The position numbers and the translations under genes were made by a program. A stretch of DNA of 64,000 nt from Acidobacteriota bacterium (GTDB lineage Bacteria > Acidobacteriota > Holophagae > Holophagales > Holophagaceae): assembly GCA_016195985.1 (NCBI GenBank), contig JACPYP010000006.1, forward strand, positions 1 through 64,000. Direction: 5' to 3'. The notes below the pieces were generated by a model that saw only the letters and a list, made by a program, of their open reading frames with translations, did no database searches and was not told the origin of the DNA. This document shows positions 1 through 64,000 of the stretch, piece by piece; position 1 is the stretch's first letter; each line of letters starts with the position of its first letter.

Positions 1-1443
1 GAACGACTTTCCATCCGGTGCGAAGGTCAGGTTCATGGTCCCTGCACCATTTGGATAGGCTGCGTTGTAGTAGGTGAGCAACAACTTGAACCCATCTAGG
101 GTTCCCTTTACGAGGAAGTGCTGCCCCCAACCGCTGCTATCAGTGTACCAATCACCTTGGATATCCGTCCCGTTTTGGAACAGGAGCAAATCCCAGGCCG
201 AGGTTGAATACATGCCGGAAACCTCGATGACTCCTGTGGGCGTAACAGCTACTAGTGCCGTCACCTTCTTAGTGCCATCAGCGTTGGCTGTCACCGTAAC
301 GCCCTGGCTGGTGTAGTCGTAGCCTGAAGGCACCGTGTAAATGCCACCCACAATGTTTCCAGCCGTTGCGGACCAAGTAACCGACTTGTCTAGGCTTCCA
401 CCGACCTGGGCTGTGTAGGTTAGCGTGTCCCCGGCTTTGGCGATTCTTGATGCCGTTGGAGACAGTCTTAGAACGATGCCTGATTGCCTGGTCCAAGTGT
501 TCGAACTGCTCCAATTCGTAATCGCTCCCGAAATGGTCAGACCGTCCGGACTAATGGTCATTCCTGGAATTGGATATGTCAGCGAACCACTTGTTAGTGA
601 TCCAGAGAAGGTATAGCCACTTACCGTGCCGGTTACCGTGTAAGTTGTACTCCCGTACACATAAGTTCCCTGCACAGATGTCCCCGTCTGGTATAGCTCT
701 ATGGCTCCTCCGTATTGGTTCTTCCATGAACCTGAAAGCTCAAATTGACCCGATGGTGGGAGAATGCTGACTTGTGTTGAGAGCTTTTTTGCAGGATCTG
801 CATTCGCAGTCACCGTGATTGTTTGGGCCGTGTAGTCGTACCCCGATGGCACCGTATAGATGCCGTCAACAATGGCCCCTGCCGTTGTTGACCAACTCAC
901 TGACTTGTTCAGGTTTCCGCCGACCTCTGCCGCATATGTCAGCACATCACCCGCTTTGGCGATTCGTGATGCCGTTGGAGACAGTCTCAGAACGATGCCT
1001 GATTGCCTGGTCCAAGTATTCGAACTGCTCCAATTCGTAATCGCTCCCGAAATGGTCAGACCGTCCGGACTAATAGTCATTCCTGGAATTGGATATGTCA
1101 GCGAACCACTTGTTAGTGATCCAGAGAAAACATACCCGCTTACCGTGCCAGTTACTGTGTACGTCGTACTCCCATACACATATGTTCCCTGCACAGATGC
1201 CCCTACCTGGTACAGCTCTATCGCACCTCCGTACTGGTTCGTCCATGGACCTGAAATTTCAACGGCCGCAGGTATTTGAGCAGAGAGGAGTGTCGAGAGG
1301 GTTCTAAGCCCGAGAGTGGACTGAGCAGTGGCAGGAGTGGCCAGGGAGGCCGTTCCCAGGACAACCAGGCCTCCAAGGACGGAGAGGAGGGTTTTGGCGC
1401 AGGAGCGGAGCACATGTCGGAGCGGGCGCATACGCATATCCAT
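1..1443 (-). CDS. Secreted protein with tandem Ig-like repeats (partial, 3' end outside window)
   Basis: An open frame runs from an ATG at 1443 to the left edge, giving 481 codons with no stop. GAAGGA lies about 7 nt upstream of the ATG. The N-terminus is basic and then hydrophobic (LLSVLGGLVVLGTASLA, followed by ATPATAQ), a Sec-type signal peptide. After it comes a 173-residue unit present twice almost unchanged and a third, diverged unit. Each unit joins a beta-rich segment (NQYGGAIELYQ, VQGTYVYG) to a bacterial Ig-like segment (LSPTASRIAKAGD, TVPSGYDYT, ITVTANAD). This suggests an exported or surface protein with structural or adhesive function. No catalytic motif is visible. The function is unknown and the C-terminus is not seen. 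Codon composition is less GC-rich than most of the window. Confidence 0.75.
   Translation of the reverse strand, partial: MDMRMRPLRHVLRSCAKTLLSVLGGLVVLGTASLATPATAQSTLGLRTLSTLLSAQIPAAVEISGPWTNQYGGAIELYQVGASVQGTYVYGSTTYTVTGTVSGYVFSGSLTSGSLTYPIPGMTISPDGLTISGAITNWSSSNTWTRQSGIVLRLSPTASRIAKAGDVLTYAAEVGGNLNKSVSWSTTAGAIVDGIYTVPSGYDYTAQTITVTANADPAKKLSTQVSILPPSGQFELSGSWKNQYGGAIELYQTGTSVQGTYVYGSTTYTVTGTVSGYTFSGSLTSGSLTYPIPGMTISPDGLTISGAITNWSSSNTWTRQSGIVLRLSPTASRIAKAGDTLTYTAQVGGSLDKSVTWSATAGNIVGGIYTVPSGYDYTSQGVTVTANADGTKKVTALVAVTPTGVIEVSGMYSTSAWDLLLFQNGTDIQGDWYTDSSGWGQHFLVKGTLDGFKLLLTYYNAAYPNGAGTMNLTFAPDGKSF
231..1268 (-). repeat. Two tandem 519-bp coding repeats
   Basis: Two adjacent 519-bp units (750-1268 and 231-749) encode the 173-residue repeats of the leftmost gene. 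519 is divisible by 3, so the frame is kept. The block around 501-600 recurs at 1020-1119 with very few mismatches, which indicates recent duplication or gene conversion. A third, diverged unit lies to the left. Confidence 0.85.
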
Positions 1444-1497
1444 CGAAGGGTCCTTCAGTCGGTGCCATCAAGGAATTCAGAAGCAGGCCTCAGCGGG

Positions 1498-4400
1498 TCA
1501 GGGCTGGGATGTGGCGGCGGTCGCCTTCGGGACCTTCGGATTGGTTTTCGGCTTCGCATTGGATGGCTGTGCCTTGGTGGGGCGAGAACCTGAAGCCTTC
1601 TGCCTTCCAGCCTTTGCCCCAGCCTTGCCACCGACCTGCATCGGGGCCGTGTCGGGGGCGGTGCTCTGCTTCATCAGCTGGTTCGCGTCGTTGTATTCAC
1701 CGCTGGTGAATTGCCCATCCACCTGGCTGCTGGTGCGGTTGCCCGCCTGATCGTATCCGTAGAGAAACGTCTTCAGCAGGTCCCCGTTCGGCCCTGCCAG
1801 CTTGGCTTCCAGCAGCTGCCCGACGGCGTCGTAGCCGAAGGTGTGGGTCTTTGGGGGAAGCGCATCGGCCTGCTGGGACCAGGTCTTGATCTGCCCGAAG
1901 GGATCGTACGTATACCCAAACTTCGATACCGCTGCTCCCCCGGAGGTCTGGTGCTGGATCTCCTTCAGGCGGTGCTGCTGGGTGGCATCGTAGTACGAGA
2001 ACGCCGTGGTCATGCCGTTGGGAAGCCCTAGGGCGCTTAACCTCGACGTGGTTCCTTCGAATCCGAAGGTGAAACGCCCCAGCGCATTGGTGGTCTGGCT
2101 GGGGCGGCCAAGGGCGTCGTAGCTGATGCTGGAACTGGCGCCGTTGATGGAACGGTTGACCACCCGCCCCAGCTCGTCGTACCCATAGCTGATGGTGCTG
2201 TTCGCCATGGGGCTTGTCTCGGTGGCCAGCCGCCCTGCGCCGAGCTGCGGCGGATCATTCACCGGGTGATAGGCGTACCGGGTGGTCCCGGTGGCATCGG
2301 TCATGGATGCGAGCCGGTTGTAGTCCGTCTCATACGTGAAACTGACGGATGCGCCCGCTTTCGCCCGGCGGCTGTTGGAATAGCTGATCTGAGCCAGGCT
2401 GTTGTCGGCGTTGTAGCCATAGCTCGTGACTTGCCCTTTGGCATCTACCCGCCGGACCAACCGCCCCAGCAGATCGTAGTTGAAGGTCGTGCTGGTCCGA
2501 TCGGGGAGGATCTTTGCGATCACCTGGTTGTCCAGATCCCTGACCCAATTGGTCACCCTCCCCATGGGGTCCGTCAGGCTGTCGAGGGTTCCGCACCCGC
2601 ACCAGTCCATCCGCGTCACCCGGCCGAGGGCATCCTTGACCTCCACCAGCTGGCGCAAGGCGTTGTAAGCCATGGTCGTCCACCGCCCCGTCCGGTCCTT
2701 CCGGGAAGCCACGTCGAGGCGGTCATAGACCAACTGCTCGAAGGTCCCGTCGCTGTAGGCCACCTTGGTGGGGCGGTCCAGCGCATCGTAATCGATCACG
2801 ACCCTTTCCCCTTCGGGATCCGTCACGGTCCACACCCGGCCCACGGCGTCGTAGGTGAAGCTGCTGGTGCGGCCTCCGGGACCTTCGACCTTCTCCAATT
2901 GGCCCAGCCCGTTGTAGGTGAGCGTGGTCGTCTGGCGGAGGGGGTTGGAAAGGGAGGTCAGCTGCCCTGCCGCATTGTAGGTGAAGGTGGTGACCTGGCC
3001 GGCGGCATCGGTCGCGGTCAGGGGAAGATGCTGGGTGTTGTAGGTGTACTTGGCCAGGGTCTCCTTCCGGCCATTGGCGCTCTGCTGCACGCTCAGCAGG
3101 TCCATCTGATTCGCGTCGTAGGCCATCCACGTCTCGCGGCCCAGCGGGTCGGTCACCTTGGTGGGACGCCCTTGGGAGTTGTACTCGTAGCGCCAGATCT
3201 GAAACCCGTCTCCGGTGTTCCGGATCACCTGGCTGGGCAGGGACAGGCTGCCTTTGGTGTTGGCATCCGCCTGGCCGGGGTAGGTGAACCAGGTCTGGTA
3301 GGTGTCAGCCGATTCGGCGCCCTTGAGGCTATGGGGAATGTCCACGGAGCCTTCGCCGTCGGTTCCCCACACCCAGCGCGTGTGCTGGGCCCGGTTGTAG
3401 TCTCTCGGGTAGAGGCCCATGACCCGCTGGTTCCAGTAGAAGCTCCCCCCCGGATAACGGCTGGTGAATCCGGGCGGCATCAATTGAGCGTCGTTGGCTT
3501 TCAGCACCGGGTGGCGCTTGAATTCGGACCGCTCCCTTCCCCCCAGGGGATCGACGGCTTCGACCCAGCGCCCATCCGCGTCTGACCCTTGGAAATACCG
3601 GTACGAACCGTAGGGGGTCCGCATGGTGTGAATGAAGTCGATGGGATTGGAAGGCGCCTCCGTCGTGGGCCCGTACAGGAACTCAGTGCTGAGGCCGGCC
3701 ACGTCGGTGACCCGGAACAGTTGCCCGGCGGCGTCATATTCGAACTTCGCGCTCCGGCCGAAGGGATCGGTCACCTTGGTGACTTTCAAGGGATCGGCGT
3801 TCTCATAGCTCAAGGCGGTGGCCCGCCCCTGGGCGTCGATCACCGAAACAATCCGGTTCTGGGCGTCGTAGGTGATCGTCGATCGGGCTCCGGTGGCATC
3901 CACGACGGCCGTCAGGAAGACCCTTCTCGGGTAAAGCAGGGCACCATCGGGGTGGCCATAGACTTCCTGGGTGCCGTCCGGGAAATACCGGACATAGCTC
4001 GTCAGGCTCGAACGGACCAACACGGAGCGATCATCGGCCTGGGCTTTGGACGGCCCGGTTTCCGGGCGGGATGGGGGTTGCGCTCCCGGCGCCCGGTCGA
4101 ATACGAAGGGCAGCAGCCCGCCGCCCTGGCCATGGAGCTTCACGATCATCGACACGGTCGGGCCGTCAATAGCGACGGTGGGATCATCCACCACGTAGGC
4201 CTGGTAGTTGAACCGCCACTTGGAGCCCAGGTTGCTGTAATTGAATGCCTGGGGCTGGATCACATCCCGCTGGCTGTAGCTGATGCGGAAAAACAGGGAC
4301 GGGCCCACGGCCGGAGCGTAGCCCACCGGCGTGTCGCGGATGAAGAGGCTGGCCAGCAGGCTGTGGAAGGTGTGCACCGGCATGGCGTGGCAGCCCTTTT

Positions 4401-5451
4401 CGGCCGAGCATCCCTTTCCCCCCACCTGGGTGTTGCAGTCTCGGTTCTGATTGGGATCGCCCAGGGGAGCGCCCCCCATGCCCATCACGGTGGTGGCCTC
4501 TGGCCCCTTCACGGCCGTGAAGCCGGACGGAGCTTCCTTTCCGGGTGCCAGGACATAGCCGCTCCACTCATCCAGAAGGGCCTCCCGGGTGAACCAGGCG
4601 TCATCTCCGAAAGTGGGATCCTTCACCAGGAATCGGCCATTGGCTTCGCTGACGACGGTCGCAAAGTGGCCTGAGCGAAAGTGGAGGATCGAGGGGAGAG
4701 GGGGCAGCACCGGCCCCTTGCCTTTGAGCGCAAGCAGGGTGATGCCGTAACGGGCCGCCAGGGCCTGGTTGTAGGCAAGCGAGGTGCCCGAAGGCGCTCC
4801 GCGTTCATCCAGAAGCTTGGGCTCGGGCCGCCCCAGCGATTCCGCAAGCGAGGCCACGCTCAGGGGCCCGCAACGGTAATTGCGCTCGGGAGTGGTTTGC
4901 ATCCGGTCCAGGCTTTCCCTGGCGTACGCCACGCGTTCCGCCGTGGAGCCCCTCAGGGGGCGGCCGGAGAGCTCCTTCAACAGGTCCTTCAACTGCTCTG
5001 TCCGGCCCAACCTCGCCCGCAGCTCCGCAAGCTCAGCCCCGGCCTGGTCCGTCCATCCGGCCGCGCGGGGATCCTTCATCCCCCTTCCCAGGCTCCAAGC
5101 CTCCTCCCACGCCTTCACCGCCCGCGAAAGGAAGCCCGCCTGCCGGTAGTGAAGCCCCAGCTGGGTCAGCAAGGACAACCGCCAGGGCGACTCCGGATGA
5201 CCATCCAGATAGGCCTCCAAAGGTTTCACGTCGCGCCCTTGAGACGTCTTAAGGGTCTCCAAGGCGCTGTGCAATTCGGGTTCAGCTCCCTCGCCGGCCC
5301 TTCCTCCGGCCTCCTCAATGACCTGGGGAAAGAGGCGCAGGGCCTTGATCCGCGCGCTCCATTCGTCCGCCGGAACCGGAGCGAGCGCATACAAACTTCC
5401 GCATCCGGCGCAGCCCGCCAGGATTGCCCATCCAAGTCGTGAAATACGCAT
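1498..5451 (-). CDS. Secreted C39-like peptidase / RHS-YD repeat protein A
   Basis: The ATG at 5451 is preceded by GGAGAG at good spacing, so it is preferred over an in-frame start 33 nt upstream. It gives about 1317 aa. The N-terminus is short and hydrophobic with a possible lipobox (LAGC, Cys14). Residues 30-185 look helical, TPR-like. Residues 190-300 resemble a peptidase C39-like fold with candidate triad Cys194 (YRCGP), His262 (SGHFA) and Asp278 (VKDPT). Many YD/RHS repeats follow (YDALGRP, YDAVGQL types). The protein stops inside the RHS region without the usual RHS core end and finishes with a Lys/Ala/Pro-rich tail. The paralogue lies immediately upstream on the same strand. RHS proteins often encapsulate or deliver polymorphic toxins, but no toxin domain is seen here. 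The function is not established. Confidence 0.8.
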   Translation of the reverse strand: MRISRLGWAILAGCAGCGSLYALAPVPADEWSARIKALRLFPQVIEEAGGRAGEGAEPELHSALETLKTSQGRDVKPLEAYLDGHPESPWRLSLLTQLGLHYRQAGFLSRAVKAWEEAWSLGRGMKDPRAAGWTDQAGAELAELRARLGRTEQLKDLLKELSGRPLRGSTAERVAYARESLDRMQTTPERNYRCGPLSVASLAESLGRPEPKLLDERGAPSGTSLAYNQALAARYGITLLALKGKGPVLPPLPSILHFRSGHFATVVSEANGRFLVKDPTFGDDAWFTREALLDEWSGYVLAPGKEAPSGFTAVKGPEATTVMGMGGAPLGDPNQNRDCNTQVGGKGCSAEKGCHAMPVHTFHSLLASLFIRDTPVGYAPAVGPSLFFRISYSQRDVIQPQAFNYSNLGSKWRFNYQAYVVDDPTVAIDGPTVSMIVKLHGQGGGLLPFVFDRAPGAQPPSRPETGPSKAQADDRSVLVRSSLTSYVRYFPDGTQEVYGHPDGALLYPRRVFLTAVVDATGARSTITYDAQNRIVSVIDAQGRATALSYENADPLKVTKVTDPFGRSAKFEYDAAGQLFRVTDVAGLSTEFLYGPTTEAPSNPIDFIHTMRTPYGSYRYFQGSDADGRWVEAVDPLGGRERSEFKRHPVLKANDAQLMPPGFTSRYPGGSFYWNQRVMGLYPRDYNRAQHTRWVWGTDGEGSVDIPHSLKGAESADTYQTWFTYPGQADANTKGSLSLPSQVIRNTGDGFQIWRYEYNSQGRPTKVTDPLGRETWMAYDANQMDLLSVQQSANGRKETLAKYTYNTQHLPLTATDAAGQVTTFTYNAAGQLTSLSNPLRQTTTLTYNGLGQLEKVEGPGGRTSSFTYDAVGRVWTVTDPEGERVVIDYDALDRPTKVAYSDGTFEQLVYDRLDVASRKDRTGRWTTMAYNALRQLVEVKDALGRVTRMDWCGCGTLDSLTDPMGRVTNWVRDLDNQVIAKILPDRTSTTFNYDLLGRLVRRVDAKGQVTSYGYNADNSLAQISYSNSRRAKAGASVSFTYETDYNRLASMTDATGTTRYAYHPVNDPPQLGAGRLATETSPMANSTISYGYDELGRVVNRSINGASSSISYDALGRPSQTTNALGRFTFGFEGTTSRLSALGLPNGMTTAFSYYDATQQHRLKEIQHQTSGGAAVSKFGYTYDPFGQIKTWSQQADALPPKTHTFGYDAVGQLLEAKLAGPNGDLLKTFLYGYDQAGNRTSSQVDGQFTSGEYNDANQLMKQSTAPDTAPMQVGGKAGAKAGRQKASGSRPTKAQPSNAKPKTNPKVPKATAATSQP

Positions 5452-5623
5452 GCCGTCTCTCCGAAAAATCAAAGGGCCAGTCAAGTTTAGGCGAGGGGCA
5501 GCGACGCGAATCCGCTGAAGCTGGACCCAAGCTGGGATGGGCTATCCGGCTGAAAAGGGGCAGCCAAAGAGGAGAAAGCAAATGGGGGCTGATCCAAATT
5601 GGACCAGGGTTACTTGGTTATCA

Positions 5624-8620
5624 TCATTGCCCCGTCAGCGGGCTCTTTTTCTCTGAACGGTGGTGTTTTTCTCTCCCAACGGGGTCCGCCGCCTTAGCTT
5701 CTTGATTGCTCAACTCATTTGATCCCATGGTCCTGAGATCCGCCGCCTCCAACCCAACCAGAACCCAACACCATCTCTCGAAAACTGGACCTACAGAACC
5801 TCGCTGAACCTCCCGCCGCTCCCTCGCACCTTCATTCGCACGCCGGTTCTTTTGAACCCTTGCTGTCCCATTCCGAGCCACTGATGGAATTGGAAGCAGC
5901 TCGCAAGGTTTCTGAAAGCCAAGCCATCGCAGCCATTCATCATTCAGAATGCCCTGAGGCACCGCGGCGGCCTCTCTCGCTTTCACGGGCCTCAAGAGAA
6001 CGCCTCCCGGCCCAAGGACTCGGTCCAGACCGTCATAGGAGAGAGTCATGGGAGTTCCGGAACCTTCTCGAAGAGTCGCCACGCGGCCGAGGGCGTCGTA
6101 GCTCCATTGGTAGGAAACGGGCCCTCGGACTCCCACCCATCGACCTGCATGGTCGTAATCCAGTTTCCAAACACGCCCGTGTGCGTCATGGACTGCGGTG
6201 ATGGCCCCATGGGGATTGCGGTCCGCTTGCCACAGCCGGCGCTGGCCCTCCCACAGGCAAGTGCGTCTGCCATCTTCGTCCGTTTCCCATCGGCGGCTGT
6301 TTTCCTCTTGATGGCTCGCCACAGCCTCAGGGCAAAGCCCCGCACCCTGGCCGTAGGTCCACCGCTCATGCAAGCCCTCGCCATTCATTCGTTCTGTCAG
6401 ACGGCCAAGGTCATCCCATCGAAGGTCCCACGTCTGATCTCCCTTGGATGTCCTTTGCCCCATCCAGCGAGGATTCGAGTGCTCTCCCTCAACCTGGGTA
6501 TTGACCTGGCCAGAGTAGAGAAACCAGACCCTCGGCGCTGCTCCAGCTTTGACGGCTTCGAGGGTCCATGAGAGTGCAAGCTGAGTCGGATTAAACAGGT
6601 ACCGGATGGATTCCGCTTTGGTGTAATCCCCCCGGTGGCGTGCAAGGGATTCAGGCCCCCAGTAGTAGGTGGACCGGTCATGCATGTACTGGTTCAAAGG
6701 CCCGGGGGGAGCGCTCGCATCCACATGGGGCAAGCCGGGAGCATCGTGACGGAATTCGGACCGGTGGCGTTTCCCGGAGGGATCCACCACCTCCACCCAT
6801 CGAGAAAGCCCCGCCTGTCCATGCTCAAAGGTCCAGGCCCCTTCCGGGGTGATGAGGCCCGTCAGGACATCCGGTTCCACACTCTTTCTATCCGGATAGA
6901 CCATGAGGGTTATCTGGCCAGCCGCATCAATCACCTTGGTCAAATTCCCATCAGATCCAAAAATGAACCGCGCCTCGCGTCCGTAACTGTCGACCACTCG
7001 GGATAACCGCCAGGGATCATAGGGATCTTCGTATTCGAGGATGAAGCCCTTTCCCGCTTCATCAGTAATGCGACGCAGGCGATGCGTCCCGTCGTATGAA
7101 TAGCGAAGCATCCGCCCTTGAGGCGTTCTTGATTCAACCCGAAACACCCTCTTTTCGGAGGCTCCGGCCGCGCATACATGCGAATAGATCTCCAACCTGC
7201 CATCCGGTCGACGCAGCTCGAAGGATCCAGGGCCCACGCGAACAAGCAGATCCCGCGTATGCGTGTTTCGAGCATAGTTTCCGGATGCTGGATCGAATCC
7301 CGTGAACCGCAACCAGGTTCCATCCTCCGTGAAAAGATGGACATCCTGCCCCTCAAATGCGGAGTCTTCGAGCAGGTAGCTGATTCCTGTCATGGTCCAA
7401 TGCGGACCGAGGTGGCCATAGGCTGGCCGATCAGGCTGCCAAATCATCCGCTGCTGGTACCGCAAAACAAAAGGAAGGGCGGGTCCATCAGGACGGGGTA
7501 TCGATATGGGCGAGAACGCGACTTCCAGGCTGAGGTTCCCCATTCGCACTCCAGCCTTGGCAGTGGAAGGAGAAGCTGGCATTTCTGGCCGCAGAGCCGA
7601 ATCAGAGTAGGGCCCGTACCATGGGCCAAGACCGACACGGCCACGGCCCCAGACGGCTCCACCTTCTTCTGCGCTGACGCGAGTCCACCCGGAGGGCAAG
7701 GGCACGTACGGCGCCAGGCAGTACCCCGACGTTTCAGCATCCAAAGCATCACGGGTTACCCAGATCGATTCTTCAAGAACATCTTCTTGAACGAGGTAGC
7801 GGCCGCCTCTTTCCCTGAGCACCGCAGCCCAATGCCCGATTTTCCAATGCATGACGGAGGGCGTAAGAACCTTCGCCCCGGGGTCCCTTTTCAGCATTTG
7901 AAGAGGAATGTCCCAGTGCGAAGCCATCATGGCCAGCTGGAATAGGCTTGTTCCATTCGGGCCGGGAATGGTGTCCTTCACGTCACGAGAATCCACAGGG
8001 TGACCAGGCTTCATCACCTGATTCACCGTTGCCAAAGCCGTGGGGCCGCACAAATAGAATTTGGCCTCCTTCTGCATGGCGAACAGAGCGCGTTCCGCAT
8101 CCACGCGGCGCTGGGCCGCCCCGCCATGCATCGGACGCGCCCTGGCTTCATCCAGCAGCGCTGCCAACGTCTGTTCATCCCCGCCTTTCACACAGAGGCA
8201 CATCCATTCCGTGACCGCCCGGTCGGCGATCCGTCGATGGGTTGGACTGGAGCCCGCTTTCGCCAAGGCCCACGCGTCCTTGAAATGGTCCATCGCTCTA
8301 CCGGGCCACCCATTCCGCTTAAGCGCCAGTCCCATGTTCATCTGAAGGCTAGCGGACCATGGGCTGGCCGGATAAGCCTTCAGAAAGGAATCCAACAGCT
8401 CCGTCACATCACTACGGCCAGCTTGCACGTACGCATCCAGGGCAGCGCTCAATGCCGCAGACTCATCTGCCGAAGAACGGCCCTCAAGGGAATCCAAGGG
8501 TTCCTCGAAGGCGTAAAGACGCAAGCGCTGGGGTATGTCCGGGCCAACCAAGGCCGTAAGATTCGTACCCCCAAAGAAGAAACAGAAAGCCAAGCAAAGG
8601 GTCAGCGGCTTATTGGTCAT
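5624..8620 (-). CDS. Secreted C39-like peptidase / RHS-like protein B
   Basis: 998 aa, with ATG at 8620 behind GAGG and a 6-nt spacer. The signal peptide is hydrophobic (LTLCLAFCFFFGG). The architecture matches protein A: a helical region at about 45-180, then a C39-like domain with Cys191 (YLCGPTA) and His263 (KIGHWAA). Where protein A has the Asp of KDP, this copy has Gln-Glu-Asp (residues 278-280), so the third catalytic residue is changed or shifted. Degenerate YD/RHS repeats follow (YDGTHRLRRI, YDALGRVATL). The last 120 residues are charged and no longer RHS-like, so the RHS part appears truncated. Base composition is lower in GC than in the core genes. It is probably secreted; substrate and partner are unknown. 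Confidence 0.75.
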   Translation of the reverse strand: MTNKPLTLCLAFCFFFGGTNLTALVGPDIPQRLRLYAFEEPLDSLEGRSSADESAALSAALDAYVQAGRSDVTELLDSFLKAYPASPWSASLQMNMGLALKRNGWPGRAMDHFKDAWALAKAGSSPTHRRIADRAVTEWMCLCVKGGDEQTLAALLDEARARPMHGGAAQRRVDAERALFAMQKEAKFYLCGPTALATVNQVMKPGHPVDSRDVKDTIPGPNGTSLFQLAMMASHWDIPLQMLKRDPGAKVLTPSVMHWKIGHWAAVLRERGGRYLVQEDVLEESIWVTRDALDAETSGYCLAPYVPLPSGWTRVSAEEGGAVWGRGRVGLGPWYGPYSDSALRPEMPASPSTAKAGVRMGNLSLEVAFSPISIPRPDGPALPFVLRYQQRMIWQPDRPAYGHLGPHWTMTGISYLLEDSAFEGQDVHLFTEDGTWLRFTGFDPASGNYARNTHTRDLLVRVGPGSFELRRPDGRLEIYSHVCAAGASEKRVFRVESRTPQGRMLRYSYDGTHRLRRITDEAGKGFILEYEDPYDPWRLSRVVDSYGREARFIFGSDGNLTKVIDAAGQITLMVYPDRKSVEPDVLTGLITPEGAWTFEHGQAGLSRWVEVVDPSGKRHRSEFRHDAPGLPHVDASAPPGPLNQYMHDRSTYYWGPESLARHRGDYTKAESIRYLFNPTQLALSWTLEAVKAGAAPRVWFLYSGQVNTQVEGEHSNPRWMGQRTSKGDQTWDLRWDDLGRLTERMNGEGLHERWTYGQGAGLCPEAVASHQEENSRRWETDEDGRRTCLWEGQRRLWQADRNPHGAITAVHDAHGRVWKLDYDHAGRWVGVRGPVSYQWSYDALGRVATLREGSGTPMTLSYDGLDRVLGPGGVLLRPVKAREAAAVPQGILNDEWLRWLGFQKPCELLPIPSVARNGTARVQKNRRANEGARERREVQRGSVGPVFERWCWVLVGLEAADLRTMGSNELSNQEAKAADPVGREKHHRSEKKSPLTGQ

Positions 8621-8700
8621 ACAAAACCTCTACGAGATATTCAATCGCAGGCCCAGCCTCATGATTCCAAGCATCTTATTTCATAATCAGACAGATGCCT

Positions 8701-9879
8701 TCATGTCCCCATGCCCATGGCTTGAACGCGCGAACGCCATGCACTCCAAATGGCAAGCCCCACTGCGGCAGAGAAAGCGATAAGCGCCGAAATCAGAAAC
8801 GCTGCCTTCCCGCCCAGAGTTAGAAGCATGAAACCCATGAGGGGACTGGCGATGAGAGTGGCCACCCCGAGCGAGAGCTGCAGCGCGCCATATCCGGAGC
8901 CGCGTTTGTCGGCCGGCAGCAGATCGGCCAGCATGGCTCGCGTCACGCCTTCCGTCAAACCGTAGAACGCACCGTAAGCCAGGAGAACAATCAAGAATGA
9001 GGCTTTCCCATGAACGAGACCGAACCCTGCGTATACCAGGGCATATAGCCCCCACCCGGAAGCCAGGAACGGCAAACGCCCGAAATGGTCAGAGAGTTTC
9101 CCGATGGGCACTGCCAGGAGCGCAGCGACGGCATTGAAGCCCAGGAAGAGAAATAGGATGTCCCGTACTCCAAATCCCAGTGCGCTGGCCCGTAAAACCA
9201 AAAAAGCATCGCTGGAATTCGCCAATGAAAACAAGAACACCAATGCCAGGAAACCGCGAATTTCTTTTGGAACTTGCCACCGCAACCGAGGAGCGGGCGT
9301 TAGACGCGCAACCTTGGGCACAGCGAAAGCCATGAGCAGCAACGCAACAAGCCCGAGGGGCATCGCAATCCATGTGCAGGCCCTAAAGATGTCAGTTGTA
9401 ATGGGGGCATGGGTCGGTCCATGCCCCACGCCCAGAGCCAGGACCAGGCCAACACCCGCAAAAGCGCCGAAGGCATCGAGGCGGCTGGTCACACCAAAAG
9501 CCCGGCCAGCCATGCCGGATGCGGCCGCATCAGCAACCATCGCATCCCTGGGTGGGCAGCGCAGGCCTTTGCCTACCCGATCCATCACCCGTGAAACCCC
9601 TAGAAGCAAGGGGGAAAAGCTCAAAAGATAAAAAGTCCGGGCCATAAAGGACAAGGCATAGCCGCTGAAAACATAACCCTTCCGGCTCTTGGAACGATCC
9701 GAAAGCCATCCGCTCACACTTTTAACAAAAACGGCCAAACCCTCCGCCAAGCCCTCCACGACCCCAACGAAGGTGGGCGGCGCCCCTAACACTGCACTCA
9801 AGTAAAGCGGGAGAATCCGCGCCAACACATGACTGGCCGCATCATTGAAGAAGGAGACCCACCCAAGACGAGTGGCCAC
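8701..9879 (-). CDS. MFS transporter
   Basis: About 392 aa with roughly 12 hydrophobic segments. The N-terminal motif GWVSFFNDAAS and the loop-2 signature GWLSDRSKSRKG place it in the major facilitator superfamily. A second conserved stretch, RVMDRVGKGLRCPPRDAM, is typical of a subgroup annotated only as MFS transporters. The GTG at 9879 has AAGGA 6 nt upstream. In-frame ATG (9894) and TTG (9933) are alternatives without a clear ribosome-binding site. It is expected in the inner membrane, exporting a small molecule. The substrate cannot be told from sequence. It lies upstream of the RHS-like gene on the same strand with an 80-bp gap, so cotranscription is possible. Confidence 0.85.
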   Translation of the reverse strand: MATRLGWVSFFNDAASHVLARILPLYLSAVLGAPPTFVGVVEGLAEGLAVFVKSVSGWLSDRSKSRKGYVFSGYALSFMARTFYLLSFSPLLLGVSRVMDRVGKGLRCPPRDAMVADAAASGMAGRAFGVTSRLDAFGAFAGVGLVLALGVGHGPTHAPITTDIFRACTWIAMPLGLVALLLMAFAVPKVARLTPAPRLRWQVPKEIRGFLALVFLFSLANSSDAFLVLRASALGFGVRDILFLFLGFNAVAALLAVPIGKLSDHFGRLPFLASGWGLYALVYAGFGLVHGKASFLIVLLAYGAFYGLTEGVTRAMLADLLPADKRGSGYGALQLSLGVATLIASPLMGFMLLTLGGKAAFLISALIAFSAAVGLAIWSAWRSRVQAMGMGT

Positions 9880-10152
9880 ATCCGGTCCTTCCATGTCATT
9901 TGAAGGTGGGTTGAGTTCTGCGATTGCCGTCAAAGCGATTGCCCCGCGTACGATTGGACAGGATGACCCAATGTCCTTGGTTTAACATAAAAATTGATAT
10001 TAAACATATATCCATTGAATTTTTAAGCCAGACTCGTTCTCCACTCACGAACATAGCTAATCACGGTTTGATCCACTCTCGCCGGCTCCTTTCGAATGGT
10101 TTGCGCTCCAGGGCGGTCCACCGAAGTGCCGTATCACCTTGTTTCCGTACAT
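9880..10152. other. Intergenic region with AT-rich core
   Basis: No convincing gene. Positions about 9975-10035 are strikingly AT-rich for this genome and contain a small inverted repeat, GTTTAA...TTAAAC (about 9980-10005). This is a plausible promoter or operator region for the minus-strand MFS gene. The rest, to 10152, has no recognisable feature. Confidence 0.4.
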
Positions 10153-10180
10153 GCGAACGCCCGCTTCGGCGGGCGTTCGC
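10153..10180 (-). terminator. Hairpin downstream of ilvE
   Basis: A perfect 12-bp stem (GCGAACGCCCGC) with a 4-base loop starts 15 bp after the ilvE stop. No T-run follows on the minus strand, so it may act as a weak or factor-assisted terminator or as an mRNA-end stabiliser. Confidence 0.6.
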
Positions 10181-10195
10181 AGAGGGCAGCCGGGA

Positions 10196-11305
10196 TCAGA
10201 CGATCTTCGTCATCCAGCCGTGGGTGTCGGGGGTGACGCCGTGCTGCAGGTTCAGCAGGGACTCACGCAGCTTGGCGGCCACGGGGCCGGTCTGGCCCTG
10301 GTTGATGTCCCAGTTGCCGGTGCGGGACTTCACGTGGCCCACGGGGGTGATGACGGCGGCGGTGCCGCAGGCGAAGGCTTCCGTCATGCGGCCCTCGGCG
10401 ACGGCCTTGCGCCACTCCTCCACGGTGATCTTGCGCTCCTCGGCCTTGTAGCCCAGTTCGCGGGCCAGCTGCAGCAGGCTGTCGCGGGTGATGCCGGGCA
10501 GCAGGGTGCCGGTGAGCTCGGGCGTGACGACGATCGTCTCGCCCTTCTCCTGGTAGACGAAGAAGATGTTCATGCCGCCCATCTCTTCGATGTTCTTGCG
10601 CTCGATGGCGTCGAGCCACACCACCTGGTCGCAGCCCTCTTCCTTGGCCTGGCGCTGGGCCACGAGGCTGGCGGCGTAGTTGCCGGCGCACTTGGCGAAA
10701 CCGGTGCCGCCGGGCGCGGCGCGGACGTAGTCCTCGGAGATCCACACGGTCACGGGCTTCACGCCCTGAGGGAAGTAGGCGCCGCTGGGGCTGGCCAGCA
10801 GCACGAACAGGTACTCGTTGCTGGGGCGCACGCCCAGAGCCGCTTCGGTGGCGATCATGAGGGGGCGCAGGTAGAGGCTTTCACCAATCGCGCCGGGCAC
10901 CCAGGCCTTGTCCTGGTTGATGAGGGCCTTGGCGGCGCCGATGAAGATCTCCTCGGGCAGCTCGGGCATGGCCAGGCGCGCGGCCGAGGCGTTGAAGCGG
11001 CGGGAATTCGCGTCGGGGCGGAAGGAGGCGATGCTGCCGTCGGGCTGCTTGTAGGCCTTGAACCCTTCGAAGATGGCCTGGCCGTAGTGCAGCACCGAGG
11101 AGGCCGGATCCATCTCAATGGGACCGTAAGCCTTCAGCACGCCCTGGCCCCAGCCCTTGCCCTCGACGTAGGGCACCACCACCATGTGATCGGTGAAGAT
11201 GCGGCCGAAGCCGGGATTGGTCATGCGCTTGGCGCGCTCTTCGGCGCTGGCAGGATGGGTCGAGGGCTGGATCTCGATCGTGGCGTCATTCATGGTGAGA
11301 CTCAC
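10196..11305 (-). CDS. ilvE: Branched-chain amino acid aminotransferase
   Basis: 369 aa, class IV PLP-dependent aminotransferase that transfers amino groups between Leu/Ile/Val and 2-oxoglutarate. The PLP lysine is probably Lys205 in GFAKCAGNYAAS. YGQAIFEGFKAY (74-85), LYLRPL (144-149) and the C-terminal FACGTAAVITPV are family signatures. The length fits the BCAT1/IlvE-II type of about 360 aa. The GTG start at 11305 is chosen because AAGGAG sits exactly 5 nt upstream; the ATG four codons later is 17 nt away. It lies 28 bp downstream of the MocR-type gene on the same strand and is probably cotranscribed with it. It acts in the cytoplasm. Confidence 0.93.
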   Translation of the reverse strand: MSLTMNDATIEIQPSTHPASAEERAKRMTNPGFGRIFTDHMVVVPYVEGKGWGQGVLKAYGPIEMDPASSVLHYGQAIFEGFKAYKQPDGSIASFRPDANSRRFNASAARLAMPELPEEIFIGAAKALINQDKAWVPGAIGESLYLRPLMIATEAALGVRPSNEYLFVLLASPSGAYFPQGVKPVTVWISEDYVRAAPGGTGFAKCAGNYAASLVAQRQAKEEGCDQVVWLDAIERKNIEEMGGMNIFFVYQEKGETIVVTPELTGTLLPGITRDSLLQLARELGYKAEERKITVEEWRKAVAEGRMTEAFACGTAAVITPVGHVKSRTGNWDINQGQTGPVAAKLRESLLNLQHGVTPDTHGWMTKIV

Positions 11306-11333
11306 AGGTGCTCCTTGTAGAGAGAGGATCGGA

Positions 11334-12803
11334 TCAGGCCCGGTGGACCAAGTGGCCCAACCGCGCGATGGCGTCCCGGGTGGTCGCGGGGTCGTGGGTG
11401 GAGAAGTTGAGGCGGAGGCAGTTGGTGCCCCGGCCGTCGGCGAAGAAGAGGGGCCCTGGGGCGAAGCCCAGGCCATGCTGGAGCGCGTCGCGGTGCAGAT
11501 CCAGGGCAGAGAAATCCTCGGGCATCACCACCCAGAGGTGCATGCCGCCCTTGGGCTCGGAAACCTGGGTGCCCGGGGGAAAGTGCTCCGCGAGGGCTTC
11601 GATCATGGCGTCGCGTCGCTCCTTCAGCGAACGGCGCAGCCGGGCCAGGTGGCGCCGGAAGCCGCCCGTGTCGAGGAACCGCGCCACCACCGCTTGCATG
11701 AGGGGCGGCTGGGCGATGGTCTGCACTTCCTGGATGGGCGCCATGCGGCGCAGCAGGTCGTCCTTGGCGATGAGGTAGCCCATGCGCAGGCCCGCGGCCA
11801 GGGATTTGGAGAAGCTGCCCAGGTGGATGACGTGGTCGGCGCCTTCCAGCCGTCGAAAGGGCGGCAGGGAGTTGCCGGAGAAGCGCAGATCGCCATAGGC
11901 CGAATCCGTCACGAGGATCACGCCGTGCGCGCGGGTGAGGGCCAGCACCCGCTCGCGGCGGGCCTTGGACTGCGTCATGCCCGTGGGATTGTGGAAGCTG
12001 GGCACAGTGAAGAGCATTTTGGCTTCGCTGCGCTGCAGGGCCGAGGCCAGGCGCTCGGGATCGAGGCCCTGGCGGTCCACGGGCACTGGCACTGCCTCGC
12101 GGCCCAGGGCCCGGATCAGGGCCAGGATGCCCACGTAGCAGGGGCTTTCCACCAGCACGCGGTCGCCGGGCACCGTGAAGGATTCCAGCGACAGGGCCAG
12201 GCCTGACTGGGCCCCGGGAATGGCGCGGATGCCCCAGCCCTCGTCGATGGGCTCGCCTTCGGAAGCCAGCCAGCGGCCCACGGCCTCCAGGTAGGGAAGG
12301 TAGCCCGCCGGCGCGGAGTAGACCCAGGCCTCGGAACCCAATTCCTTGAACACCTGGGCCGCGAGGCGCCGCAGCTGCTCGCCCGGCACCAGGTCGGAGG
12401 GGATGAATCCGGCGGAAAAGCTCACCAGGTGGCGGTCCTGCACGCGCTCCAGCGTTTCCCCCAGCCAGGAGCCGAGTTCGCCGTCATGGGCCAGGAGCGG
12501 CGAGCCCTCGAAGGGGAACTCGCTGCTGGCCCGCAGCCCCGGGGCCTCCGGCAGCCGGGGCGCCACGAAGCTGCCCCTGCCCTGTACCGTCTGAATCCAA
12601 CCGGTGCGCTTGAGCCCTGCCAGGGCCTTCAGCACCGTCAGGCGGTGCACCCCCCAGCGCTGGGCCAGCTCCGGCACCGCGGGCAGCCGTGAACCTGGCC
12701 GCCACTCTCCCTGTTGAATCAGGCCGCGGAGCCGCCTCTGCAGTTGCAGATAGAGGGGGCTGGACGCGCCAGGGTCGAGGGTGGGATCGAGAACCATCCC
12801 CAT
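11334..12803 (-). CDS. MocR-type GntR/aminotransferase transcriptional regulator
   Basis: 489 aa. Residues 15-80 are a GntR winged helix (YLQLQRRLRGLI, GSRLPAVPELAQRWGVHR). Residues about 110-489 are a fold-type I aminotransferase domain with HNPTG (271-275), TDSAYGD (299-305) and the PLP lysine Lys333 in SFSKSLAAGLR. MocR proteins sense PLP or an amino-acid adduct and control a neighbouring gene. Here the neighbours are ilvE downstream and a divergent lipoprotein gene. An alternative is a stand-alone aminotransferase of the 2-aminoadipate type with a regulatory N-terminus. No strong ribosome-binding site precedes the ATG at 12803, and another ATG lies two codons in. Confidence 0.88.
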   Translation of the reverse strand: MGMVLDPTLDPGASSPLYLQLQRRLRGLIQQGEWRPGSRLPAVPELAQRWGVHRLTVLKALAGLKRTGWIQTVQGRGSFVAPRLPEAPGLRASSEFPFEGSPLLAHDGELGSWLGETLERVQDRHLVSFSAGFIPSDLVPGEQLRRLAAQVFKELGSEAWVYSAPAGYLPYLEAVGRWLASEGEPIDEGWGIRAIPGAQSGLALSLESFTVPGDRVLVESPCYVGILALIRALGREAVPVPVDRQGLDPERLASALQRSEAKMLFTVPSFHNPTGMTQSKARRERVLALTRAHGVILVTDSAYGDLRFSGNSLPPFRRLEGADHVIHLGSFSKSLAAGLRMGYLIAKDDLLRRMAPIQEVQTIAQPPLMQAVVARFLDTGGFRRHLARLRRSLKERRDAMIEALAEHFPPGTQVSEPKGGMHLWVVMPEDFSALDLHRDALQHGLGFAPGPLFFADGRGTNCLRLNFSTHDPATTRDAIARLGHLVHRA

Positions 12804-12977
12804 CAGGATCAGCCGAAAACCCCTCCAATTCCAAGAAAGGAAATGAAAATCACAGCCCAGGGCAGACCATCCGGGCGGCCGGAAGAAAACCCCAACATTC
12901 CCCAGACCACCCTAGACCAATCCTGAGTTCAACCTTTCCGGCTTTTCCGGCATCCATACTGGTGATCTGGAGGTTTC

Positions 12978-13523
12978 ATGCGCGCCCTGCCCCTGTCCGC
13001 CGCCCTGCTTTCCCTGGCCTTGCTGGGGGCCTGCCAGGGCTACAACGTCACCTATGACTACGATGTGACCGCCTCCTACGCCAAGTACAAGACCTTCGAC
13101 TACTACGCCTCGAAGAAGGGCACCGGCGGCACCACCAGCCTCATGGACAAGCGCGTCCGGGCAGCCGTGGAAAAGGAACTGCAGGCCAAGGGCTTCGTCA
13201 TGGATACCAAAGCTGATCCGGATTTCCTGGTGACCTACTACCCGGTGATCACCAACCACAAGGTGCGCACCACCGTCCGAAGCGGCTGGGGCTGGGGTTG
13301 GGGCTACCGGCCCTTCTACGGCGGCATGGGCGTGAGCAGCAGCCAAGTGCACAACTACAAGGAAGGCACCATCGTCATCGAGATCGTGGATTTCAAGTCC
13401 AACCAGATGATCTGGCAGGGCGCCGCCGCGGGCGCCCTCACGGGCCTGAACAACCCCGAGGACGCCGACGAGGTGGTGCCCAAGGCCGTGAAGGATATCC
13501 TGGCCAAGTTCCCGCCGAGGTAG
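12978..13523 (+). CDS. DUF4136 family lipoprotein
   Basis: 181 aa. GGAGG lies just ahead of the ATG. The signal peptide ends in the lipobox LGAC (Cys19), so the mature protein is probably anchored to a membrane facing the periplasm. The DUF4136 pattern is clear: an early YDVTASYAKYKTFDYY segment, DKRVRAAVEKELQAKGF, DFLVTYY, and near the end GTIVIEIVDFKSNQMIWQG and VPKAVKDILAKFPPR. A Gly/Trp run (GWGWGWGYRPFYGG) sits in the middle. The family's biochemical role is unknown. It is transcribed divergently from the mocR-type gene across a 174-bp region that should hold both promoters. Confidence 0.85.
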   Translation: MRALPLSAALLSLALLGACQGYNVTYDYDVTASYAKYKTFDYYASKKGTGGTTSLMDKRVRAAVEKELQAKGFVMDTKADPDFLVTYYPVITNHKVRTTVRSGWGWGWGYRPFYGGMGVSSSQVHNYKEGTIVIEIVDFKSNQMIWQGAAAGALTGLNNPEDADEVVPKAVKDILAKFPPR

Positions 13524-13561
13524 TCCCGCAGGGCGTCGCCGAGGTAGTCCCGCAGGGCGTG
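13514..13561 (+). repeat. 24-bp tandem duplication across a stop codon
   Basis: Two copies of a 24-bp unit (13514-13537 and 13538-13561, one mismatch in the last base). The first copy contains the last codons and the TAG stop of the DUF4136 gene, so the duplication leaves a second, unused stop-like segment downstream. Confidence 0.85.
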
Positions 13562-13647
13562 GGGCCAATCGTGTTGAACGAGGGGCCTGCGGGGTGGACA
13601 CTCCCTTCCTGATCCATCACCTTGGGAGAAACAGCCCAAGGATATTC

Positions 13648-14895
13648 ATGCCCCGCTTCGCCTTGAGACGCGCCTGCCTCGTCTTTCTGCTTGGATCAAC
13701 CCCCTCGTTGCTGCCGTCCCAGACCCCTGAGGAGCGGGTCTGGGTGTCAGCCTGGACGGCGCCGCCCGATTCCGAGGGGCCGCCCCTCAAGGCTCAGACC
13801 ATTCGCCAGATCCTCCGCCCCAGCATCGGCGGTTCGAGCCTGAGGATCCGGCTCTCCAACCTGTTCGGAAAGGCACCGCTCACCCTTGGCCCCGTGCATG
13901 TGGCGGTGCACGCCACGGGATCAGCCATCCAGCCGGGCAGCGATCTGGCCATGACTTTCGGTGGCAAGACGACCCTGACCATCCCCATGGGTGGCAGCGC
14001 CCTCAGCGACCCGGTCCCCATGAAAGTCGTCGCCCTTCAGGAACTGGCCGTGAGCCTGAACCTGCCCTCAGATGTCCCAGCCTCGACCATCCATGGATTC
14101 GGAAACCGGACCGCCTCCTTTTTCCCCGGCGCCGATGCCACCGCCGCTGTGGCCTTCCCCGCGGGGAGTACCGATGACAGCCGCTACTTCCTCACGGATG
14201 TCGACGTGGCCGCCGGCCCAGGGGCCATGGCCGTGGTGGCCTTCGGCGATTCCATCACCGATGGCGTGGGATCCAGGCTCGACGGCTACGGGAGATGGCC
14301 CGACGCGCTCGCAGCGAAGCTGCAAAACGACCCGGCGATGGCCTCCATCAGCGTCGTCAACGCAGGCATCGCGGGGAACCGGATCCTGAATGACGGAGTC
14401 GATCCCTTCGTGGGTCCAAGCGGGCTTGCGCGCCTCGACCGCGATGCCCTCGACAAGCCAGGCGCGCGCTGGATTCTGCTACTGGCTGGAAGCAATGACA
14501 TCAGTGCTTCCGACATGCTGCCTTTGCCGAAAGATCAGGTATCGGCCCCCCAGATCATCGAGGGCATGAAACGCCTCATCGCGCGCGCCCATGCCAGGGG
14601 CCTCAAGGTCATGGGTGCCACCCTGCTGCCCAAGGCTGGCGTCGGGAAACCCTTCAAGCACACGGAAGCAGGCGCGGCCAAGCGTGTGGCGCTCAACGCC
14701 TGGATCCGCCACTCCGGCGCCTTCGATGCGATCGTCGATTTCGAGCAGGCGATGCGCGATCCCGCCCGCCCGGACCGCCTCCTTCCCGCCTATGACAGCG
14801 GCGACCACCTGCATCCGAACGAGGACGGGTACCAGGCCATGGCGGCCCTGGTGCACTTGCGTCTCTTCGCGGGAAGACCACCGGTACGCCCTTGA
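13648..14895 (+). CDS. Secreted SGNH/GDSL hydrolase
   Basis: 415 aa from the ATG at 13648, chosen for AAGGA 5 nt upstream; an in-frame ATG 54 nt earlier has none. The signal peptide is FALRRACLVFLLGSTPSLLP. SGNH blocks are visible: block I FGDSITDG with nucleophile Ser202, the NAGIAGNR region (block II), GSNDIS (block III) and a C-terminal DHLHPNEDGY with the Asp-His pair (block V). The 190-residue N-terminal part is beta-rich (VSAWTAPP, IRLSNLFG) as in lysophospholipase/rhamnogalacturonan acetylesterase-like members. It probably deacetylates or de-esterifies a polysaccharide or lipid outside the cytoplasm. The substrate is not identifiable. Confidence 0.88.
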   Translation: MPRFALRRACLVFLLGSTPSLLPSQTPEERVWVSAWTAPPDSEGPPLKAQTIRQILRPSIGGSSLRIRLSNLFGKAPLTLGPVHVAVHATGSAIQPGSDLAMTFGGKTTLTIPMGGSALSDPVPMKVVALQELAVSLNLPSDVPASTIHGFGNRTASFFPGADATAAVAFPAGSTDDSRYFLTDVDVAAGPGAMAVVAFGDSITDGVGSRLDGYGRWPDALAAKLQNDPAMASISVVNAGIAGNRILNDGVDPFVGPSGLARLDRDALDKPGARWILLLAGSNDISASDMLPLPKDQVSAPQIIEGMKRLIARAHARGLKVMGATLLPKAGVGKPFKHTEAGAAKRVALNAWIRHSGAFDAIVDFEQAMRDPARPDRLLPAYDSGDHLHPNEDGYQAMAALVHLRLFAGRPPVRP

Positions 14896-15104
14896 AGGGT
14901 GGCGCCGTCGACGGATTCCCAGAGGCGGCAAAGGGGACTCCGCCAGCCTGGGGCAGCCCGGGCCCAGGCAGGGGCCATCCGCCTGGAAGCCCGGTGGGCC
15001 TTGGCCCACCATGAGAGCACCTCACCGAAAGGCGCCCTCTGCGAAGCATCCCCGCATATCTCTGGTTCCGCGCCTCAGCGCAGCAACCGGCCCGCAGCCT
15101 CACC

Positions 15105-15881
15105 GTGATCCGCATCGCGGTGGCCCTGCTGCTGCTGGCCCACCCCATCCACGCGCTGCTGCATCCTGCGGAGATCCGCAACCTGGGCGGGTTCCTGTCC
15201 GCCCACCACCTGCCGGTGGGATACGGCCTGGCCTGGGGGGTGGTGATTCTGCAAACCCTCGGCTCCCTGGCCCTGCTGGCCGGACGCTTCACGATCCCGG
15301 CCTGTCTCGGCCATCTGCTGGTGTTGGCCGCAGGCATCGGGCTGGTGCACGCGCCGAACTGGTACGTGGTGGGCGGAGCCTCGGAGCCCGGGCATCCCGG
15401 CGCCGAGTACAGCGCCCTGTTGATGGCCTGCCTCCTGGGCCTGCTCTGGGCCCAGGCGCGGCGCTCCCGGCCAGATGACGAGGACGCCTCGTCCCGTCAG
15501 GGCCTCGGCCTGGTGCGCATCGCCGCGGCCGCCGTGGTCGCCGCCCACCCCTTGCACGGCTTCATCCATCCCGAAGGCCTCCCCGCCTTCGGCCAGTTCC
15601 TGCAGAGCCTGGGCTTTCCCTTCGGCCTTCAACTGGTGTGGGCGGTCCTGCTCATCCAGACCGGCTGTTCCGCGGCCCTCCTGGCCCGGCGTCTGGTGGT
15701 GCCGGCCTGCCTCGGGCACATCTTCATCCTGGCCATGGGCATCCGGACCGTCCACGCCCCCCGCTGGTTCGTGGTGGGCCCCGGAGAAAACGGCATGGAA
15801 TTCAGCCTGCTGCTCATCGCCTGCTTCTTCGGCGTGGTGCTGGCGCACTGGCGGAGAGTAAGCCCAGCGCACCGGCCCTGA
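15105..15881 (+). CDS. Membrane protein made of two DoxX-like repeats
   Basis: 258 aa, starting at GTG 15105; no strong ribosome-binding site was found, so the start is uncertain. The two halves (about 1-118 and 135-252) match closely: RIAVALLLLAHPIHALLHP versus RIAAAAVVAAHPLHGFIHP, then VPACLGH or IPACLGH and VHAPNWYVVG or VHAPRWFVVG. Each half has about four hydrophobic segments, as expected for one DoxX/DoxD-like unit, so the protein is an internal duplication with about eight membrane spans. The connecting segment (RRSRPDDEDASSRQ) is charged. The function is unknown; the DoxX superfamily is linked to thiol or quinone redox. It ends 4 bp from the convergent S37 peptidase gene. Confidence 0.75.
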   Translation: MIRIAVALLLLAHPIHALLHPAEIRNLGGFLSAHHLPVGYGLAWGVVILQTLGSLALLAGRFTIPACLGHLLVLAAGIGLVHAPNWYVVGGASEPGHPGAEYSALLMACLLGLLWAQARRSRPDDEDASSRQGLGLVRIAAAAVVAAHPLHGFIHPEGLPAFGQFLQSLGFPFGLQLVWAVLLIQTGCSAALLARRLVVPACLGHIFILAMGIRTVHAPRWFVVGPGENGMEFSLLLIACFFGVVLAHWRRVSPAHRP

Positions 15882-15885
15882 GCCT

Positions 15886-17643
15886 TTATCGTTGCAGGCG
15901 GTGCAAGTCGAGAAATGTTTCATTCGCATCGATAAGGGGTGGTTGGGCGGTGGCGGTCCGGGCCTGAATCCGCTCCGGCTGCACGGTCACTCCCATCCAT
16001 CCAGACAAGAGTACGTAGGCTTCTGTGCGCTGCGGGTCCGGCAAGGTGGCCAGCCTCGCGCCATGGTTGCCACCGGGGACGATGTAAAGATGGTTGTCCC
16101 GAGCTTGGGCGGCGCTGCCAAGCACAAAGGCGGCGGCGGTGTAGGGGTCGTTCTCTCCGTAGATGAACATCATGCGGGTGGCCTGATTGGACACCCAAGC
16201 CTGCACATCCAGCATGGCGGCGGAATCGAATACCTTCGGAATGCCGATCGGCGGGAAGGTCCGGGCCGCGTCGGCCCCTGGGTATTTCAGCCCCTTGAGA
16301 TGGGAATCCTTGGTCGCGGGGTAACCCAATTGTGTGGCGGCCTGGAAATAGTAGGGCTGGAAGTAGAGCAGCGTCCTGTCGCCCCAGGCCTTGACCACCC
16401 CAAAAGAGCTGGCATCAAGGAAGGCATACAGATCCGCTGCCGGGGCCGTTGACGCGGGAACGGTGGTAGCCAGCGTGCTGTCGCCAAACTGCCAGAGCGT
16501 GAAAGGCGCCTCGAGTACCGCCAGCTCAAGCGCTTTGTCGGAACCCAGCAGGTCCAGGGTTTCATGACGGTTGGACGCATCGGCTTCGAACAGGGCCCGC
16601 ACCTGCTCCCGGTGGTCGAGCACGGCTTGCTGCCAAGCCTCGATGGCGGCGCGGTTGGCCGCGCCCCCCCTGGCCTGCAGGAAGGGGATGTAGCGGCTAT
16701 CGGTGTCGCCATAGCTCTGCGGCGCCACGTAGGCCAAGGTCGCATCCACATCCTCGGGAAAAAACCGGCGGTGATAGGTAGCAGTCATGCCCCCTTTGCT
16801 GCCACCTGTCGATAGCCATTTCCCTGCGAAGAGCGGCTTGAAGGCCTGGACCACGCGGTGTTCGTCGTGGGCAGCCTGGAAGATGTCCAGCTTGGTCCAA
16901 TCCATGGGAGAAGGGGTAGAGGTGGAGAAGAACCGGTGCTCCACGTAGAGCTGGTTGGCCTGCAGAAGGCGGGTCGGCTCTCCCTGACTGGAGGTGCGTG
17001 GAATGCTGTACCCCGCGGTCGAAAGCACCATGGGCGCCAAGCGGGAGCGATAGAGAAGCGTAAGCGATTGGGGAAAGCTGGCTCCTGAAAAAGCGTGATG
17101 ATCTACGGGCTGAGTGAAGGTGATGTTGAAAAAGCGTGTGCCTGCGACGGTGGCCGTGCCTTCACTGGCCTCGCTTACGCCGGCAACGCCCCGCAAGATT
17201 GCCAGAATGTCCGTGGCTGCATCGGGGAGAGGGGCCGCGCTCACCGCCAGGGCCTGGGCCTGGGCCTGGGCCGAGCCCATGATCACGGTGCCGGGGTTCG
17301 GAACGGGCCTCCCATTCAAAGTCACCTGCAAATTCCAATATCCAGGCTGAGGCGCAAACGCATAGCTGACACTGGACCCAGCCGGATAACTGGCCGTTGC
17401 CGCTGGGTTCCCTGTGACGCCGGCCCCCAGATTCACCGTGAGCGTCCGTAAGACCGCCGGAGATGCCGGATCCTTGCCGTGGCTACAGGCCAGACTTCCC
17501 AGCGCGAGACAGAGGAGAAGGAACACAGTCTTCGGCAATCCTCTGAATGTCTTGGGGCCAGCAAGAAGACTCCGGGCACGGCCCGAACTCGGCCTGGCCC
17601 TCAACGGGAATGTCGCAATCGGCTGATTCTGTGGGAGGGGCAT
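15886..17643 (-). CDS. S37-family (PS-10-like) secreted peptidase, lipoprotein
   Basis: 585 aa, with ATG at 17643 behind GGAGG (6-nt spacer). A long basic N-region precedes the hydrophobic core and a lipobox, LGSLAC, near residue 53. A small beta domain (about 60-135, with an AQAQAQAL stretch) leads to the peptidase. The nucleophile motif GGSKGGM is followed by TYHRRFFPEDVDATLAYVAP, as in Streptomyces prolyl tri/tetrapeptidyl aminopeptidase. The probable Asp is in FIYGENDPY and the His in GGNHGARL. The enzyme should remove short N-terminal peptides ending in Pro, in the periplasm or on the surface. It is convergent with the DoxX-like gene. Confidence 0.85.
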   Translation of the reverse strand: MPLPQNQPIATFPLRARPSSGRARSLLAGPKTFRGLPKTVFLLLCLALGSLACSHGKDPASPAVLRTLTVNLGAGVTGNPAATASYPAGSSVSYAFAPQPGYWNLQVTLNGRPVPNPGTVIMGSAQAQAQALAVSAAPLPDAATDILAILRGVAGVSEASEGTATVAGTRFFNITFTQPVDHHAFSGASFPQSLTLLYRSRLAPMVLSTAGYSIPRTSSQGEPTRLLQANQLYVEHRFFSTSTPSPMDWTKLDIFQAAHDEHRVVQAFKPLFAGKWLSTGGSKGGMTATYHRRFFPEDVDATLAYVAPQSYGDTDSRYIPFLQARGGAANRAAIEAWQQAVLDHREQVRALFEADASNRHETLDLLGSDKALELAVLEAPFTLWQFGDSTLATTVPASTAPAADLYAFLDASSFGVVKAWGDRTLLYFQPYYFQAATQLGYPATKDSHLKGLKYPGADAARTFPPIGIPKVFDSAAMLDVQAWVSNQATRMMFIYGENDPYTAAAFVLGSAAQARDNHLYIVPGGNHGARLATLPDPQRTEAYVLLSGWMGVTVQPERIQARTATAQPPLIDANETFLDLHRLQR

Positions 17644-17865
17644 GCCATTCCTCCATCAAAGGACAAACCGGGACGGTTCGAGTTGAACCGGGCCATCGAT
17701 TTTTGGGGGGGGGGATTCTGAGTATTCAGAACCCCGTTCCGCAATAAGTCCAGCCCTAAGTTTTCGGGGAATTCCCTAGGAGGCCTCGATTCGGCTGGCG
17801 GATCGAACCGCAGGGGTAGGAGCCTCCAAGCGGGGGTAACCTGGAAGTCCCACAAGGAGAGCCCC

Positions 17866-18363
<498 letters not shown>

Positions 18364-18384
18364 CCAGCCGCACGCGGATCACCG

Positions 18385-18410
18385 GCAGGCGGCTCTTCGG
18401 GGCCGCCTGC
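18385..18410 (+). terminator. Hairpin downstream of tpx
   Basis: A 9-bp stem (GCAGGCGGC/GCCGCCTGC) with an 8-base loop starts 21 bp after the tpx stop. There is no T-run, so it is terminator-like only. Confidence 0.5.
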
Positions 18411-18426
18411 TGCATATGGGCCTGCA

Positions 18427-18564
18427 GCTAGTGTGCCTCGCCTGAAATAACTGGATCATTCAGGGCAGCTGGCGAGGCACACTTCCATCGGGGCATGGCC
18501 CCTCTGGCGCATGGGCGCGGGACCGCGCCCATGCTGTCACCCCGCTGGGGGCGCTGCCACGCCC
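18427..18564. repeat. 138-bp multi-hairpin dispersed repeat, copy 1
   Basis: 137 of 138 bases match the copy at 51859-51996. Internal structure: an outer inverted repeat AGTGTGCCTCGCC...GGCGAGGCACACT (about 18431-18482), a short GGGGC/GCCCC hairpin, and a perfect 10-bp stem ATGGGCGCGG/CCGCGCCCAT. The right end overlaps the last codons and the stop of the minus-strand roadblock gene. It could be a REP/MITE-type element or a structured RNA end. Confidence 0.85.
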
Positions 18565-18953
18565 GCGGCTGGCTCCGGGGCGGCCGGCTCCGGAAGGAGC
18601 GCCTGGTGGGCCACCAGCTTCTCGATTTTGGGAATCGCCACGCCCAGCGAAATATTGAGGAACTGAAGATTGGCCTGCGGGCTGCAAGCCAGGAGCAGGG
18701 CCGCGCCTTTGATGGGGCGGACGATGATGCGGGCGCCGCGGTACCGGAAATCGAGCATGGAAACCGGCCCGGTGGCCACCTCCAGCCCCAGGGTTCCGTT
18801 CAAGAGGATGCCGGCGGCCTCGGCGAGATGGCCTGGGTCGAATGCCGGGGGAAAGGCCTGGGTGAGGATGCGGCCTTCCGGGTTGTAGATGAGGCACCCC
18901 ACGATGCCAGGCAGGGTGTTCATCTGATTCAGCAGCGTCTGCATGGAATCCAT
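18537..18953 (-). CDS. Roadblock/LC7-like protein
   Basis: 138 aa from the ATG at 18953; the open frame extends further upstream but is not coding there. The core (MQTLLNQMNTLPGIVGCLIY, then RILTQAFP, MLDFRYRGARIIVRPI and GAALLLACSP) fits a roadblock/LC7 fold like MglB-type GTPase regulators. The tail is Pro/Ala-rich. The final residues, AAPPAG, and the stop lie inside the 138-bp repeat, so the native C-terminus may have been replaced. It starts 5 nt after the stop of the DUF4388/roadblock gene, so the two are translationally coupled. Roadblock proteins usually bind small GTPases; an MglA-like GTPase lies 20 kb away. Confidence 0.7.
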   Translation of the reverse strand: MDSMQTLLNQMNTLPGIVGCLIYNPEGRILTQAFPPAFDPGHLAEAAGILLNGTLGLEVATGPVSMLDFRYRGARIIVRPIKGAALLLACSPQANLQFLNISLGVAIPKIEKLVAHQALLPEPAAPEPAAGVAAPPAG

Positions 18954-18958
18954 CCCAC

Positions 18959-19693
18959 TCAGCGGTTCAGGGCGAAGGCTTGCCTGATCTGGGCCTCCAC
19001 GGCGCCTGCCGGGTGTTCCCCGCTGGCCAGGACGCAGAGGAGGTGCTGCTTCAACCCGAGAAGCAACAGGTGGCGCGAGGCCCCCTCCACCACGGCGCAC
19101 ACCATGTCCCCCGCCTGGAAGACCGGGGACAGCTGGGCGGCGACCATGGCAAGGAAGGAACCCTGGCCGGCGAGGACCTCGCCCTCGAAGCTCGCATCCC
19201 CCATCCGCTGCCCATCCAGGGTCTGGAGCACCGCGTAGAGCACCCCCGGCACCGCCTTGACCTTCTCGATGATCTCGCTGGCCTTCAGCGCCTTCTCCGG
19301 AACCGGGACAGCCTCCTGGGGGCGCTCCCGGCGGCTGTCCCGGCGGAATTCCAGAATGCAGTTGGCATCCTGGATGAGGCGCCTGCAGGGCTTTTGAAGG
19401 GTGGTGTCGGTGGAGGTGAGACCGGGATGCAGCCTGATGTAGCCCTGCGGCCACTCCAGGAGGTCGCACAGGGCTTCTTCGCCGGATCGGTCTCCGAGTT
19501 CGGCGTGAACGACTGCACCAGCCCGGAAAAAGACCAGGCCGGTGGATTCGCCGTCATGGAATGACAGGCATCCCGTGAACTGGTGGTCGGAATGGGACTG
19601 GATCTGGGCCGCCAATTCGTGGCCCCGAATCGCCCCGCCGAAACCCTCTCCCGCCCGGTCAGGCTGCTCAGGCTGCTCACTCAAAGGCGCCAT
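18959..19693 (-). CDS. DUF4388 (PATAN) - roadblock domain protein
   Basis: 244 aa. The ATG at 19693 is chosen because GGAGG lies 6 nt upstream; an in-frame start 87 nt earlier lacks one. Residues about 20-110 look like a DUF4388/PATAN domain (FTGCLSFHDGESTGLVFFRAGAVVHAE, continuing to the PQGYIRLHPG segment). Residues 145-244 look like a roadblock domain (SEIIEKVKAVPGVLYAVL, VFQAGDMVCAVVEG, HLLLLGLKQ). Such proteins occur in bacterial signalling and gliding systems with MglA-type GTPases. It is followed at once by a second roadblock gene, suggesting a heteromeric pair. The partner is inferred, not shown. Confidence 0.7.
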   Translation of the reverse strand: MAPLSEQPEQPDRAGEGFGGAIRGHELAAQIQSHSDHQFTGCLSFHDGESTGLVFFRAGAVVHAELGDRSGEEALCDLLEWPQGYIRLHPGLTSTDTTLQKPCRRLIQDANCILEFRRDSRRERPQEAVPVPEKALKASEIIEKVKAVPGVLYAVLQTLDGQRMGDASFEGEVLAGQGSFLAMVAAQLSPVFQAGDMVCAVVEGASRHLLLLGLKQHLLCVLASGEHPAGAVEAQIRQAFALNR

Positions 19694-19795
19694 GGGATGC
19701 CTCCGCGAAGGTGTCAGCGGTAGAGCAAAATACACTCCGTTCGCCTTCCCCGCCATGGGAAACCCGCCGCGAATCCGCACCTCGCCTGTGGGGAT

Positions 19796-21049
19796 TCAGC
19801 CGATGCGTTCCATCTTCCGCAACTCGGGCACGCGCCAGGAGGTGAAAAGCACCACCAGCAGCGTCATGCAGCCCCCGAAGAGCACCGAAGGTACCAGGCC
19901 CAGCAGACGCGCGGCGAGGCCGCTTTCGAAGGCGCCGATTTCGTTGCTGGAGCCGATGAAGACCTGGTTCACCGAGGAAACCCTGCCCAGCATGCGCTCT
20001 GGGGTCAGGGTCTGCAGCAGTGTGGCCCGCAGCACCACGCTCACGTTGTCCATGGCGCCGCTGGCCGCCAGCAGGAGCAGGCTCACCAGGAAGCTGCGGC
20101 TGAGGGCGAAGCCGATCATGGCCAGGCCGAAGCCTGCCACACAAAGCAGCAGGGTGCGTCCCGCATGGCGCAGGGGCGGCAGGTGGGCCATGGTGAGTCC
20201 CATGAGCACCGAGCCCAGAGCCGGTGCGGCCCTCAGGGCGCCGAGGCCGTGGGGGCCCGTCTTCAGCACTTCTTTGGCGAAAACCGGCAGCACTGCCACC
20301 GCGCCCCCGAAAAGCACCGCGAACAGATCCAGACTGATGGCCCCCAGCAGCAGCTTCTGGGAAAACACGAAGCGCAGCCCCTCTCCCAGGCTCTCGAAGA
20401 TGGAACCCTCCTTGGCGCGGACGACCCGGGACGGGTAGCGGATGGGCAGCAGGCCCAGGAACCCCGTCGCCAGCAGCGCCATCACCAGGGCGTGGGCCGC
20501 CACCGGCCCCCGCCAGGCATACACGAGGCCGCCGAACGCAGGCCCCAGCACCATGCCCGTGTGGAACACCGATACCCGCCAGGTGGAGCCGTTGGCGTAG
20601 AGCTCCTTGGGCAGCAGATCCGTTCCCAGGGCCAGATTCGCCGGGCGGTAGAAGGCCCGGACGATGCCCGTGAGGAAGATGATTCCGTAGATCGGCAGCA
20701 CGGCCTTGGCCGCTACGCCGGTGGTGAAACGCCAAGTGAAGCCCAGCAGGAGGGCGGAGCAGAGCGCGAGCGCCAGCGTGGATGCCATGCAGAGGCGCAG
20801 GCGGTTCATGCGGTCGGCCGCGTGGCCGCCGAACAGGGCCACCGCGAGGAAGGGCATGGCCTCGGACAGCCCCACCAGGCCCAGGGCCAGGGGATCGCCA
20901 GTCCGGACATAGACCTGCCAGCCCACCACCAGGCCCTGCATCTGGAGGGCCAGCGTGACCAGGCCCATGGAGGTGATGAACCAGCGGTAGTCCGGGTTGC
21001 GCAGAACCGCGTAGGGATCGTGCGGAGGGCCGCTGGGATCGGGTTCCAC
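19796..21049 (-). CDS. MFS exporter (EntS/MFS_3-like)
   Basis: About 417 aa and 12 predicted spans. FGGHAADRMNRLRL is the loop-2 MFS signature. YRPANLALGTDLLPKELYANG and TPERMLGRVSSVNQVFIG match the siderophore-exporter-like MFS_3 branch. The start is set at GTG 21049, because everything upstream in this frame is encoded by the 122-bp repeat; the frame stays open to 21133. That GTG sits 2 nt after a TAG that would end an LRYE C-terminus, which suggests the gene originally followed an FtsX-type permease directly. It is probably an inner-membrane efflux protein; the substrate is unknown. Confidence 0.8.
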   Translation of the reverse strand: MEPDPSGPPHDPYAVLRNPDYRWFITSMGLVTLALQMQGLVVGWQVYVRTGDPLALGLVGLSEAMPFLAVALFGGHAADRMNRLRLCMASTLALALCSALLLGFTWRFTTGVAAKAVLPIYGIIFLTGIVRAFYRPANLALGTDLLPKELYANGSTWRVSVFHTGMVLGPAFGGLVYAWRGPVAAHALVMALLATGFLGLLPIRYPSRVVRAKEGSIFESLGEGLRFVFSQKLLLGAISLDLFAVLFGGAVAVLPVFAKEVLKTGPHGLGALRAAPALGSVLMGLTMAHLPPLRHAGRTLLLCVAGFGLAMIGFALSRSFLVSLLLLAASGAMDNVSVVLRATLLQTLTPERMLGRVSSVNQVFIGSSNEIGAFESGLAARLLGLVPSVLFGGCMTLLVVLFTSWRVPELRKMERIG

Positions 21050-21053
21050 GTCT

Positions 21054-21297
21054 ACTCGTATCTCAACGCGTCGATGACGTCGCAACCGCCGGATCGCAGA
21101 GCAGGCTCCGGGGGAGCCTGCGGCGCGAGGCATCCGGCGAGGCGCGAATCAGGGGCGAAGGGCGAAACCACCATCACTCGTATCTCAGCGCGTCGATGAC
21201 ATCGCAACCGCCGGATCGCAGAGCAGGCTCCGGGGGAGCCTGCGGCGCGAGGCATCCGGCGAGGCGCGAATCAGGGGCGAAGGGCGAAGCCACCATC
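21054..21297. repeat. Tandem 122-bp repeat (two units)
   Basis: Units 21054-21175 and 21176-21297 differ at 3 of 122 positions. A third start of the unit (ACTCGTATCT, 21298-21307) marks the junction with the permease gene. Each unit holds a 9-bp hairpin (GCAGGCTCC/GGAGCCTGC). On the minus strand each encodes an end DVIDALRYE plus stop, the usual C-terminus of MacB/FtsX-type permeases. 122 is not a multiple of 3, so the second unit cannot continue the frame. Confidence 0.9.
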
Positions 21298-22356
21298 ACT
21301 CGTATCTGCGAATGCCACGCCGATGATGCCGCCGAAGAAGGCCAGCACCACGGCTTCCACCAGGAACTGCCAGAGGATGTTCCGCTGGGTGGCGCCCAGG
21401 GCGCGGCGCACGCCGATCTCGCGGGTGCGCTCGGTGACGCTCACCAGCATGATGTTGGAGATGCCGATGCCGCCCACCACCAGGGAGATGCTGGCCGCCA
21501 CGGCGAGCAGCGCAGTGAGGATGCCCGCCTGCTGGGTCTGCATCTGCACGATGTCATCCTGCTTGCGGATCATGAATGGATTGTCGTCTTTCGGGGCCAC
21601 CTTCATGCGCTGGCGCAGCAGGGCGGTGATCTCGGATTCGGCCAGTTCGGCCTTGCCCTCCTGGGCGCTGGCCATGATGCGCTGGATCTTATCGCGGCCC
21701 ATGATCTTGCGCATGACCGAGGTGTAGGGCGCCACGATGAGATCGTCCTGATCGCCCCACATGCCCGCGCCCTTCTTCTCCAGCACGCCCACCACCATGA
21801 AGGGGAGCGCGCCCACGCGCACAGTCTGGCCCACCGGATCGTCGCCATTGGGGAAGAGGTTGTCCTTCACGGTCTGGCCCAGCACGCAGACCTTGGCCAT
21901 GCCGCGCACCTCCGCATCCGTGAAGAAGCGGCCGCTTTCCACGTCCCAGCCCCTGATTTCCAGGAATTCCGGGCCCGTTCCCTGGATCTGGGTCACGTAG
22001 TTGTAGCCCTGGTAGATGATGGGCCGCGTGGTCTGGACCTGCTGAGTGGCCGTGACCACGCTGCTGTGCGCCAGTTCCTGCTTGATCAGGGGAACGTCGC
22101 TCTCCAGCAGGATGTCGGCGCTGCCCATGGCCATGGGGCCGAAACGGTTGCCGCCGCTGCCCGGGAAGATGGTCAGCATGTTGGAACCCATGTTCTGGAT
22201 GAGGGCGATGGAGGCGCGCTTGGAGCCCTCGCCGATGCCGATCATGGCGATGACCGCCCCCACCCCGACGATGATGCCCAGCATGGTGAGGAAGGCCCGC
22301 ATCTTGTTGCGGGTGATGGCAAACAAGGCCAGCTTCAGGAATTCAGTCGGAGACAC
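21271..22356 (-). CDS. MacB/FtsX-type ABC permease, C-terminally truncated
   Basis: 361 aa, starting at GTG 22356. The N-terminal helix with FAITRNKMRAFLTMLGIIVGV, the MacB-type periplasmic domain and the helix pair SISLVVGGIGISNIMLVSVTERTREIGVRRALGA are typical. The family normally ends with a fourth helix and an ALRYE tail at about 400 aa. Here the frame leaves the family after LAFFGGIIGVAF and runs into the 122-bp repeat (ADTSDGGFALRP). The fourth helix is missing, so the protein may be non-functional. It lies 14 bp downstream of the MacA-like gene. No ATPase gene lies beside it. Confidence 0.8.
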   Translation of the reverse strand: MSPTEFLKLALFAITRNKMRAFLTMLGIIVGVGAVIAMIGIGEGSKRASIALIQNMGSNMLTIFPGSGGNRFGPMAMGSADILLESDVPLIKQELAHSSVVTATQQVQTTRPIIYQGYNYVTQIQGTGPEFLEIRGWDVESGRFFTDAEVRGMAKVCVLGQTVKDNLFPNGDDPVGQTVRVGALPFMVVGVLEKKGAGMWGDQDDLIVAPYTSVMRKIMGRDKIQRIMASAQEGKAELAESEITALLRQRMKVAPKDDNPFMIRKQDDIVQMQTQQAGILTALLAVAASISLVVGGIGISNIMLVSVTERTREIGVRRALGATQRNILWQFLVEAVVLAFFGGIIGVAFADTSDGGFALRP

Positions 22357-22370
22357 GCTTCACCCCCGGC

Positions 22371-23966
22371 TTATCGCCGTCCGCCAGGGGCGCCGCCCAG
22401 TGGCGCCGCCGATCCGCCAGCCTGCTTGGAATTGTCGACGCCCACGAGCACCTGCAGGCCCTCGGTGAGCCCTTCGCCGGTCACTTCCGTGAACTGGCCG
22501 TCCGAGATGCCGGCCTTGACCACGATGGCCTTGGGCTTGCCGTTCTCCAGCACCCAGATGCGGTCCTCGCGGCGGGCCACCATGCCGCCCTTGCTGCCGG
22601 TGCCGGCCTGCTGGGCGCCCGGGCGCGGACCGCCGCCCATCACGGGGGGCTGGCCCAGCCGGGGCCCATCGGCCTTCTTCTCGTCCTTGATGAAGGCGGC
22701 GGGGTTGAAGCGGAGGGCCGCGTTGGGCACCCGCAGCACATCCTTCACCTGGTTGGTGCTGATGGTGACGTTGGCGGTCATGCCCGAGCGCAGGGCCAGG
22801 TCGCCGGTGAACTTGGGGCCTCCCAGCTGGCTGGCGCCGCCGGGAATGCGGGCCAGGGCGTTGCGGTCGCCACCGGGAGCCGACGTGGTGGCCGACATGG
22901 ACTGGACGGGCCTGCCGCCGCCGAAGCGGCCACCCCCCTCGGCCATGCGCTCCTTGAAGCGCTTGAGGAACTGCTCCTTGGTGACGCCCTGGGCCGCCAT
23001 GCGGTCCTTCATGCGCTCCCAGGCCTTCTCAGGGTCCGGCGCGCCTTCACGCTCGCCGGCGGCGGCGTTCGCCCGGCCCGCTCCCTGCCCTGCGGGATGG
23101 CTCCCGCCCTTCCAGCCTTCATGTCCACCGCCCTTGGCGGCGTCCTCCACGCCTCCGAGGGGCTCGTTGGGGACGATCATCTCCACCACGTAGTTCACGA
23201 CGTTCTGCGTGGTGACCGGCTCCTGCCGGACCAGGCTCACCATGGCCCGGAACTGCTTGTCCGGCAGGCTGTCCACGGTGAAGAGGGCGCGCTGGCCCAC
23301 TTTCACGTCGTCGATGTCGGATTCCCCGATGTTCACCTGCACCTTCATCTGGGAAAGATCCTGGGCGATCATGAACAGGTTGGGCGTGCTGAAGCTGGCG
23401 GCCACGGTCTGGCCCACATCGGCCAGGCGGGAAATGACCACGCCGTCCACGGGCGCGGTGATGTCGCAGTAGCCGCGGTTGGCCTTGGCCCGCTCCAGGG
23501 CGGCCTTGGCGGATTCCAGGGTGCCCTGGGCGTTCTTGAGGGCCATTTCCTTGGTATCCAGATCCTGGTCCGCCAGCAGCTTCTCCTGGGAGAGCCGCTT
23601 GCTGCGCTGGTAGTCGGCCTTGGCGAAGGAGTACCCTGCCTCGGCTTTCAGCAGGCTGGCCTGGGCATCCTGGAGCTGGGTGTCCCACACCGTGGGATCG
23701 ATCTGGGCGATGAGCTGGCCCTTCTTCACGATGCTGTTGTAGTCCACGTACAGCGCGGAGATCACGCCGGAGACCTGGGTGCCCACGGCCACCTGCACCA
23801 CGGGGCTCACGGCCCCGGTGGCGTTGATGCGCTGCATGATGTTGCCCCGGTCCAGCTTGCCCATGCGCCACTTCACCTCATCCTTGGGCCGGGTGAAATA
23901 GTAGGCCGTGCCGCCAGCCACCACGGCGACGCCGATTCCGAGACCGATCCAGGTGTTCCGCTTCAT
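22371..23966 (-). CDS. MacA-like periplasmic adaptor (HlyD family)
   Basis: 531 aa. The ATG at 23966 follows TTGGAG; a TTG 15 nt upstream is the alternative. An N-terminal membrane anchor (WIGLGIGVAVVAGGTAYYF) is followed by a biotinyl-lipoyl-like half (GTQVSGVISALYVDYNSIVKKGQLIAQID), a helical hairpin (about 95-160), and the second lipoyl half with ITAPVDGVVISR. At about 275-375 there is a Gly/Ala/Arg-rich insert unlike ordinary MacA, which explains the length (usual about 400 aa). It should link an inner-membrane ABC exporter to a TolC-like duct. Its permease partner follows directly but is truncated. Confidence 0.85.
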   Translation of the reverse strand: MKRNTWIGLGIGVAVVAGGTAYYFTRPKDEVKWRMGKLDRGNIMQRINATGAVSPVVQVAVGTQVSGVISALYVDYNSIVKKGQLIAQIDPTVWDTQLQDAQASLLKAEAGYSFAKADYQRSKRLSQEKLLADQDLDTKEMALKNAQGTLESAKAALERAKANRGYCDITAPVDGVVISRLADVGQTVAASFSTPNLFMIAQDLSQMKVQVNIGESDIDDVKVGQRALFTVDSLPDKQFRAMVSLVRQEPVTTQNVVNYVVEMIVPNEPLGGVEDAAKGGGHEGWKGGSHPAGQGAGRANAAAGEREGAPDPEKAWERMKDRMAAQGVTKEQFLKRFKERMAEGGGRFGGGRPVQSMSATTSAPGGDRNALARIPGGASQLGGPKFTGDLALRSGMTANVTISTNQVKDVLRVPNAALRFNPAAFIKDEKKADGPRLGQPPVMGGGPRPGAQQAGTGSKGGMVARREDRIWVLENGKPKAIVVKAGISDGQFTEVTGEGLTEGLQVLVGVDNSKQAGGSAAPLGGAPGGRR

Positions 23967-24085
23967 GGTGACAAGCTCCAAGTGTCAAGGGGCCAGGCCG
24001 TTCCAGCCATAAACCTTATGCTCAACCTTCGCATAACGATGTATAGACCGCCAGCAGAGCTTCCTGGTTGAAGCCCTTTTTTGGA

Positions 24086-25585
24086 TCAGCGACCCAATCC
24101 CAGCCCTTCCACCACCGCGCGGTGGGCGAATCCATCGGCCAGGAAGGTCTGGAGGAAGCCGCCAGCCAGCACCAGCACCGCGCAAACCAGCACCGTGGCG
24201 CCCGCCAGGGGGGCGTGGACGGCAGGACGGTCCGAGGCCAGGCGCTCGGCCTCCGCGCTGGGGGCCTGGAGGAACAGGGCCACCAGCAGGCGCAGGTAGT
24301 AGTAGGCGGAAACGAGGCTGGCCAGCACGCCCAGGATGGCCATGCCCACATGCCCCGTGGATACCAGTTCCCGGAAGATCATGTACTTGCCGTAGAACCC
24401 GCCCATGGGGGGGATGCCGGCCAGGCTCAGCATGAAGATGGCCGCTGCCACGCCCATGGCGGGCCGTTTCCAGCCCAGGCCCCGCAGATCGTCGAAGGTG
24501 GTCTTCTCCCCCACCAGCCCGTAGGCGGTCAGCAGGCCGAAGGCGCCCATGTTCATGGCCAGGTAGATGATCAGGTAGAACAGCACGCCGGTGAAGGCTG
24601 CCGGAGTGCCCGCCACGAAGCCGAGCAGGAGGTAGCCCGCGTGGCTGATGCTGGAATAGGCCAGCATGCGCTTGACGTTGGTCTGCACCAGGGCCGTGAG
24701 GTTGCCGACCACCAGGGTCGCCACGGCCAGCACGGCCACCACAGCCTGCATCTTCACGCCCACGGCGCCCAGGGGCGCCAAAGTCACGGGGAAGATGCGG
24801 AGCAGGGCGATGAAGGCCACGCCCTTGGTGGCCACGGACATGAACCCGGCGATGGGATGGGGCGACGCCTCGTAGGCATCCGGCGTCCACTGGTGGAAGG
24901 GCACCGCGGACACCTTGAACAGGAAGCCCAACAGCAACAGGGCGGCGCCCGCGAGCACCAGGGGATCCGCGGCCAGGCCCTGGGCCTTGAGGGTGATGGC
25001 TGCGGCGGCGAGATCCAGGCTGCCGCTGAGGCCGTAGATCAGCACGCCGCCCATGAGGAAGCAGCTGGAGGCCACAGCGCCCGTGAGGAAGTACTTCATG
25101 CCGCCTTCGGAGCTTTCCGAGCGGGCCCGCACCGTGCCCACCAGGGCATAGAGGGGGATGCTGAAGAGTTCCAGGGCGAGGAAGAGCACCACGAAATGGG
25201 AGGTGGTAGCGAAGAGCATCAGCCCCGTGACCGAGAAGAGCAGCAGGCAGAGGGTCTCGCCCTTCACCCAGCCCTCCTGATGGAAGTGGTCCCAACTCTG
25301 GAGGAGAGTCATGGCCGCGGCCACCAGCACGAAGATGCCCGTGAACTGCGCCAGACGGTCCTGGCGGAGCTGGTAGAAGCTGGGCTGGGCGCCGGTCTGC
25401 CAAAGGTCGGTCAGGTACCAGAAGCTCGCGCCCACCGCCAGCAGCGCCGTGCCGTACATGGCGCCCCGGATCCACTTGGTGGTGTCCTGATCCTTGTCGA
25501 TGGACATGATGGCGATCAGACAGGCGCCCAGGGCCGGAATGATCAGCGGCAGCATGGCCGCCCACTGGCTGGGAGTGAGGTTCAT
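24086..25585 (-). CDS. nuoN: NADH-quinone oxidoreductase subunit N
   Basis: 499 aa antiporter-like subunit of the complex I membrane arm, about 14 spans. FKVSAVPFHQWTPDAYEASP and KRMLAYSSISHAGYLLLG are diagnostic. The start overlaps the nuoM stop (ATGA), so translation is coupled. It is the last gene of the cluster; the 3' side leads to the MacA-like gene after about 119 bp. It takes part in proton pumping in the inner membrane. Confidence 0.95.
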   Translation of the reverse strand: MNLTPSQWAAMLPLIIPALGACLIAIMSIDKDQDTTKWIRGAMYGTALLAVGASFWYLTDLWQTGAQPSFYQLRQDRLAQFTGIFVLVAAAMTLLQSWDHFHQEGWVKGETLCLLLFSVTGLMLFATTSHFVVLFLALELFSIPLYALVGTVRARSESSEGGMKYFLTGAVASSCFLMGGVLIYGLSGSLDLAAAAITLKAQGLAADPLVLAGAALLLLGFLFKVSAVPFHQWTPDAYEASPHPIAGFMSVATKGVAFIALLRIFPVTLAPLGAVGVKMQAVVAVLAVATLVVGNLTALVQTNVKRMLAYSSISHAGYLLLGFVAGTPAAFTGVLFYLIIYLAMNMGAFGLLTAYGLVGEKTTFDDLRGLGWKRPAMGVAAAIFMLSLAGIPPMGGFYGKYMIFRELVSTGHVGMAILGVLASLVSAYYYLRLLVALFLQAPSAEAERLASDRPAVHAPLAGATVLVCAVLVLAGGFLQTFLADGFAHRAVVEGLGLGR

Positions 25586-27201
25586 CGGTGCACCTCCTGC
25601 GCAGTGGCGTGACCGGCGGGTTCAGCGTGGCCTTCCTGGGCGCCGGATTCATGGATGCCGGGCATCCCGTGGACGGCGGGCTTCAGGACGAAGGTCCTCG
25701 GCGCGGGCGCCTTGGCCTCCTGCAGGAGGGCCGTCACCGGCGCCTCGCTGATGGCCACGAAGGTCTTGGGGTGGACGCCCATCCAGACGATCAACGCCAC
25801 CAGGGGCAGCAGCACCGCGATCTCGCGGGCATTCAGGTCGCTGTGCAGGTGGTGAGTGCCGCTGTCCTCGTCCTTGTTCTCGGGGCCCCAGAAGACCCGC
25901 TTGAACATCCACAGCATGTAGACCGCGCCCAGCAGGACGCCGGAGGTGGCCAAGCACGCGTAGAGCCGGCCCCAGCTGAAGCCAGAGAGGAAGGTGCCGT
26001 TGAGGATCCAGAATTCGCCCACGAACCCGTTGGTCAGGGGCAGGCCGATGGAGCTCAGGGTGACGATGAGGAAGAACGTGGTGAACACGGGCATCTTCAC
26101 GGCTACGCCACCGAAGTCAGCGATCATGCGCGTATGGGCCCGGTCGTAGAGCATGCCCACCAGGAGGAAGAGCGCGCCGGTGCTGATGCCGTGGTTGAGC
26201 ATCTGCAGCATGGCGCCCTGGGTGCCGATCACGGTGAAGGAGGCCAGCCCCAGCATCACGAAGCCCATGTGGCTCACGGAGGAGTAGGCCACCAGCTTCT
26301 TGATGTCCCGCTGCACCATGGCCACCAGCGCCCCGTAGACGATGGCGATGACGCTCAGCACCGCGATGGGTTTGGCGTAGTGCATGGCGGCGTTGGGGAA
26401 CATGGGAACGGCGAAGCGCAGGAAGCCGTACCCGCCCAGCTTCAGGAGCACGCCGGCGAGGATGACGGAGCCGGCGGTGGGAGCCTGCACGTGGGCGTCC
26501 GGCAGCCAGGTGTGCAGGGGGAACAGCGGCACCTTGATGGCGAAGGCCACGGCGAAGGCGATGAACAGCCAGCACTGGGCACTGAAGGGCAGCAGCGCGG
26601 CCGCCTGCCCCATGAGCGCGGGGTTGAATCCGCCGGCCTTGTTGGCCAGGTAGAGCAGGGCCACCAGCCAGAGCAGCGAACCGCTCAGGGTGTAGAGGAA
26701 GAACTTGTTGGCGGCGTAGCGCCGCTCGTCGCCACCCCAGATCCCGATCATGAAATACATCGGAATCAGCATGGCTTCCCAGAACAGGTAGAAGAAGAAG
26801 AGGTCCTGGGCCATGAGCGCGCCCAGCATGCCCGTTTCCAGCAGAAGGAAGAGCGCCACGAAGGTGCCGATGCGGTCCTTGAGGCTGTTCCAGGTGCCCA
26901 GCATGGTGAGGGGCACCAGGAAGGTGGTCAGCAGCACCAGCCAGAAGTTCAAGCCGTCCACGGCCAGGGCGTAATCCACCGGCAGGCCCACCAGGGTGAA
27001 CCAGGGGGCGCGCTCCGCCAGGACCGTGGCGCCGTGCCCCAGCAGCCAGGAGAGGCTGAGGATGAAGACGGCCAGCGCGCTCATGAAGCCGAGCATGCGC
27101 GAGAGGCGGCCCAGCGCGTGGGGCAGCGCCATGAGCAGGAAGCCCAGCAGCGCCGGCGCGAAGACCAGGAAGGTGAGGGGATGAGAGTTCAGCCAGGTCA
27201 T
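25582..27201 (-). CDS. nuoM: NADH-quinone oxidoreductase subunit M
   Basis: 539 aa from the ATG at 27201; the longer upstream frame overlaps nuoL and is not coding. Family signatures: IKVPLFPLHTWLPDAHVQAP, KKLVAYSSVSHMGFVMLG, and early EAMLIPMYFMIGIWGG. It is an antiporter-like proton-pumping subunit of complex I. The C-terminal tail past the last helix is long and His/Ala-rich (EGHAEPAGHATAQEVHR). It is 8 bp downstream of nuoL and overlaps nuoN by 4 bp, inside the nuoH-N operon. Confidence 0.95.
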   Translation of the reverse strand: MTWLNSHPLTFLVFAPALLGFLLMALPHALGRLSRMLGFMSALAVFILSLSWLLGHGATVLAERAPWFTLVGLPVDYALAVDGLNFWLVLLTTFLVPLTMLGTWNSLKDRIGTFVALFLLLETGMLGALMAQDLFFFYLFWEAMLIPMYFMIGIWGGDERRYAANKFFLYTLSGSLLWLVALLYLANKAGGFNPALMGQAAALLPFSAQCWLFIAFAVAFAIKVPLFPLHTWLPDAHVQAPTAGSVILAGVLLKLGGYGFLRFAVPMFPNAAMHYAKPIAVLSVIAIVYGALVAMVQRDIKKLVAYSSVSHMGFVMLGLASFTVIGTQGAMLQMLNHGISTGALFLLVGMLYDRAHTRMIADFGGVAVKMPVFTTFFLIVTLSSIGLPLTNGFVGEFWILNGTFLSGFSWGRLYACLATSGVLLGAVYMLWMFKRVFWGPENKDEDSGTHHLHSDLNAREIAVLLPLVALIVWMGVHPKTFVAISEAPVTALLQEAKAPAPRTFVLKPAVHGMPGIHESGAQEGHAEPAGHATAQEVHR

Positions 27202-27209
27202 CGCCCCAC

Positions 27210-29114
27210 CTACTTCAGGAACACATAGAGGAGGACCGCGGCCCCCAGCGCCATGCTCAGGGCGTAGTTGCGCACCCGGCCGGTCTGGAAGAGGGCCGTG
27301 AAATCTCCGGAGACCCGGGCCAAGGCGCCGGGCAGGTTCACGCCCACGCCGTCGATGATGATCACGTCGAAGAGCTTCCACAGCAGGTTGCCGAACCAGC
27401 GGATGGGCCGCAGCAGGTAGAGCTCCACGCCTTCGTCCACGTAGTACTTGTTCAGCAGCAGGTTGTGCAGGCCGGGGAACTTCTCGGCGAAGGCCAGCTC
27501 TGCGGCAGGGCCGTTCTTGAAGGTCCTCCACCCCAGGAAGCCGCAGCCCAGGCCCAGCGTCGTGGAGATGACGGCCAGCAGCACCGCAGGGCCCTCATGA
27601 TGGCCGTGGGGCGCATGAAGCTGGCCGTAGGTGAGGGCCGGCTTCAACCATTCGCCCACGGCGAAGTGGCCGCCGAAGGCCTCGGGCACGCCCCAGAAGC
27701 CCCAGAGCAGCGAGCCCAGGGCCAGCACCATGAGCGGCAGCGTCATGGTCAGCGGGCTTTCGTGGGCGTGATCGTAGGCGTGGTGGTCCCGGGGCTCGCC
27801 CCAGAAGGTGAGGGCCATGAGGCGCCACATGTAGAAGCTGGTACAGCAGGCGCCGATGACGCCGATCACCCACAGGGCCGGGGATTTCAGGAAGGCCAGG
27901 TAGAGGATCTCGTCCTTGCTGAAGAAGCCCGAGGTGCCCGGGAAGCCCATGATGGCCACGGTGCCGGCCACCATCGTGATGAAGGTGATCTTCGTCTTGT
28001 CCTTCAGGCCGCCCATCTTGAAGAGGTCCTGTTCGTGGTGCATGGCGTGGATCACGCTGCCTGCGCCGAGGAAGAGGAGGGCTTTGAACCAGGCGTGGGT
28101 GAAGACGTGGAAGAAGCCCGCCGCGAAGCCCGAGGCGCCCAGGCCCAGGAACATGTAGCCCAGCTGGGAGACGGTGGAATAGGCCAGCACCTTCTTGATG
28201 TCGCGCTGCACCAGGCCGATGGTGGCGGCGAAGAGGGCCGTGGCCGCGCCCACCCAGGCCACCACGTCCATGGTGATGGGGGCCAGCGTGAACACGGGCG
28301 CCAGGCGGCAGATCATGTAGATGCCGCTGGTCACCATGGTGGCCGCGTGGATGAGGGCGCTGACGGGGGTCGGGCCCGCCATGGCGTCCGGCAGCCAGAG
28401 GTAGAGGGGCAGCTGGGCGCTCTTGCCCGTGGCGCCCACGAAGAGCATCAGGGTGGCGAAGGTGAGGACGCCGAAGCCGACCTCGGGCGCCAGGTGGCCC
28501 GCCTGGGTGAGGATGTCGGAAACCGTCAGCGTGCCGAAGGCCGCGAAGAGCACCATCATCCCGATGGCCACGCCCAAATCGCCTACGCGGTTGGTGAGGA
28601 AGGCCTTGAGGCCCGCATCCGGCGCGAAATCCGTTTCGTAGAAGTAGCCGATGAGCAGGTAGGAACAGAGGCCCACGCCTTCCCATCCCACGAACATCAG
28701 CACCAGGCTCGACCCCAGCACCAGGGTGAGCATGAAGAAGACGAAAAGGTTCAGGTAGCAGAAGAACCGGTAGTAGCCCTCGTCCTCGTGCATGTAGCCC
28801 ACGGAGTAGAGGTGGATGAGGAACCCGATGCCCGTGATCACCAGCATCATGGTGCCGCTGAGGGGGTCGATGGCGAGGCCGAAGGGCACCTGGAGGGAGC
28901 CCGTGGCCATCCAGTCGCCGTAGTTCAGCACCAGGCGGTGGTCCGGCATGCCCTTCATGGCGAAGAAGGCCGATACGGCCAGCAGCAGCGCGCCGAGGAC
29001 GACGCCCAGGCCGACCACGGTGACCACGCCCTTGCCCGCGCGCTTGCCCAGGAGGCCGTTGAAGGCCGAGCCCAGCAGGGGGAGGATCGGAATGAGCCAG
29101 TAGTACTTGTTCAT
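27210..29114 (-). CDS. nuoL: NADH-quinone oxidoreductase subunit L
   Basis: 634 aa, about 15-16 spans plus the long lateral helix near the C-terminus. GWEGVGLCSYLLIGYFY, LPLYLWLPDAMAGPTPVSAL and KKVLAYSTVSQLGYMFLG are typical NuoL motifs. It is the largest antiporter-like proton-pumping subunit of complex I. The ATG at 29114 lies 7 bp after nuoK and is the only sensible start. Confidence 0.95.
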   Translation of the reverse strand: MNKYYWLIPILPLLGSAFNGLLGKRAGKGVVTVVGLGVVLGALLLAVSAFFAMKGMPDHRLVLNYGDWMATGSLQVPFGLAIDPLSGTMMLVITGIGFLIHLYSVGYMHEDEGYYRFFCYLNLFVFFMLTLVLGSSLVLMFVGWEGVGLCSYLLIGYFYETDFAPDAGLKAFLTNRVGDLGVAIGMMVLFAAFGTLTVSDILTQAGHLAPEVGFGVLTFATLMLFVGATGKSAQLPLYLWLPDAMAGPTPVSALIHAATMVTSGIYMICRLAPVFTLAPITMDVVAWVGAATALFAATIGLVQRDIKKVLAYSTVSQLGYMFLGLGASGFAAGFFHVFTHAWFKALLFLGAGSVIHAMHHEQDLFKMGGLKDKTKITFITMVAGTVAIMGFPGTSGFFSKDEILYLAFLKSPALWVIGVIGACCTSFYMWRLMALTFWGEPRDHHAYDHAHESPLTMTLPLMVLALGSLLWGFWGVPEAFGGHFAVGEWLKPALTYGQLHAPHGHHEGPAVLLAVISTTLGLGCGFLGWRTFKNGPAAELAFAEKFPGLHNLLLNKYYVDEGVELYLLRPIRWFGNLLWKLFDVIIIDGVGVNLPGALARVSGDFTALFQTGRVRNYALSMALGAAVLLYVFLK

Positions 29115-29121
29115 CGCATCC

Positions 29122-29487
29122 TCACTGCTTCAGGCTGGCGGCGCGGTCGGAATCGGTGGTGTCCCGGTGGCGGTAGAGGCCGATGACCAGCGCGAGGCCG
29201 ACGGCCGCTTCGCAGGCAGCCACGGCGATGATGAAGAGGTAGAAGACCATGGCCTGGGCATCGCCTCCGCGGAAGCGGGCGAAGGCCAGCAGGGCGACGT
29301 TGGCCGCGTTGAGCATCAGCTCCACGCCCATGAACTGCATGAGCAGGGTTCGGCGCAGCAGCACCGCCGCCAGGCCGATGGCGAAGAGGAGCAGGGCCAC
29401 GACCAGGTATCCCTGCAGGCCGCCATTGAAGGCCGGGAGGATCGCGTCCATGCCATTCATCGCGCCATTCATCTCGGGGCCGCTCAT
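29122..29487 (-). CDS. nuoK: NADH-quinone oxidoreductase subunit K
   Basis: 121 aa with three spans. RRTLLMQFMGVELMLNAANVALLAF is the NuoK core, with the conserved membrane Glu in GVELML, and YLFIIAVAACEAAVGLALV carries the second conserved Glu. The ATG at 29487 overlaps the nuoJ stop (TGATG). An N-terminal extension of about 20 residues (SGPEMNGAMNGMDAILP) precedes the usual start; internal Met codons are possible but lack better signals. Confidence 0.92.
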   Translation of the reverse strand: MSGPEMNGAMNGMDAILPAFNGGLQGYLVVALLLFAIGLAAVLLRRTLLMQFMGVELMLNAANVALLAFARFRGGDAQAMVFYLFIIAVAACEAAVGLALVIGLYRHRDTTDSDRAASLKQ

Positions 29488-29981
29488 CACAGGTTCCTCT
29501 TCGTCAGGGCTACGGCGCCGATCATGGCCGCCAGCAGCAGAAGGCCCGCCACCTCGAAGCCCAGCAGGTGGCCCGCGAAGAGCTCGAGGCCGGTTCTTTG
29601 CAGCGTCATGGCCTGGGGCATGGCTGCGCCGCTGGCGTTCAAGGCCTTCGCGCCGGGCGAGGCCAGCACGAGCTTCACGGAGCCGAAGGCCAGGGCCGCC
29701 ACCAGGGCCAGGGATACCCAGCGCTGGACGGGACGGGAGGCCTGGGCCTTCTCCTCCTCATGGCTGTTCAGCATCATGATCACGAAGAGCACCAGCACCA
29801 TGATGGCGCCGCTGTAGACGATGAGCTGTAAGGCGGCGGCCACGGGATTGGCGAGCAGCACGAAGAGGCCCGCCACGCCGAAGAAGGTGGCCACCATGAA
29901 GAGGCCCGCCACGATGACGTTCTTCTGCAACAGCATCCCCAGGGCGCCCAGGAGCGTGATGAGGGCAAAGGTGATGAACAT
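29487..29981 (-). CDS. nuoJ: NADH-quinone oxidoreductase subunit J
   Basis: 164 aa with five predicted spans. LLANPVAAALQLIVYSGAIMVLVLFVIMMLN contains the family-specific third helix whose pi-bulge region couples quinone reduction to pumping. Order and spacing (9 bp after nuoI, overlapping nuoK) match standard complex I operons. Confidence 0.93.
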   Translation of the reverse strand: MFITFALITLLGALGMLLQKNVIVAGLFMVATFFGVAGLFVLLANPVAAALQLIVYSGAIMVLVLFVIMMLNSHEEEKAQASRPVQRWVSLALVAALAFGSVKLVLASPGAKALNASGAAMPQAMTLQRTGLELFAGHLLGFEVAGLLLLAAMIGAVALTKRNL

Positions 29982-29990
29982 GGCCTCTCC

Positions 29991-30554
29991 TTACATCGCG
30001 ATCGTGCGGCGCGGCACGGACGGAGCGGGATCCTGGCTGATGCGGTCCTTGCCATCAGCATCGGCGTAGGTGTTCATCAGGTCCCACTTGCCGTACTGCA
30101 TGGAGAGCCGGTCGTAGGCCGCCATCTCGTAGTTGTTGCGCAGCCAGATGGCGTCCTTGGGACAGGCCTCCTCGCACATGCCGCAGTAGATGCAGCGCAG
30201 CATGTCGATGGAGAACTTGGCCGGACGCTTCTCCTCGAAGCCCTGGGTGATGTTCAGGTCGCTGAACTCCTCGGCCTCGATGCTGATGCAGCGCGCGGGG
30301 CAGGCCTCCTGGCACATGAAGCAGGCCACGCATTTGATGGCGCCGTCCTCGAAGCGCTTCAGCTCGTGGAGGCCGCGATAGCCCGCGGGCATTTCCTTTT
30401 TCATCTCGGGGTACTGGATCGTGTACCGCTTCGAAGTGGGCGTGAAGAGCTGCTTGATGAAGTGCCGGCCCGTGATGGCCATGCCCTTCAGCACCGGCCA
30501 GACGTAGGTGCGATCCAGCCAGCTCAGCTCGACTTTTTTGACGACGACGCCCAT
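29991..30554 (-). CDS. nuoI: NADH-quinone oxidoreductase subunit I (2x[4Fe-4S])
   Basis: 187 aa from the ATG at 30554, set by AAGGAGG 5-6 nt upstream. Two ferredoxin motifs, CVACFMCQEACP and CIYCGMCEEACP, bind clusters N6a and N6b, which pass electrons toward the quinone site. The N-terminal amphipathic part (LDRTYVWPVLKGM, ITGRHFIKQLF) docks on the membrane arm. An in-frame ATG 21 nt upstream lies in the 269-bp inverted-repeat element and is rejected. The ribosome-binding site sits right beside the element's end, so the element now forms its leader. Confidence 0.94.
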   Translation of the reverse strand: MGVVVKKVELSWLDRTYVWPVLKGMAITGRHFIKQLFTPTSKRYTIQYPEMKKEMPAGYRGLHELKRFEDGAIKCVACFMCQEACPARCISIEAEEFSDLNITQGFEEKRPAKFSIDMLRCIYCGMCEEACPKDAIWLRNNYEMAAYDRLSMQYGKWDLMNTYADADGKDRISQDPAPSVPRRTIAM

Positions 30555-30566
30555 CGCCCCCTCCTT

Positions 30567-30835
30567 AGAGCTCATAACAAAACCCCACGTGGCCGCGCGA
30601 GGGGTGCCGGGCGAGCGAGGTGAGGAAGGTGAGTGTAGCGTAGCGGGTACTACGCGAAACGAACCTGACGAAGCATCGCGACGCCCGCCACCCCTCGCCC
30701 GGAGGGATGAAACCAGGCAGGCGCCCCGCGGCGTCAGGCCCCTTGAACAACGAACCACGTTGCCCTGCGGGCCCTTCCTTCCGGTGCATCCTGCCTGACT
30801 TCATCGCGGCCTCGTCGGGTTTTGTTATGAGCTCT
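30567..30835. mobile_element. 269-bp element with 19-bp perfect terminal inverted repeats
   Basis: AGAGCTCATAACAAAACCC (30567-30585) is repeated inverted at 30817-30835; similarity continues imperfectly inward (GGCCGCG). The interior has no credible gene. It lies exactly between the nuoH stop, which it touches, and the nuoI ribosome-binding site. MITE-like in form; no clear target-site duplication was seen. Confidence 0.65.
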
Positions 30836-31908
30836 CAGTGGCCCTGGCTCATGCGCCAGGCGTGGAAGACCAGGTTGGCCATGGACAGCGGCAGCATCAC
30901 CTTCCAGCCCAGGTGCATGAGCTGGTCGTAGCGGAAGCGCGGCAGGGTCCAGCGGATCCAGACGAAGACCCAGGCGAAGAAGAGCAGCTTGGCCACGAAG
31001 CACACGATGGACAGCAGCACCGGCGGATCGGCGACGAAAGGCACCTGCCAGCCACCGAAGTAGAGGGTGGCCATCAGCGCCGAGGCGGTCATCAGGTGCG
31101 AGTACTCGGCGAGGGCCAGCAGGCTGAACTTCATGCTGCCGTACTCGGTGTTGAAGCCCGCCACGATCTCGCTTTCGCCTTCGGCGAAATCGAAGGGCAA
31201 CCGGTTCGTCTCCGCGAACATGCAGGTGAAGAACACGATGAAACCCAGGGGCTGGTGGAAGATGTTCCAGTTGGGCAGCACCTTGAAGACCGTGCCGGCC
31301 TGCGCCCTGATGATCTCGGAGGGATCGTAGCCCCCCGTGGTCATGAAGAGGCTGACCACGGCCAAGCTCATGCCGATCTCGTAGCTCACCATGGCCGCGG
31401 AAGCCCGCATGCCGCCCAGGATCGACCACTTGTTGTTGCTGGACCAAGCCGCCACCAGCACGCCGTAGACGGCCATGCCGCCGATGGCCAGGGGATAGAG
31501 CATGCCCATGCCGTTGCCGGGATCCAGCACCGAGAGGTGGTAGGTCACGCCGCCGCTGACGAAATCCTTGCCGAAGGGGATGATGGCGAAGCCCATGAGG
31601 GCGGGCACGAAGGCGAGGAAGGGCGCCAGCCAGAACAGCTTTTTGTTCGCATCCGTGGGCACCAGGTCTTCCTTGAAGAAGAACTTGATGCCATCCGCCA
31701 GGAGCTGGGCCAGGCCCAGGATGCGGATCTTGCCGAAGAGGGCCGCCCGGTTGGGGCCGATGCGGTCCTGGATCATCGCCGCGCCTCGGCGCTCCACCCA
31801 GGTCCAGACGGAAGCCAGCAGCATCACGGCTGAAAAGACGATGACGACTTTGGCCACCGCCCAGAACAGGGCGGGGGTCATGTGGAGCAGGCTCGCAAGC
31901 TTATCCAT
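30835..31908 (-). CDS. nuoH: NADH-quinone oxidoreductase subunit H
   Basis: 357 aa from the ATG at 31908 (MDKLASLLH); an in-frame ATG 39 nt earlier would add a Gly/Pro-rich stretch. About eight spans. VERRGAAMIQDRIGPNRA and SAAMVSYEIGMSLAVVSL, with ETNRLPFDFAEGESEIVAGF, form the quinone-chamber loops of NuoH. It is the first nuo gene in the window; nuoA-G are not upstream, where a glycosidase gene lies on the same strand. The stop codon touches the inverted-repeat element that separates it from nuoI. Confidence 0.95.
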   Translation of the reverse strand: MDKLASLLHMTPALFWAVAKVVIVFSAVMLLASVWTWVERRGAAMIQDRIGPNRAALFGKIRILGLAQLLADGIKFFFKEDLVPTDANKKLFWLAPFLAFVPALMGFAIIPFGKDFVSGGVTYHLSVLDPGNGMGMLYPLAIGGMAVYGVLVAAWSSNNKWSILGGMRASAAMVSYEIGMSLAVVSLFMTTGGYDPSEIIRAQAGTVFKVLPNWNIFHQPLGFIVFFTCMFAETNRLPFDFAEGESEIVAGFNTEYGSMKFSLLALAEYSHLMTASALMATLYFGGWQVPFVADPPVLLSIVCFVAKLLFFAWVFVWIRWTLPRFRYDQLMHLGWKVMLPLSMANLVFHAWRMSQGH

Positions 31909-32035
31909 GGGCGGCTTCCCGGCAGGGCCACCCGCGGGGAGGCCCAACCCATCGAGACTAGCAGAGCCGCGGCCCCGCCGACACGGCGGGAAGCGCCCCC
32001 CGCCCCGCCACTGGGGCCAGGATCGCGGCCAACGG

Positions 32036-32072
32036 CCGAGGGGCCCCGGTCATGACAACCAGGGCCCCTCGG
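32036..32072. terminator. Hairpin between the glycosidase gene and nuoH
   Basis: An 11-bp perfect stem (CCGAGGGGCCC/GGGCCCCTCGG) with a 15-base loop, 38 bp past the glycosidase stop on the minus strand. No T-run, so termination is likely but unproven. It would separate glycosidase transcripts from nuo. Confidence 0.5.
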
Positions 32073-32109
32073 ACCGGCGCGGAGATCTCATTGATCCCCA
32101 AAATAGAAT

Positions 32110-34296
32110 CTATTTGCTTGCTGGCAGGGCCTCGAAGACCAGCACCTCGAAGGGCTTCAGGGTGAAGGTCGCGGGCCGGTAGGGGTTGCGGAGGCCCTCC
32201 AGTTCCTTGACCTCCCGCTGCTTGAAGGCCGCCTTCACCGTGTAGGCGTCGGGCGCTCCGGCGGGCAATTCAAAGGCCTTGGCCAGGTCCAGCGTGAAGG
32301 TCCGGGCCTCGCCGCTGGGATTCCGCAGGGTCACGATGCCCTTTTCCCTGGACCAGGAAGCCCAGCCATAGGTTTCCAGCTTCCGGGGGTTGCCGCCGAT
32401 CCAGTGGCTGTCCACCAGGGTGGCCGCGTTGGCCCTCGACCACCTGGCCCCCTCGGCCAGGATGTCCCAGTCCTCCTTGGTCAGCAGCTCATGGGAGATG
32501 TACATCTCCTGCAGCTGGGTGCCGGAGCCGAAGTAGGTCTTCACCTCCCGGCCGAAGGCCTTGGCAGGATCGGTGTTGAGACCCCGGGCGCCCTTGGCGT
32601 AGAGAATGCCGTGGAGCATGACGGAGTTCAGCGGATACAGGGGGCCGGCCGTGACCACGCGCTCGTAGGTATCGGCGTCCCGGTAGGTGATCCAGCGGTC
32701 CCGCTCAGAGCCGGCGCCCTCGAAGCTGTGATCCTCTCCGCCCCGCCAGATGGAATCGCAGATGGGCAGCCAGAAGGGGGAGGGCCAGGTGCCCGTGGTG
32801 AGGTTGATGAAGAGGTCGGGCTTGGCCAGGCGCAGATCCTGGATGACGGAAATGGCCGCCTCGAAATCGCTGCCGAAGCGGCTGCCGGGCATCACCGCGT
32901 TGATGCTGCCGGTGCCATCCAGCTTGAAGTGGTTGATGCCGTACTTGGTCACCATCTCCATGCAGGCCTTGTGGAAGCTCTCGAAGTACTTCGGTCCCGA
33001 CAGGGCGAACAGCTGGCCGTACTCGGGATTCGCCTCCCAAGGATCGGGTACCACCTCGTAACCCGCCGCCTGGCCGCTCTTGCGGCGGGCGATGCGGGGC
33101 GGACCGTAGCCGCCCCAGGGGGAAAGCCACACGCCGGGGCCCGCACCCACCTTGGCCGCGGCCTCCCTCACGGCCGTGAACCCGTTGGGGAAGCCCTTGT
33201 GGAAGACCCACTGGCCGCCCTTGGACGTGTCGTCCCAGCCATCGTCGAAGAGGAAGGAATCCATGGTCACGCCGCGCTTCTGGCCCAGTTCCTCGCCGAA
33301 GGCCTTCACCACCTTCAGGCAGTCCTTCTCGTCGTAGGGCGTGAAATAGCCGATGTCGTACCAAGAGTTGTAGTGCAGGAAGGTGCGGTAGGCATGGGCC
33401 CGCTCCCGTTCCGTGTAGTAGAGGAAGCCGCGCCTCAGCTGCCCTTGGGGCACCACGCCCACCACCGAAGAAGCCTGGAAGGTCTTCCCCTTCTGGATGG
33501 GCAGGGAGAGGTCCAGCCAGCAGGTGGCGTGGGTCTTCCCCCAGCGCTGCTCGGCGACCTTGGCCTCGGGCACCGCGCGGTACTGATCCGAGGCCAGGGA
33601 ACTCTCGTCGCTGCCTGGAACGGGAACCACCTTGGGCGCCCCGCCCGCCTCCACCTGGGTGACGGACATGGGATGCTCGAAACCCGTGAACAGCGTGCCC
33701 GCCACCACGGGCGTGCCATTCACCTGCCCCACCGCATCTCCTCCCCGCAGCCAATGGTCGACCATCACCAGCCTGGCCACGTCCGCATCGGCCTTGAGAG
33801 GCTTGATGGCGATCTCCTGACGGAAGTAGTTGGAGCCGTCCCGCAGGGTGGCCTTCCACTCCACGCGAAGGGCGCCGTCAGGCGAGGTGAGCACGGCGGA
33901 AACCTGCTGGCCGGGAATGCGGCCCGCCTCGCCCACGGCATTGGGTTGGGCCGGCACCGCCGCCACCTTGAAGCCGGAGGCCTTCATGCGGCTTGCCTTC
34001 AGGCGCGTGCCGTCATGGAACTCCAGCACGAAGGCTTCCTTGGCGGCCTCCAGATCCTTGCCGGACAGCTTGTCCTTGAGGGTGGCTGGCACCAGGCGCC
34101 CGCCGAAGATCCCCCAGGAAGCCGACAGGGCGTTGTTGGACAGGGACAGGTACTGCGCCGCGGTTTCGGAGGCCACCGCCTTGCCGGGATCCGGCCCCGG
34201 GAAATCCATGGCCAGCGCGGCCTGGGGAACCCCCAAGGCAAGCCCCAGAGCCAGGGTCGAAAGCGCCCGGGACATTTTTATTGAGTGGTCGATCAT
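32110..34296 (-). CDS. Putative secreted GH36-like (clan GH-D) glycosidase
   Basis: 728 aa, with ATG at 34296 behind GGGAGGAC. The signal peptide is SRALSTLALGLALGVPQAALA. The N-terminal half is a beta-sandwich. A TIM-barrel-like part begins near SFLFDDGWDD. HFKLDGTG holds the probable nucleophile Asp460, and ICDSIWRGGED contains Asp514 as a candidate acid/base, matching the alpha-galactosidase (GH36/GH27) pattern. A C-terminal beta domain follows (FTLDLAKAFELP...LKPFEVLVFEAL). It probably acts in the periplasm on alpha-galactosides or related sugars. Sugar specificity cannot be assigned; related sequences carry misleading names in databases. Confidence 0.7.
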   Translation of the reverse strand: MIDHSIKMSRALSTLALGLALGVPQAALAMDFPGPDPGKAVASETAAQYLSLSNNALSASWGIFGGRLVPATLKDKLSGKDLEAAKEAFVLEFHDGTRLKASRMKASGFKVAAVPAQPNAVGEAGRIPGQQVSAVLTSPDGALRVEWKATLRDGSNYFRQEIAIKPLKADADVARLVMVDHWLRGGDAVGQVNGTPVVAGTLFTGFEHPMSVTQVEAGGAPKVVPVPGSDESSLASDQYRAVPEAKVAEQRWGKTHATCWLDLSLPIQKGKTFQASSVVGVVPQGQLRRGFLYYTERERAHAYRTFLHYNSWYDIGYFTPYDEKDCLKVVKAFGEELGQKRGVTMDSFLFDDGWDDTSKGGQWVFHKGFPNGFTAVREAAAKVGAGPGVWLSPWGGYGPPRIARRKSGQAAGYEVVPDPWEANPEYGQLFALSGPKYFESFHKACMEMVTKYGINHFKLDGTGSINAVMPGSRFGSDFEAAISVIQDLRLAKPDLFINLTTGTWPSPFWLPICDSIWRGGEDHSFEGAGSERDRWITYRDADTYERVVTAGPLYPLNSVMLHGILYAKGARGLNTDPAKAFGREVKTYFGSGTQLQEMYISHELLTKEDWDILAEGARWSRANAATLVDSHWIGGNPRKLETYGWASWSREKGIVTLRNPSGEARTFTLDLAKAFELPAGAPDAYTVKAAFKQREVKELEGLRNPYRPATFTLKPFEVLVFEALPASK

Positions 34297-34387
34297 TTTG
34301 TCCTCCCGCGGACCGATGCCCCAAGGGTAGCCGGGTCCCGTCCCGGGGAATAGCCGCGATTTCCACCAAGCTGGCGGTTCCAGGCTG

Positions 34388-36097
34388 TTATTGCTTGGCT
34401 TCGATCTTGCTCCACGAATCCTTCAGCCCCACGGTCCGGTTGAACACCAGGGCGCCGGGGCGGCTGTCGGGATCCACAGAGAAATAGCCCGTGCGTTCGA
34501 ACTGGAAGCGCTCGCCGGCGACGGCCCCGGCCAGGCTGGGCTCCAGACGGACTTCGGTCAAAGCTTCGAGACTGCCGGGGTTCAGCAGCGCCTTCCAGTC
34601 CTGGCTCTCGGGCACGTCCATGGGGTCTTCCTGGGTGAAGAGGCTGTCGTAGAGGCGGACCTCCGCCTTCAGGGCGCCCGGAGCGCTCACCCAATGCAAG
34701 GTGCCCTTCACCTTGCGGCCATCGGGGGCATTGCCGCCCCTGCTGGCGGGATCCCACTCGCAGCGCAGCTCCACCACGTTCCCGTCCGCATCCTTGATGA
34801 TGTCCCTGCAGGTGACGAGGCATGCGCCGCGCAGGCGCACTTCGGCGCCGGGGGCCAGGCGGAACCACTTCTTGGGCGCTTCCTCGCGGAAGTCGTCCTG
34901 ATCGATGAACAGCTCGCGGGTGAAGGGCATCTTGCGGGTGCCCATGGCCTGATCCTCCGGGTGATTCGGCACTTCCACCTCGAAGGCGTCGGCTTCGCTC
35001 ATGTTGGTGATGACCACCTTGAGGGGCCGCAGCACCGCCATGCGCCTTGGGGCCCGCTTCTCCAGATCCTCGCGGATGCAGAACTCCAGCAGGCCCATGT
35101 CAGCCACCATATCGCGCTTGGCCACGCCCACCTTCTCGGCGAAGGCGCGCACGGATTCAGGGGTGTAGCCCCGGCGCCGCAGGCCGCAGATGGTGGGCAT
35201 GCGGGGGTCGTCCCAGCCGCTGACGATGCCGTCCTGAACCAGCTGCAGGAGGCGCCGCTTGCTCATCACCGTGTAGGTGAGGTTCAACCTCGCGAACTCG
35301 ATCTGCCGCGGCAGGGGACGCTGGAAGAACGTGCCGTCCGCATCCTGCTCCAGGAACCAGTCGTAGAGCGGGCGGTGGTCCGAGAATTCCAGGGTGCAGA
35401 TGGAGTGAGTGATGGCCTCGATGGCATCGGACACGCCGTGTGCGAAGTCGTACATGGGGTAGATGCACCAGGCGTCGCCCGTGCGGTGGTGGTGGGCCCG
35501 GCGGATGCGGTACATGAGCGGGTCGCGCAGATTCATGTTCCCGGCCTGCATGTCGATCTTGGCCCGCAGCACCTTGGCGCCGTCCTCGAACTCGCCTGCC
35601 TTCATGCGGCGGAACAGGTCGAGGTTCTCCTCCGTCCCGCGCTCCCGGTAGGGGCTGGGCTTTCCGGGCACGTGGAAGTTGCCGCGGTACTCGCGGATCT
35701 CCGCCTCGCTGAGGTCGCAGACATAGGCCTTGCCCTGCTGGATCAGGTACTCGGCGTAGTCGTACATGAACTGGAAGTAGTCGGAGGCGTAGTGCTCGCC
35801 CTTCCACTGGAAGCCCAGCCACTGCACATCCTCGCGGATGGAATCCACATATTCGACGTCCTCCTTCACGGGGTTGGTGTCGTCGAAACGCAGGTTGGTG
35901 GCGCCGCCGTAGGCCTTGGCCAGGCCGAAGTTCAGGCAGATGCTCTTGGCGTGGCCAATGTGCAGGTAGCCGTTAGGCTCCGGCGGGAACCGCGTGAGCA
36001 TCCTGCCCCCGTGCTTCCCCGAGGCGCGGTCCGCCTCGACGATCTCCTCGATGAAGTGGAGGTTGCGGGGTTCAGGGGCTGGGGTATCGGAAGACAT
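34388..36097 (-). CDS. glnS: Glutaminyl-tRNA synthetase
   Basis: 569 aa class I synthetase that charges tRNA-Gln. [17 protein letters not shown] carries the HIGH motif and VMSKRRLL the KMSKS-like motif. [10 protein letters not shown] and [23 protein letters not shown] are GlnRS-specific. The C-terminal anticodon-binding beta-barrels are complete ([18 protein letters not shown]). The presence of GlnRS, together with gltX in the same window, means tRNA-Gln can be charged directly. The ATG at 36097 has a weak ribosome-binding site. Confidence 0.96.
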
Positions 36098-36184
36098 CGG
36101 GGCTCACAATCCGTAAACCTTCAAGATACCAAGATGAACTCGGATATGGATCGGCCTGCATCCGTGTTCATCCGCGACGAATCG

Positions 36185-37000
36185 CTACCCCAGCCCCGCC
36201 GCCACCTGGGTGGCGCGCTCGATGCCCCGGGCCACGACGGAGCGGATGCGGCCGTCCTCCAGAGCCAGGAGGCCGGCGATGGTGCAACCGGCGGGGGTGG
36301 TCACCTCGTCCTTGAGGGCGGCGGGGTGCTTGCCGGTCTCCAGCACCATGGAGGCGGCGCCCAGGGTCATCTGGGCGGCTAGCTCCAGGGCCACGGCCCG
36401 GGGCAGGCCGCACTGGACGCCCCCTTCCGCCAGGGATTCCAGGATGATGAACATGAAGGCGGGACCGCTGGCGCTGAGGCCGGTGACCGCGTCCATGTGC
36501 TTCTCGTCCAGATCCATCACCCGGCCCAGGGGCTCGAACAACACCCGGGCCTGGGCCAGCTGGGCCTCGGTGACATCCTGGCCCGCCGCCAGCACCGTCA
36601 TGCCCTTGCGGATGGCGCAGGGCGTGTTGGGCATGGCGCGCACCAGGGGCGTGCCCGCGGGCGAATGGGCCTCCAGGAAGGCCAGCGTGGTGCCCGCGGC
36701 GATGGATACCACCAGGGGCCGGTGATCCAGGGCGCCGGCGGCGTTGAGGCGCTCCAGCAGGCCCTGCAGCTCCCGGGGCTTCACGCAGAGCAGCACCACT
36801 TCCGAGGCCCGTACCGCCCCCTCCACGTCATTCGTGAGGTCCAGCCCCAAGGCCTCGGCCCGGGCCCGGGCCGCGCCGGGATGCCGGGTGGCAGCATGGA
36901 TGCGCCCCGCGGGATAGCCCGAGGCCTCCACCAGGCCGGCGCTGATGGCCTGGCCCATGGTGCCGAAACCGATGATGGCGAGCTGGGGATGCTGGCTCAC
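36185..37000 (-). CDS. proC: Pyrroline-5-carboxylate reductase
   Basis: 271 aa, last step of proline synthesis (P5C to proline with NAD(P)H). N-terminal Rossmann motif IIGFGTMGQAI, then VRAMPNTPCAIRKGM, and the C-terminal signature VTTPAGCTIAGLLALEDG. The GTG at 37000 is chosen because GGGAG lies 5 nt upstream. Between this start and an upstream leader-like ORF sits a terminator-type hairpin with T-runs, so expression may be controlled by attenuation. It is followed by glnS 87 bp downstream on the same strand. Confidence 0.95.
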   Translation of the reverse strand: MSQHPQLAIIGFGTMGQAISAGLVEASGYPAGRIHAATRHPGAARARAEALGLDLTNDVEGAVRASEVVLLCVKPRELQGLLERLNAAGALDHRPLVVSIAAGTTLAFLEAHSPAGTPLVRAMPNTPCAIRKGMTVLAAGQDVTEAQLAQARVLFEPLGRVMDLDEKHMDAVTGLSASGPAFMFIILESLAEGGVQCGLPRAVALELAAQMTLGAASMVLETGKHPAALKDEVTTPAGCTIAGLLALEDGRIRSVVARGIERATQVAAGLG

Positions 37001-37010
37001 GGATGCTCCC

Positions 37011-37040
37011 AAAACGAAAACCCCGCCGGGCACGGCGGGG
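37011..37040 (-). terminator. Rho-independent-type terminator in the proC leader
   Basis: On the minus strand an 8-bp GC stem (CCCCGCCG/CGGCGGGG, 37021-37040, loop 4) is followed by TTTTCGTTTT (37011-37020), ending right before the proC ribosome-binding site. Its position makes it a candidate attenuator. It could instead simply end an upstream transcript. Confidence 0.7.
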
Positions 37041-37064
37041 GGAATGTCGAAACCTGGATCCAGG

Positions 37065-37133
37065 TCAGCGGGCGTAGCTCCCCCCCGCACTCAAGGTGCT
37101 AGGGCGCGGGTGCACGGTCAGGACCAGGATCAT
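37065..37133 (-). CDS. Candidate leader peptide ORF upstream of proC
   Basis: A 22-codon ORF (ATG at 37133; an in-frame ATG at 37145 adds four codons). It begins MILVLTVHPRP and is rich in Leu, Val, Ile and Pro. Its stop is followed at once by the 12-bp palindrome CCTGGATCCAGG (37053-37064) and then by the terminator hairpin and T-run. This order is typical of amino-acid-responsive attenuators. The branched-chain-rich start resembles ilv-type leaders more than a proline leader. No strong ribosome-binding site is seen. Coding status is inferred from layout only. Confidence 0.4.
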   Translation of the reverse strand: MILVLTVHPRPSTLSAGGSYAR

Positions 37134-37181
37134 GGGAACCAGCATAGCGGGAAGCCTGCGGGCAGAAGGGACTAAACCGCG

Positions 37182-37526
37182 CTACTGGTCCCGCCCCCGC
37201 CCCAGGGTCCACCAAGGGCAATCCTTCATGGCGGAGACGACGAAGCCCTGTTTCATTTCGGAGATGAGCTGGAACTGGGTGGAAATGGCGGTGTGGAAGC
37301 CCGTGGTGACTTCGCCCGGGCCCGACTTCACTCCGAAGAAGAAATCGGACTGGGACAGACCCAGGCGCAGGATGGTCTCCTGGAGGGCCTCCCGGTGGTC
37401 GAAGCCCTCGGGGATGTTCTGGATCACCTGCACCGTTTCCGCGGCGATGATGGTCGGCGCATAGGCGGCGGTGCCCTGGTCTTCCAGCACCGTGAGGGTG
37501 ATGTGGGTGAATTCGTCGAGATCCAT
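37182..37526 (-). CDS. Conserved-looking protein of unknown function, 114 aa
   Basis: Starts 16 bp after the gltX stop on the same strand, so it is probably in an operon with gltX. The protein is soluble, without a signal peptide or membrane segment, and has mixed alpha/beta character (HITLTVLEDQGTAAYAPTII, DHREALQETILRLGL, FFFGVKSGPGEVTTGFHTAI, QGFVVSAMKDCPWW). I do not recognise the family. The start Met fits the frame, but the ribosome-binding site is weak. Confidence 0.65.
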   Translation of the reverse strand: MDLDEFTHITLTVLEDQGTAAYAPTIIAAETVQVIQNIPEGFDHREALQETILRLGLSQSDFFFGVKSGPGEVTTGFHTAISTQFQLISEMKQGFVVSAMKDCPWWTLGRGRDQ

Positions 37527-37542
37527 CAGGCCCGCCGATCCG

Positions 37543-39015
37543 TCACAACCAGCGCGAAAGGCGCGCCGCCACCTCGTCCCGGCCCGCCAGCATGAGCGTG
37601 TCGTAGATGCCGGGGCTCACGGGCTTGCCGCAGAGGGCCACCCGCAGGGCCTGAGCCAGGTCCTTGGTCTTGAGGCCGTGGCGATCGAGGATGGCCGTGA
37701 AGGCGGTTTCGAGGCCCTCGTGCGAGTAGTCCGTCAGCGCGGCCACTTCGGCCAGGGCGGGCTTGACGGCGGGCGTGAGGAACTTCTCCACGGCCTTTTC
37801 GTCGAAGGCGGCGGGCCGCTCGAAGGCGAAGCGCAGGGCCTCGGCCATGTCCGTCAGCGATTTGCCCTTCTGGGTGCACTGGATGGCCTGGGCCTTCCAG
37901 GCCTCGGGTTTCGCAGCCCAGGCCTCCGGCATGAAGGGGCGCAGGTGCGGCTCCAGCTCCTGCCAGGAGGAACGCTGGATGAGCTTCTGGTTCAGCCACT
38001 GGAGCTTGTCCATGTCGAAGCGGGCGGCGCTCTTCTGGCAGTCCGCCAGATCGAAGAGCTGGATCATCTGCGCATCCGTGAGCAGTTCCTCCTCGGCGCT
38101 TTCCACGGCCCTGCCGTCGATCTTGGGGGTCCAGGAAAGGCGCGCCAGGGCCAGGCGGACGGCCGAAGGCAGCAGGCCCATGGCCTGGTACTCGGTGATG
38201 CTGGTGGCGCCATGGCGCTTGCTGAGCTTGGCGCCGTCGGCGCCGAGGATCATGGGCACGTGGGCGAAGGCGGGCAGATCGTATCCGAAGGCCGCGAAGA
38301 GCGGGATCTGCTTGGGGGTGTTGTTGAGGTGGTCGTCCCCGCGGATGACGTGGGTCACCTGCATGTGGGTGTCGTCCACCACCACGCAGAAATTGTAGGT
38401 GGGCACGCCGATCTCGCCGGGGCCGTCGCCCGTGCGGGCGATGATCCAATCGTCCAGGCTGTCCGCCGGGAAGCGGGTGTCGCCCTTGATGAGGTCCGGC
38501 ACCAGGATGTCGCCCTCCTCGGGCATGCGGAAGCGGATGGCGGCGGGCTGGCTGGCGTCGTGATGGGCGGCGGCGCAGCCCTTGCCCCGGTCCATGCCGC
38601 GGTTGTACTGGAACACCTTGCCCGCCGCCTCCACGGCCTTGCGGCGCTCCTCAATGGCTTCGCGGGAGCAGCGGCAGCGGTAGGCCAGATCCTTGTCGAG
38701 CAGCTCCTGGATCTTGGCCTTGTAGAGGTCCATGCGCTGCATCTGGCGGTAGGGACCGTGGGGGCCCTTCCATTGGCTGGCATCGCCCGCCACGGGGCCC
38801 TCGTCCCAATCCAGGCCGCACCAGGCCATGCCCTCCTCGATGATGCGGATGTTGTCGTCGGTGCTGCGGGACAGATCCGTGTCTTCGATGCGCAGAATGA
38901 AGCGCCCCCCGTGCTTGCGGGCGAAGAGCCAGCAGAACAGGGCGGTGCGCACGCCTCCGATGTGGAGCATGCCCGTAGGCGAAGGAGCAAAGCGGGTGAC
39001 GATCTGGCGGGACAT
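37543..39015 (-). CDS. gltX: Glutamyl-tRNA synthetase
   Basis: 490 aa class I synthetase. FAPSPTGMLHIGGVRTALF contains the HIGH-type motif and GAKLSKRHGATS the KMSKS-type motif. LRIEDTDLSRS is the Glu/tRNA-binding stretch. A CRCSREAIEERRK segment is where zinc-binding members have Cys ligands, although the full four-ligand set is not evident. The length is normal for bacterial GluRS. It charges tRNA-Glu in the cytoplasm. It is followed by the 114-aa unknown gene. Confidence 0.96.
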   Translation of the reverse strand: MSRQIVTRFAPSPTGMLHIGGVRTALFCWLFARKHGGRFILRIEDTDLSRSTDDNIRIIEEGMAWCGLDWDEGPVAGDASQWKGPHGPYRQMQRMDLYKAKIQELLDKDLAYRCRCSREAIEERRKAVEAAGKVFQYNRGMDRGKGCAAAHHDASQPAAIRFRMPEEGDILVPDLIKGDTRFPADSLDDWIIARTGDGPGEIGVPTYNFCVVVDDTHMQVTHVIRGDDHLNNTPKQIPLFAAFGYDLPAFAHVPMILGADGAKLSKRHGATSITEYQAMGLLPSAVRLALARLSWTPKIDGRAVESAEEELLTDAQMIQLFDLADCQKSAARFDMDKLQWLNQKLIQRSSWQELEPHLRPFMPEAWAAKPEAWKAQAIQCTQKGKSLTDMAEALRFAFERPAAFDEKAVEKFLTPAVKPALAEVAALTDYSHEGLETAFTAILDRHGLKTKDLAQALRVALCGKPVSPGIYDTLMLAGRDEVAARLSRWL

Positions 39016-39060
39016 GGGAGAGCCTCGGGTCTAATCCTCCAGTGTGCCCGAATCGGGGAC

Positions 39061-39120
39061 CAGTCTTCAGGGGTCAGTCTTCAGGGGGCACCCTCCCCAC
39101 CGAAGACTGAAGACTGAAAG
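39061..39120. repeat. GAAGACTGA-type inverted repeat, member 1
   Basis: Left arm CAGTCTTCAGGGGTCAGTCT (from 39061, ending TTCAG at 39084) and right arm GAAGACTGAAGACTGAAAG (39102-39120) are inverted copies of the same short motif. It lies between gltX and the MglA-like gene. Related arms recur at 58911-59055 and 61321-61340. Confidence 0.7.
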
Positions 39121-39122
39121 AT

Positions 39123-39992
39123 CTACTTGATATACAGCTTCAGCCGGATCTCCACCGGGGAATCGCCGCTGAAGAGGCTGCGGTCCAGCACCACGGGCAC
39201 TTCCACCACGCTGCTGTGGGGCAGGTGGGAAGCCGCCGGAGCGGCCTCCGGGCGGCTGGCCTCCGAAGGGATCTCGTCAATTTCCTCCAGCAGTTCGCCG
39301 GCGGACAATTCCTCCACTTCCAGGGGCTTGGTGGATTCCTGGACCGGGGGAGGCGGCGGCGGAGCGCCGCCCAGCATGACGGCCGGTTCTTCCACCACGC
39401 CGCCGCCATATTTCTCGGCGAGGCTCTTCAGCACGAGCTTGGCCACTCCCGTAAGCGTTTCCTTCACCCCTTCGCCGCGCATGGCGCAGGCCTCGAAGGT
39501 GGGAGCGCCGTAGAGGTTGATCTCCCGGTCCAGATGGTCCACCGGAAGGGCGTTGGGCGTGTCCCGCTTGTTCCACTGGATGACGTGGGGGATCTTCTCC
39601 AGGTCGGCGCCCTGGTCCTTGAGGTTGGTGATGAGGTTCTGGAAGCTTTCCTTGTTGCTTTCCAGGGCCGGGGCCTGGGAATCCGCCACGAACACCACCG
39701 CGTCGGCCCCGCGGAGCACCAGCTTGCGGGTGGCGTCATAGAAGACCTGCCCAGGCACTGTGTAGAGCTGGATCCGGGTCTTCATGCCCCGGATGGTGCC
39801 CAGTTCAATGGGCAGGAAGTCGAAGAAGAGGGTGCGGTCCGTCTGGGTGGCCAGGGACAGCATCTTGCCCCTCCCATCCCCGGGCAGGGTGTCATAGACG
39901 TGCTGGAGGTTAGTCGTCTTGCCGCACAAGCCGGGGCCGTAATAGACGATCTTGGCCGTCAACTCCTTGGTGGCCGCGTTGAAAAGCACCAT
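39123..39992 (-). CDS. MglA-like small GTPase with C-terminal extension
   Basis: 289 aa, with ATG at 39992 behind GAAGG. P-loop YYGPGLCGKTTN (17-28), then TVPGQVFYDATRKLVLRGAD in the switch II region, and WNKRD for guanine specificity. Residues 1-195 match bacterial MglA/GTPase-like proteins that control polarity and motility. The 95-residue tail is unusual: a poly-Pro run (GGAPPPPPPV), acidic segments, and a short beta-like end (SVVEVPVVLDRSLF). Roadblock partners, usually neighbours of mglA, are not adjacent here but occur at 18.5-19.7 kb. It is divergent from the FHA-RDD gene. Confidence 0.88.
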   Translation of the reverse strand: MVLFNAATKELTAKIVYYGPGLCGKTTNLQHVYDTLPGDGRGKMLSLATQTDRTLFFDFLPIELGTIRGMKTRIQLYTVPGQVFYDATRKLVLRGADAVVFVADSQAPALESNKESFQNLITNLKDQGADLEKIPHVIQWNKRDTPNALPVDHLDREINLYGAPTFEACAMRGEGVKETLTGVAKLVLKSLAEKYGGGVVEEPAVMLGGAPPPPPPVQESTKPLEVEELSAGELLEEIDEIPSEASRPEAAPAASHLPHSSVVEVPVVLDRSLFSGDSPVEIRLKLYIK

Positions 39993-40128
39993 GCATGCAC
40001 CTTCATCCCATTGGGGGAAGATTGGCGGGTCCGCTGCGACCCGTCAAGAAAGAACCGAGATGCGCAGGCTATCCTCATGACGCGAGGATGCGCTACACTT
40101 CGGCCCATCCCACCATCCGAGGATGTCC

Positions 40129-41172
40129 ATGGCCAAACTGCTGGTACACGAAAGCGCAGGAGCCCGCGAATTCGAGATCATCGATAACGAGGTCCACATG
40201 GGCCGGGAGCTGGATAACACGCTCCGCCTGCCCGATCCCAGCATCAGCCGCCACCACTGCGTGATCCGTAAGTTGGGCGGCGGTTTCGAAATCCAGGACC
40301 TCCAGAGCAGCAATGGCGTGCTGGTGAACGGCAACCGGGTGCAATCCTCCCCTCTGCGGGACGGCGACCGCATCACGTTGGGCCAGGTTCAACTGACCTT
40401 CCAGGATCCCCGCCCCGAAGCGGGCGCCACCGTGGCCCTCAACATCCAGGATGCCCCCCCGGCCGTGCCCACCGGCACCGTGCGCATGTCCGCCGACGAT
40501 CTGGCCGCCATCCACGTGGGCGGCGCGCCCGCGGAGCCCAAGGGCCCCGATCAGATCGCCACGGGCCCCGTGCCCGTTCCGCCGCCTCCCCCCGCCCTTC
40601 CCATGCCCCCGGCCGCCCCACCCGTAGCTCCGACGGCACCGGCGGCCCCCGCGCTCCGGCCTACAGGCCAGGCCGTGGCTCAATCGGCACCCCGGCCCGC
40701 GGCCGCGGATGGCCCCATGCCCGCCTTCATCGCCGGCTTCCTGCCCCCGGTGCCCGACGACGCGCAGCCCACCGGCGAACGGGGTGACTTCTTCACGCGG
40801 CTGGCCGCAGTGATCCTCGACGTGCTTCCCTTCATCGCCCTCTACATCGCGGTCTTCATCCTGACCTTCATCATTCCCTTCCTCGGCTGCATTGTGCTGC
40901 CCTTCGTCGGCCTGTTCGGCCTCGCCTACACCTTCCTCTTCATCCCCTACTGCGAAAGCCACTACGGCGGAACCTTCGGCAAGAAGATCATGAAGCTGCG
41001 CATCGTGCCCGAAGACAATCCCCAGGGCCGCATCGATTTCGGCACGGCCATCCTGCGCCGCGTGGGCCACATCCTCAACTTCACCATCCTCTACCTCCTC
41101 GTGTTCGGCGACGAACGCAAGCATGTGGGCGACATGATCAGCAAATCGGTCTGCATCAAGGTCGACCGTTGA
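40129..41172 (+). CDS. FHA domain - RDD membrane protein
   Basis: 347 aa. The ATG at 40129 is chosen because GAGG lies 7 nt upstream; the in-frame ATG at 40123 abuts that site. Residues 20-95 form an FHA domain (MGRELDNTLRLPDPSISRHHC, SSNGVLVNGNRV), which binds phosphothreonine. Residues 120-205 are a Pro/Ala-rich linker. Residues 215-345 form an RDD-family membrane domain (FFTRLAAVILDVLPF, GGTFGKKIMKLRIV, RKHVGDMISKSVCIKV). It couples a phosphopeptide reader on the cytoplasmic side to a membrane module. The role is unknown. Confidence 0.85.
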   Translation: MAKLLVHESAGAREFEIIDNEVHMGRELDNTLRLPDPSISRHHCVIRKLGGGFEIQDLQSSNGVLVNGNRVQSSPLRDGDRITLGQVQLTFQDPRPEAGATVALNIQDAPPAVPTGTVRMSADDLAAIHVGGAPAEPKGPDQIATGPVPVPPPPPALPMPPAAPPVAPTAPAAPALRPTGQAVAQSAPRPAAADGPMPAFIAGFLPPVPDDAQPTGERGDFFTRLAAVILDVLPFIALYIAVFILTFIIPFLGCIVLPFVGLFGLAYTFLFIPYCESHYGGTFGKKIMKLRIVPEDNPQGRIDFGTAILRRVGHILNFTILYLLVFGDERKHVGDMISKSVCIKVDR

Positions 41173-41193
41173 TCCAGGCTTGAATCCGGGTCC

Positions 41194-41215
41194 GGCGCCC
41201 GCCTCGGCGGGCGCC
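41194..41215 (+). terminator. Hairpin after the FHA-RDD gene
   Basis: A 10-bp GC stem (GGCGCCCGCC/GGCGGGCGCC) 21 bp after the stop, just ahead of the dcd ribosome-binding site. Only a short, mixed pyrimidine tail follows. Confidence 0.5.
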
Positions 41216-41232
41216 TCCCGTTTGGAGGCGCC

Positions 41233-41763
41233 ATGATCCTCACTGGCCGGCAGATCCTCGAGGCGAAAGCCGAGGGCCGTCTCCGCATCGATCCCTGGCA
41301 GGACAGCCAGCTCAACCCCAACAGCTACAACCTGCGGCTGGGCGAGGATCTGGCGGTCTACACGGACCACGAGCTGGACATGGCCAAGCCCAACGGCATC
41401 GAGTTCCTGAAGATTCCCCCCGAAGGCCTGCTGCTACAGCCGGGGAGGCTCTACCTGGGCCGCACCCTCGAATACACCGAGACCCGGGGCATGGTGCCCA
41501 TGCTGGAGGGCCGCAGCAGCGTGGGGCGCCTGGGCCTCTTCGTGCATGTGACCGCGGGCTTCGGCGACATCGGCTTCTGCGGCTACTGGACGCTGGAGAT
41601 CAGCTGCATCCAGCCTGTGCGGATCTACGCGGGCGTGGCCATCTGCCAGATCTTCTACCACACCGTCCAGGGTGAGCACGACAGCTACGAATCCGGCAAG
41701 TACCAGCGCAACTCGGGCATCCAGCCCTCCATGCTCTGGAAAGATTTCCTGAAGGATACGTGA
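41233..41763 (+). CDS. dcd: dCTP deaminase
   Basis: 176 aa trimeric dUTPase-fold enzyme that converts dCTP to dUTP for thymidylate synthesis. LNPNSYNLRLGEDL, EGRSSVGRLGLFVHVTAGFGDIGFCGYWTLEI and GKYQRNSGIQPS match the family. TTGGAGGCGCC precedes the ATG. The length is slightly short of the E. coli enzyme but normal for this family. Whether it is monofunctional or also a dUTPase cannot be decided by eye. Confidence 0.94.
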   Translation: MILTGRQILEAKAEGRLRIDPWQDSQLNPNSYNLRLGEDLAVYTDHELDMAKPNGIEFLKIPPEGLLLQPGRLYLGRTLEYTETRGMVPMLEGRSSVGRLGLFVHVTAGFGDIGFCGYWTLEISCIQPVRIYAGVAICQIFYHTVQGEHDSYESGKYQRNSGIQPSMLWKDFLKDT

Positions 41764-41815
41764 CCTACCGGTCAGAATCGCCTATTATTCCTTCAGACTT
41801 CCTGCGAGGTATGCC

Positions 41816-42085
41816 ATGACGGCCGCGGCCCTGATGCCCCTTTTTGCTTTCGCCCAGTCCAAACCGGACCAGGCCGCCCTGGCCGGTCTCATGGCCTTCG
41901 GCTGCGTCTTCTGGCTCTTCCTGATCCTCGCCGCGATGGCCTTCCCCATCTTCTGCTTCTGGCGCATCTTCACCAAGGCGGGCTACAGCGGCGCCATGTC
42001 CCTCATCTGGCTGGTCCCCCTCGTGGGCCCCATCGTGGTGCTCTGCATCCTGGCCTTCGGCACCTGGCCCAACCAGAAGGGCTGA
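41816..42085 (+). CDS. Small membrane protein, 89 aa
   Basis: Two to three hydrophobic segments (ALAGLMAFGCVFWLFLILAA, MAFPIFCFWRIF, MSLIWLVPLVGPIVVLCILA) with a short C-terminal tail (FGTWPNQKG). GAGG lies upstream of the ATG. A strong terminator follows, so it is a short unit of its own or with dcd (52 bp away). The pattern resembles small inner-membrane proteins with no assigned role. Confidence 0.65.
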   Translation: MTAAALMPLFAFAQSKPDQAALAGLMAFGCVFWLFLILAAMAFPIFCFWRIFTKAGYSGAMSLIWLVPLVGPIVVLCILAFGTWPNQKG

Positions 42086-42104
42086 GTCCAACCCTCCTGA
42101 AATG

Positions 42105-42134
42105 CACATGGCGGCCCTGCGGGGCCGCCATGTG
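42105..42134 (+). terminator. Strong bidirectional terminator
   Basis: A perfect 13-bp stem (CACATGGCGGCCC/GGGCCGCCATGTG) with loop TGCG, followed by TTGTTG on the plus strand. It lies between the 89-aa membrane gene and the convergent DUF2085 gene. Confidence 0.8.
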
Positions 42135-42147
42135 TTGTTGCGCACCA

Positions 42148-42609
42148 TCACGCGCGGATGGATTCCGGGGATGGCTCCGCCCAGCCGCGAAGGTGGGCGA
42201 CGGCCAGCAGCATGAGGCCCAGGCCCAACAACCAGCCCGTGCCCAGCCGCGCCGGATGCCAGCTGGGGCGCCAGCCCAAGTCCTGGGTGAGGACATCCAG
42301 GGCCATGGGCAGGGCCACGCCCAGCGCCAGGGCCCGCGTGTGGCGCACGGCCCAATCACTCGCCAGCCAAAGGCGCGCAGGCATCAGGGCCCCCGTCAGA
42401 AGACCCAGGTAGATGCCCGCGCAACGGCTGCACACCAGCATCTGCACCCCTCCCAACAGGAGGCTGCGCTCCGGCATGCGGTGGCAGGTGGTGCCGAAGA
42501 CCGCCTCCAGGAGCACCGACCGGTGGCCCGCCATGATCCATGGCAGCAGACCGGTGCCCCCGAGGAGGATTCTGAAGGCGAGGACCCAGCGGGACCGGGC
42601 CCAGGTCAT
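42148..42609 (-). CDS. DUF2085 family membrane protein
   Basis: 153 aa. Start ATG 42609 overlaps the upstream gene's stop (TGATG). The family core is clear: TTCHRMPERSLLLGG followed by VCSRCAGIYLGLLTGAL, whose Cys and His residues may bind metal or redox cofactors, then ALPMALDVLTQDLGWR. About four spans. The function of DUF2085 is unknown. It is translationally coupled to the 155-aa membrane protein upstream. Confidence 0.8.
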   Translation of the reverse strand: MTWARSRWVLAFRILLGGTGLLPWIMAGHRSVLLEAVFGTTCHRMPERSLLLGGVQMLVCSRCAGIYLGLLTGALMPARLWLASDWAVRHTRALALGVALPMALDVLTQDLGWRPSWHPARLGTGWLLGLGLMLLAVAHLRGWAEPSPESIRA

Positions 42610-43076
42610 CAAGCGCGCTTCCGGTCCTTGAAGAAGAGTGCCATGCCCAGGATGCCGCCCAGGGCGCCGAAAGCGGCGTAGAGCACGGCGTCCACGGGAA
42701 TGATGATCACGCCCATGGCCGAAGAGGCGGCCAGCTGGGACTTCATCTGCGCCGGCGCGTTGCTCAGCACCGAGGTCAACAGGGAAGCCATCATCCGGCT
42801 GGTGATCAGCCCAAGCACACCTGCGATCACGCCCGCGCCTGCGCCTGCGGCCGCGCCGAAGCCCGCGGCCTCGCCCATGGAGACGGAATCACCGGGTGCG
42901 CTCTTCAGGTACATGGACAGCGCCAGGACGATGCCCGCCATGTTGAGCAGGCAGAAGCAGCAGTTGAGGATGTTCAACAGCGGGATGCCGCTGGCCACAC
43001 CGCTGATCAGGGCCCCGATCAGGATGTGTTTGCCGAAACGGCCGAAGGTCTGATCCTGGGATGTCACAGGTTCCAT
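42609..43076 (-). CDS. Membrane protein of unknown function, 155 aa
   Basis: ATG at 43076 behind GGGAG. Three or four hydrophobic segments (HILIGALISGVASGIPLLNI, CFCLLNMAGIVLALSMYL, a Gly/Ala-rich FGAAAGAGAGVIAGVLGLI, and VIIIPVDAVLYAAFGALGGI). The C-terminus is basic (FFKDRKRA), as expected for the cytoplasmic side. I cannot assign a family. It is cotranscribed with the DUF2085 gene (overlapping TGATG). Confidence 0.65.
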   Translation of the reverse strand: MEPVTSQDQTFGRFGKHILIGALISGVASGIPLLNILNCCFCLLNMAGIVLALSMYLKSAPGDSVSMGEAAGFGAAAGAGAGVIAGVLGLITSRMMASLLTSVLSNAPAQMKSQLAASSAMGVIIIPVDAVLYAAFGALGGILGMALFFKDRKRA

Positions 43077-43214
43077 GAAGGGCTCCCATTGGGAAAGCGT
43101 GGAGGGGTCCAGGACGGCGAAGCCTGGCCTGGAAAGAGTGGGGATGGATGCCAGTCTAGAACCGAAGATCGCCCAAAGGTAGAGAAGAACCTGATGCTTG
43201 GGCCTCCGGTCTGC

Positions 43215-44840
43215 TCATCCCGGCCCATGCACCCCCGTAGGCGCATCCGGAGTCCACAGCACCTCGAAGGGCCGCACCTCCTGCTCGATGCCCTTGAGCG
43301 CGAAGCCCGCCAGTTGCCGGAGATCCGCCCGGCCCGACAGCTCCGCGGTGCGGGGCCCCAGCACGATCTGGCCGGGCTTGGCCACGCCGCTCTCCAGGCG
43401 CGAGGCCAAGTTCACCGTGCTGCCCATCACGGTGTAATCCATGCGCTTTTCACATCCGATATCGCCCGCGAAGGCCTCGCCGCTGTTGATGCCGATTCGC
43501 ATTTTCAATTCGGGATAGCCTGCGGGCCGGGCCGCGTTGAGGGTGGCGAGGCATTCCTGCATGGCGATGGCCGCGTCGATGGCGTGCTTCGCGTGGTCCG
43601 GATCGGGATTCGGCGCGCCGAAGAAGGCCATGATGGCGTCGCCAATGTACTTGTCGAGGGTGCCGCCGCGGCTGAAGATCTGGTCGGTCATCACCTCGAA
43701 GGTGCGGTTGAGGATACCCGCCAGCACCAGGGGCTCCATGCCCTCGCTCATGCGGGTGAAGCCTGAGATGTCGGCGAAGAGCACCGTGATCTGGCAGCGC
43801 TGGGCCTGGAGCGCCGGAGCCTCCTTGTTCTGGCTGGACTTGAGGATCTGATCCACCACCTGGGGGCTGTGGTAGCGCTCCAGGCGCTGGCGGAATTTGG
43901 CCTCGCGTTCGCGCTGGATGCCCACGGCCGCGAAATTGGCCATGGCGCTGAGCAGGTGCTCGTCTTCCCGCTTGAAGCCGCCCTTGTTGAGGCTGGTCTC
44001 CAGGTAGATGACGCCCAGGGCCTGGTCTTCCACGATGAGCGGCGCGCACAGCGCCGAGGTGATGCCGTGGATCTTGATGCTCTCTCCGGCGCTGAAGCGG
44101 GGATCCATGCGGGCATCGGTGGTGAGGATGGCCACCCGGTTGTCCATGGCCGTGCGGGCGATGGTGCGGCTGATGGGGTTCGTGTGGGTTCCCGGCACTT
44201 CCTCCCAGAGCAGTTCGGGCACCAGCTCGCCCGCCGCGTCCACCAGCAGGATGAAGCCGCGCTGGCAGGGGATCTGGGCGGTCACCAGGCCCATGACCGA
44301 TTCCAGCAGCTCGGCCAGGCCCGCGGCGCGGAGCAGGGTGCCGGCCATGCTGGCCAGGCGCTGGAACAGGGTGACGGCTTCGCCGGAAGGGTGCTGGCCG
44401 CCGGCCTGGGCCAGCATGGCTTCCAGGCTGGCATGGGGCACGAGGATGGAGCCCGAGGCGTCGAAGGCGCGGTCCTCCAGGGCAATCTTGGATATGACCG
44501 ATTTGGGCGCCAGATCCTGGTTCAGGCCCGAGGTGCCTGGGGCCGTCGACGGGCCGTCTTCGGGCACCCACAGAACCACCGTCTCGCCCAGCAGAATGGT
44601 GTCGCCGGGGTGCAAAGGAGCCGGCTCGCTGAGCACCAAACCATTGAGCGAAGTCCCATTGAGGGACTTCATGTCCATGACGTGGGGCTGGCCGTTCCTC
44701 AGGAAGACCCGGGCGTGGATCCGGCTGACCGCGTTCGTCTGGATCCGGATGGTGGCCTGATCCCCCCGGCCGATGGTCACGCCCTCTTCCGTGAGCATCA
44801 CAGGGTGCAGGGCACCATCAACCTGGAGAGTGAGTTTCAT
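43215..44840 (-). CDS. FHA-GAF-adenylate/guanylate cyclase
   Basis: 541 aa. Residues about 5-92 form an FHA domain (VTIGRGDQATIRIQTNAVSRIHARV, SLNGTSLNGL). Residues about 155-315 form a GAF domain (LLRAAGLAELLESVMGLV, ALCAPLIVEDQALGVIYLET). Residues 345-525 form a class III cyclase domain, with metal-binding Asp357 (LFADISGFT) and Asp401 (DKYIGDAIMAFFGAP), and Lys397 in the purine-specifying position, favouring ATP. It should make cAMP in response to a phosphopeptide or small-molecule signal. It is soluble, with no membrane span. It is divergent from rimO, with about 92 bp between. Confidence 0.9.
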   Translation of the reverse strand: MKLTLQVDGALHPVMLTEEGVTIGRGDQATIRIQTNAVSRIHARVFLRNGQPHVMDMKSLNGTSLNGLVLSEPAPLHPGDTILLGETVVLWVPEDGPSTAPGTSGLNQDLAPKSVISKIALEDRAFDASGSILVPHASLEAMLAQAGGQHPSGEAVTLFQRLASMAGTLLRAAGLAELLESVMGLVTAQIPCQRGFILLVDAAGELVPELLWEEVPGTHTNPISRTIARTAMDNRVAILTTDARMDPRFSAGESIKIHGITSALCAPLIVEDQALGVIYLETSLNKGGFKREDEHLLSAMANFAAVGIQREREAKFRQRLERYHSPQVVDQILKSSQNKEAPALQAQRCQITVLFADISGFTRMSEGMEPLVLAGILNRTFEVMTDQIFSRGGTLDKYIGDAIMAFFGAPNPDPDHAKHAIDAAIAMQECLATLNAARPAGYPELKMRIGINSGEAFAGDIGCEKRMDYTVMGSTVNLASRLESGVAKPGQIVLGPRTAELSGRADLRQLAGFALKGIEQEVRPFEVLWTPDAPTGVHGPG

Positions 44841-44932
44841 GGCGGGTCCGGGAGGGGATTGAGTTTAACATGCGCTAGAGACGTCATCGGCCGCCCGTTG
44901 TATTCTATGAGGTTCACCCTCCGGGGTCTGGA

Positions 44933-46318
44933 GTGCCTTTGACCAAAGTCGGATTCATGTCCCTGGGATGCCCCAAGAACCTCGTGGATTCCGAGGTGAT
45001 GCTGGGCCATCTGCGCCTCAAGGGCTACCAGATCACCCCGGTGCTGGAGGAGGCCCAGGTCCTGGTGGTGAACACCTGCGGCTTCATCGACGCGGCCAAG
45101 GCCGAAAGCGTCGAGGCCATCCTGCAGGCCGCCTCCATGAAGCAGGAAGGCGCCTGCGAGAAGCTCATCGTGGCCGGCTGCCTGGTGGAGCGCTACCGGG
45201 ACGAGCTCATGGCCGAGATGCCGGAGATCGATGCCTGCCTGGGCACCCGCGACATCGAGCAGATCGCCGAGATCATCGGCGCGGGGGCCAGCTTCGAGTT
45301 GAACCCGAACCCGGACTACCTCTACACCGAGGCGAGCCCGCGCATGCTGACCACCCCCAAGGCCAGCGCCTACCTCAAGATCAGCGAGGGCTGCGACCAC
45401 GCCTGCGCCTTCTGCGTCATCCCCCAACTGCGGGGCGGCCAGCGCAGCCGCAGCATCGAGAGCGTGGTGGCCGAGGCGAAGAACCTCGTGGCCCAGGGCG
45501 TGCTCGAGATCAGCCTCGTGGGCCAGGATACGACGGACTACGGGCGCGACTTCGGCGATCCCGACGCCCTCGAAAAGCTCGTGCGCGCCCTCGGCCAGGT
45601 CGAAGGCCTGCGCTGGTTCCGCATCCACTACGCCTATCCCAACCGCCTCACGGACGGCCTGCTGCACGCCATGGCCGAGACGCCCAACTGCGCGCGCTAC
45701 CTCGATATGCCCCTGCAGCACGCGGACGCCGGCATCCTCAAGGCCATGGCCCGGGGCGGCAGCCGCGCGTCGTTCCTGAAGCTCATCGAGAAGGTCCGCC
45801 GCATCGTGCCCGGCATCGCCATCCGCTCCAACTTCATCGTCGGTTTCCCCGGCGAGGACGAAGCCGCCTTCGAGGAACTGAAGGCCTTCGTGAAGGAGGC
45901 CCGCTTCGATCACGTGGGCGTCTTCACCTACAGCCCCGAGGAGGGCACCTCGGCCTACGCCCTGGGCGACCCCGTCCAGAAGCGCACCAAGGAGGCCCGC
46001 AAGCGGCGCATCCTCGAACTGCAGCAGAAGATCGCACGGGAAAAGAACCAGGAGAAGGTGGGCCAGGTCATCGATGTGCTGGTGGAAGGCGCCCACGAGG
46101 AGACCGATCTCATCGTGAAGGGCCGACACGCGGGCCAGGCTCCGGACATCGACGGCAACGTGCTGCTGGTGGATGGCGCTCCCCAGGTGAACACCATCCA
46201 GCGCGTCCGCATCGTGAAAGCTCACGCCTACGATCTCATCGGCGAGGTGGAAGAGGGCGGCCTGGAGGCCAGCACCGTGGCCTACGAGGCGGCTTTCCGA
46301 GCCCGGAAGCGGTCCTAG
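44933..46318 (+). CDS. rimO: Ribosomal protein S12 methylthiotransferase
   Basis: 461 aa. It adds a methylthio group to an Asp of ribosomal protein S12. The N-terminal UPF0004 domain has Cys13 (SLGCPKNLVDSE), Cys49 (VNTCGF) and Cys83 (AGCLVERY). The radical SAM motif CDHACAFC gives Cys154, 158 and 161. A C-terminal TRAM domain follows. RimO rather than MiaB is indicated by SLGCPKN and SEGCDHACAFC. The start may be GTG 44933 or, two codons later, TTG 44939, which has GGAG at better spacing. Confidence 0.95.
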   Translation: MPLTKVGFMSLGCPKNLVDSEVMLGHLRLKGYQITPVLEEAQVLVVNTCGFIDAAKAESVEAILQAASMKQEGACEKLIVAGCLVERYRDELMAEMPEIDACLGTRDIEQIAEIIGAGASFELNPNPDYLYTEASPRMLTTPKASAYLKISEGCDHACAFCVIPQLRGGQRSRSIESVVAEAKNLVAQGVLEISLVGQDTTDYGRDFGDPDALEKLVRALGQVEGLRWFRIHYAYPNRLTDGLLHAMAETPNCARYLDMPLQHADAGILKAMARGGSRASFLKLIEKVRRIVPGIAIRSNFIVGFPGEDEAAFEELKAFVKEARFDHVGVFTYSPEEGTSAYALGDPVQKRTKEARKRRILELQQKIAREKNQEKVGQVIDVLVEGAHEETDLIVKGRHAGQAPDIDGNVLLVDGAPQVNTIQRVRIVKAHAYDLIGEVEEGGLEASTVAYEAAFRARKRS

Positions 46319-46384
46319 CCGACCTCACTAAACGGACCTGCGAAAGTTATCGTAGGCTTTGGCATTCACCCATCCGCGGATTCC

Positions 46385-48484
46385 ATGCGCCTTCCCACCC
46401 TGGCCTTCGCCTGCCTGCCCATCCTTGCCGCCCCGGCCCCCAACCCGCCCAGGGCGGCCATCCCCCGGCTGGCCAAGGCCCCCTCCATGGCCGCGGACGC
46501 CGATCTTTCCACCTGGGCCGGAACCCTCGACATCCGCGACTACGGCATGATCATGCCCGACGACAAGGGCGAGAACCGCTGGCCCACCACCACACGCCTG
46601 GGCTGGGGCCCCGACGCGCTCTATGTGGCCATCGAGGCCATGGACCCGGAGCCGTCAAAGATCCGCGCCGCCCGCCACATGCGGGACACCAACAGCGGGG
46701 ATTTCGATTTCGTGGGCATCGACTTGGATCCCTCGGGTAAGGGCCAGAGCATCATCCGGCTCTTCCTCACCCCCCTGGGCGGGCAGATCGACGAGATCGC
46801 CACGGACAGCACCGGCGAGAACTCCTCCTACGACTGCCTCTGGGATTCCACGGGCGTGCTCACTCCCACGGGCTACGTGGTGAAGATGCGCGTGCCCTAC
46901 AGCAGTCTGCGCCGCATGCCCGGCGACTGGGCGCTGCGCATCCTGCGCATCATCCCCCGCGAGCGCCGCTACGGCATCTCCTGGCCCAGGATGAGCAAGG
47001 ACATCCAGTGCGACATCTGCCAAATGGCGCGGGTGTCCGGCGCGCCGGTGGACAAGCCCGGCTCGCCCTTCCTGCTCATCCCCTTCGTCACCTTCAACCG
47101 CACCCAATCCCTGGAGGCCGATCCCGGCGCCCAGGCCCGGAACCAGGCCCGGAACCAGGCCCGGCTGGGCATGGATCTGCGCTACGCCACCTCGGCGCTG
47201 ACGCTGGAAGGCACGTACCGGCCCGATTTCGCCCTGGCGGACGCGGACGTGGATCCCCTGCAGATCAACAGCCGCTTCAAGGTGTTCTATCCGGAGCGGC
47301 GGCCCTTCTTCCTGGAGGGCATGGATCTGCTGGGCATGCAGGGCGCCCAGCGCCAGTTCTTCAGCCGCGCCGTCCAGAACCCCCTCTATGGCGTGAAGGC
47401 CTCGGGCCAGGCCTCCTTCGCCACCTGGAGCGCGCTTCACGGCAAGGATCAGGACGGCGGCCTGGTGCTCGGAACCAACGGAGCCGAAGGCGTGAACGGG
47501 CGCGCCACCCGGGACACCGCCGCCGCCATGCGGCTGCAACTGGACGACCGGGGTTCGGGGCTTTCCTTCCTGGGCACGGACAAGGCCCTCCTGGACGGCC
47601 CGGCCCGCGCCGGCGGCCAGAGCGGCGGCGTCTACCTGGACCAGTACCTGGGTTCCGAATTCCACGTCATTGGCAGCGCCGTGACCGCCACGGCCCACCT
47701 GCCCCAGGCCTCCGGTTCCTTGTCCTCCCAGCGGGGCACGGCCACCTCCGGCGAACTGGATTGGAACACCCGCCACTGGTCGGCGTGGGTCGCCGACCAG
47801 GCCACCAGCCCCGACCTGGTGCTGCTCTCGGGCTTCACGGACCTGCAGGGCTACCGCCGCCGGAACGCGGGCCTTCAATGGCGGAGCAACTGGAACCAGG
47901 GCCTGCTCTCCCAGGCCAACGCCACCTTGCGGGGGCGGCGCCTCAGCTGGTGGAACGGGGATCCCATGGACCGCGCAGTGGGGCTGGATGGCTACCTGGA
48001 AACCGCGGGCCGCCTGAGCTTCTTCGTCAACTGGGATGCGGCGGGCCGCACCTGGGCCAACGACCACGGGCGCTCCGTGGCCGCCCGCAGCCTCACCCTC
48101 GGCGGCAACTGGCGGCAGCACTCGCCCATGCAGTTCGGCTGGAACGCCACCCGGGCCCGCACCATCGACCTGGCCTCCGGGGATCCCGCCAGCCTCCGCT
48201 CGGGCTCGCTCTTCCTCTACGGCACCGTGGGCTCCGTCTCCTACAACTTCCAGGCCCTCCAGTCGGACCTGGACCGCGAGGCCGACGACCTGGGCCTCAT
48301 CCGCGCCCGGGAGCTCACCCTAAGCGGCAGTTGGCAGTTCCCGCACGCCCTCTACGCCAAGTCCCAGGCCTTCGTGGTGCGCTACGACGGATCCGAGCTC
48401 GAGCGCGTGGACAAGTTCCTGAAGGTGTTCTTCGGCTGGCAGCCCAACGCCTTCACCAATGCCTACCTGGGCTGGTCCGGCTAG
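46385..48484 (+). CDS. DUF5916-type outer-membrane protein, interrupted by in-frame TAG
   Basis: 699 aa up to TAG at 48482-48484. The signal peptide is RLPTLAFACLPILAA. Residues about 25-230 resemble a CBM9-like beta domain (LGWGPDALYVAIEAMDPEPS, TSTGENSSYD-type segments). The rest is a beta-barrel rich in alternating strands, with YPERRPFFLEGMDLLG, the hallmark of DUF5916. Reading on past the TAG in the same frame gives 32 more residues ending FAKLAYAMQF, with an aromatic last residue as barrel proteins need. So the true protein was probably 732 aa and this TAG is a mutation, a read-through site or a sequence error. The role is unknown. Confidence 0.75.
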   Translation: MRLPTLAFACLPILAAPAPNPPRAAIPRLAKAPSMAADADLSTWAGTLDIRDYGMIMPDDKGENRWPTTTRLGWGPDALYVAIEAMDPEPSKIRAARHMRDTNSGDFDFVGIDLDPSGKGQSIIRLFLTPLGGQIDEIATDSTGENSSYDCLWDSTGVLTPTGYVVKMRVPYSSLRRMPGDWALRILRIIPRERRYGISWPRMSKDIQCDICQMARVSGAPVDKPGSPFLLIPFVTFNRTQSLEADPGAQARNQARNQARLGMDLRYATSALTLEGTYRPDFALADADVDPLQINSRFKVFYPERRPFFLEGMDLLGMQGAQRQFFSRAVQNPLYGVKASGQASFATWSALHGKDQDGGLVLGTNGAEGVNGRATRDTAAAMRLQLDDRGSGLSFLGTDKALLDGPARAGGQSGGVYLDQYLGSEFHVIGSAVTATAHLPQASGSLSSQRGTATSGELDWNTRHWSAWVADQATSPDLVLLSGFTDLQGYRRRNAGLQWRSNWNQGLLSQANATLRGRRLSWWNGDPMDRAVGLDGYLETAGRLSFFVNWDAAGRTWANDHGRSVAARSLTLGGNWRQHSPMQFGWNATRARTIDLASGDPASLRSGSLFLYGTVGSVSYNFQALQSDLDREADDLGLIRARELTLSGSWQFPHALYAKSQAFVVRYDGSELERVDKFLKVFFGWQPNAFTNAYLGWSG

Positions 48485-48583
48485 CGGCGCCGCGATCCCC
48501 TGGCCCCGGTCGGCTCGGAGCGCGCCGAGCATATGGTGGAGCGGGGCCTCTTCGCCAAACTGGCCTATGCGATGCAGTTCTAG
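48485..48583 (+). other. In-frame C-terminal remnant past the amber codon
   Basis: The frame of the DUF5916-type gene stays open for 32 codons after the TAG, up to a second TAG at 48581-48583. It ends in FAKLAYAMQF, a plausible final beta-strand. No start or ribosome-binding site suggests separate expression. Confidence 0.6.
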
Positions 48584-48604
48584 GGGCACGGCTACACTGA
48601 TCGG

Positions 48605-49273
48605 ATGCTGGAGCTGAAGAACCTGACCCGCGCCTACGAACTCGGCGGCGAACGCGCCGGTGTGTTCGGTGTGTCGCTGAGCGTGCCCAAGGGCCGCCTG
48701 GCGGTGCTGGCGGGGCCCAGCGGCAGCGGCAAGACCACACTGCTGCAGCTGGCCGGGCTGCTGGACACGCCGGATGAAGGCGAAGTCCGGCTCGACGGCG
48801 AAACGGTCTCCTCGCTGCCTGAAAAAGCCCGCTGCGACCTGCGCCTGCGCCGCCTGGGCTTCGTCTTCCAGGCCTTCAACCTGGTGCCGGTGCTCTCGGC
48901 CCTGGAAAACGTGATGCTTCCCCTGCAGCTTCGGGGCGTGGCGGAAACCGAGGCGCGAAGCCGCGCCGAGGCGGCCCTCGCCCGCGTGGGCCTCGCCGAT
49001 CGCAGGCACCACCGCCCCGGCCAGCTCAGCGGCGGCCAGCAGCAGCGCGCGGCCATCGCCCGGGCCCTGGCTCCCGACCCGCTGCTGGTGCTGGCGGACG
49101 AACCCACTGCCAGCCTGGATCACGCCCATGGCGGCCCCCTCATGGACCTCATGGCCGGACTGGCTGGAGAACGCGGCGTCACCTTCGTCGTGGCCAGCCA
49201 TGACCCCGCCGTCATCAGCCGCGCCCACCAGGTCTTCCGCCTCGCCGACGGGCGGCTGGTGGAGGGATCATGA
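48605..49273 (+). CDS. ABC transporter ATP-binding protein (LolD/MacB-type)
   Basis: 222 aa. Walker A GPSGSGKTTLLQL, Q-loop in FVFQAFNLVPVLSALENV, signature LSGGQQQRAAIARAL, Walker B LLVLADEPTASLD, H-loop VASHDP. The RRLGFVFQAFNLVP pattern is typical of the MacB/LolD/FtsE branch that works with FtsX-like permeases. The partner permease is the gene at 49410, separated by 136 bp that include a short repeat. It is cytoplasmic and powers lipoprotein or lipid release, or export. Confidence 0.92.
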   Translation: MLELKNLTRAYELGGERAGVFGVSLSVPKGRLAVLAGPSGSGKTTLLQLAGLLDTPDEGEVRLDGETVSSLPEKARCDLRLRRLGFVFQAFNLVPVLSALENVMLPLQLRGVAETEARSRAEAALARVGLADRRHHRPGQLSGGQQQRAAIARALAPDPLLVLADEPTASLDHAHGGPLMDLMAGLAGERGVTFVVASHDPAVISRAHQVFRLADGRLVEGS

Positions 49274-49350
49274 TCAAACAGATGAAACAGACACGGAGCA
49301 TAGCCCGCGTCAAGAAGGGAGCCTCCTCCTCCTTGATCCTTTTCCTTTGT

Positions 49351-49380
49351 GTCCTCTGTGAGATCTCCGCGTCCTCTGTG
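49351..49380 (+). repeat. GTCCTCTGTG direct repeat
   Basis: GTCCTCTGTG occurs at 49351-49360 and 49371-49380 within a CTCTGTG-rich stretch between the ATPase and permease genes. Pyrimidine/TGTG-rich intergenic blocks of this kind are scattered in many genomes; none is annotated in function here. Confidence 0.6.
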
Positions 49381-49409
49381 TTCCCGCCTTTCCAAACCCT
49401 GAGGCTCGG

Positions 49410-50654
49410 ATGATCCTCGCCCGCCTGGCCCTTCGGAACCTGCTGCGCCAGCGGCGGCGCACGGCGCTTACGCTCATGGTGGTGGTGGCCGGATTCCTGG
49501 CCCTCAGCTTGGCCGGGGGCTTCATGGCCCAGACCTTCCAGGGGCTGTCGGACGCCGCCATCCGCGGCGGCCTGGGGCACCTGCAGGTGATGCCGCCCGG
49601 GGCCCTGGAGGGCGACGAGGCCCAGAGCCTGGAGAAATCCCTGCCCGATGGCGAAGCCCTGGCCACGCAGCTCCGCAAGGATCCCGCCGTGGCCGAGGTG
49701 CTGCCGCGCATCCAGTTCATGGGCCTGCTGTCCAGCGGCGCGAAGAGCGTGGCCTTCCTGGGAACGGCCGTGGAGCCCGCCCTGGAACCCCGCCACATGG
49801 CCAGTTCCGAGGCTCTGAAAGGCGGCGCCCAGGCCGCCGGAGGCCTCGGCTCCCGTTGGCTCTCCGCCGATCCGGCCGCCCGCGAAGTCATTCTCGGAAC
49901 GGGCCTCGCCCGAGCGCTGGGCGCCTCGGTGGGAACGTCGCTCACCCTGATGTCCACCACCAAGGATGGCGCCCTGAACGCCGTGGACGTCGAAGTGGTC
50001 GGCCTCCAGGATCTGGGCCTGCGCGAACTGAACGACCGGTTCCTCACCGTGAGCCTCGCCACCGCGGACCAGCTTCTGGACGCGGCTCAGGCGCGTTCGC
50101 GCCTGAGCGTGGTGCTCAAACGGCCGCAGGACATCGGCCACGCGCAAGCGCGGCTGCAAGCCCAACTGCCGGGAACGCAGGTCAAGCCCTGGTTCGAGCT
50201 GGCCTCCTTCTACCGCCAGGTGAAGCTGCTCTACTTCGCCATCTTCGGCTTCATGGGCCTGGTGCTCTTCCTGGTGGTGCTGCTGGCCACCGCCAACACC
50301 CTGCTCATGTCCGTCATGGAGCGGGTGCGGGAGTTCGGCGTGCTGCGCGCCATGGGGCTGCAACCGAGACAGCTGCTCGCCCTGCTCCAGTGGGAAGGCG
50401 CCTTCCTCGGCCTCCTGGGCGGCGCTGCGGGGCTCGCCGCCACCCTGCTCCTGCGGACCGGGCTCAACGCCCTGCACCTGCAGATGCCCGCTCCGCCCGG
50501 CACCAGCCACGGCTACGAGCTGAACATCCACTTCGTGCCTTCTGTCTATTTTGCCGTGGCCCTTGGACTCCAGGCCACCCTTCAAGTCAGCGCCCTTTTC
50601 CCGGGCCTGAAAGCCGCGCGGTTGCGCATTGTGGAGGCTCTCCGCCATGTTTAG
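49410..50654 (+). CDS. FtsX-like ABC permease (LolC/E-type)
   Basis: 414 aa, with ATG at 49410 behind GAGG. The N-terminal span (RLALRNLLRQRRRTALTLMVVVAGF) is followed by a large periplasmic domain (about 45-270) and three C-terminal spans (AIFGFMGLVLFLVVLLATANTLLMSVMERVREFGVLRAMG, LQWEGAFLGLLGGAAGLAATLLL, VYFAVALGLQATLQVSALFPGLKAARLRIVEALRHV). The C-terminal EALRHV shows the complete four-helix form, unlike the truncated permease at 21.3 kb. It works with the ATPase upstream. The stop overlaps the next gene. Confidence 0.9.
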   Translation: MILARLALRNLLRQRRRTALTLMVVVAGFLALSLAGGFMAQTFQGLSDAAIRGGLGHLQVMPPGALEGDEAQSLEKSLPDGEALATQLRKDPAVAEVLPRIQFMGLLSSGAKSVAFLGTAVEPALEPRHMASSEALKGGAQAAGGLGSRWLSADPAAREVILGTGLARALGASVGTSLTLMSTTKDGALNAVDVEVVGLQDLGLRELNDRFLTVSLATADQLLDAAQARSRLSVVLKRPQDIGHAQARLQAQLPGTQVKPWFELASFYRQVKLLYFAIFGFMGLVLFLVVLLATANTLLMSVMERVREFGVLRAMGLQPRQLLALLQWEGAFLGLLGGAAGLAATLLLRTGLNALHLQMPAPPGTSHGYELNIHFVPSVYFAVALGLQATLQVSALFPGLKAARLRIVEALRHV

Positions 50655-51303
50655 CACGGTCTTCCTCACCTTGCTCAAGAGGGCATGCCTGGCCCTGCTG
50701 CTTGCCCCGCCCCTGCTCGCGGATGGCGTGGAAGCGGCGCTCGGCGTGGCGGTGGGGCCCACTCGGCCCAACGCGATCCTCCGCTCGGGCGACAACACCA
50801 CGGCGCTGCAGCTGCGGGCGGGCTGGGACCAGTCGCCCTCCCAGCTGCGCATGGACCAATGGCAAGTCATGGCCCAGTCGGGATCCAGCGAAACCGTGCG
50901 GTTCGTCATGGCGGGCCTGGGCTGCCAGCGCAGCTGGTGGACCGAACGGCATGGCGCCCAGGCCGCCCTGGGCGCAGAACTGAGGGTGGAGCGGTTCCAG
51001 GGCCACAGCAGCCTGGCTGGAGGAGTCTCGCCCCTGGCCTCTGCGCAGGCCTGGATGGTCCGCCCCTGGCTCCGCGCCCAAGTGGGTTTCCGGGGCCTGC
51101 TGACCCCCCTGCCCAGCCCGGCCATGCAAACGCTGCACTGGCTCACCCAGGGAGGCCGCTACACCCATCCCTTCACCCGCCTGGAGGTCGCCGTGCCCCT
51201 TTGGCAGCAGGGAGGAGAAGGGTCAGGGGGCGCGCTCCGGCAAATGGCGCCCCGCTGGGAGGGCTCGCTTCAACTCGGCATGCGTTTTGGAGGGCTTTTC
51301 TGA
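50647..51303 (+). CDS. Predicted outer-membrane beta-barrel protein, 218 aa
   Basis: ATG 50647 overlaps the permease stop by 8 bp. The signal peptide is TVFLTLLKRACLALLLAPPLLA. The mature part alternates in strand-like fashion (ALGVAVGPTRPNAILRS, TALQLRAGWDQSPSQ, AALGAELRVERFQ, TRLEVAVPLWQQ) and ends in LQLGMRFGGLF, with a terminal Phe typical of BAM-assembled barrels. I do not recognise a family. Its coupling to an ABC permease and to pgpA (51303, TGATG) suggests a role in envelope lipid or lipoprotein handling. Confidence 0.7.
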   Translation: MFSTVFLTLLKRACLALLLAPPLLADGVEAALGVAVGPTRPNAILRSGDNTTALQLRAGWDQSPSQLRMDQWQVMAQSGSSETVRFVMAGLGCQRSWWTERHGAQAALGAELRVERFQGHSSLAGGVSPLASAQAWMVRPWLRAQVGFRGLLTPLPSPAMQTLHWLTQGGRYTHPFTRLEVAVPLWQQGGEGSGGALRQMAPRWEGSLQLGMRFGGLF

Positions 51304-51863
51304 TGAGCGGATCCACCTCTCCAGCCCCCCGCCTCGCTTGGTGGATCGCCACCGGGTTCGGCAGCGGCTACCTGAAACCCGCGCCGGGCACCTGGGGCAG
51401 CTTGGCCGGCCTGCTCGTTTGGCTGGGGCTGGCCTTGGCCCTGACGCGCACGCCGTGGGTGTTCGCGCCCTGGATCCTTCTGGCCGCGCCGCTGCTCCTG
51501 GCGCTGGTGGCGGTATGGGCCTCCCACCGGGTCGTCCAGGAAACGGGACAGAAGGATCCTTCCTTCATCGTGGCGGATGAGTGGGCCGGCGTTTGGTTCG
51601 CGCTCACGCCCCTGCTGTTCACGGTCACCGTGCAGCCGCAGCCCGCGATGCTCTGGGCAGCGCGGCTGGTGGCGCCCTTCATGCTGTTCCGGCTCTTCGA
51701 CATCTGGAAGCCGGGCGTGGTGGACCGGGCCCAGGCCCTGCCCGGCGGTTGGGGCGTGGTCCTGGATGACGTGCTGGCGGGCATTCTCGCCGCCCTCATC
51801 GTCTGGCCCCTGGACCGCTGGCTGGGCGCGCAGTCGCTGCTGCGCCCGGAGCTGTGGCGCTAG
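51303..51863 (+). CDS. pgpA: Phosphatidylglycerophosphatase A
   Basis: 186 aa. It dephosphorylates phosphatidylglycerol phosphate in the inner membrane. WWIATGFGSGYLKPAPGTWGSL, DPSFIVADEWAGVW and FRLFDIWKPGVVDRAQALPGGWGVVLDDVLAG are the three conserved PgpA blocks, with the acidic catalytic residues in ADEW and LDDVLAG. About four spans. The start overlaps the previous stop (TGATG). The TAG stop (51861-51863) belongs to copy 2 of the 138-bp repeat. Confidence 0.93.
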   Translation: MSGSTSPAPRLAWWIATGFGSGYLKPAPGTWGSLAGLLVWLGLALALTRTPWVFAPWILLAAPLLLALVAVWASHRVVQETGQKDPSFIVADEWAGVWFALTPLLFTVTVQPQPAMLWAARLVAPFMLFRLFDIWKPGVVDRAQALPGGWGVVLDDVLAGILAALIVWPLDRWLGAQSLLRPELWR

Positions 51864-51996
51864 TGTGCCTCGCCTGAAATAACTGGATCATTCAGGGGAG
51901 CTGGCGAGGCACACTTCCATCGGGGCATGGCCCCTCTGGCGCATGGGCGCGGGACCGCGCCCATGCTGTCACCCCGCTGGGGGCGCTGCCACGCCC
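51859..51996. repeat. 138-bp multi-hairpin dispersed repeat, copy 2
   Basis: Same structure as copy 1 at 18427-18564, with a single base difference (C/G near the centre of the first hairpin). It begins at the pgpA stop codon, supplying its TAG. Nearly perfect conservation over 138 bp in non-coding DNA argues for recent duplication or for selection. Confidence 0.85.
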
Positions 51997-52011
51997 CCAG
52001 ACCCCTGCCCC

Positions 52012-52062
52012 GTGGTGTCCATGGGCGTAGAGATCGCACCAGGTATTTCGAGCGGACACCAC
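52012..52062. terminator. Stem-loop at the 3' end of the helicase gene
   Basis: GTGGTGTCC (52012-52020) pairs with GGACACCAC (52054-52062) across a 33-base loop, 12 bp from the helicase stop. It lies in the convergent gap between pgpA and the helicase. Confidence 0.4.
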
Positions 52063-52073
52063 TAGCCCGGAAT

Positions 52074-53819
52074 TCAGCCTGCGGTGTCTTCCAGCAACTG
52101 CTTCCACACGGTGGGCTCGTTGAGGCGGCCCTGCTCGTCGAAGCGGCGGCTTTCAATCATGTAGCGGTAGCCCTGCTCGGTGAGGAAGAGCTGGCGGTTG
52201 CGGGCGAACTCCTGCTCGGTGGTTTCGCTGCTGATGAGCGAGTAGAAGTAGCTCACGTTGCGCTCGCCCTTGGGGCGCAGGATGCGGCCCAGGCGCTGGG
52301 CCTCTTCCTGCCTCGACCCGAAGGTTCCGCTCACCTGGATGGCCACGGAGGCATCTGGCAGGTCGATGGCGAAGTTGGCCACCTTGCTCACGATGAGAAC
52401 GCGCAGCTGGCCCTCCCGGAACTGCCGGAAGAGCGATTCGCGCTCCTTCTCCGGCGTCTGGCCCGTGAGCACCGGCGCATTCAGGCGTTCGCCGATGATG
52501 CGGAGCTGCTCCAGATACTGGCCGATGACGAGGATGTTGTCGTTGGGATGGCCTGCCAGGAGCTCATCCATGACCACCATCTTCATGCTGTTCTCGGAGG
52601 CGATGCGGAAGCGCAGGCGCTGGTCCGCCACCGCGTATTCCATGCGTTCGTCCGTGGGCAGGGGCACGCGGATCTCCAGGCAGTGGGCCGTGGCGATGAA
52701 GCCGTCCTTCTCGAGCATCTTCCAGGGCACGTCCACGCGCTTGGGGCCGATGAGGCTGAAGACGTCCTCCTCCTTGCCGTCCTCGCGCACCAGGGTGGCC
52801 GTGAGCCCCAGGCGCCGCTTGGCCTGCAGTTCCGCCACGGCCCGGAACACCGGCGCGGGCAGCATGTGCACCTCGTCATAGATCACCAGGCCCCAGTTGG
52901 CCGCTTCAAACAGCGTGAAGTGCTCGAAGGGCCCGGTCTTGCTCCGGCGGTAGGTGAGGATCTGGTAGGTGGCGATGGTGACTGGCTTGATCTCCTTGGT
53001 GTCGCCCGTGTAGAGGCCGATCTGGTCCTCGGTCAGCGTGGTCTTGTCGAGCAGTTCCTGCTTCCACTGCTTCACGGCGGTGCCGTTGGTGGTGAGCACC
53101 AGGGTGTGGGTCTGCAGGCTGCCCATGCAGCCGATGCCGATGACAGTCTTGCCCGCGCCACAGGGCAGAACCAGCACGCCCGCGCCGCCGTCCGGGCCGC
53201 CGCCCGCGTGGAAGACATCCACCGCCGCCTGCTGGTAGGGGCGCAGGCCGAAGGGCTTGCCGTTCTGCTTCGTGGTGGTGGACAGCTCGAAGGGCAGCGG
53301 ATCACCGGGTTTGTAGCCGGCCATGTCCTGCACGGGATGCCCCAGGCGGATGAGCTGCAGCTTTACTTCGCCGCGCATGCCGGTGTTGAGGAAGATGCCC
53401 TTCTCGTCCGGGTAGGGTTCCGCCAGCAGGCCCTGCAGCGACTTCTGGTTCTCCAGCTCCCAGAAGAGGCCGCGGTCATCCATTTCAAGGGCCAGGCGGT
53501 CGCCCTTGGCCACGAGCTTCAGCTTGCCGTAGCGGGTGCCGTGATCCTCGATCTCCTGCAACAGGTTCTGAGGCACCGGATACTTCGACCAGGCATTCAG
53601 GGTTTCGATCATGTCCGTGCAGCTCACGCCAGAAGCCGAGGCGTTCCACAGACTGAGGGGAGTGATGCGGTAGGTGTGGATGTGCTCGGGGCTCTTCACC
53701 AGCTCCGCGAAGCGGGCCAGCTCGTCCCGCACCTGCTCGAAGGCGGGATGGGCCACCTCGAGGAGCAGCGTGCGATCGCTCTGGACGATCAGGGGGTTGT
53801 CGGGGCGGAGGGCGATCAC
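52074..53819 (-). CDS. XPB/ERCC3-type DNA helicase
   Basis: 581 aa, starting at GTG 53819. An N-terminal domain (1-185, IVQSDRTLLLEVAHPAF) precedes the SF2 motor. Motif Q-like FGLRPYQQAAVD; Walker A PCGAGKTVIG (219-228); DEVH box (315-318) in IYDEVHMLP; motif III LTATLVR; motif VI QEEAQRLGRILRPKG. An RED-like element, VREDGK, follows motif III as in XPB. Bacterial XPB unwinds DNA 3' to 5' and its cellular job is uncertain. A helicase-associated-domain protein that accompanies XPB in many bacteria is encoded at 56975 on the other strand, beyond the metzincin gene. Confidence 0.92.
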   Translation of the reverse strand: MIALRPDNPLIVQSDRTLLLEVAHPAFEQVRDELARFAELVKSPEHIHTYRITPLSLWNASASGVSCTDMIETLNAWSKYPVPQNLLQEIEDHGTRYGKLKLVAKGDRLALEMDDRGLFWELENQKSLQGLLAEPYPDEKGIFLNTGMRGEVKLQLIRLGHPVQDMAGYKPGDPLPFELSTTTKQNGKPFGLRPYQQAAVDVFHAGGGPDGGAGVLVLPCGAGKTVIGIGCMGSLQTHTLVLTTNGTAVKQWKQELLDKTTLTEDQIGLYTGDTKEIKPVTIATYQILTYRRSKTGPFEHFTLFEAANWGLVIYDEVHMLPAPVFRAVAELQAKRRLGLTATLVREDGKEEDVFSLIGPKRVDVPWKMLEKDGFIATAHCLEIRVPLPTDERMEYAVADQRLRFRIASENSMKMVVMDELLAGHPNDNILVIGQYLEQLRIIGERLNAPVLTGQTPEKERESLFRQFREGQLRVLIVSKVANFAIDLPDASVAIQVSGTFGSRQEEAQRLGRILRPKGERNVSYFYSLISSETTEQEFARNRQLFLTEQGYRYMIESRRFDEQGRLNEPTVWKQLLEDTAG

Positions 53820-54064
53820 GTGGTGGCAGACCCAAACCTTTGAGCGTAGTTCGATCCGCCTGGACGGGTCAACGGAAGGAGGTCAGAGTGGTCCCTCCAT
53901 GGCCTCGTTTCCGGGCTTTCTTCAAGCAACCCCCCTGCTTGCTGTTAAGTATTGTTAAGCCGCCCTTAAGGGCCATCGCGCACTGGACGTTCAGGTTAAG
54001 GTAGGGGTTCCCAGAATCCACCCCCCCAATCGTCCCGGATCCGGGAGCCCGTTTCGGAGCCATC

Positions 54065-56869
54065 ATGCATCTCCCCACCATGCGATGCCTCGCCGTCCTG
54101 TCCCTTCTCGCGCTGGCCGCCTGCGGCGGGGGCGGGGGCGGATCCTCATCCTCCAACACGCCTCCTACGCCTCCGCCGGCCTCCTATACGGCCCAGGTGC
54201 TGATCAACGCCGGTTTTGAAAGCAGCTCTCCCATGGCCTGGCAGGGGGATACGGGCATTATCCAGCCGGCTGATCCCCAGGTCACCTATACAGCGCCCCA
54301 CGGAGGGAGCAAGTTCGCATGGCTGGATGGCTACACCAGCGCGAACACGGATCAGATCTACCAGGACGTGTTCGTCCCCGCCACGGCGCAATCGGCGAAA
54401 GTCGATTTCTATCTCAAGGTGGTCACCAACCAGACCGGGTCCACCCCGGTGGACCTTTTCACCGTTTCGGCCTTGGACACATCGGGCAACACCATGGCCA
54501 ATGGCGTGCTCCTCACGAAATCCAACGCGGACGCCCTCAGCCCCGCTGCCTACGCGCCCTTCTCTGTGGATCTGCTGCCCTTCAAAGGGAAGGTGGTGCG
54601 CCTGTCCTTCAAGGGCGTTCAAGCGGGCGCGACTGCCACCGCTTTCCTCGTCGACGATGTGACTGCCACCATCGGTGTGCCCACGGCCACCGATCTCAAG
54701 CCCATCATCACGAGCTTCACCCCCAGCACGGGCCAGGCAGGCCTGGCCACGGTGCAGATCAGCGGCATGAACTTTTTCGGGCTCACGAACCTGATCATCG
54801 GAGGCGCCTCCGCCACCTATATCCTGAAGGACGGCACCAGCCTCAACGCCACCCTTCCCCTCTCTGCCGCGGCAGGGGCCGCGCCCATCAGCCTCACCAA
54901 CGCTCAAGGCACCGGTTCATCGGCGACGAACTTCACCGTGACCCTGGGTGTTCCGGTGGTGACGGGCATGAACCCCACCCAGGGCCCCGTGGGGACCCCC
55001 GTGGTGCTTTCCGGGGCCAACCTCGGCTACCCGGGCATCGGCGTCACGCTCAATGGCACGGCCATCACTCCCATCACGGCCACCGCCGATCAGATTGCTT
55101 TCACCATCCCCGCCGGAGCCACGAGCGGGAACGTGGTGGTCACCATTCCGGGCGGTTCGCTGGCCCCGCGGCCCTTCACCGTCACCAGCGCCAGCGCCAC
55201 CCTGGATCTCCACATCGAGAAGCTGCAGCTCACCCAGAGCACCCAGACCCTGGATAATTCAGTGCCCATCGTGGCGGGCAAGGCCGGGCTGCTCCGCTTG
55301 TTCGTGCTGGCCAATCAGGCTAATACCGCCACGCCTCCCGTGCAGGTGACCTTGCTCAACAACGGCGTGACTGTGGCCGGCTATCCCAAGCTCGTGACCT
55401 CCACTCAGACCAGCGTTCCCCAGAAGGTGGATGAGAGTTCGCTGGGAAGCAGCTGGAACCTGGCCATTCCTGCCACCGACCTCACCACCCCCGCGGGCAC
55501 CGGGTACAGCGTCCAGGCAGTGGTGGATCCCACGAACACCATTGTCGAAGCAGACAGGACCAACAACCAGGCCAACTTCACCTTCGGGGGCACCACGGTG
55601 CCCACCTTCAAGACGACCATCTTCCCCGTCGTCCTGGCCAGCGGCACCGGCAATGTTTCCAGCGCCAACAAGGACGCCTGGGTGGCCCGCCTGGCGAAAA
55701 TGTACCCCGTGGCCTCCCTGGATGTACAGGTCGGGGCGGCTTTCACCCCCTCGGTCTCGACCCTCGATGCCAAGGACGAAGACAAACACTGGAGCACCCT
55801 CCTCAGCGACCTGGCCACCAAGCACATGACGGACGGAGCTTCGGACCGCTACTACTTCGGGGCCCTGAACGTCAGCTACCCCTCCGGCATCGCCGGACTG
55901 GGCTATGTCCCCAACTCCCCTTCGGACAGTTTCAAGTACCGCACCGCCATCGGCTGGGACAAGGCCTCCGGCTACAAGGACGGCGGCCTTTTCCCCGAAG
56001 TCTTCGCCCACGAAACGGGCCATAACATGGGCCGCCAGCACAGCCCCTGCACCGGCGGATCCGACGCGCCCGCCAATCCGGACCCTAACTACCCCTATGC
56101 GGGCGGCGGCATCGGGGTCTGGGGCTACGACACCGTGTTGAACGCGCTCCACTCCCCCTCGGTCGACAAGGACATCATGGGTTACTGCACCCCCAACTGG
56201 GTGAGCGACTACGTCTACAAGAAGATCCTGGATTTCCGCGGTGCGACCGGCGGTTTCCTGAACGCGGCCGCCGAAGATGCCCCGCTTCCCAAGGCCCAGG
56301 CCGAACCAAAGGAATGCCTCATCGTCCGGGGCATCGTCCACGGCGACGGGCGGGTGGAGTTCCTTCCCGCCTTCCGCACCCGGGCCCTGCCTTCCTCCGT
56401 GCCTGAAACCGGCGCCTACACCCTGCAATGCCTCGATCAGAAGGGGAAGCCAGTTTTCAGCGGCGCACTGGAATTGGTGGAACTGGGCTGCGGAGCATCC
56501 GCAGGCGAGCGCCACTTCGTCATGGCCCTGCCCCTGGGGACGGCGGTGCTGGATGCCGTTGCCGGGCTGGAGGTCATCAAGGAGGGCCTGGTCAAGGCAA
56601 GGTTGCGATCCACCACGGTCCCCACCGATGGCACCGCCCGCATCGTCACCAGCACCCCCGAGGCCCGCAGGATCGCCAGTGACCAGATGCAGATCAATTG
56701 GGACGCAGCGGTCCACCCCACCGCCATGGTCCGTGATGCCGACACCGGGGAGGTCATCGCCTTCGTCTCCGGCGGCCGTCAGACCATTCCCGCCACGGGG
56801 CGCCGTTTCGACGTGGTGCTCAGCGACGGCGTGACAGGCCCCACCCACCGTCTCGAAGCGGCCCAATAG
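54065..56869 (+). CDS. Metzincin-type zinc metalloprotease lipoprotein with TIG and CARDB-like domains
   Basis: 934 aa, with ATG behind GGAG. Lipobox LAAC (Cys20) followed by a Gly run. Residues 40-200 are a jellyroll-like domain. Residues about 210-380 hold two IPT/TIG-type domains (KPIITSFTPSTGQAGLATVQISG; PVVTGMNPTQGPVGTPVVLSG). Residues 385-515 are CARDB-like (VDPTNTIVEADRTNNQANF). The catalytic motif HETGHNMGRQH gives zinc ligands His649, His653 and His659 with Glu650. The Met-turn is Met705 in DIMGYC. A C-terminal beta domain follows. It is surface or periplasmic and probably degrades protein substrates. A strong terminator follows. Confidence 0.85.
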   Translation: MHLPTMRCLAVLSLLALAACGGGGGGSSSSNTPPTPPPASYTAQVLINAGFESSSPMAWQGDTGIIQPADPQVTYTAPHGGSKFAWLDGYTSANTDQIYQDVFVPATAQSAKVDFYLKVVTNQTGSTPVDLFTVSALDTSGNTMANGVLLTKSNADALSPAAYAPFSVDLLPFKGKVVRLSFKGVQAGATATAFLVDDVTATIGVPTATDLKPIITSFTPSTGQAGLATVQISGMNFFGLTNLIIGGASATYILKDGTSLNATLPLSAAAGAAPISLTNAQGTGSSATNFTVTLGVPVVTGMNPTQGPVGTPVVLSGANLGYPGIGVTLNGTAITPITATADQIAFTIPAGATSGNVVVTIPGGSLAPRPFTVTSASATLDLHIEKLQLTQSTQTLDNSVPIVAGKAGLLRLFVLANQANTATPPVQVTLLNNGVTVAGYPKLVTSTQTSVPQKVDESSLGSSWNLAIPATDLTTPAGTGYSVQAVVDPTNTIVEADRTNNQANFTFGGTTVPTFKTTIFPVVLASGTGNVSSANKDAWVARLAKMYPVASLDVQVGAAFTPSVSTLDAKDEDKHWSTLLSDLATKHMTDGASDRYYFGALNVSYPSGIAGLGYVPNSPSDSFKYRTAIGWDKASGYKDGGLFPEVFAHETGHNMGRQHSPCTGGSDAPANPDPNYPYAGGGIGVWGYDTVLNALHSPSVDKDIMGYCTPNWVSDYVYKKILDFRGATGGFLNAAAEDAPLPKAQAEPKECLIVRGIVHGDGRVEFLPAFRTRALPSSVPETGAYTLQCLDQKGKPVFSGALELVELGCGASAGERHFVMALPLGTAVLDAVAGLEVIKEGLVKARLRSTTVPTDGTARIVTSTPEARRIASDQMQINWDAAVHPTAMVRDADTGEVIAFVSGGRQTIPATGRRFDVVLSDGVTGPTHRLEAAQ

Positions 56870-56886
56870 CCCCGGCCCGTCCCCTG

Positions 56887-56915
56887 AAAAGCGCCTGGCC
56901 TGCCAGGCGCTTTTT
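56887..56915 (+). terminator. Rho-independent terminator
   Basis: AAAAGCGCCTGGC pairs with GCCAGGCGCTTTT (13 bp, 2-base loop) and runs into TTTTT at 56911-56915. It ends the metalloprotease transcript. Confidence 0.9.
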
Positions 56916-56974
56916 GCGCGTGAGTGTTTCCGGTTTCCGTGGGATACTGAAAGATCCTCTGCACCCGGGTGCTC

Positions 56975-58885
56975 ATGACGCACACGCACTTCCAGCTTCT
57001 ATCGAATTGCTCGGATGAGCAGCTTCGAACCATCTGCGAGCGACGGCGGCTGCCCATTCCCATCCGTTCCGAAGACGGGGCTGAAGGCCGCATGCGGCTG
57101 CTGAAGACCATGGTCTTCCACCTGGAGGACCACAAGCGACTGTCGGACACCCTGGCGGATCTGGACAGCGGGGCCCTGGTGGCGCTCAAGCACCTCGCGC
57201 ACGAGGGCGCCTTGCCCGAAGCCAAGCTGCTTGAATGCCTCAGGAATCTGGGTCTGATCTTGCCCGCCGAATCCGGCTGGGCCGTGGCCGAGCGGGTGGC
57301 GGACGCCCTGGAGGATTTTGACGACGGGGCCCTGAGCTTCGCGGCTCCGGTCGACATCAAACTGAAAACGGCCGAACCCTTCCGTTTCTCGCTGGCCCTC
57401 ACCTCCGTGCTGCTGCGCTGCGTGGCGGGCCTGCGCGTGCTCAAGGGGGGCCTGCCCGCCAAGAAGGAACTGGGCCAGCTCATGCAGCGCAACGCCATGC
57501 TGCAGGAAGAGCAGGATGCGACCCTCCTCTTCACCCTGCTGCACCGCCTGGGCCTGCTCTGGAACCGGGATGGCCGGGTGGAAACGCTGCTGCCCGCCGT
57601 CACCAGCCACCCGCCGCGGTGGGTGGCCGAAAGGGCCTTCGCCAGCCTGCTCGAACACGACCTCAAGGCCTGGGGGATGCCGCCAGCCGAAGACCGGCAC
57701 TTCCTCATGCAGCACCTGCTGGAGCGGCGAAGCCAGACCCTGGCCGTGCTCCCCTTCCTGGCCTTCCTCCGGACCCTCCATCCCCTGGACGAGGAGCGCA
57801 CCCGCACGGTGTTCCTGCCGTTCCTGGGCCGCATGGGCATCATCCAGGGGGACGAGGGCTACGCCCACCTGCGGCTCACGGAACACGGCGAGGCCCTGGC
57901 CCACGAGTACCTGCTCCGCGATCTGAAGGGCACCGCCAGCCACTGGGGCCCTCTGGATCAGGACCAGCCCATGATCATGCAGCCCACCCTGGAGCTGCTG
58001 ACGCCCCTGCTGCAGAATCCCCACCGCCTGCTGCAGCTGGCCCAGCTGGCCGAAGTGGAATCCCTGGACGCCATGGGCAGCTTCCGCGTGAGCCATGCCA
58101 CCCTGGTGCGCGCGCTGGACGCGGGCGTGCCCCTGGAGGAACTGGCCCAGCGCCTGGGCGCCGCCACGCAGACCCTTCCCCAGCCTCTGCTGCAGCTGCT
58201 GGAGGATCTCTCCCGCCGCGTGGGCGAAGTGGAGGTCCAGCAGGGCGTGCGCCTCGTCCGGGCCCGCACGCCGCATCTGGCCGAGGAGTTGAAACTGAGG
58301 CCCGAGTTGGCCCCCCTCAAGCTGGGCTCCCTCTCCGACACGGTGCTGGAGGTGCGCGGCGACGGCAATGCCCATGCCCTGCTCAAGCAGGCGGGCTTCA
58401 TGCCCAAGCCTGGCCGCTTCCTGGCCCTCAGCGTGGATTCGGACGAGAAGCTCTATCTCTGGGCCCTGGCCGCCCTGGCCTTCGTGGATGAGAAGGGCAT
58501 GAACCATCACCTGGAGCCGGTCCAGCAGATGGTGCGCACAGCCATTCAGCGTCTCCACGACGAGGACCCGGCCCTCTACCAGGAAGTGCAGCGCCGCATC
58601 CCCATGCTGCACCTGGGCGGCGAGGACCAGCTGGCCGAAGAGGTGCAGCGCATCCTCGAATACGCCGCGGGCCACACCCTCATGGTGGAGCTCACCTACC
58701 TGCCCCCCGCCGCCCACCGCACCCAGCTGCGGCGGGTGTCGCCGCGCACCATCCAGGAAGACCACCTGCTGGCCTTCTGCCACCTCCACCAGGAGGAAAT
58801 GGCCTTCCGCCTCACTCGCATCCAGGGCGTGAAGCTCCTCAACGAGCGCGGCTGGACCCCGGCGAACCACAGCCAGGCGGGTTGA
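56975..58885 (+). CDS. XPB-partner protein with helicase-associated domain
   Basis: 636 aa from the ATG at 56975; a GTG two codons earlier is possible. The helical N-terminal half has repeated winged-helix-like segments (LADLDSGALVALKHLAHEG, FTLLHRLGLLW). The C-terminal part fits the helicase-associated domain often annotated beside XPB genes (MIMQPTLELLTPLL, SFRVSHATLVRALDAGVPLEELAQRL, VRLVRARTPHLAEEL). The last 90 residues resemble a WYL-like beta segment (HTLMVELTYLPPAAHR). No ATPase motifs were found. It is probably a loader or nuclease partner of the helicase at 52074. The evidence is domain pattern and neighbourhood. Confidence 0.75.
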   Translation: MTHTHFQLLSNCSDEQLRTICERRRLPIPIRSEDGAEGRMRLLKTMVFHLEDHKRLSDTLADLDSGALVALKHLAHEGALPEAKLLECLRNLGLILPAESGWAVAERVADALEDFDDGALSFAAPVDIKLKTAEPFRFSLALTSVLLRCVAGLRVLKGGLPAKKELGQLMQRNAMLQEEQDATLLFTLLHRLGLLWNRDGRVETLLPAVTSHPPRWVAERAFASLLEHDLKAWGMPPAEDRHFLMQHLLERRSQTLAVLPFLAFLRTLHPLDEERTRTVFLPFLGRMGIIQGDEGYAHLRLTEHGEALAHEYLLRDLKGTASHWGPLDQDQPMIMQPTLELLTPLLQNPHRLLQLAQLAEVESLDAMGSFRVSHATLVRALDAGVPLEELAQRLGAATQTLPQPLLQLLEDLSRRVGEVEVQQGVRLVRARTPHLAEELKLRPELAPLKLGSLSDTVLEVRGDGNAHALLKQAGFMPKPGRFLALSVDSDEKLYLWALAALAFVDEKGMNHHLEPVQQMVRTAIQRLHDEDPALYQEVQRRIPMLHLGGEDQLAEEVQRILEYAAGHTLMVELTYLPPAAHRTQLRRVSPRTIQEDHLLAFCHLHQEEMAFRLTRIQGVKLLNERGWTPANHSQAG

Positions 58886-58910
58886 GGGGCGGGCTTCGGT
58901 CCAGTCCTCG

Positions 58911-59055
58911 GTCTTCAGTCTTCAGTCTTCAGGTAAAGACGGGCCCTGGCGCCGTAAGCGGCTGTTCCAGCATGCACGGCCCAAACCAAAAAACGGTGCG
59001 GCCCCCCACCCCCCAGGACCGCCACCGAATCAACTGAAGACTGAAATCTGAAGAC
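58911..59055. repeat. GAAGACTGA-type inverted repeat, member 2
   Basis: Left arm: three tandem copies of GTCTTCA (58911-58932). Right arm: an inverted form, CTGAAGACTGAAATCTGAAG (from 59034). About 100 bp lie between, including an A-run and a C-run. It fills the gap after the XPB-partner gene; no gene lies inside. Confidence 0.7.
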
Positions 59056-59062
59056 CAAACCC

Positions 59063-59350
59063 TCAGCCGACCAGCTCCTTCAGCCGCTTGTCGAGGACTT
59101 CCGCCAATTTCTCGACCACCTCGCGGTTTTCTGTCCGCGAGACCTGGATCTCCTTTTCCAGCTTGCGCTCGGTCTGGAGGACCGATTTCTGGAGCTGGGA
59201 CAGGATGCCCTTGATGTCATCCAGGTCGTTGAGCAGTGAATTCAGGCGCGGATCGGGCGGACGATTGTTTCCGAACACCCCCATCCCGGCCAGGATGGTG
59301 GCCAGCGCCGTCAGCAGAAGGATGAGGAGAAGCAGAGGATTGCTTGCCAT
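59063..59350 (-). CDS. Membrane-anchored coiled-coil protein, 95 aa
   Basis: ATG at 59350 is chosen because AAGG lies 7 nt upstream. One N-terminal span (NPLLLLILLLTALATILAGMGVF) is followed by a heptad-rich helix (LNSLLNDLDDIKGILSQLQK, KLEKEIQVSRTENREVVEKL, LDKRLKELV). It should sit in the inner membrane with a coiled coil on one side. No family is recognised. It may belong with the sigma-factor pair upstream on the same strand, 59 bp away. Confidence 0.65.
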   Translation of the reverse strand: MASNPLLLLILLLTALATILAGMGVFGNNRPPDPRLNSLLNDLDDIKGILSQLQKSVLQTERKLEKEIQVSRTENREVVEKLAEVLDKRLKELVG

Positions 59351-59409
59351 GGGCACACCTTGCCCCCGGTGTTGCCAGGACTGTGCCGATCAAAGCCTTG
59401 GCCGCGGAC

Positions 59410-59928
59410 CTACTTCGGCTGCTGCTTCACCCGCTGATAGTCATCACCGAGCACTTTGACGGGTTTCTCCACGGGGATCACCAGGTAGGGCTCGACCTTC
59501 TTCCCGCCCTTGCGGGAAGCCAGCTGCAGCTGCTGCCGGACCTCTTCCTTGGCCTGGCGCTCCTTCGCCACTTCCGAGGCATGGGCCGCGGCCAGCTGCG
59601 TCAGGGCCTGCTCCTGGCGCTGGGCCTGGGCGGCAAGGCTGTCGGCCCGCTCCTTCTGGTGCAGGCCCCAGGAGCCCAGGCCAGCCAGGGCGGCCAGCAG
59701 GGGAAGGGCGGCCGCGGCGAGCAGGCCCCAGGTGGGCCGCTTCCGCTGGGTGCGGCTGCGGCGCTGGGCCTCCCGGCGGAGATCGTCTGCCAGGGCGGTC
59801 AGTTCGGCCGTGGGCTCGGCGGCCCTGGCGGCCACCACGGGCCCCAGGCCCAGGAGGTCGCGGAGCTCGGCCCGCAGTTGCACATCTTCAGCGGGCTCGA
59901 ATCGCCGGGCGGGATCAGACCAGGACAT
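59410..59928 (-). CDS. Membrane protein coupled to ECF sigma gene (candidate anti-sigma factor)
   Basis: 172 aa. Its start overlaps the sigma-factor gene's end by 14 bp, a layout typical of sigma/anti-sigma pairs. The N-terminal 60 residues are cytoplasmic and charged, without the usual HxxxCxxC zinc motif. A single span (GLLAAAALPLLAALAGLGSWGL) is followed by a long coiled-coil (RADSLAAQAQRQEQALTQLA, ERQAKEEVRQQLQL) and a short tail (VEPYLVIPVEKPVKVLGD). Anti-sigma function is inferred from context alone. Confidence 0.65.
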   Translation of the reverse strand: MSWSDPARRFEPAEDVQLRAELRDLLGLGPVVAARAAEPTAELTALADDLRREAQRRSRTQRKRPTWGLLAAAALPLLAALAGLGSWGLHQKERADSLAAQAQRQEQALTQLAAAHASEVAKERQAKEEVRQQLQLASRKGGKKVEPYLVIPVEKPVKVLGDDYQRVKQQPK

Positions 59929-60430
59929 GCACGCCTCCAGAAGGATTGAGCTGATCTTTGAGTTGGGCCTTGGCCCGGTGGATGCGGGTTTTCACGGTGG
60001 CTTCAGGAATGTCGAGGATGTCCGCGATTTCCCGGATGGAGAGCCCCTCCACCACGAACAGCCAAAGGGCCTCGCGGAAGGTGGGCGAAAGCAGGCGCAT
60101 GCGCTCCCGCACCTCCTGATTCAACACCTGGTCGTCGGCGCCGCCGGCAAGGCCCGGTTCGGTGACCGCTTCCAGACTGATGTTCTGGTTCTTCATGGGC
60201 CGACGTTCCGTAAGGGAAAGGGTGCGCACCGTGCCGTAAAGGAAGGCCGTGGGATGCTCCACCCGCTCTTCCCGCTGCATCAGGATGACGAACGCCTCCT
60301 GGGCGATGTCTTCGGGGAACGAGGCGCCGTAGCGGCGGGCATAGCTCACCAGCCTGGGATAGAGCTCGGCGAAGGCGGCATGAAAGGCCTCCTGGGTGCC
60401 GAACGGGGTTTCTGGTTGGGGTTGCGCCAT
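59915..60430 (-). CDS. ECF-type RNA polymerase sigma factor
   Basis: 171 aa from the ATG at 60430, chosen for GGAG 8 nt upstream; the longer frame upstream overlaps the uracil-DNA glycosylase promoter. Region 2 (LYPRLVSYARRYGASFPEDIAQEAFVILMQ) and region 4 (LSPTFREALWLFVVEGLSIREIADILDIPEATVKTRIHRA) are both present. Between them a loop carries RPMKNQNISLEAVTEPG. It is a small alternative sigma-70 family factor with an unknown regulon. It is divergent from the glycosylase gene across 63 bp, so both promoters lie there. It is translationally coupled to the membrane protein downstream. Confidence 0.92.
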   Translation of the reverse strand: MAQPQPETPFGTQEAFHAAFAELYPRLVSYARRYGASFPEDIAQEAFVILMQREERVEHPTAFLYGTVRTLSLTERRPMKNQNISLEAVTEPGLAGGADDQVLNQEVRERMRLLSPTFREALWLFVVEGLSIREIADILDIPEATVKTRIHRAKAQLKDQLNPSGGVHVLV

Positions 60431-60493
60431 GCATGGGCTCCGACGCTTTAGGATGCCAGGAACCCGTCTTAGGTTCCGGCTACGCTGGAAGGG

Positions 60494-61324
60494 ATGGAAC
60501 ATCCGCTTCAAGCCTGGCGCGACACCCTCGACGAACTGGGGGTGATAGGCCTTGTGCGCGAACAGGTACAAACCGCTGACGCCGTGCCGTCAGCGCCGTC
60601 CCAGCCCAACCCGGCCCCTTCCAGCGCGGCCCGCTCGGGGGTGGCCCGGCCGGTTCCGGCGCCCGCCGCCCAGCCCCCGAAGGCATATGTCCCACCTTCA
60701 GACGCCCAGGGGTGCCCCCCGGTGGAAGTGGTCGCTGCCGCGGCCACCCTTCCGGAACTCCAGGCCGCCATCCAAGGGTGCCTGGCCTGTCCCCTGGGGC
60801 CTGGGCGTTTGAAGTTCGTGTTCGGCGAGGGAAACCCGCGGGCCCGGCTCATGTTCGTGGGCGAGGGGCCGGGACGGGACGAGGACCTTCAGGGCCGTCC
60901 CTTCGTGGGCAAGGCCGGCGAATTGCTGGACAAGATGATCGGCGCCATCGGCCTGAGGCGCGAAGACGTCTACATCGCCAACGTGGTGAAGTGCCGCCCC
61001 CCCGACAACCGCACCCCCGCCCCCGAAGAGGCCCGCGCCTGCCTTGGCTACCTGAGACGCCAGATCGAGCTCATCGGCCCCAGCGTCATCGTCACCCTGG
61101 GGGCCACGCCCCTGCGTGAACTCGTGGGCATCAGCGAAGGCATCACCCGGATCCGGGGCCAATGGAAGCGCGTGAGCGCCGGGGGAAGGGATATTCCCGT
61201 CATGCCCACTTTTCACCCGGCCTACGTGCTGCGCCAGTACACCCAGGACGTGCGCCGCGCGGTCTGGGAAGATCTCAAGGCCGCGAAAGAGTGGGCCGAC
61301 AAAGCCGGAGCCCCTGAAGCCTGA
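60494..61324 (+). CDS. Uracil-DNA glycosylase family 4 (4Fe-4S)
   Basis: 276 aa. It removes uracil from DNA. Cluster cysteines Cys96 and Cys99 (GCLACPLG), Cys167 (KCRPP) and Cys183 (RACLGYL). Motif A VGEGPGRDEDLQGRPFVGKAG and motif B TFHPAYVLRQ are family-4 hallmarks. The first 75 residues are a Pro/Ala-rich linker with a short helical start, longer than in thermophile enzymes. The same N-terminal extension occurs in proteins annotated as DNA polymerase-associated (SPO1-type). The gene is followed by a short GAAGACTGA-type repeat. Confidence 0.92.
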   Translation: MEHPLQAWRDTLDELGVIGLVREQVQTADAVPSAPSQPNPAPSSAARSGVARPVPAPAAQPPKAYVPPSDAQGCPPVEVVAAAATLPELQAAIQGCLACPLGPGRLKFVFGEGNPRARLMFVGEGPGRDEDLQGRPFVGKAGELLDKMIGAIGLRREDVYIANVVKCRPPDNRTPAPEEARACLGYLRRQIELIGPSVIVTLGATPLRELVGISEGITRIRGQWKRVSAGGRDIPVMPTFHPAYVLRQYTQDVRRAVWEDLKAAKEWADKAGAPEA

Positions 61325-61340
61325 AGACTGAGGACTGAAG
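61321..61340 (+). repeat. GAAGACTGA-type repeat, member 3 (single arm)
   Basis: CTGAAGACTGAGGACTGAAG at the 3' end of the uracil-DNA glycosylase gene, overlapping its stop codon. Same motif as the arms at 39102-39120 and 59034-59055. Confidence 0.65.
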
Positions 61341-61385
61341 AGATGCCTCTCGTGTCATGCTAGGCGCAGCTTTCGAGGGCCGCCC

Positions 61386-62750
61386 ATGCGTCTTGTCAAC
61401 GTGTTCTTCATCGTGCTTCTGCTGCTGGTCCTGATGGTTCTGGGCAACCTGTATCTCACCAACCACGACCTGCTGGTGAAAGAAGTGGTGGTGTTCGGCG
61501 AAAGCATCAAGCTGCAGAGCGTCATCCTCATCACCTTCCTGCTGGGCTTCCTGCTGAACGTGCTCTACACCGGCATCATGGAAGTAATCCGCCTGGTGCG
61601 GGGGCTCAACGCCTCGGCCGACACCCGCCTCGTCAAGCGGATCTCCGAGCGCATGCAGGACGCCCGCGACCTGGTGGCCCACGGCCTGCCGAGGGAGGCC
61701 ATGGGAGTGCTTGAGAGCATCCTGGAACAGCGCCGGGAGCATATCCCCGCCCGCATGCTCCTGGGCGAAATCCTCCTGAAGACCGGCAGCCCCGAGGAAG
61801 CAGTGAAGCTCTTCCAGGCCCTTTGCGAAGATGAGCCTGATCTGGTGGAGGCCCGCTACCAGCTGGCCGAGGCCTTCATGTCCGTCCGCAATCCCGACGC
61901 CTCGGCAGCTGTGCTGAAGAAGCTGGCCGCCGACCATCCCAAGAAGTCCCTGCGCGCCTGGCGGCGGCTCCGGGCCCTGCACATGGAAGCCCAGCGCTGG
62001 GAAGAGGCCTCCGAAGCCCACAAAAAGCTGCTGGCTCATTTCCCCGGCGAGCTGTCGCAGGCCGAGAAAGCCCAGGGGTCCGCGCTCACCTACCAGGTGG
62101 GCATGGCCAAGGTGGAGGCCGACCAGTTCAAGGATGCGGCCCAGATCTTCCAGCAGGTCATCAAGGACGAGCCGGATTTCGTGCCGGCCTACCTGAGCCT
62201 GGGCCGCTGCATGATCCTGCAGGACCAGGAAGCCCAGGGCCTGGAAATCCTCCTCGAGGGTTTCCGTAAGACCGGCGAAGGCACTTTCCTGCAGGAGATG
62301 GAAGACTACTTCATCCAGCTGGGACGGCCCGAGGACGGACTGGCGCTCCTGCGCCGGGTGGCGGCCACCTCCAGGCACGCCACCACCGCCAAATTCTTCC
62401 TGGGCAAGATGCTCTACCGCCTCGAAATCCTCGACGAGGCCCTGGATCTCTTCCAGGAAGTCCGCAGCCAGGTGGTCTACAGTCCCATCCTGTTCTTCTT
62501 CATGGCGAAGATCCACAGCCGGCGCGCCCGCCTGGACGCCGCCCTGAACGAGTACCGCCAGCTGCTGCGCAACCTGGGCGTGCTTAAGCTGCGCTACGAA
62601 TGCGCCGTCTGCGGCCACCGCACCCAGGACTACACCGATCGCTGCGAAAGCTGCGGCAGCTGGAACAGCGGCCATTTCCTCTTCAAGGAAAGCGACCTCC
62701 CCGAAGGCCCCATCCGCGCCGAGTCAGGCAGCTGGATCGCCATGCTCTGA
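61386..62750 (+). CDS. LapA-LapB-like fusion: two-span membrane domain, TPRs, rubredoxin-like metal domain
   Basis: 454 aa. Two hydrophobic segments (about 4-24 and 46-68) are arranged like LapA, a short periplasmic loop between them. Residues about 85-395 are TPR repeats (LVAHGLPREAMGVLESIL, PEEAVKLFQALCEDEPDLVEARYQLAEAFM). A C-terminal zinc-ribbon/rubredoxin-like module has Cys406, Cys409, Cys420 and Cys423 (YECAVCGHRTQ, DRCESCGSW). In Enterobacteria LapB (YciM), with adjacent LapA, brings LpxC to FtsH for degradation. Here both parts seem to be one protein, controlling lipopolysaccharide synthesis by inference. Confidence 0.8.
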   Translation: MRLVNVFFIVLLLLVLMVLGNLYLTNHDLLVKEVVVFGESIKLQSVILITFLLGFLLNVLYTGIMEVIRLVRGLNASADTRLVKRISERMQDARDLVAHGLPREAMGVLESILEQRREHIPARMLLGEILLKTGSPEEAVKLFQALCEDEPDLVEARYQLAEAFMSVRNPDASAAVLKKLAADHPKKSLRAWRRLRALHMEAQRWEEASEAHKKLLAHFPGELSQAEKAQGSALTYQVGMAKVEADQFKDAAQIFQQVIKDEPDFVPAYLSLGRCMILQDQEAQGLEILLEGFRKTGEGTFLQEMEDYFIQLGRPEDGLALLRRVAATSRHATTAKFFLGKMLYRLEILDEALDLFQEVRSQVVYSPILFFFMAKIHSRRARLDAALNEYRQLLRNLGVLKLRYECAVCGHRTQDYTDRCESCGSWNSGHFLFKESDLPEGPIRAESGSWIAML

Positions 62751-62799
62751 GCCGCTCCGGTTTTTCCAAGCGCCGGAATCCAGCCTCCGTACAGCACAA

Positions 62800-62819
62800 G
62801 GGGCGCCCCCCGGCGCCCC
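62800..62819. terminator. Hairpin between convergent genes
   Basis: GGGGCGCC/GGCGCCCC stem of 8 bp, loop CCCC, about 50 bp after the LapA-LapB-like gene stop. No T-run on either strand, so bidirectional termination is only likely. Confidence 0.45.
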
Positions 62820-62875
62820 CACCACTGTATGCTTAAAATAAGCCTCATCAGTGGTTTTCGTGCAGTTGCATGCCC

Positions 62876-63361
62876 TTAGGCGATGGCCTGTCGAATATCG
62901 AACAGAAGGCGCTTCAGCTCCAGCTCCGAGAGTTGAAGGGGCACCTGCTGCTTGACCTCATCCTTGCGGTAGAAGGCAATGCGCTTCACCACGATCTTGT
63001 TCTTGCCGATGCTGATCTCGTTGAACTGGATCTGGGTGTCGTCCTTGTAGGGCGGCAGGCTCCGCAGCTGGATGTACATCCCCCTGCGGTCGTGGTCCAC
63101 GATCTCCAGGCGTTCGCGCAGGTAGTTCACCTGCTCGGAAAGCTGTTCGGCCTTGGTCTTCAGCTTCGCGAAGCTGAGCTTCTTGGGGGCGTGGCGCTCC
63201 AGCACCATCTCGCCAAGCTGCACACCGTTGTCCTCGCGGCGGAGGAAGCCATCCAGGGTGCCGTCCAGCTCCACATCCGTCTGGTGGAAGGTCTCGAACC
63301 CTTGGAACTCGCCAGGGAGGACAGAGTCGTCATAGCGCTTGGCTTTGCGGGACAGCTTCAT
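62876..63361 (-). CDS. Conserved-looking protein of unknown function, 161 aa
   Basis: Basic start (MKLSRKAKRYDDS), then a beta-rich part (GFETFHQTDVELDGTLDGFLR, GEMVLERHAPKKLSFAKLK), a short coiled coil (KAEQLSEQVNYLRERLEI) and a second beta part (MYIQLRSLPPYKDDTQIQF, NKIVVKRIAFYRKDEVKQQVP). There is no signal peptide or membrane span and no enzyme motif. GAGGTG precedes the ATG at about 8 nt. The family is not recognised. It is a single gene between convergent and upstream intergenic DNA. Confidence 0.65.
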   Translation of the reverse strand: MKLSRKAKRYDDSVLPGEFQGFETFHQTDVELDGTLDGFLRREDNGVQLGEMVLERHAPKKLSFAKLKTKAEQLSEQVNYLRERLEIVDHDRRGMYIQLRSLPPYKDDTQIQFNEISIGKNKIVVKRIAFYRKDEVKQQVPLQLSELELKRLLFDIRQAIA

Positions 63362-63547
63362 GGAACACCTCAGGGGACTGCCCTCTAGAGCCAGAGCCGT
63401 GCCAGGAATTTTCTACCCCAATGAAAGAGTTACAGGCCTTGAGTTGTCAGCACTTCCTCATGGGGTTTGCCCAGCGAGAGCTGCCCAGCGCCCCATGAAT
63501 CAGCCATTTATTCATGTCCACAAATGGTCAGGCAGAAACGAACCTGT

Positions 63548-64000
63548 TCAATTCCGGACGCTTTCCTCCCCGCTCGGCACCCCGGCCCACCGTCTCAGGT
63601 AGACCATGCGATCCAGAGCCCGGCTGTAGGGGCTCCATGCCCCGGTTCCCGCGTCGCCTTGCAGGGCCCGGAACATGACCTCCAGTTTTCCGTCCAGGTC
63701 GTCCAGGTAGTGGACCAGCAAAGCCTCCGGCGTCTTGGGCAGAACGGGCGATCCGAATTCCAGACGGCCATGGTGGCTAAGCACGACGTGCAGGATGTGC
63801 AGGCGCAGTTCCTCGGGGAAACCGGGGATCTTGCCCACCGCCCGGCTGATCCATTCGGACTCCATGGCGATGTGGCCGAGGAGGTTGCCGGCGTCCGTGT
63901 AGCCGAAACTGCGCTGGTAGCTCAGTTCCGCCGTTTTGCCCACGTCGTGGAGCAGGACGCCCGCCACCACCAGGTCGCGGTTCAGGCCCGGGTAGTGGGT
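63548..64000 (-). CDS. HD-domain protein, YhaM-like 3'-5' exoribonuclease (partial, 5' end outside window)
   Basis: 151 codons are visible; the frame is open to the right edge. The metal-binding HD motif is in VVAGVLLHDVGKTAEL, followed by GYTDAGNLLGHIAMESEW and LHVVLSHHGRLEFGSPVLPKTPEALLVHYLDDLDGKLEVM. This order and spacing matches YhaM-type nucleases, which have an N-terminal OB domain not seen here. The C-terminus is short after the HD domain. Identification as a nuclease rather than a cyclic-nucleotide HD protein rests on the LSHHGRLEFGSPV stretch. Confidence 0.8.
   Translation of the reverse strand, partial: THYPGLNRDLVVAGVLLHDVGKTAELSYQRSFGYTDAGNLLGHIAMESEWISRAVGKIPGFPEELRLHILHVVLSHHGRLEFGSPVLPKTPEALLVHYLDDLDGKLEVMFRALQGDAGTGAWSPYSRALDRMVYLRRWAGVPSGEESVRN

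Follow-up and report, generated by a model that had tools for sequence, protein, structure and literature searches.

The multi-hairpin block that follows tpx in the window, the whole 64,000-nucleotide stretch analyzed here, is very probably a truncated copy of a non-autonomous MITE of the IS630/Tc1-mariner type, the complete unit of which is 206 bp. An IS630-type MITE is the most likely explanation because the block belongs to a family of copies, because its termini resemble those of IS630 elements and abut CTAG, and because a site without the element holds a single CTAG. The unit is also short and lacks a transposase gene, and its dispersed copies have defined ends and IS630-like terminal inverted repeats.

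The initial annotation had described two near-identical 138-bp blocks, and positions 18427–18564 and 51859–51996 are indeed identical at 137 of 138 bases, with one base differing. The boundaries of that unit had to be moved, since the full element is 206 bp long; copy 2 (Table 1) and seven further genomic copies measure 205–206 bp. The G at 18427 lies outside the element proper and is a chance match, and the element starts with the CTAG at 18428. The terminal inverted repeats are imperfect and span approximately 30 bp, and the element reads CTAGTG-N10-GAAATA-N-CTGGATC inward from either end. Judged by stop positions, its internal open frames reach about 68 codons at most. Among the 54 copies spanning both ends (46 of the 60 fetched from relatives and eight from the own genome), CTAG is present at the start in 45 and at the end in 42, and the bases outside it vary. 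The terminal pattern, with up to three mismatches allowed, was matched by 25 ends in the own genome, all of which belong to element copies by position. Two other repeats were observed in the window, a 122-bp tandem duplication (21054–21297, 98% identical) that overlaps a long, transporter-looking reading frame at its start, and a 300-bp direct repeat (251–550 and 770–1069, 80% identical).

Table 1. Coordinates of the two element copies in the window, their structural parts, and the neighboring genes
Feature	Position	Strand	Remark
tpx, thiol peroxidase	17866–18363	+	
Hairpin after tpx, ahead of the element	about 18383–18412	+	
Copy 1	18428–18564	+	Element positions 1–137 of 206; right end lost (terminal hairpin 4, right CTAG)
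Left CTAG flank (target site)	18428–18431	.	Copy 1
Terminal hairpin 1	18430–18483	+	Copy 1; holds the left terminal inverted repeat
Mini hairpin GGGGC-ATG-GCCCC	18490–18502	+	Copy 1; nearly invariant, without compensatory change
Hairpin 2	18509–18534	+	Copy 1; strongest covariation, both-sided change in 8 of 9 pairs
Hairpin 3	18545–18564	+	Copy 1; 3' arm cut by the truncation
Roadblock-like gene	18537–18953	-	Element supplies the eight C-terminal residues (GVAAPPAG) and the TGA stop; native tail absent
pgpA	51303–51863	+	Left of copy 2; its TAG stop lies within the target CTAG
Copy 2	51860–52065	+	Complete 206-bp element, CTAG...CTAG
Right terminal inverted repeat CTAGTGGTGTCCGCTCGAAATACCTGGTGC	52036–52065	-	Copy 2
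XPB-type DNA repair helicase gene	52074–53819	-	Other side of copy 2

Besides the two copies of the window, a genome-wide search revealed a dispersed family whose members end sharply at CTAG and lie between unrelated flanks. Grouping of the full-unit searches put the number of copies in the own genome at 20 or more, a lower bound because 40 of the 48–50 candidates were scored. They comprise eight full-length copies, four internally deleted copies, three that have lost the right end, including copy 1, three that have lost the left end, and two diverged copies (86% and 71%). The full-length copies are 97–100% identical, one being short of a base and another starting with CTAA. Deletions affect 10 of the 18 near-identical copies, and the four with internal deletions retain both ends. 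Beyond this genome, the 138-bp query had matches in 34 of 150 genomes (own included), spread over 7 of 62 genera, and a model of the core detected 16 genomes among 396 of the phylum, 15 of them in the same family (own included), with five and ten candidates, respectively, scored per genome in the relatives. The sole core-model match outside the family, in G094, had an E-value of 3.1e-5 among the 396 genomes. The exact core pattern occurred in 44 stretches of an 84,980-species collection, which may omit records near the window's genome, and all were titled Geothrix, Holophagaceae, or Acidobacteria. A distant blastn search detected no plasmid or phage homologues, and Rfam gave no match in the window at the gathering score and none at E-values up to 1 for positions 51800–52120. 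The host range of the 206-base element is Geothrix-like bacteria, with relatives in several Holophagaceae genera.

The description of the block as a structured element was borne out. The fold of the 138-bp block is much more stable than those of dinucleotide shuffles (z of -4.9 for the plus and -5.6 for the minus strand), and none of 200 shuffles folded as well. For covariation, the 54 copies were reduced to 35 non-redundant ones by dropping three with large indels (L132, L098, and L103) and those more than 95.5% identical to a kept copy. The resulting alignment holds 44 pairs in six helices, with 96.3% of the cells able to pair. Both-sided changes were found at 21 pairs and in 122 cells, compared with 28.1 cells in shuffles, none of 500 of which reached the observed value, and 13–22 with slid partners. 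Hairpins 1, 2, 3, and 4 contribute 6, 8, 3, and 4 such pairs, respectively. Compensatory changes thus occur in four of the five hairpins and extend across genera, where copies share the same layout with quite different stems; the wider set comprises 34 rows, 23 of the 35 hand-chosen for spread and 11 of 20 core-model loci with recognizable ends. For a mobile repeat, this is an unusually clear signal of covariation. G-U cells do not exceed A-C cells (18 vs. 29 within the genus and 24 vs. 45 in the wider set) and so provide no evidence for a plus-strand RNA, and the surplus of A-C would weakly fit an RNA of the minus strand. The conserved structure could act as DNA, as minus-strand RNA, or as both. 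A closing stem TGGC/GCCA, which was predicted within the genus and makes up three of the 44 pairs, has no both-sided change; it is not claimed here, as its pair 82–168 fails in 5 of the 34 wider-set rows.

The target of the element was examined at the pgpA/XPB loci of relatives. Both flanks of copy 2 are contained in 22 of 29 such loci, and 21 of these 22 lack the element; at 8 of the 21 empty loci (L261, L262, L266, L268, L272, L274, L283, and L288), pgpA itself ends in CTAG. The empty site of copy 2 thus holds a single CTAG. The remaining locus, L281 of G005, carries a diverged family member inside the identical CTAG at the pgpA stop, which is most simply explained as an independent insertion. 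The CTAG on both sides is compatible with duplication of either TA or CTAG in most copies, and a few copies flanked by TTAG...CTAG, CTAG...CTAC, or CTAG...CTAA are compatible with TA duplication and also with point mutation. At L090 and L086, adjacent pairs of elements have one CTAG in common, as if one had entered the flank of the other.

CTAG is rare in this DNA: the window contains 21, whereas its base composition predicts 205 and its trinucleotide counts predict 73. Under a codon-position GC filter, 31 of 48 insertions lie at a gene's stop, compared with 49 of 150 other CTAG sites from 119 other loci (Fisher p = 1.6e-4, only a guide because the filter was chosen after an unfiltered test had failed); six of the 54 copies had flanks too short to be included. 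The count stays at 31 of 48 when a real stop triplet is required, and dropping one member of a flank-sharing pair gives 31 of 47. The same filter yielded 2 of 15 CTAG sites and 1103 of 5000 random positions in the window. The unfiltered test of open-frame length found no enrichment (36 of 54 insertions vs. 9 of 15 window and 10 of 16 flank CTAG sites), spurious frames being long in GC-rich DNA. At three full-length copies of the own genome (L062, L064, and L066), long open frames of both strands end in a common CTAG, and the filter accepts both for L066 only. Placement at gene ends fits the choice of CTAG as a target, a rare tetramer about a third of whose sites contain a TAG stop.

At copy 1, the neighboring gene has lost its own end. 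The initial annotation had assigned six residues and the stop of the minus-strand gene to the element, and the actual number is eight. The replacement of the native C-terminus was confirmed, since a tail segment like FEKVFLKMDSWMRK is present in all six relatives compared (G020, G034, G038, G012, G036, and G016) and absent from the window protein. The roadblock label of this gene is less secure; Robl_LC7 matched the window protein with an E-value of 0.26 and two orthologues with 0.19 and 0.00047, all under the curated cut-off, and the gene is called roadblock-like here. The element gave no hit in the 34 tpx or roadblock loci examined in relatives. The three left-truncated copies of the own genome break at element positions 63–66, each in frame with a gene, which encodes a CheW-domain protein (L071), an enoyl-CoA hydratase-like protein (L073), or a SnoaL-like protein (L074). 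The domain of the enoyl-CoA hydratase-like gene is cut short, covering profile positions 46–177 of 251. These three fusions may be events similar to that of the roadblock-like gene.

The position right after tpx had also led to the proposal that the block serves as a transcript end. In such a terminator module, the hairpins would be kept for ending or protecting the transcripts of the neighbors. In its favor, the hairpins are very stable and many copies lie directly after stop codons, but this proposal is unlikely and finds no support at the locus itself. The tpx gene has its own hairpin upstream of the element, and a similar inverted repeat is readable after tpx in G020, where the element is absent. 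No T-tract intrinsic terminator was found in 17700–19000 (shuffle mean 1.0). Moreover, there is no orientation bias, as genes run into the left end in 19 and into the right end in 17 of the 48 insertions, the pairs have no wobble excess on the plus strand, and the position after genes is in keeping with the CTAG target.

The reading as an IS630-type MITE is supported by insertion sequences of relatives. IS630-family insertion sequences with related termini at CTAG were found in the Holophagaceae genomes G034, G066, G014, G016, and G051. The transposase at L146 was assigned to the IS630 family by NCBIfam (252.8 bits vs. a cut-off of 100), and the termini of the element recur at both ends of this locus, with two and three mismatches in 19 bases. 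L148 and L149 have the termini at the single end that each locus contains, and the one end present at L361 deviates at one of the 20 specified bases. Four copies fetched from G066, each 1870–1871 bp long, run from CTAGTGTAGG to CCTACACTAG, with three and six terminal mismatches, and a site within the same genome is empty, its CTAG being uninterrupted in L380 and filled in L357; as for copy 2, the empty site contains a single CTAG. Passages of PMC2170065 report IS630-type insertion at TA, with duplication demonstrated, for ISY100, and its reference list includes a title on an IS630 composite transposon preferring TA in 5'-CTAG-3'. These insertion sequences differ from the element in encoding a transposase, and that of G034 adds a PD-(D/E)XK gene. 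The core (mini hairpin and hairpins 2 and 3) had no blastn match in any of the 45 loci of the IS630 search, and therefore simple deletion from the insertion sequences examined does not account for the element. Of 47 genomes of the genus, six have PF13358 (DDE_3) matches, and a search with the L146 transposase protein matched 17 of 150 genomes. Neither search found an IS630 transposase in the own genome, a copy of which may be missing from the assembly because this consists of 33 contigs.

Some further features of these insertion sequences were observed. In the 1871-bp element of G034, the PDDEXK_3 gene occupies L146:713–1129, and a long inverted repeat was seen by eye at about 1185–1340. The copies of G066 are about as long as the G034 element. 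G066 also contains a different palindromic repeat of 227 bp, common to L357:2650–2876 and L380:2699–2925, and the IS630 element entered its internal CTAG in L357.

Two other modes of mobility were considered. The terminal hairpins are mutually inverted and both abut CTAG, as in a REP/BIME-type pair of palindromes spread by a RAYT (Y1) transposase, but the inverted repeats match IS630 ends as far as the loop motif GAAATA-N-CTGGA, the unit is 206 bp rather than the 20–40 bp given for REP palindromes in the relevant passage of PMC3733652, and the empty sites have a single CTAG, which makes this origin very improbable. An IS481 or other rve-type transposase acting on TG...CA ends with CTAG duplication is disfavored and highly improbable. 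The element does read TG...CA inside CTAG, and matches of the IS481 type are widespread among genomes of the genus (32 of 47), but among 30 such loci fetched (L199–L228), both termini, with at most five mismatches in 19, were present only in L224, which is the IS630 locus L146, and two others had one five-mismatch match each. A simple segmental duplication involving part of a gene, suggested by there being just two copies inside the window, has next to no probability and is refuted by the defined CTAG ends and empty sites, besides the at least 20 genome copies with unrelated flanks.

For the IS630-type MITE, the following course of events can be proposed. Most likely, an IS630-family transposase of the kind found in some relatives acted in trans and inserted the element, by a cut-and-paste mechanism, at the TA within CTAG. 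The insertion would re-create CTAG on either side, and the neighboring gene would keep its stop. Later deletions at the edges may sometimes cut into the neighboring gene, which would then end in element sequence, as does the roadblock-like gene at copy 1. From the comparisons above, we infer the action in trans, the 2-bp duplication of TA, and the order of insertion and then deletion. Such a family offers a simple reason for the build-up of elements at gene ends, as the rare CTAG often holds a TAG stop that insertion restores, and it supplies recent examples, within a single genome, of gene 3' ends replaced by element sequence. Several observations stand against the MITE reading: the copies are near-identical, yet no IS630 transposase was detected in the own genome; the core has no match in the IS630 loci examined; its conservation across genera exceeds the needs of a purely selfish remnant; duplications of TA and CTAG look alike in most copies; and the cruder gene-end test found no enrichment over other CTAG sites. 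As to the conservation of the core, it is possible, though only a tentative reading, that the core together with its near-invariant linkers is under structural selection in several Holophagaceae genera, and perhaps in another family, independently of the IS630 ends. If so, the core would be a folded cargo that functions in transcripts or, in the form of single-stranded DNA, helps transposition, and the element would amount to more than a leftover without a transposase.

Searches of the literature on Geothrix and Acidobacteria repeats, IS481 or IS630 MITEs, and CTAG targets gave listings and abstract openings that contained no description of this family. It most likely belongs to the IS630-type MITEs, and RUP, ERIC, Correia/NEMIS, and QMITE are nearest to it in kind, all compared by description. 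According to passages of PMC2229807, the 107-bp RUP of Streptococcus pneumoniae, for which IS630-Spn1 is the proposed mover, is likewise non-autonomous, with IS630-like terminal inverted repeats and a TA target; the likeness is one of kind, and the present element has 206 bp, a covarying multi-hairpin structure, an acidobacterial host, and CTAG as its site. The enterobacterial ERIC, or RU-1 (127 bp), is described in parts of PMC2229807 and PMC2759123 as a similarly small, structured mobile repeat with TA termini, copies of which form in-frame fusions to the 3' ends of genes, as those of the element do, but the size, the ends, and the host phylum are different. The Correia/NEMIS repeats of Neisseria are also elements with terminal inverted repeats and TA termini, and the same passages of PMC2229807 mention stem-loop transcripts and, for those repeats, proposed processing by RNase III. 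QMITE1 and QMITE2 of Coxiella burnetii likewise overlap genes at their 3' ends, where they may contribute residues to the products, as stated in sections of PMC5896051, in which the reason for the 3'-end preference is called unknown; for the element described here, the overlap of CTAG with TAG stops, together with selection, offers such a reason.
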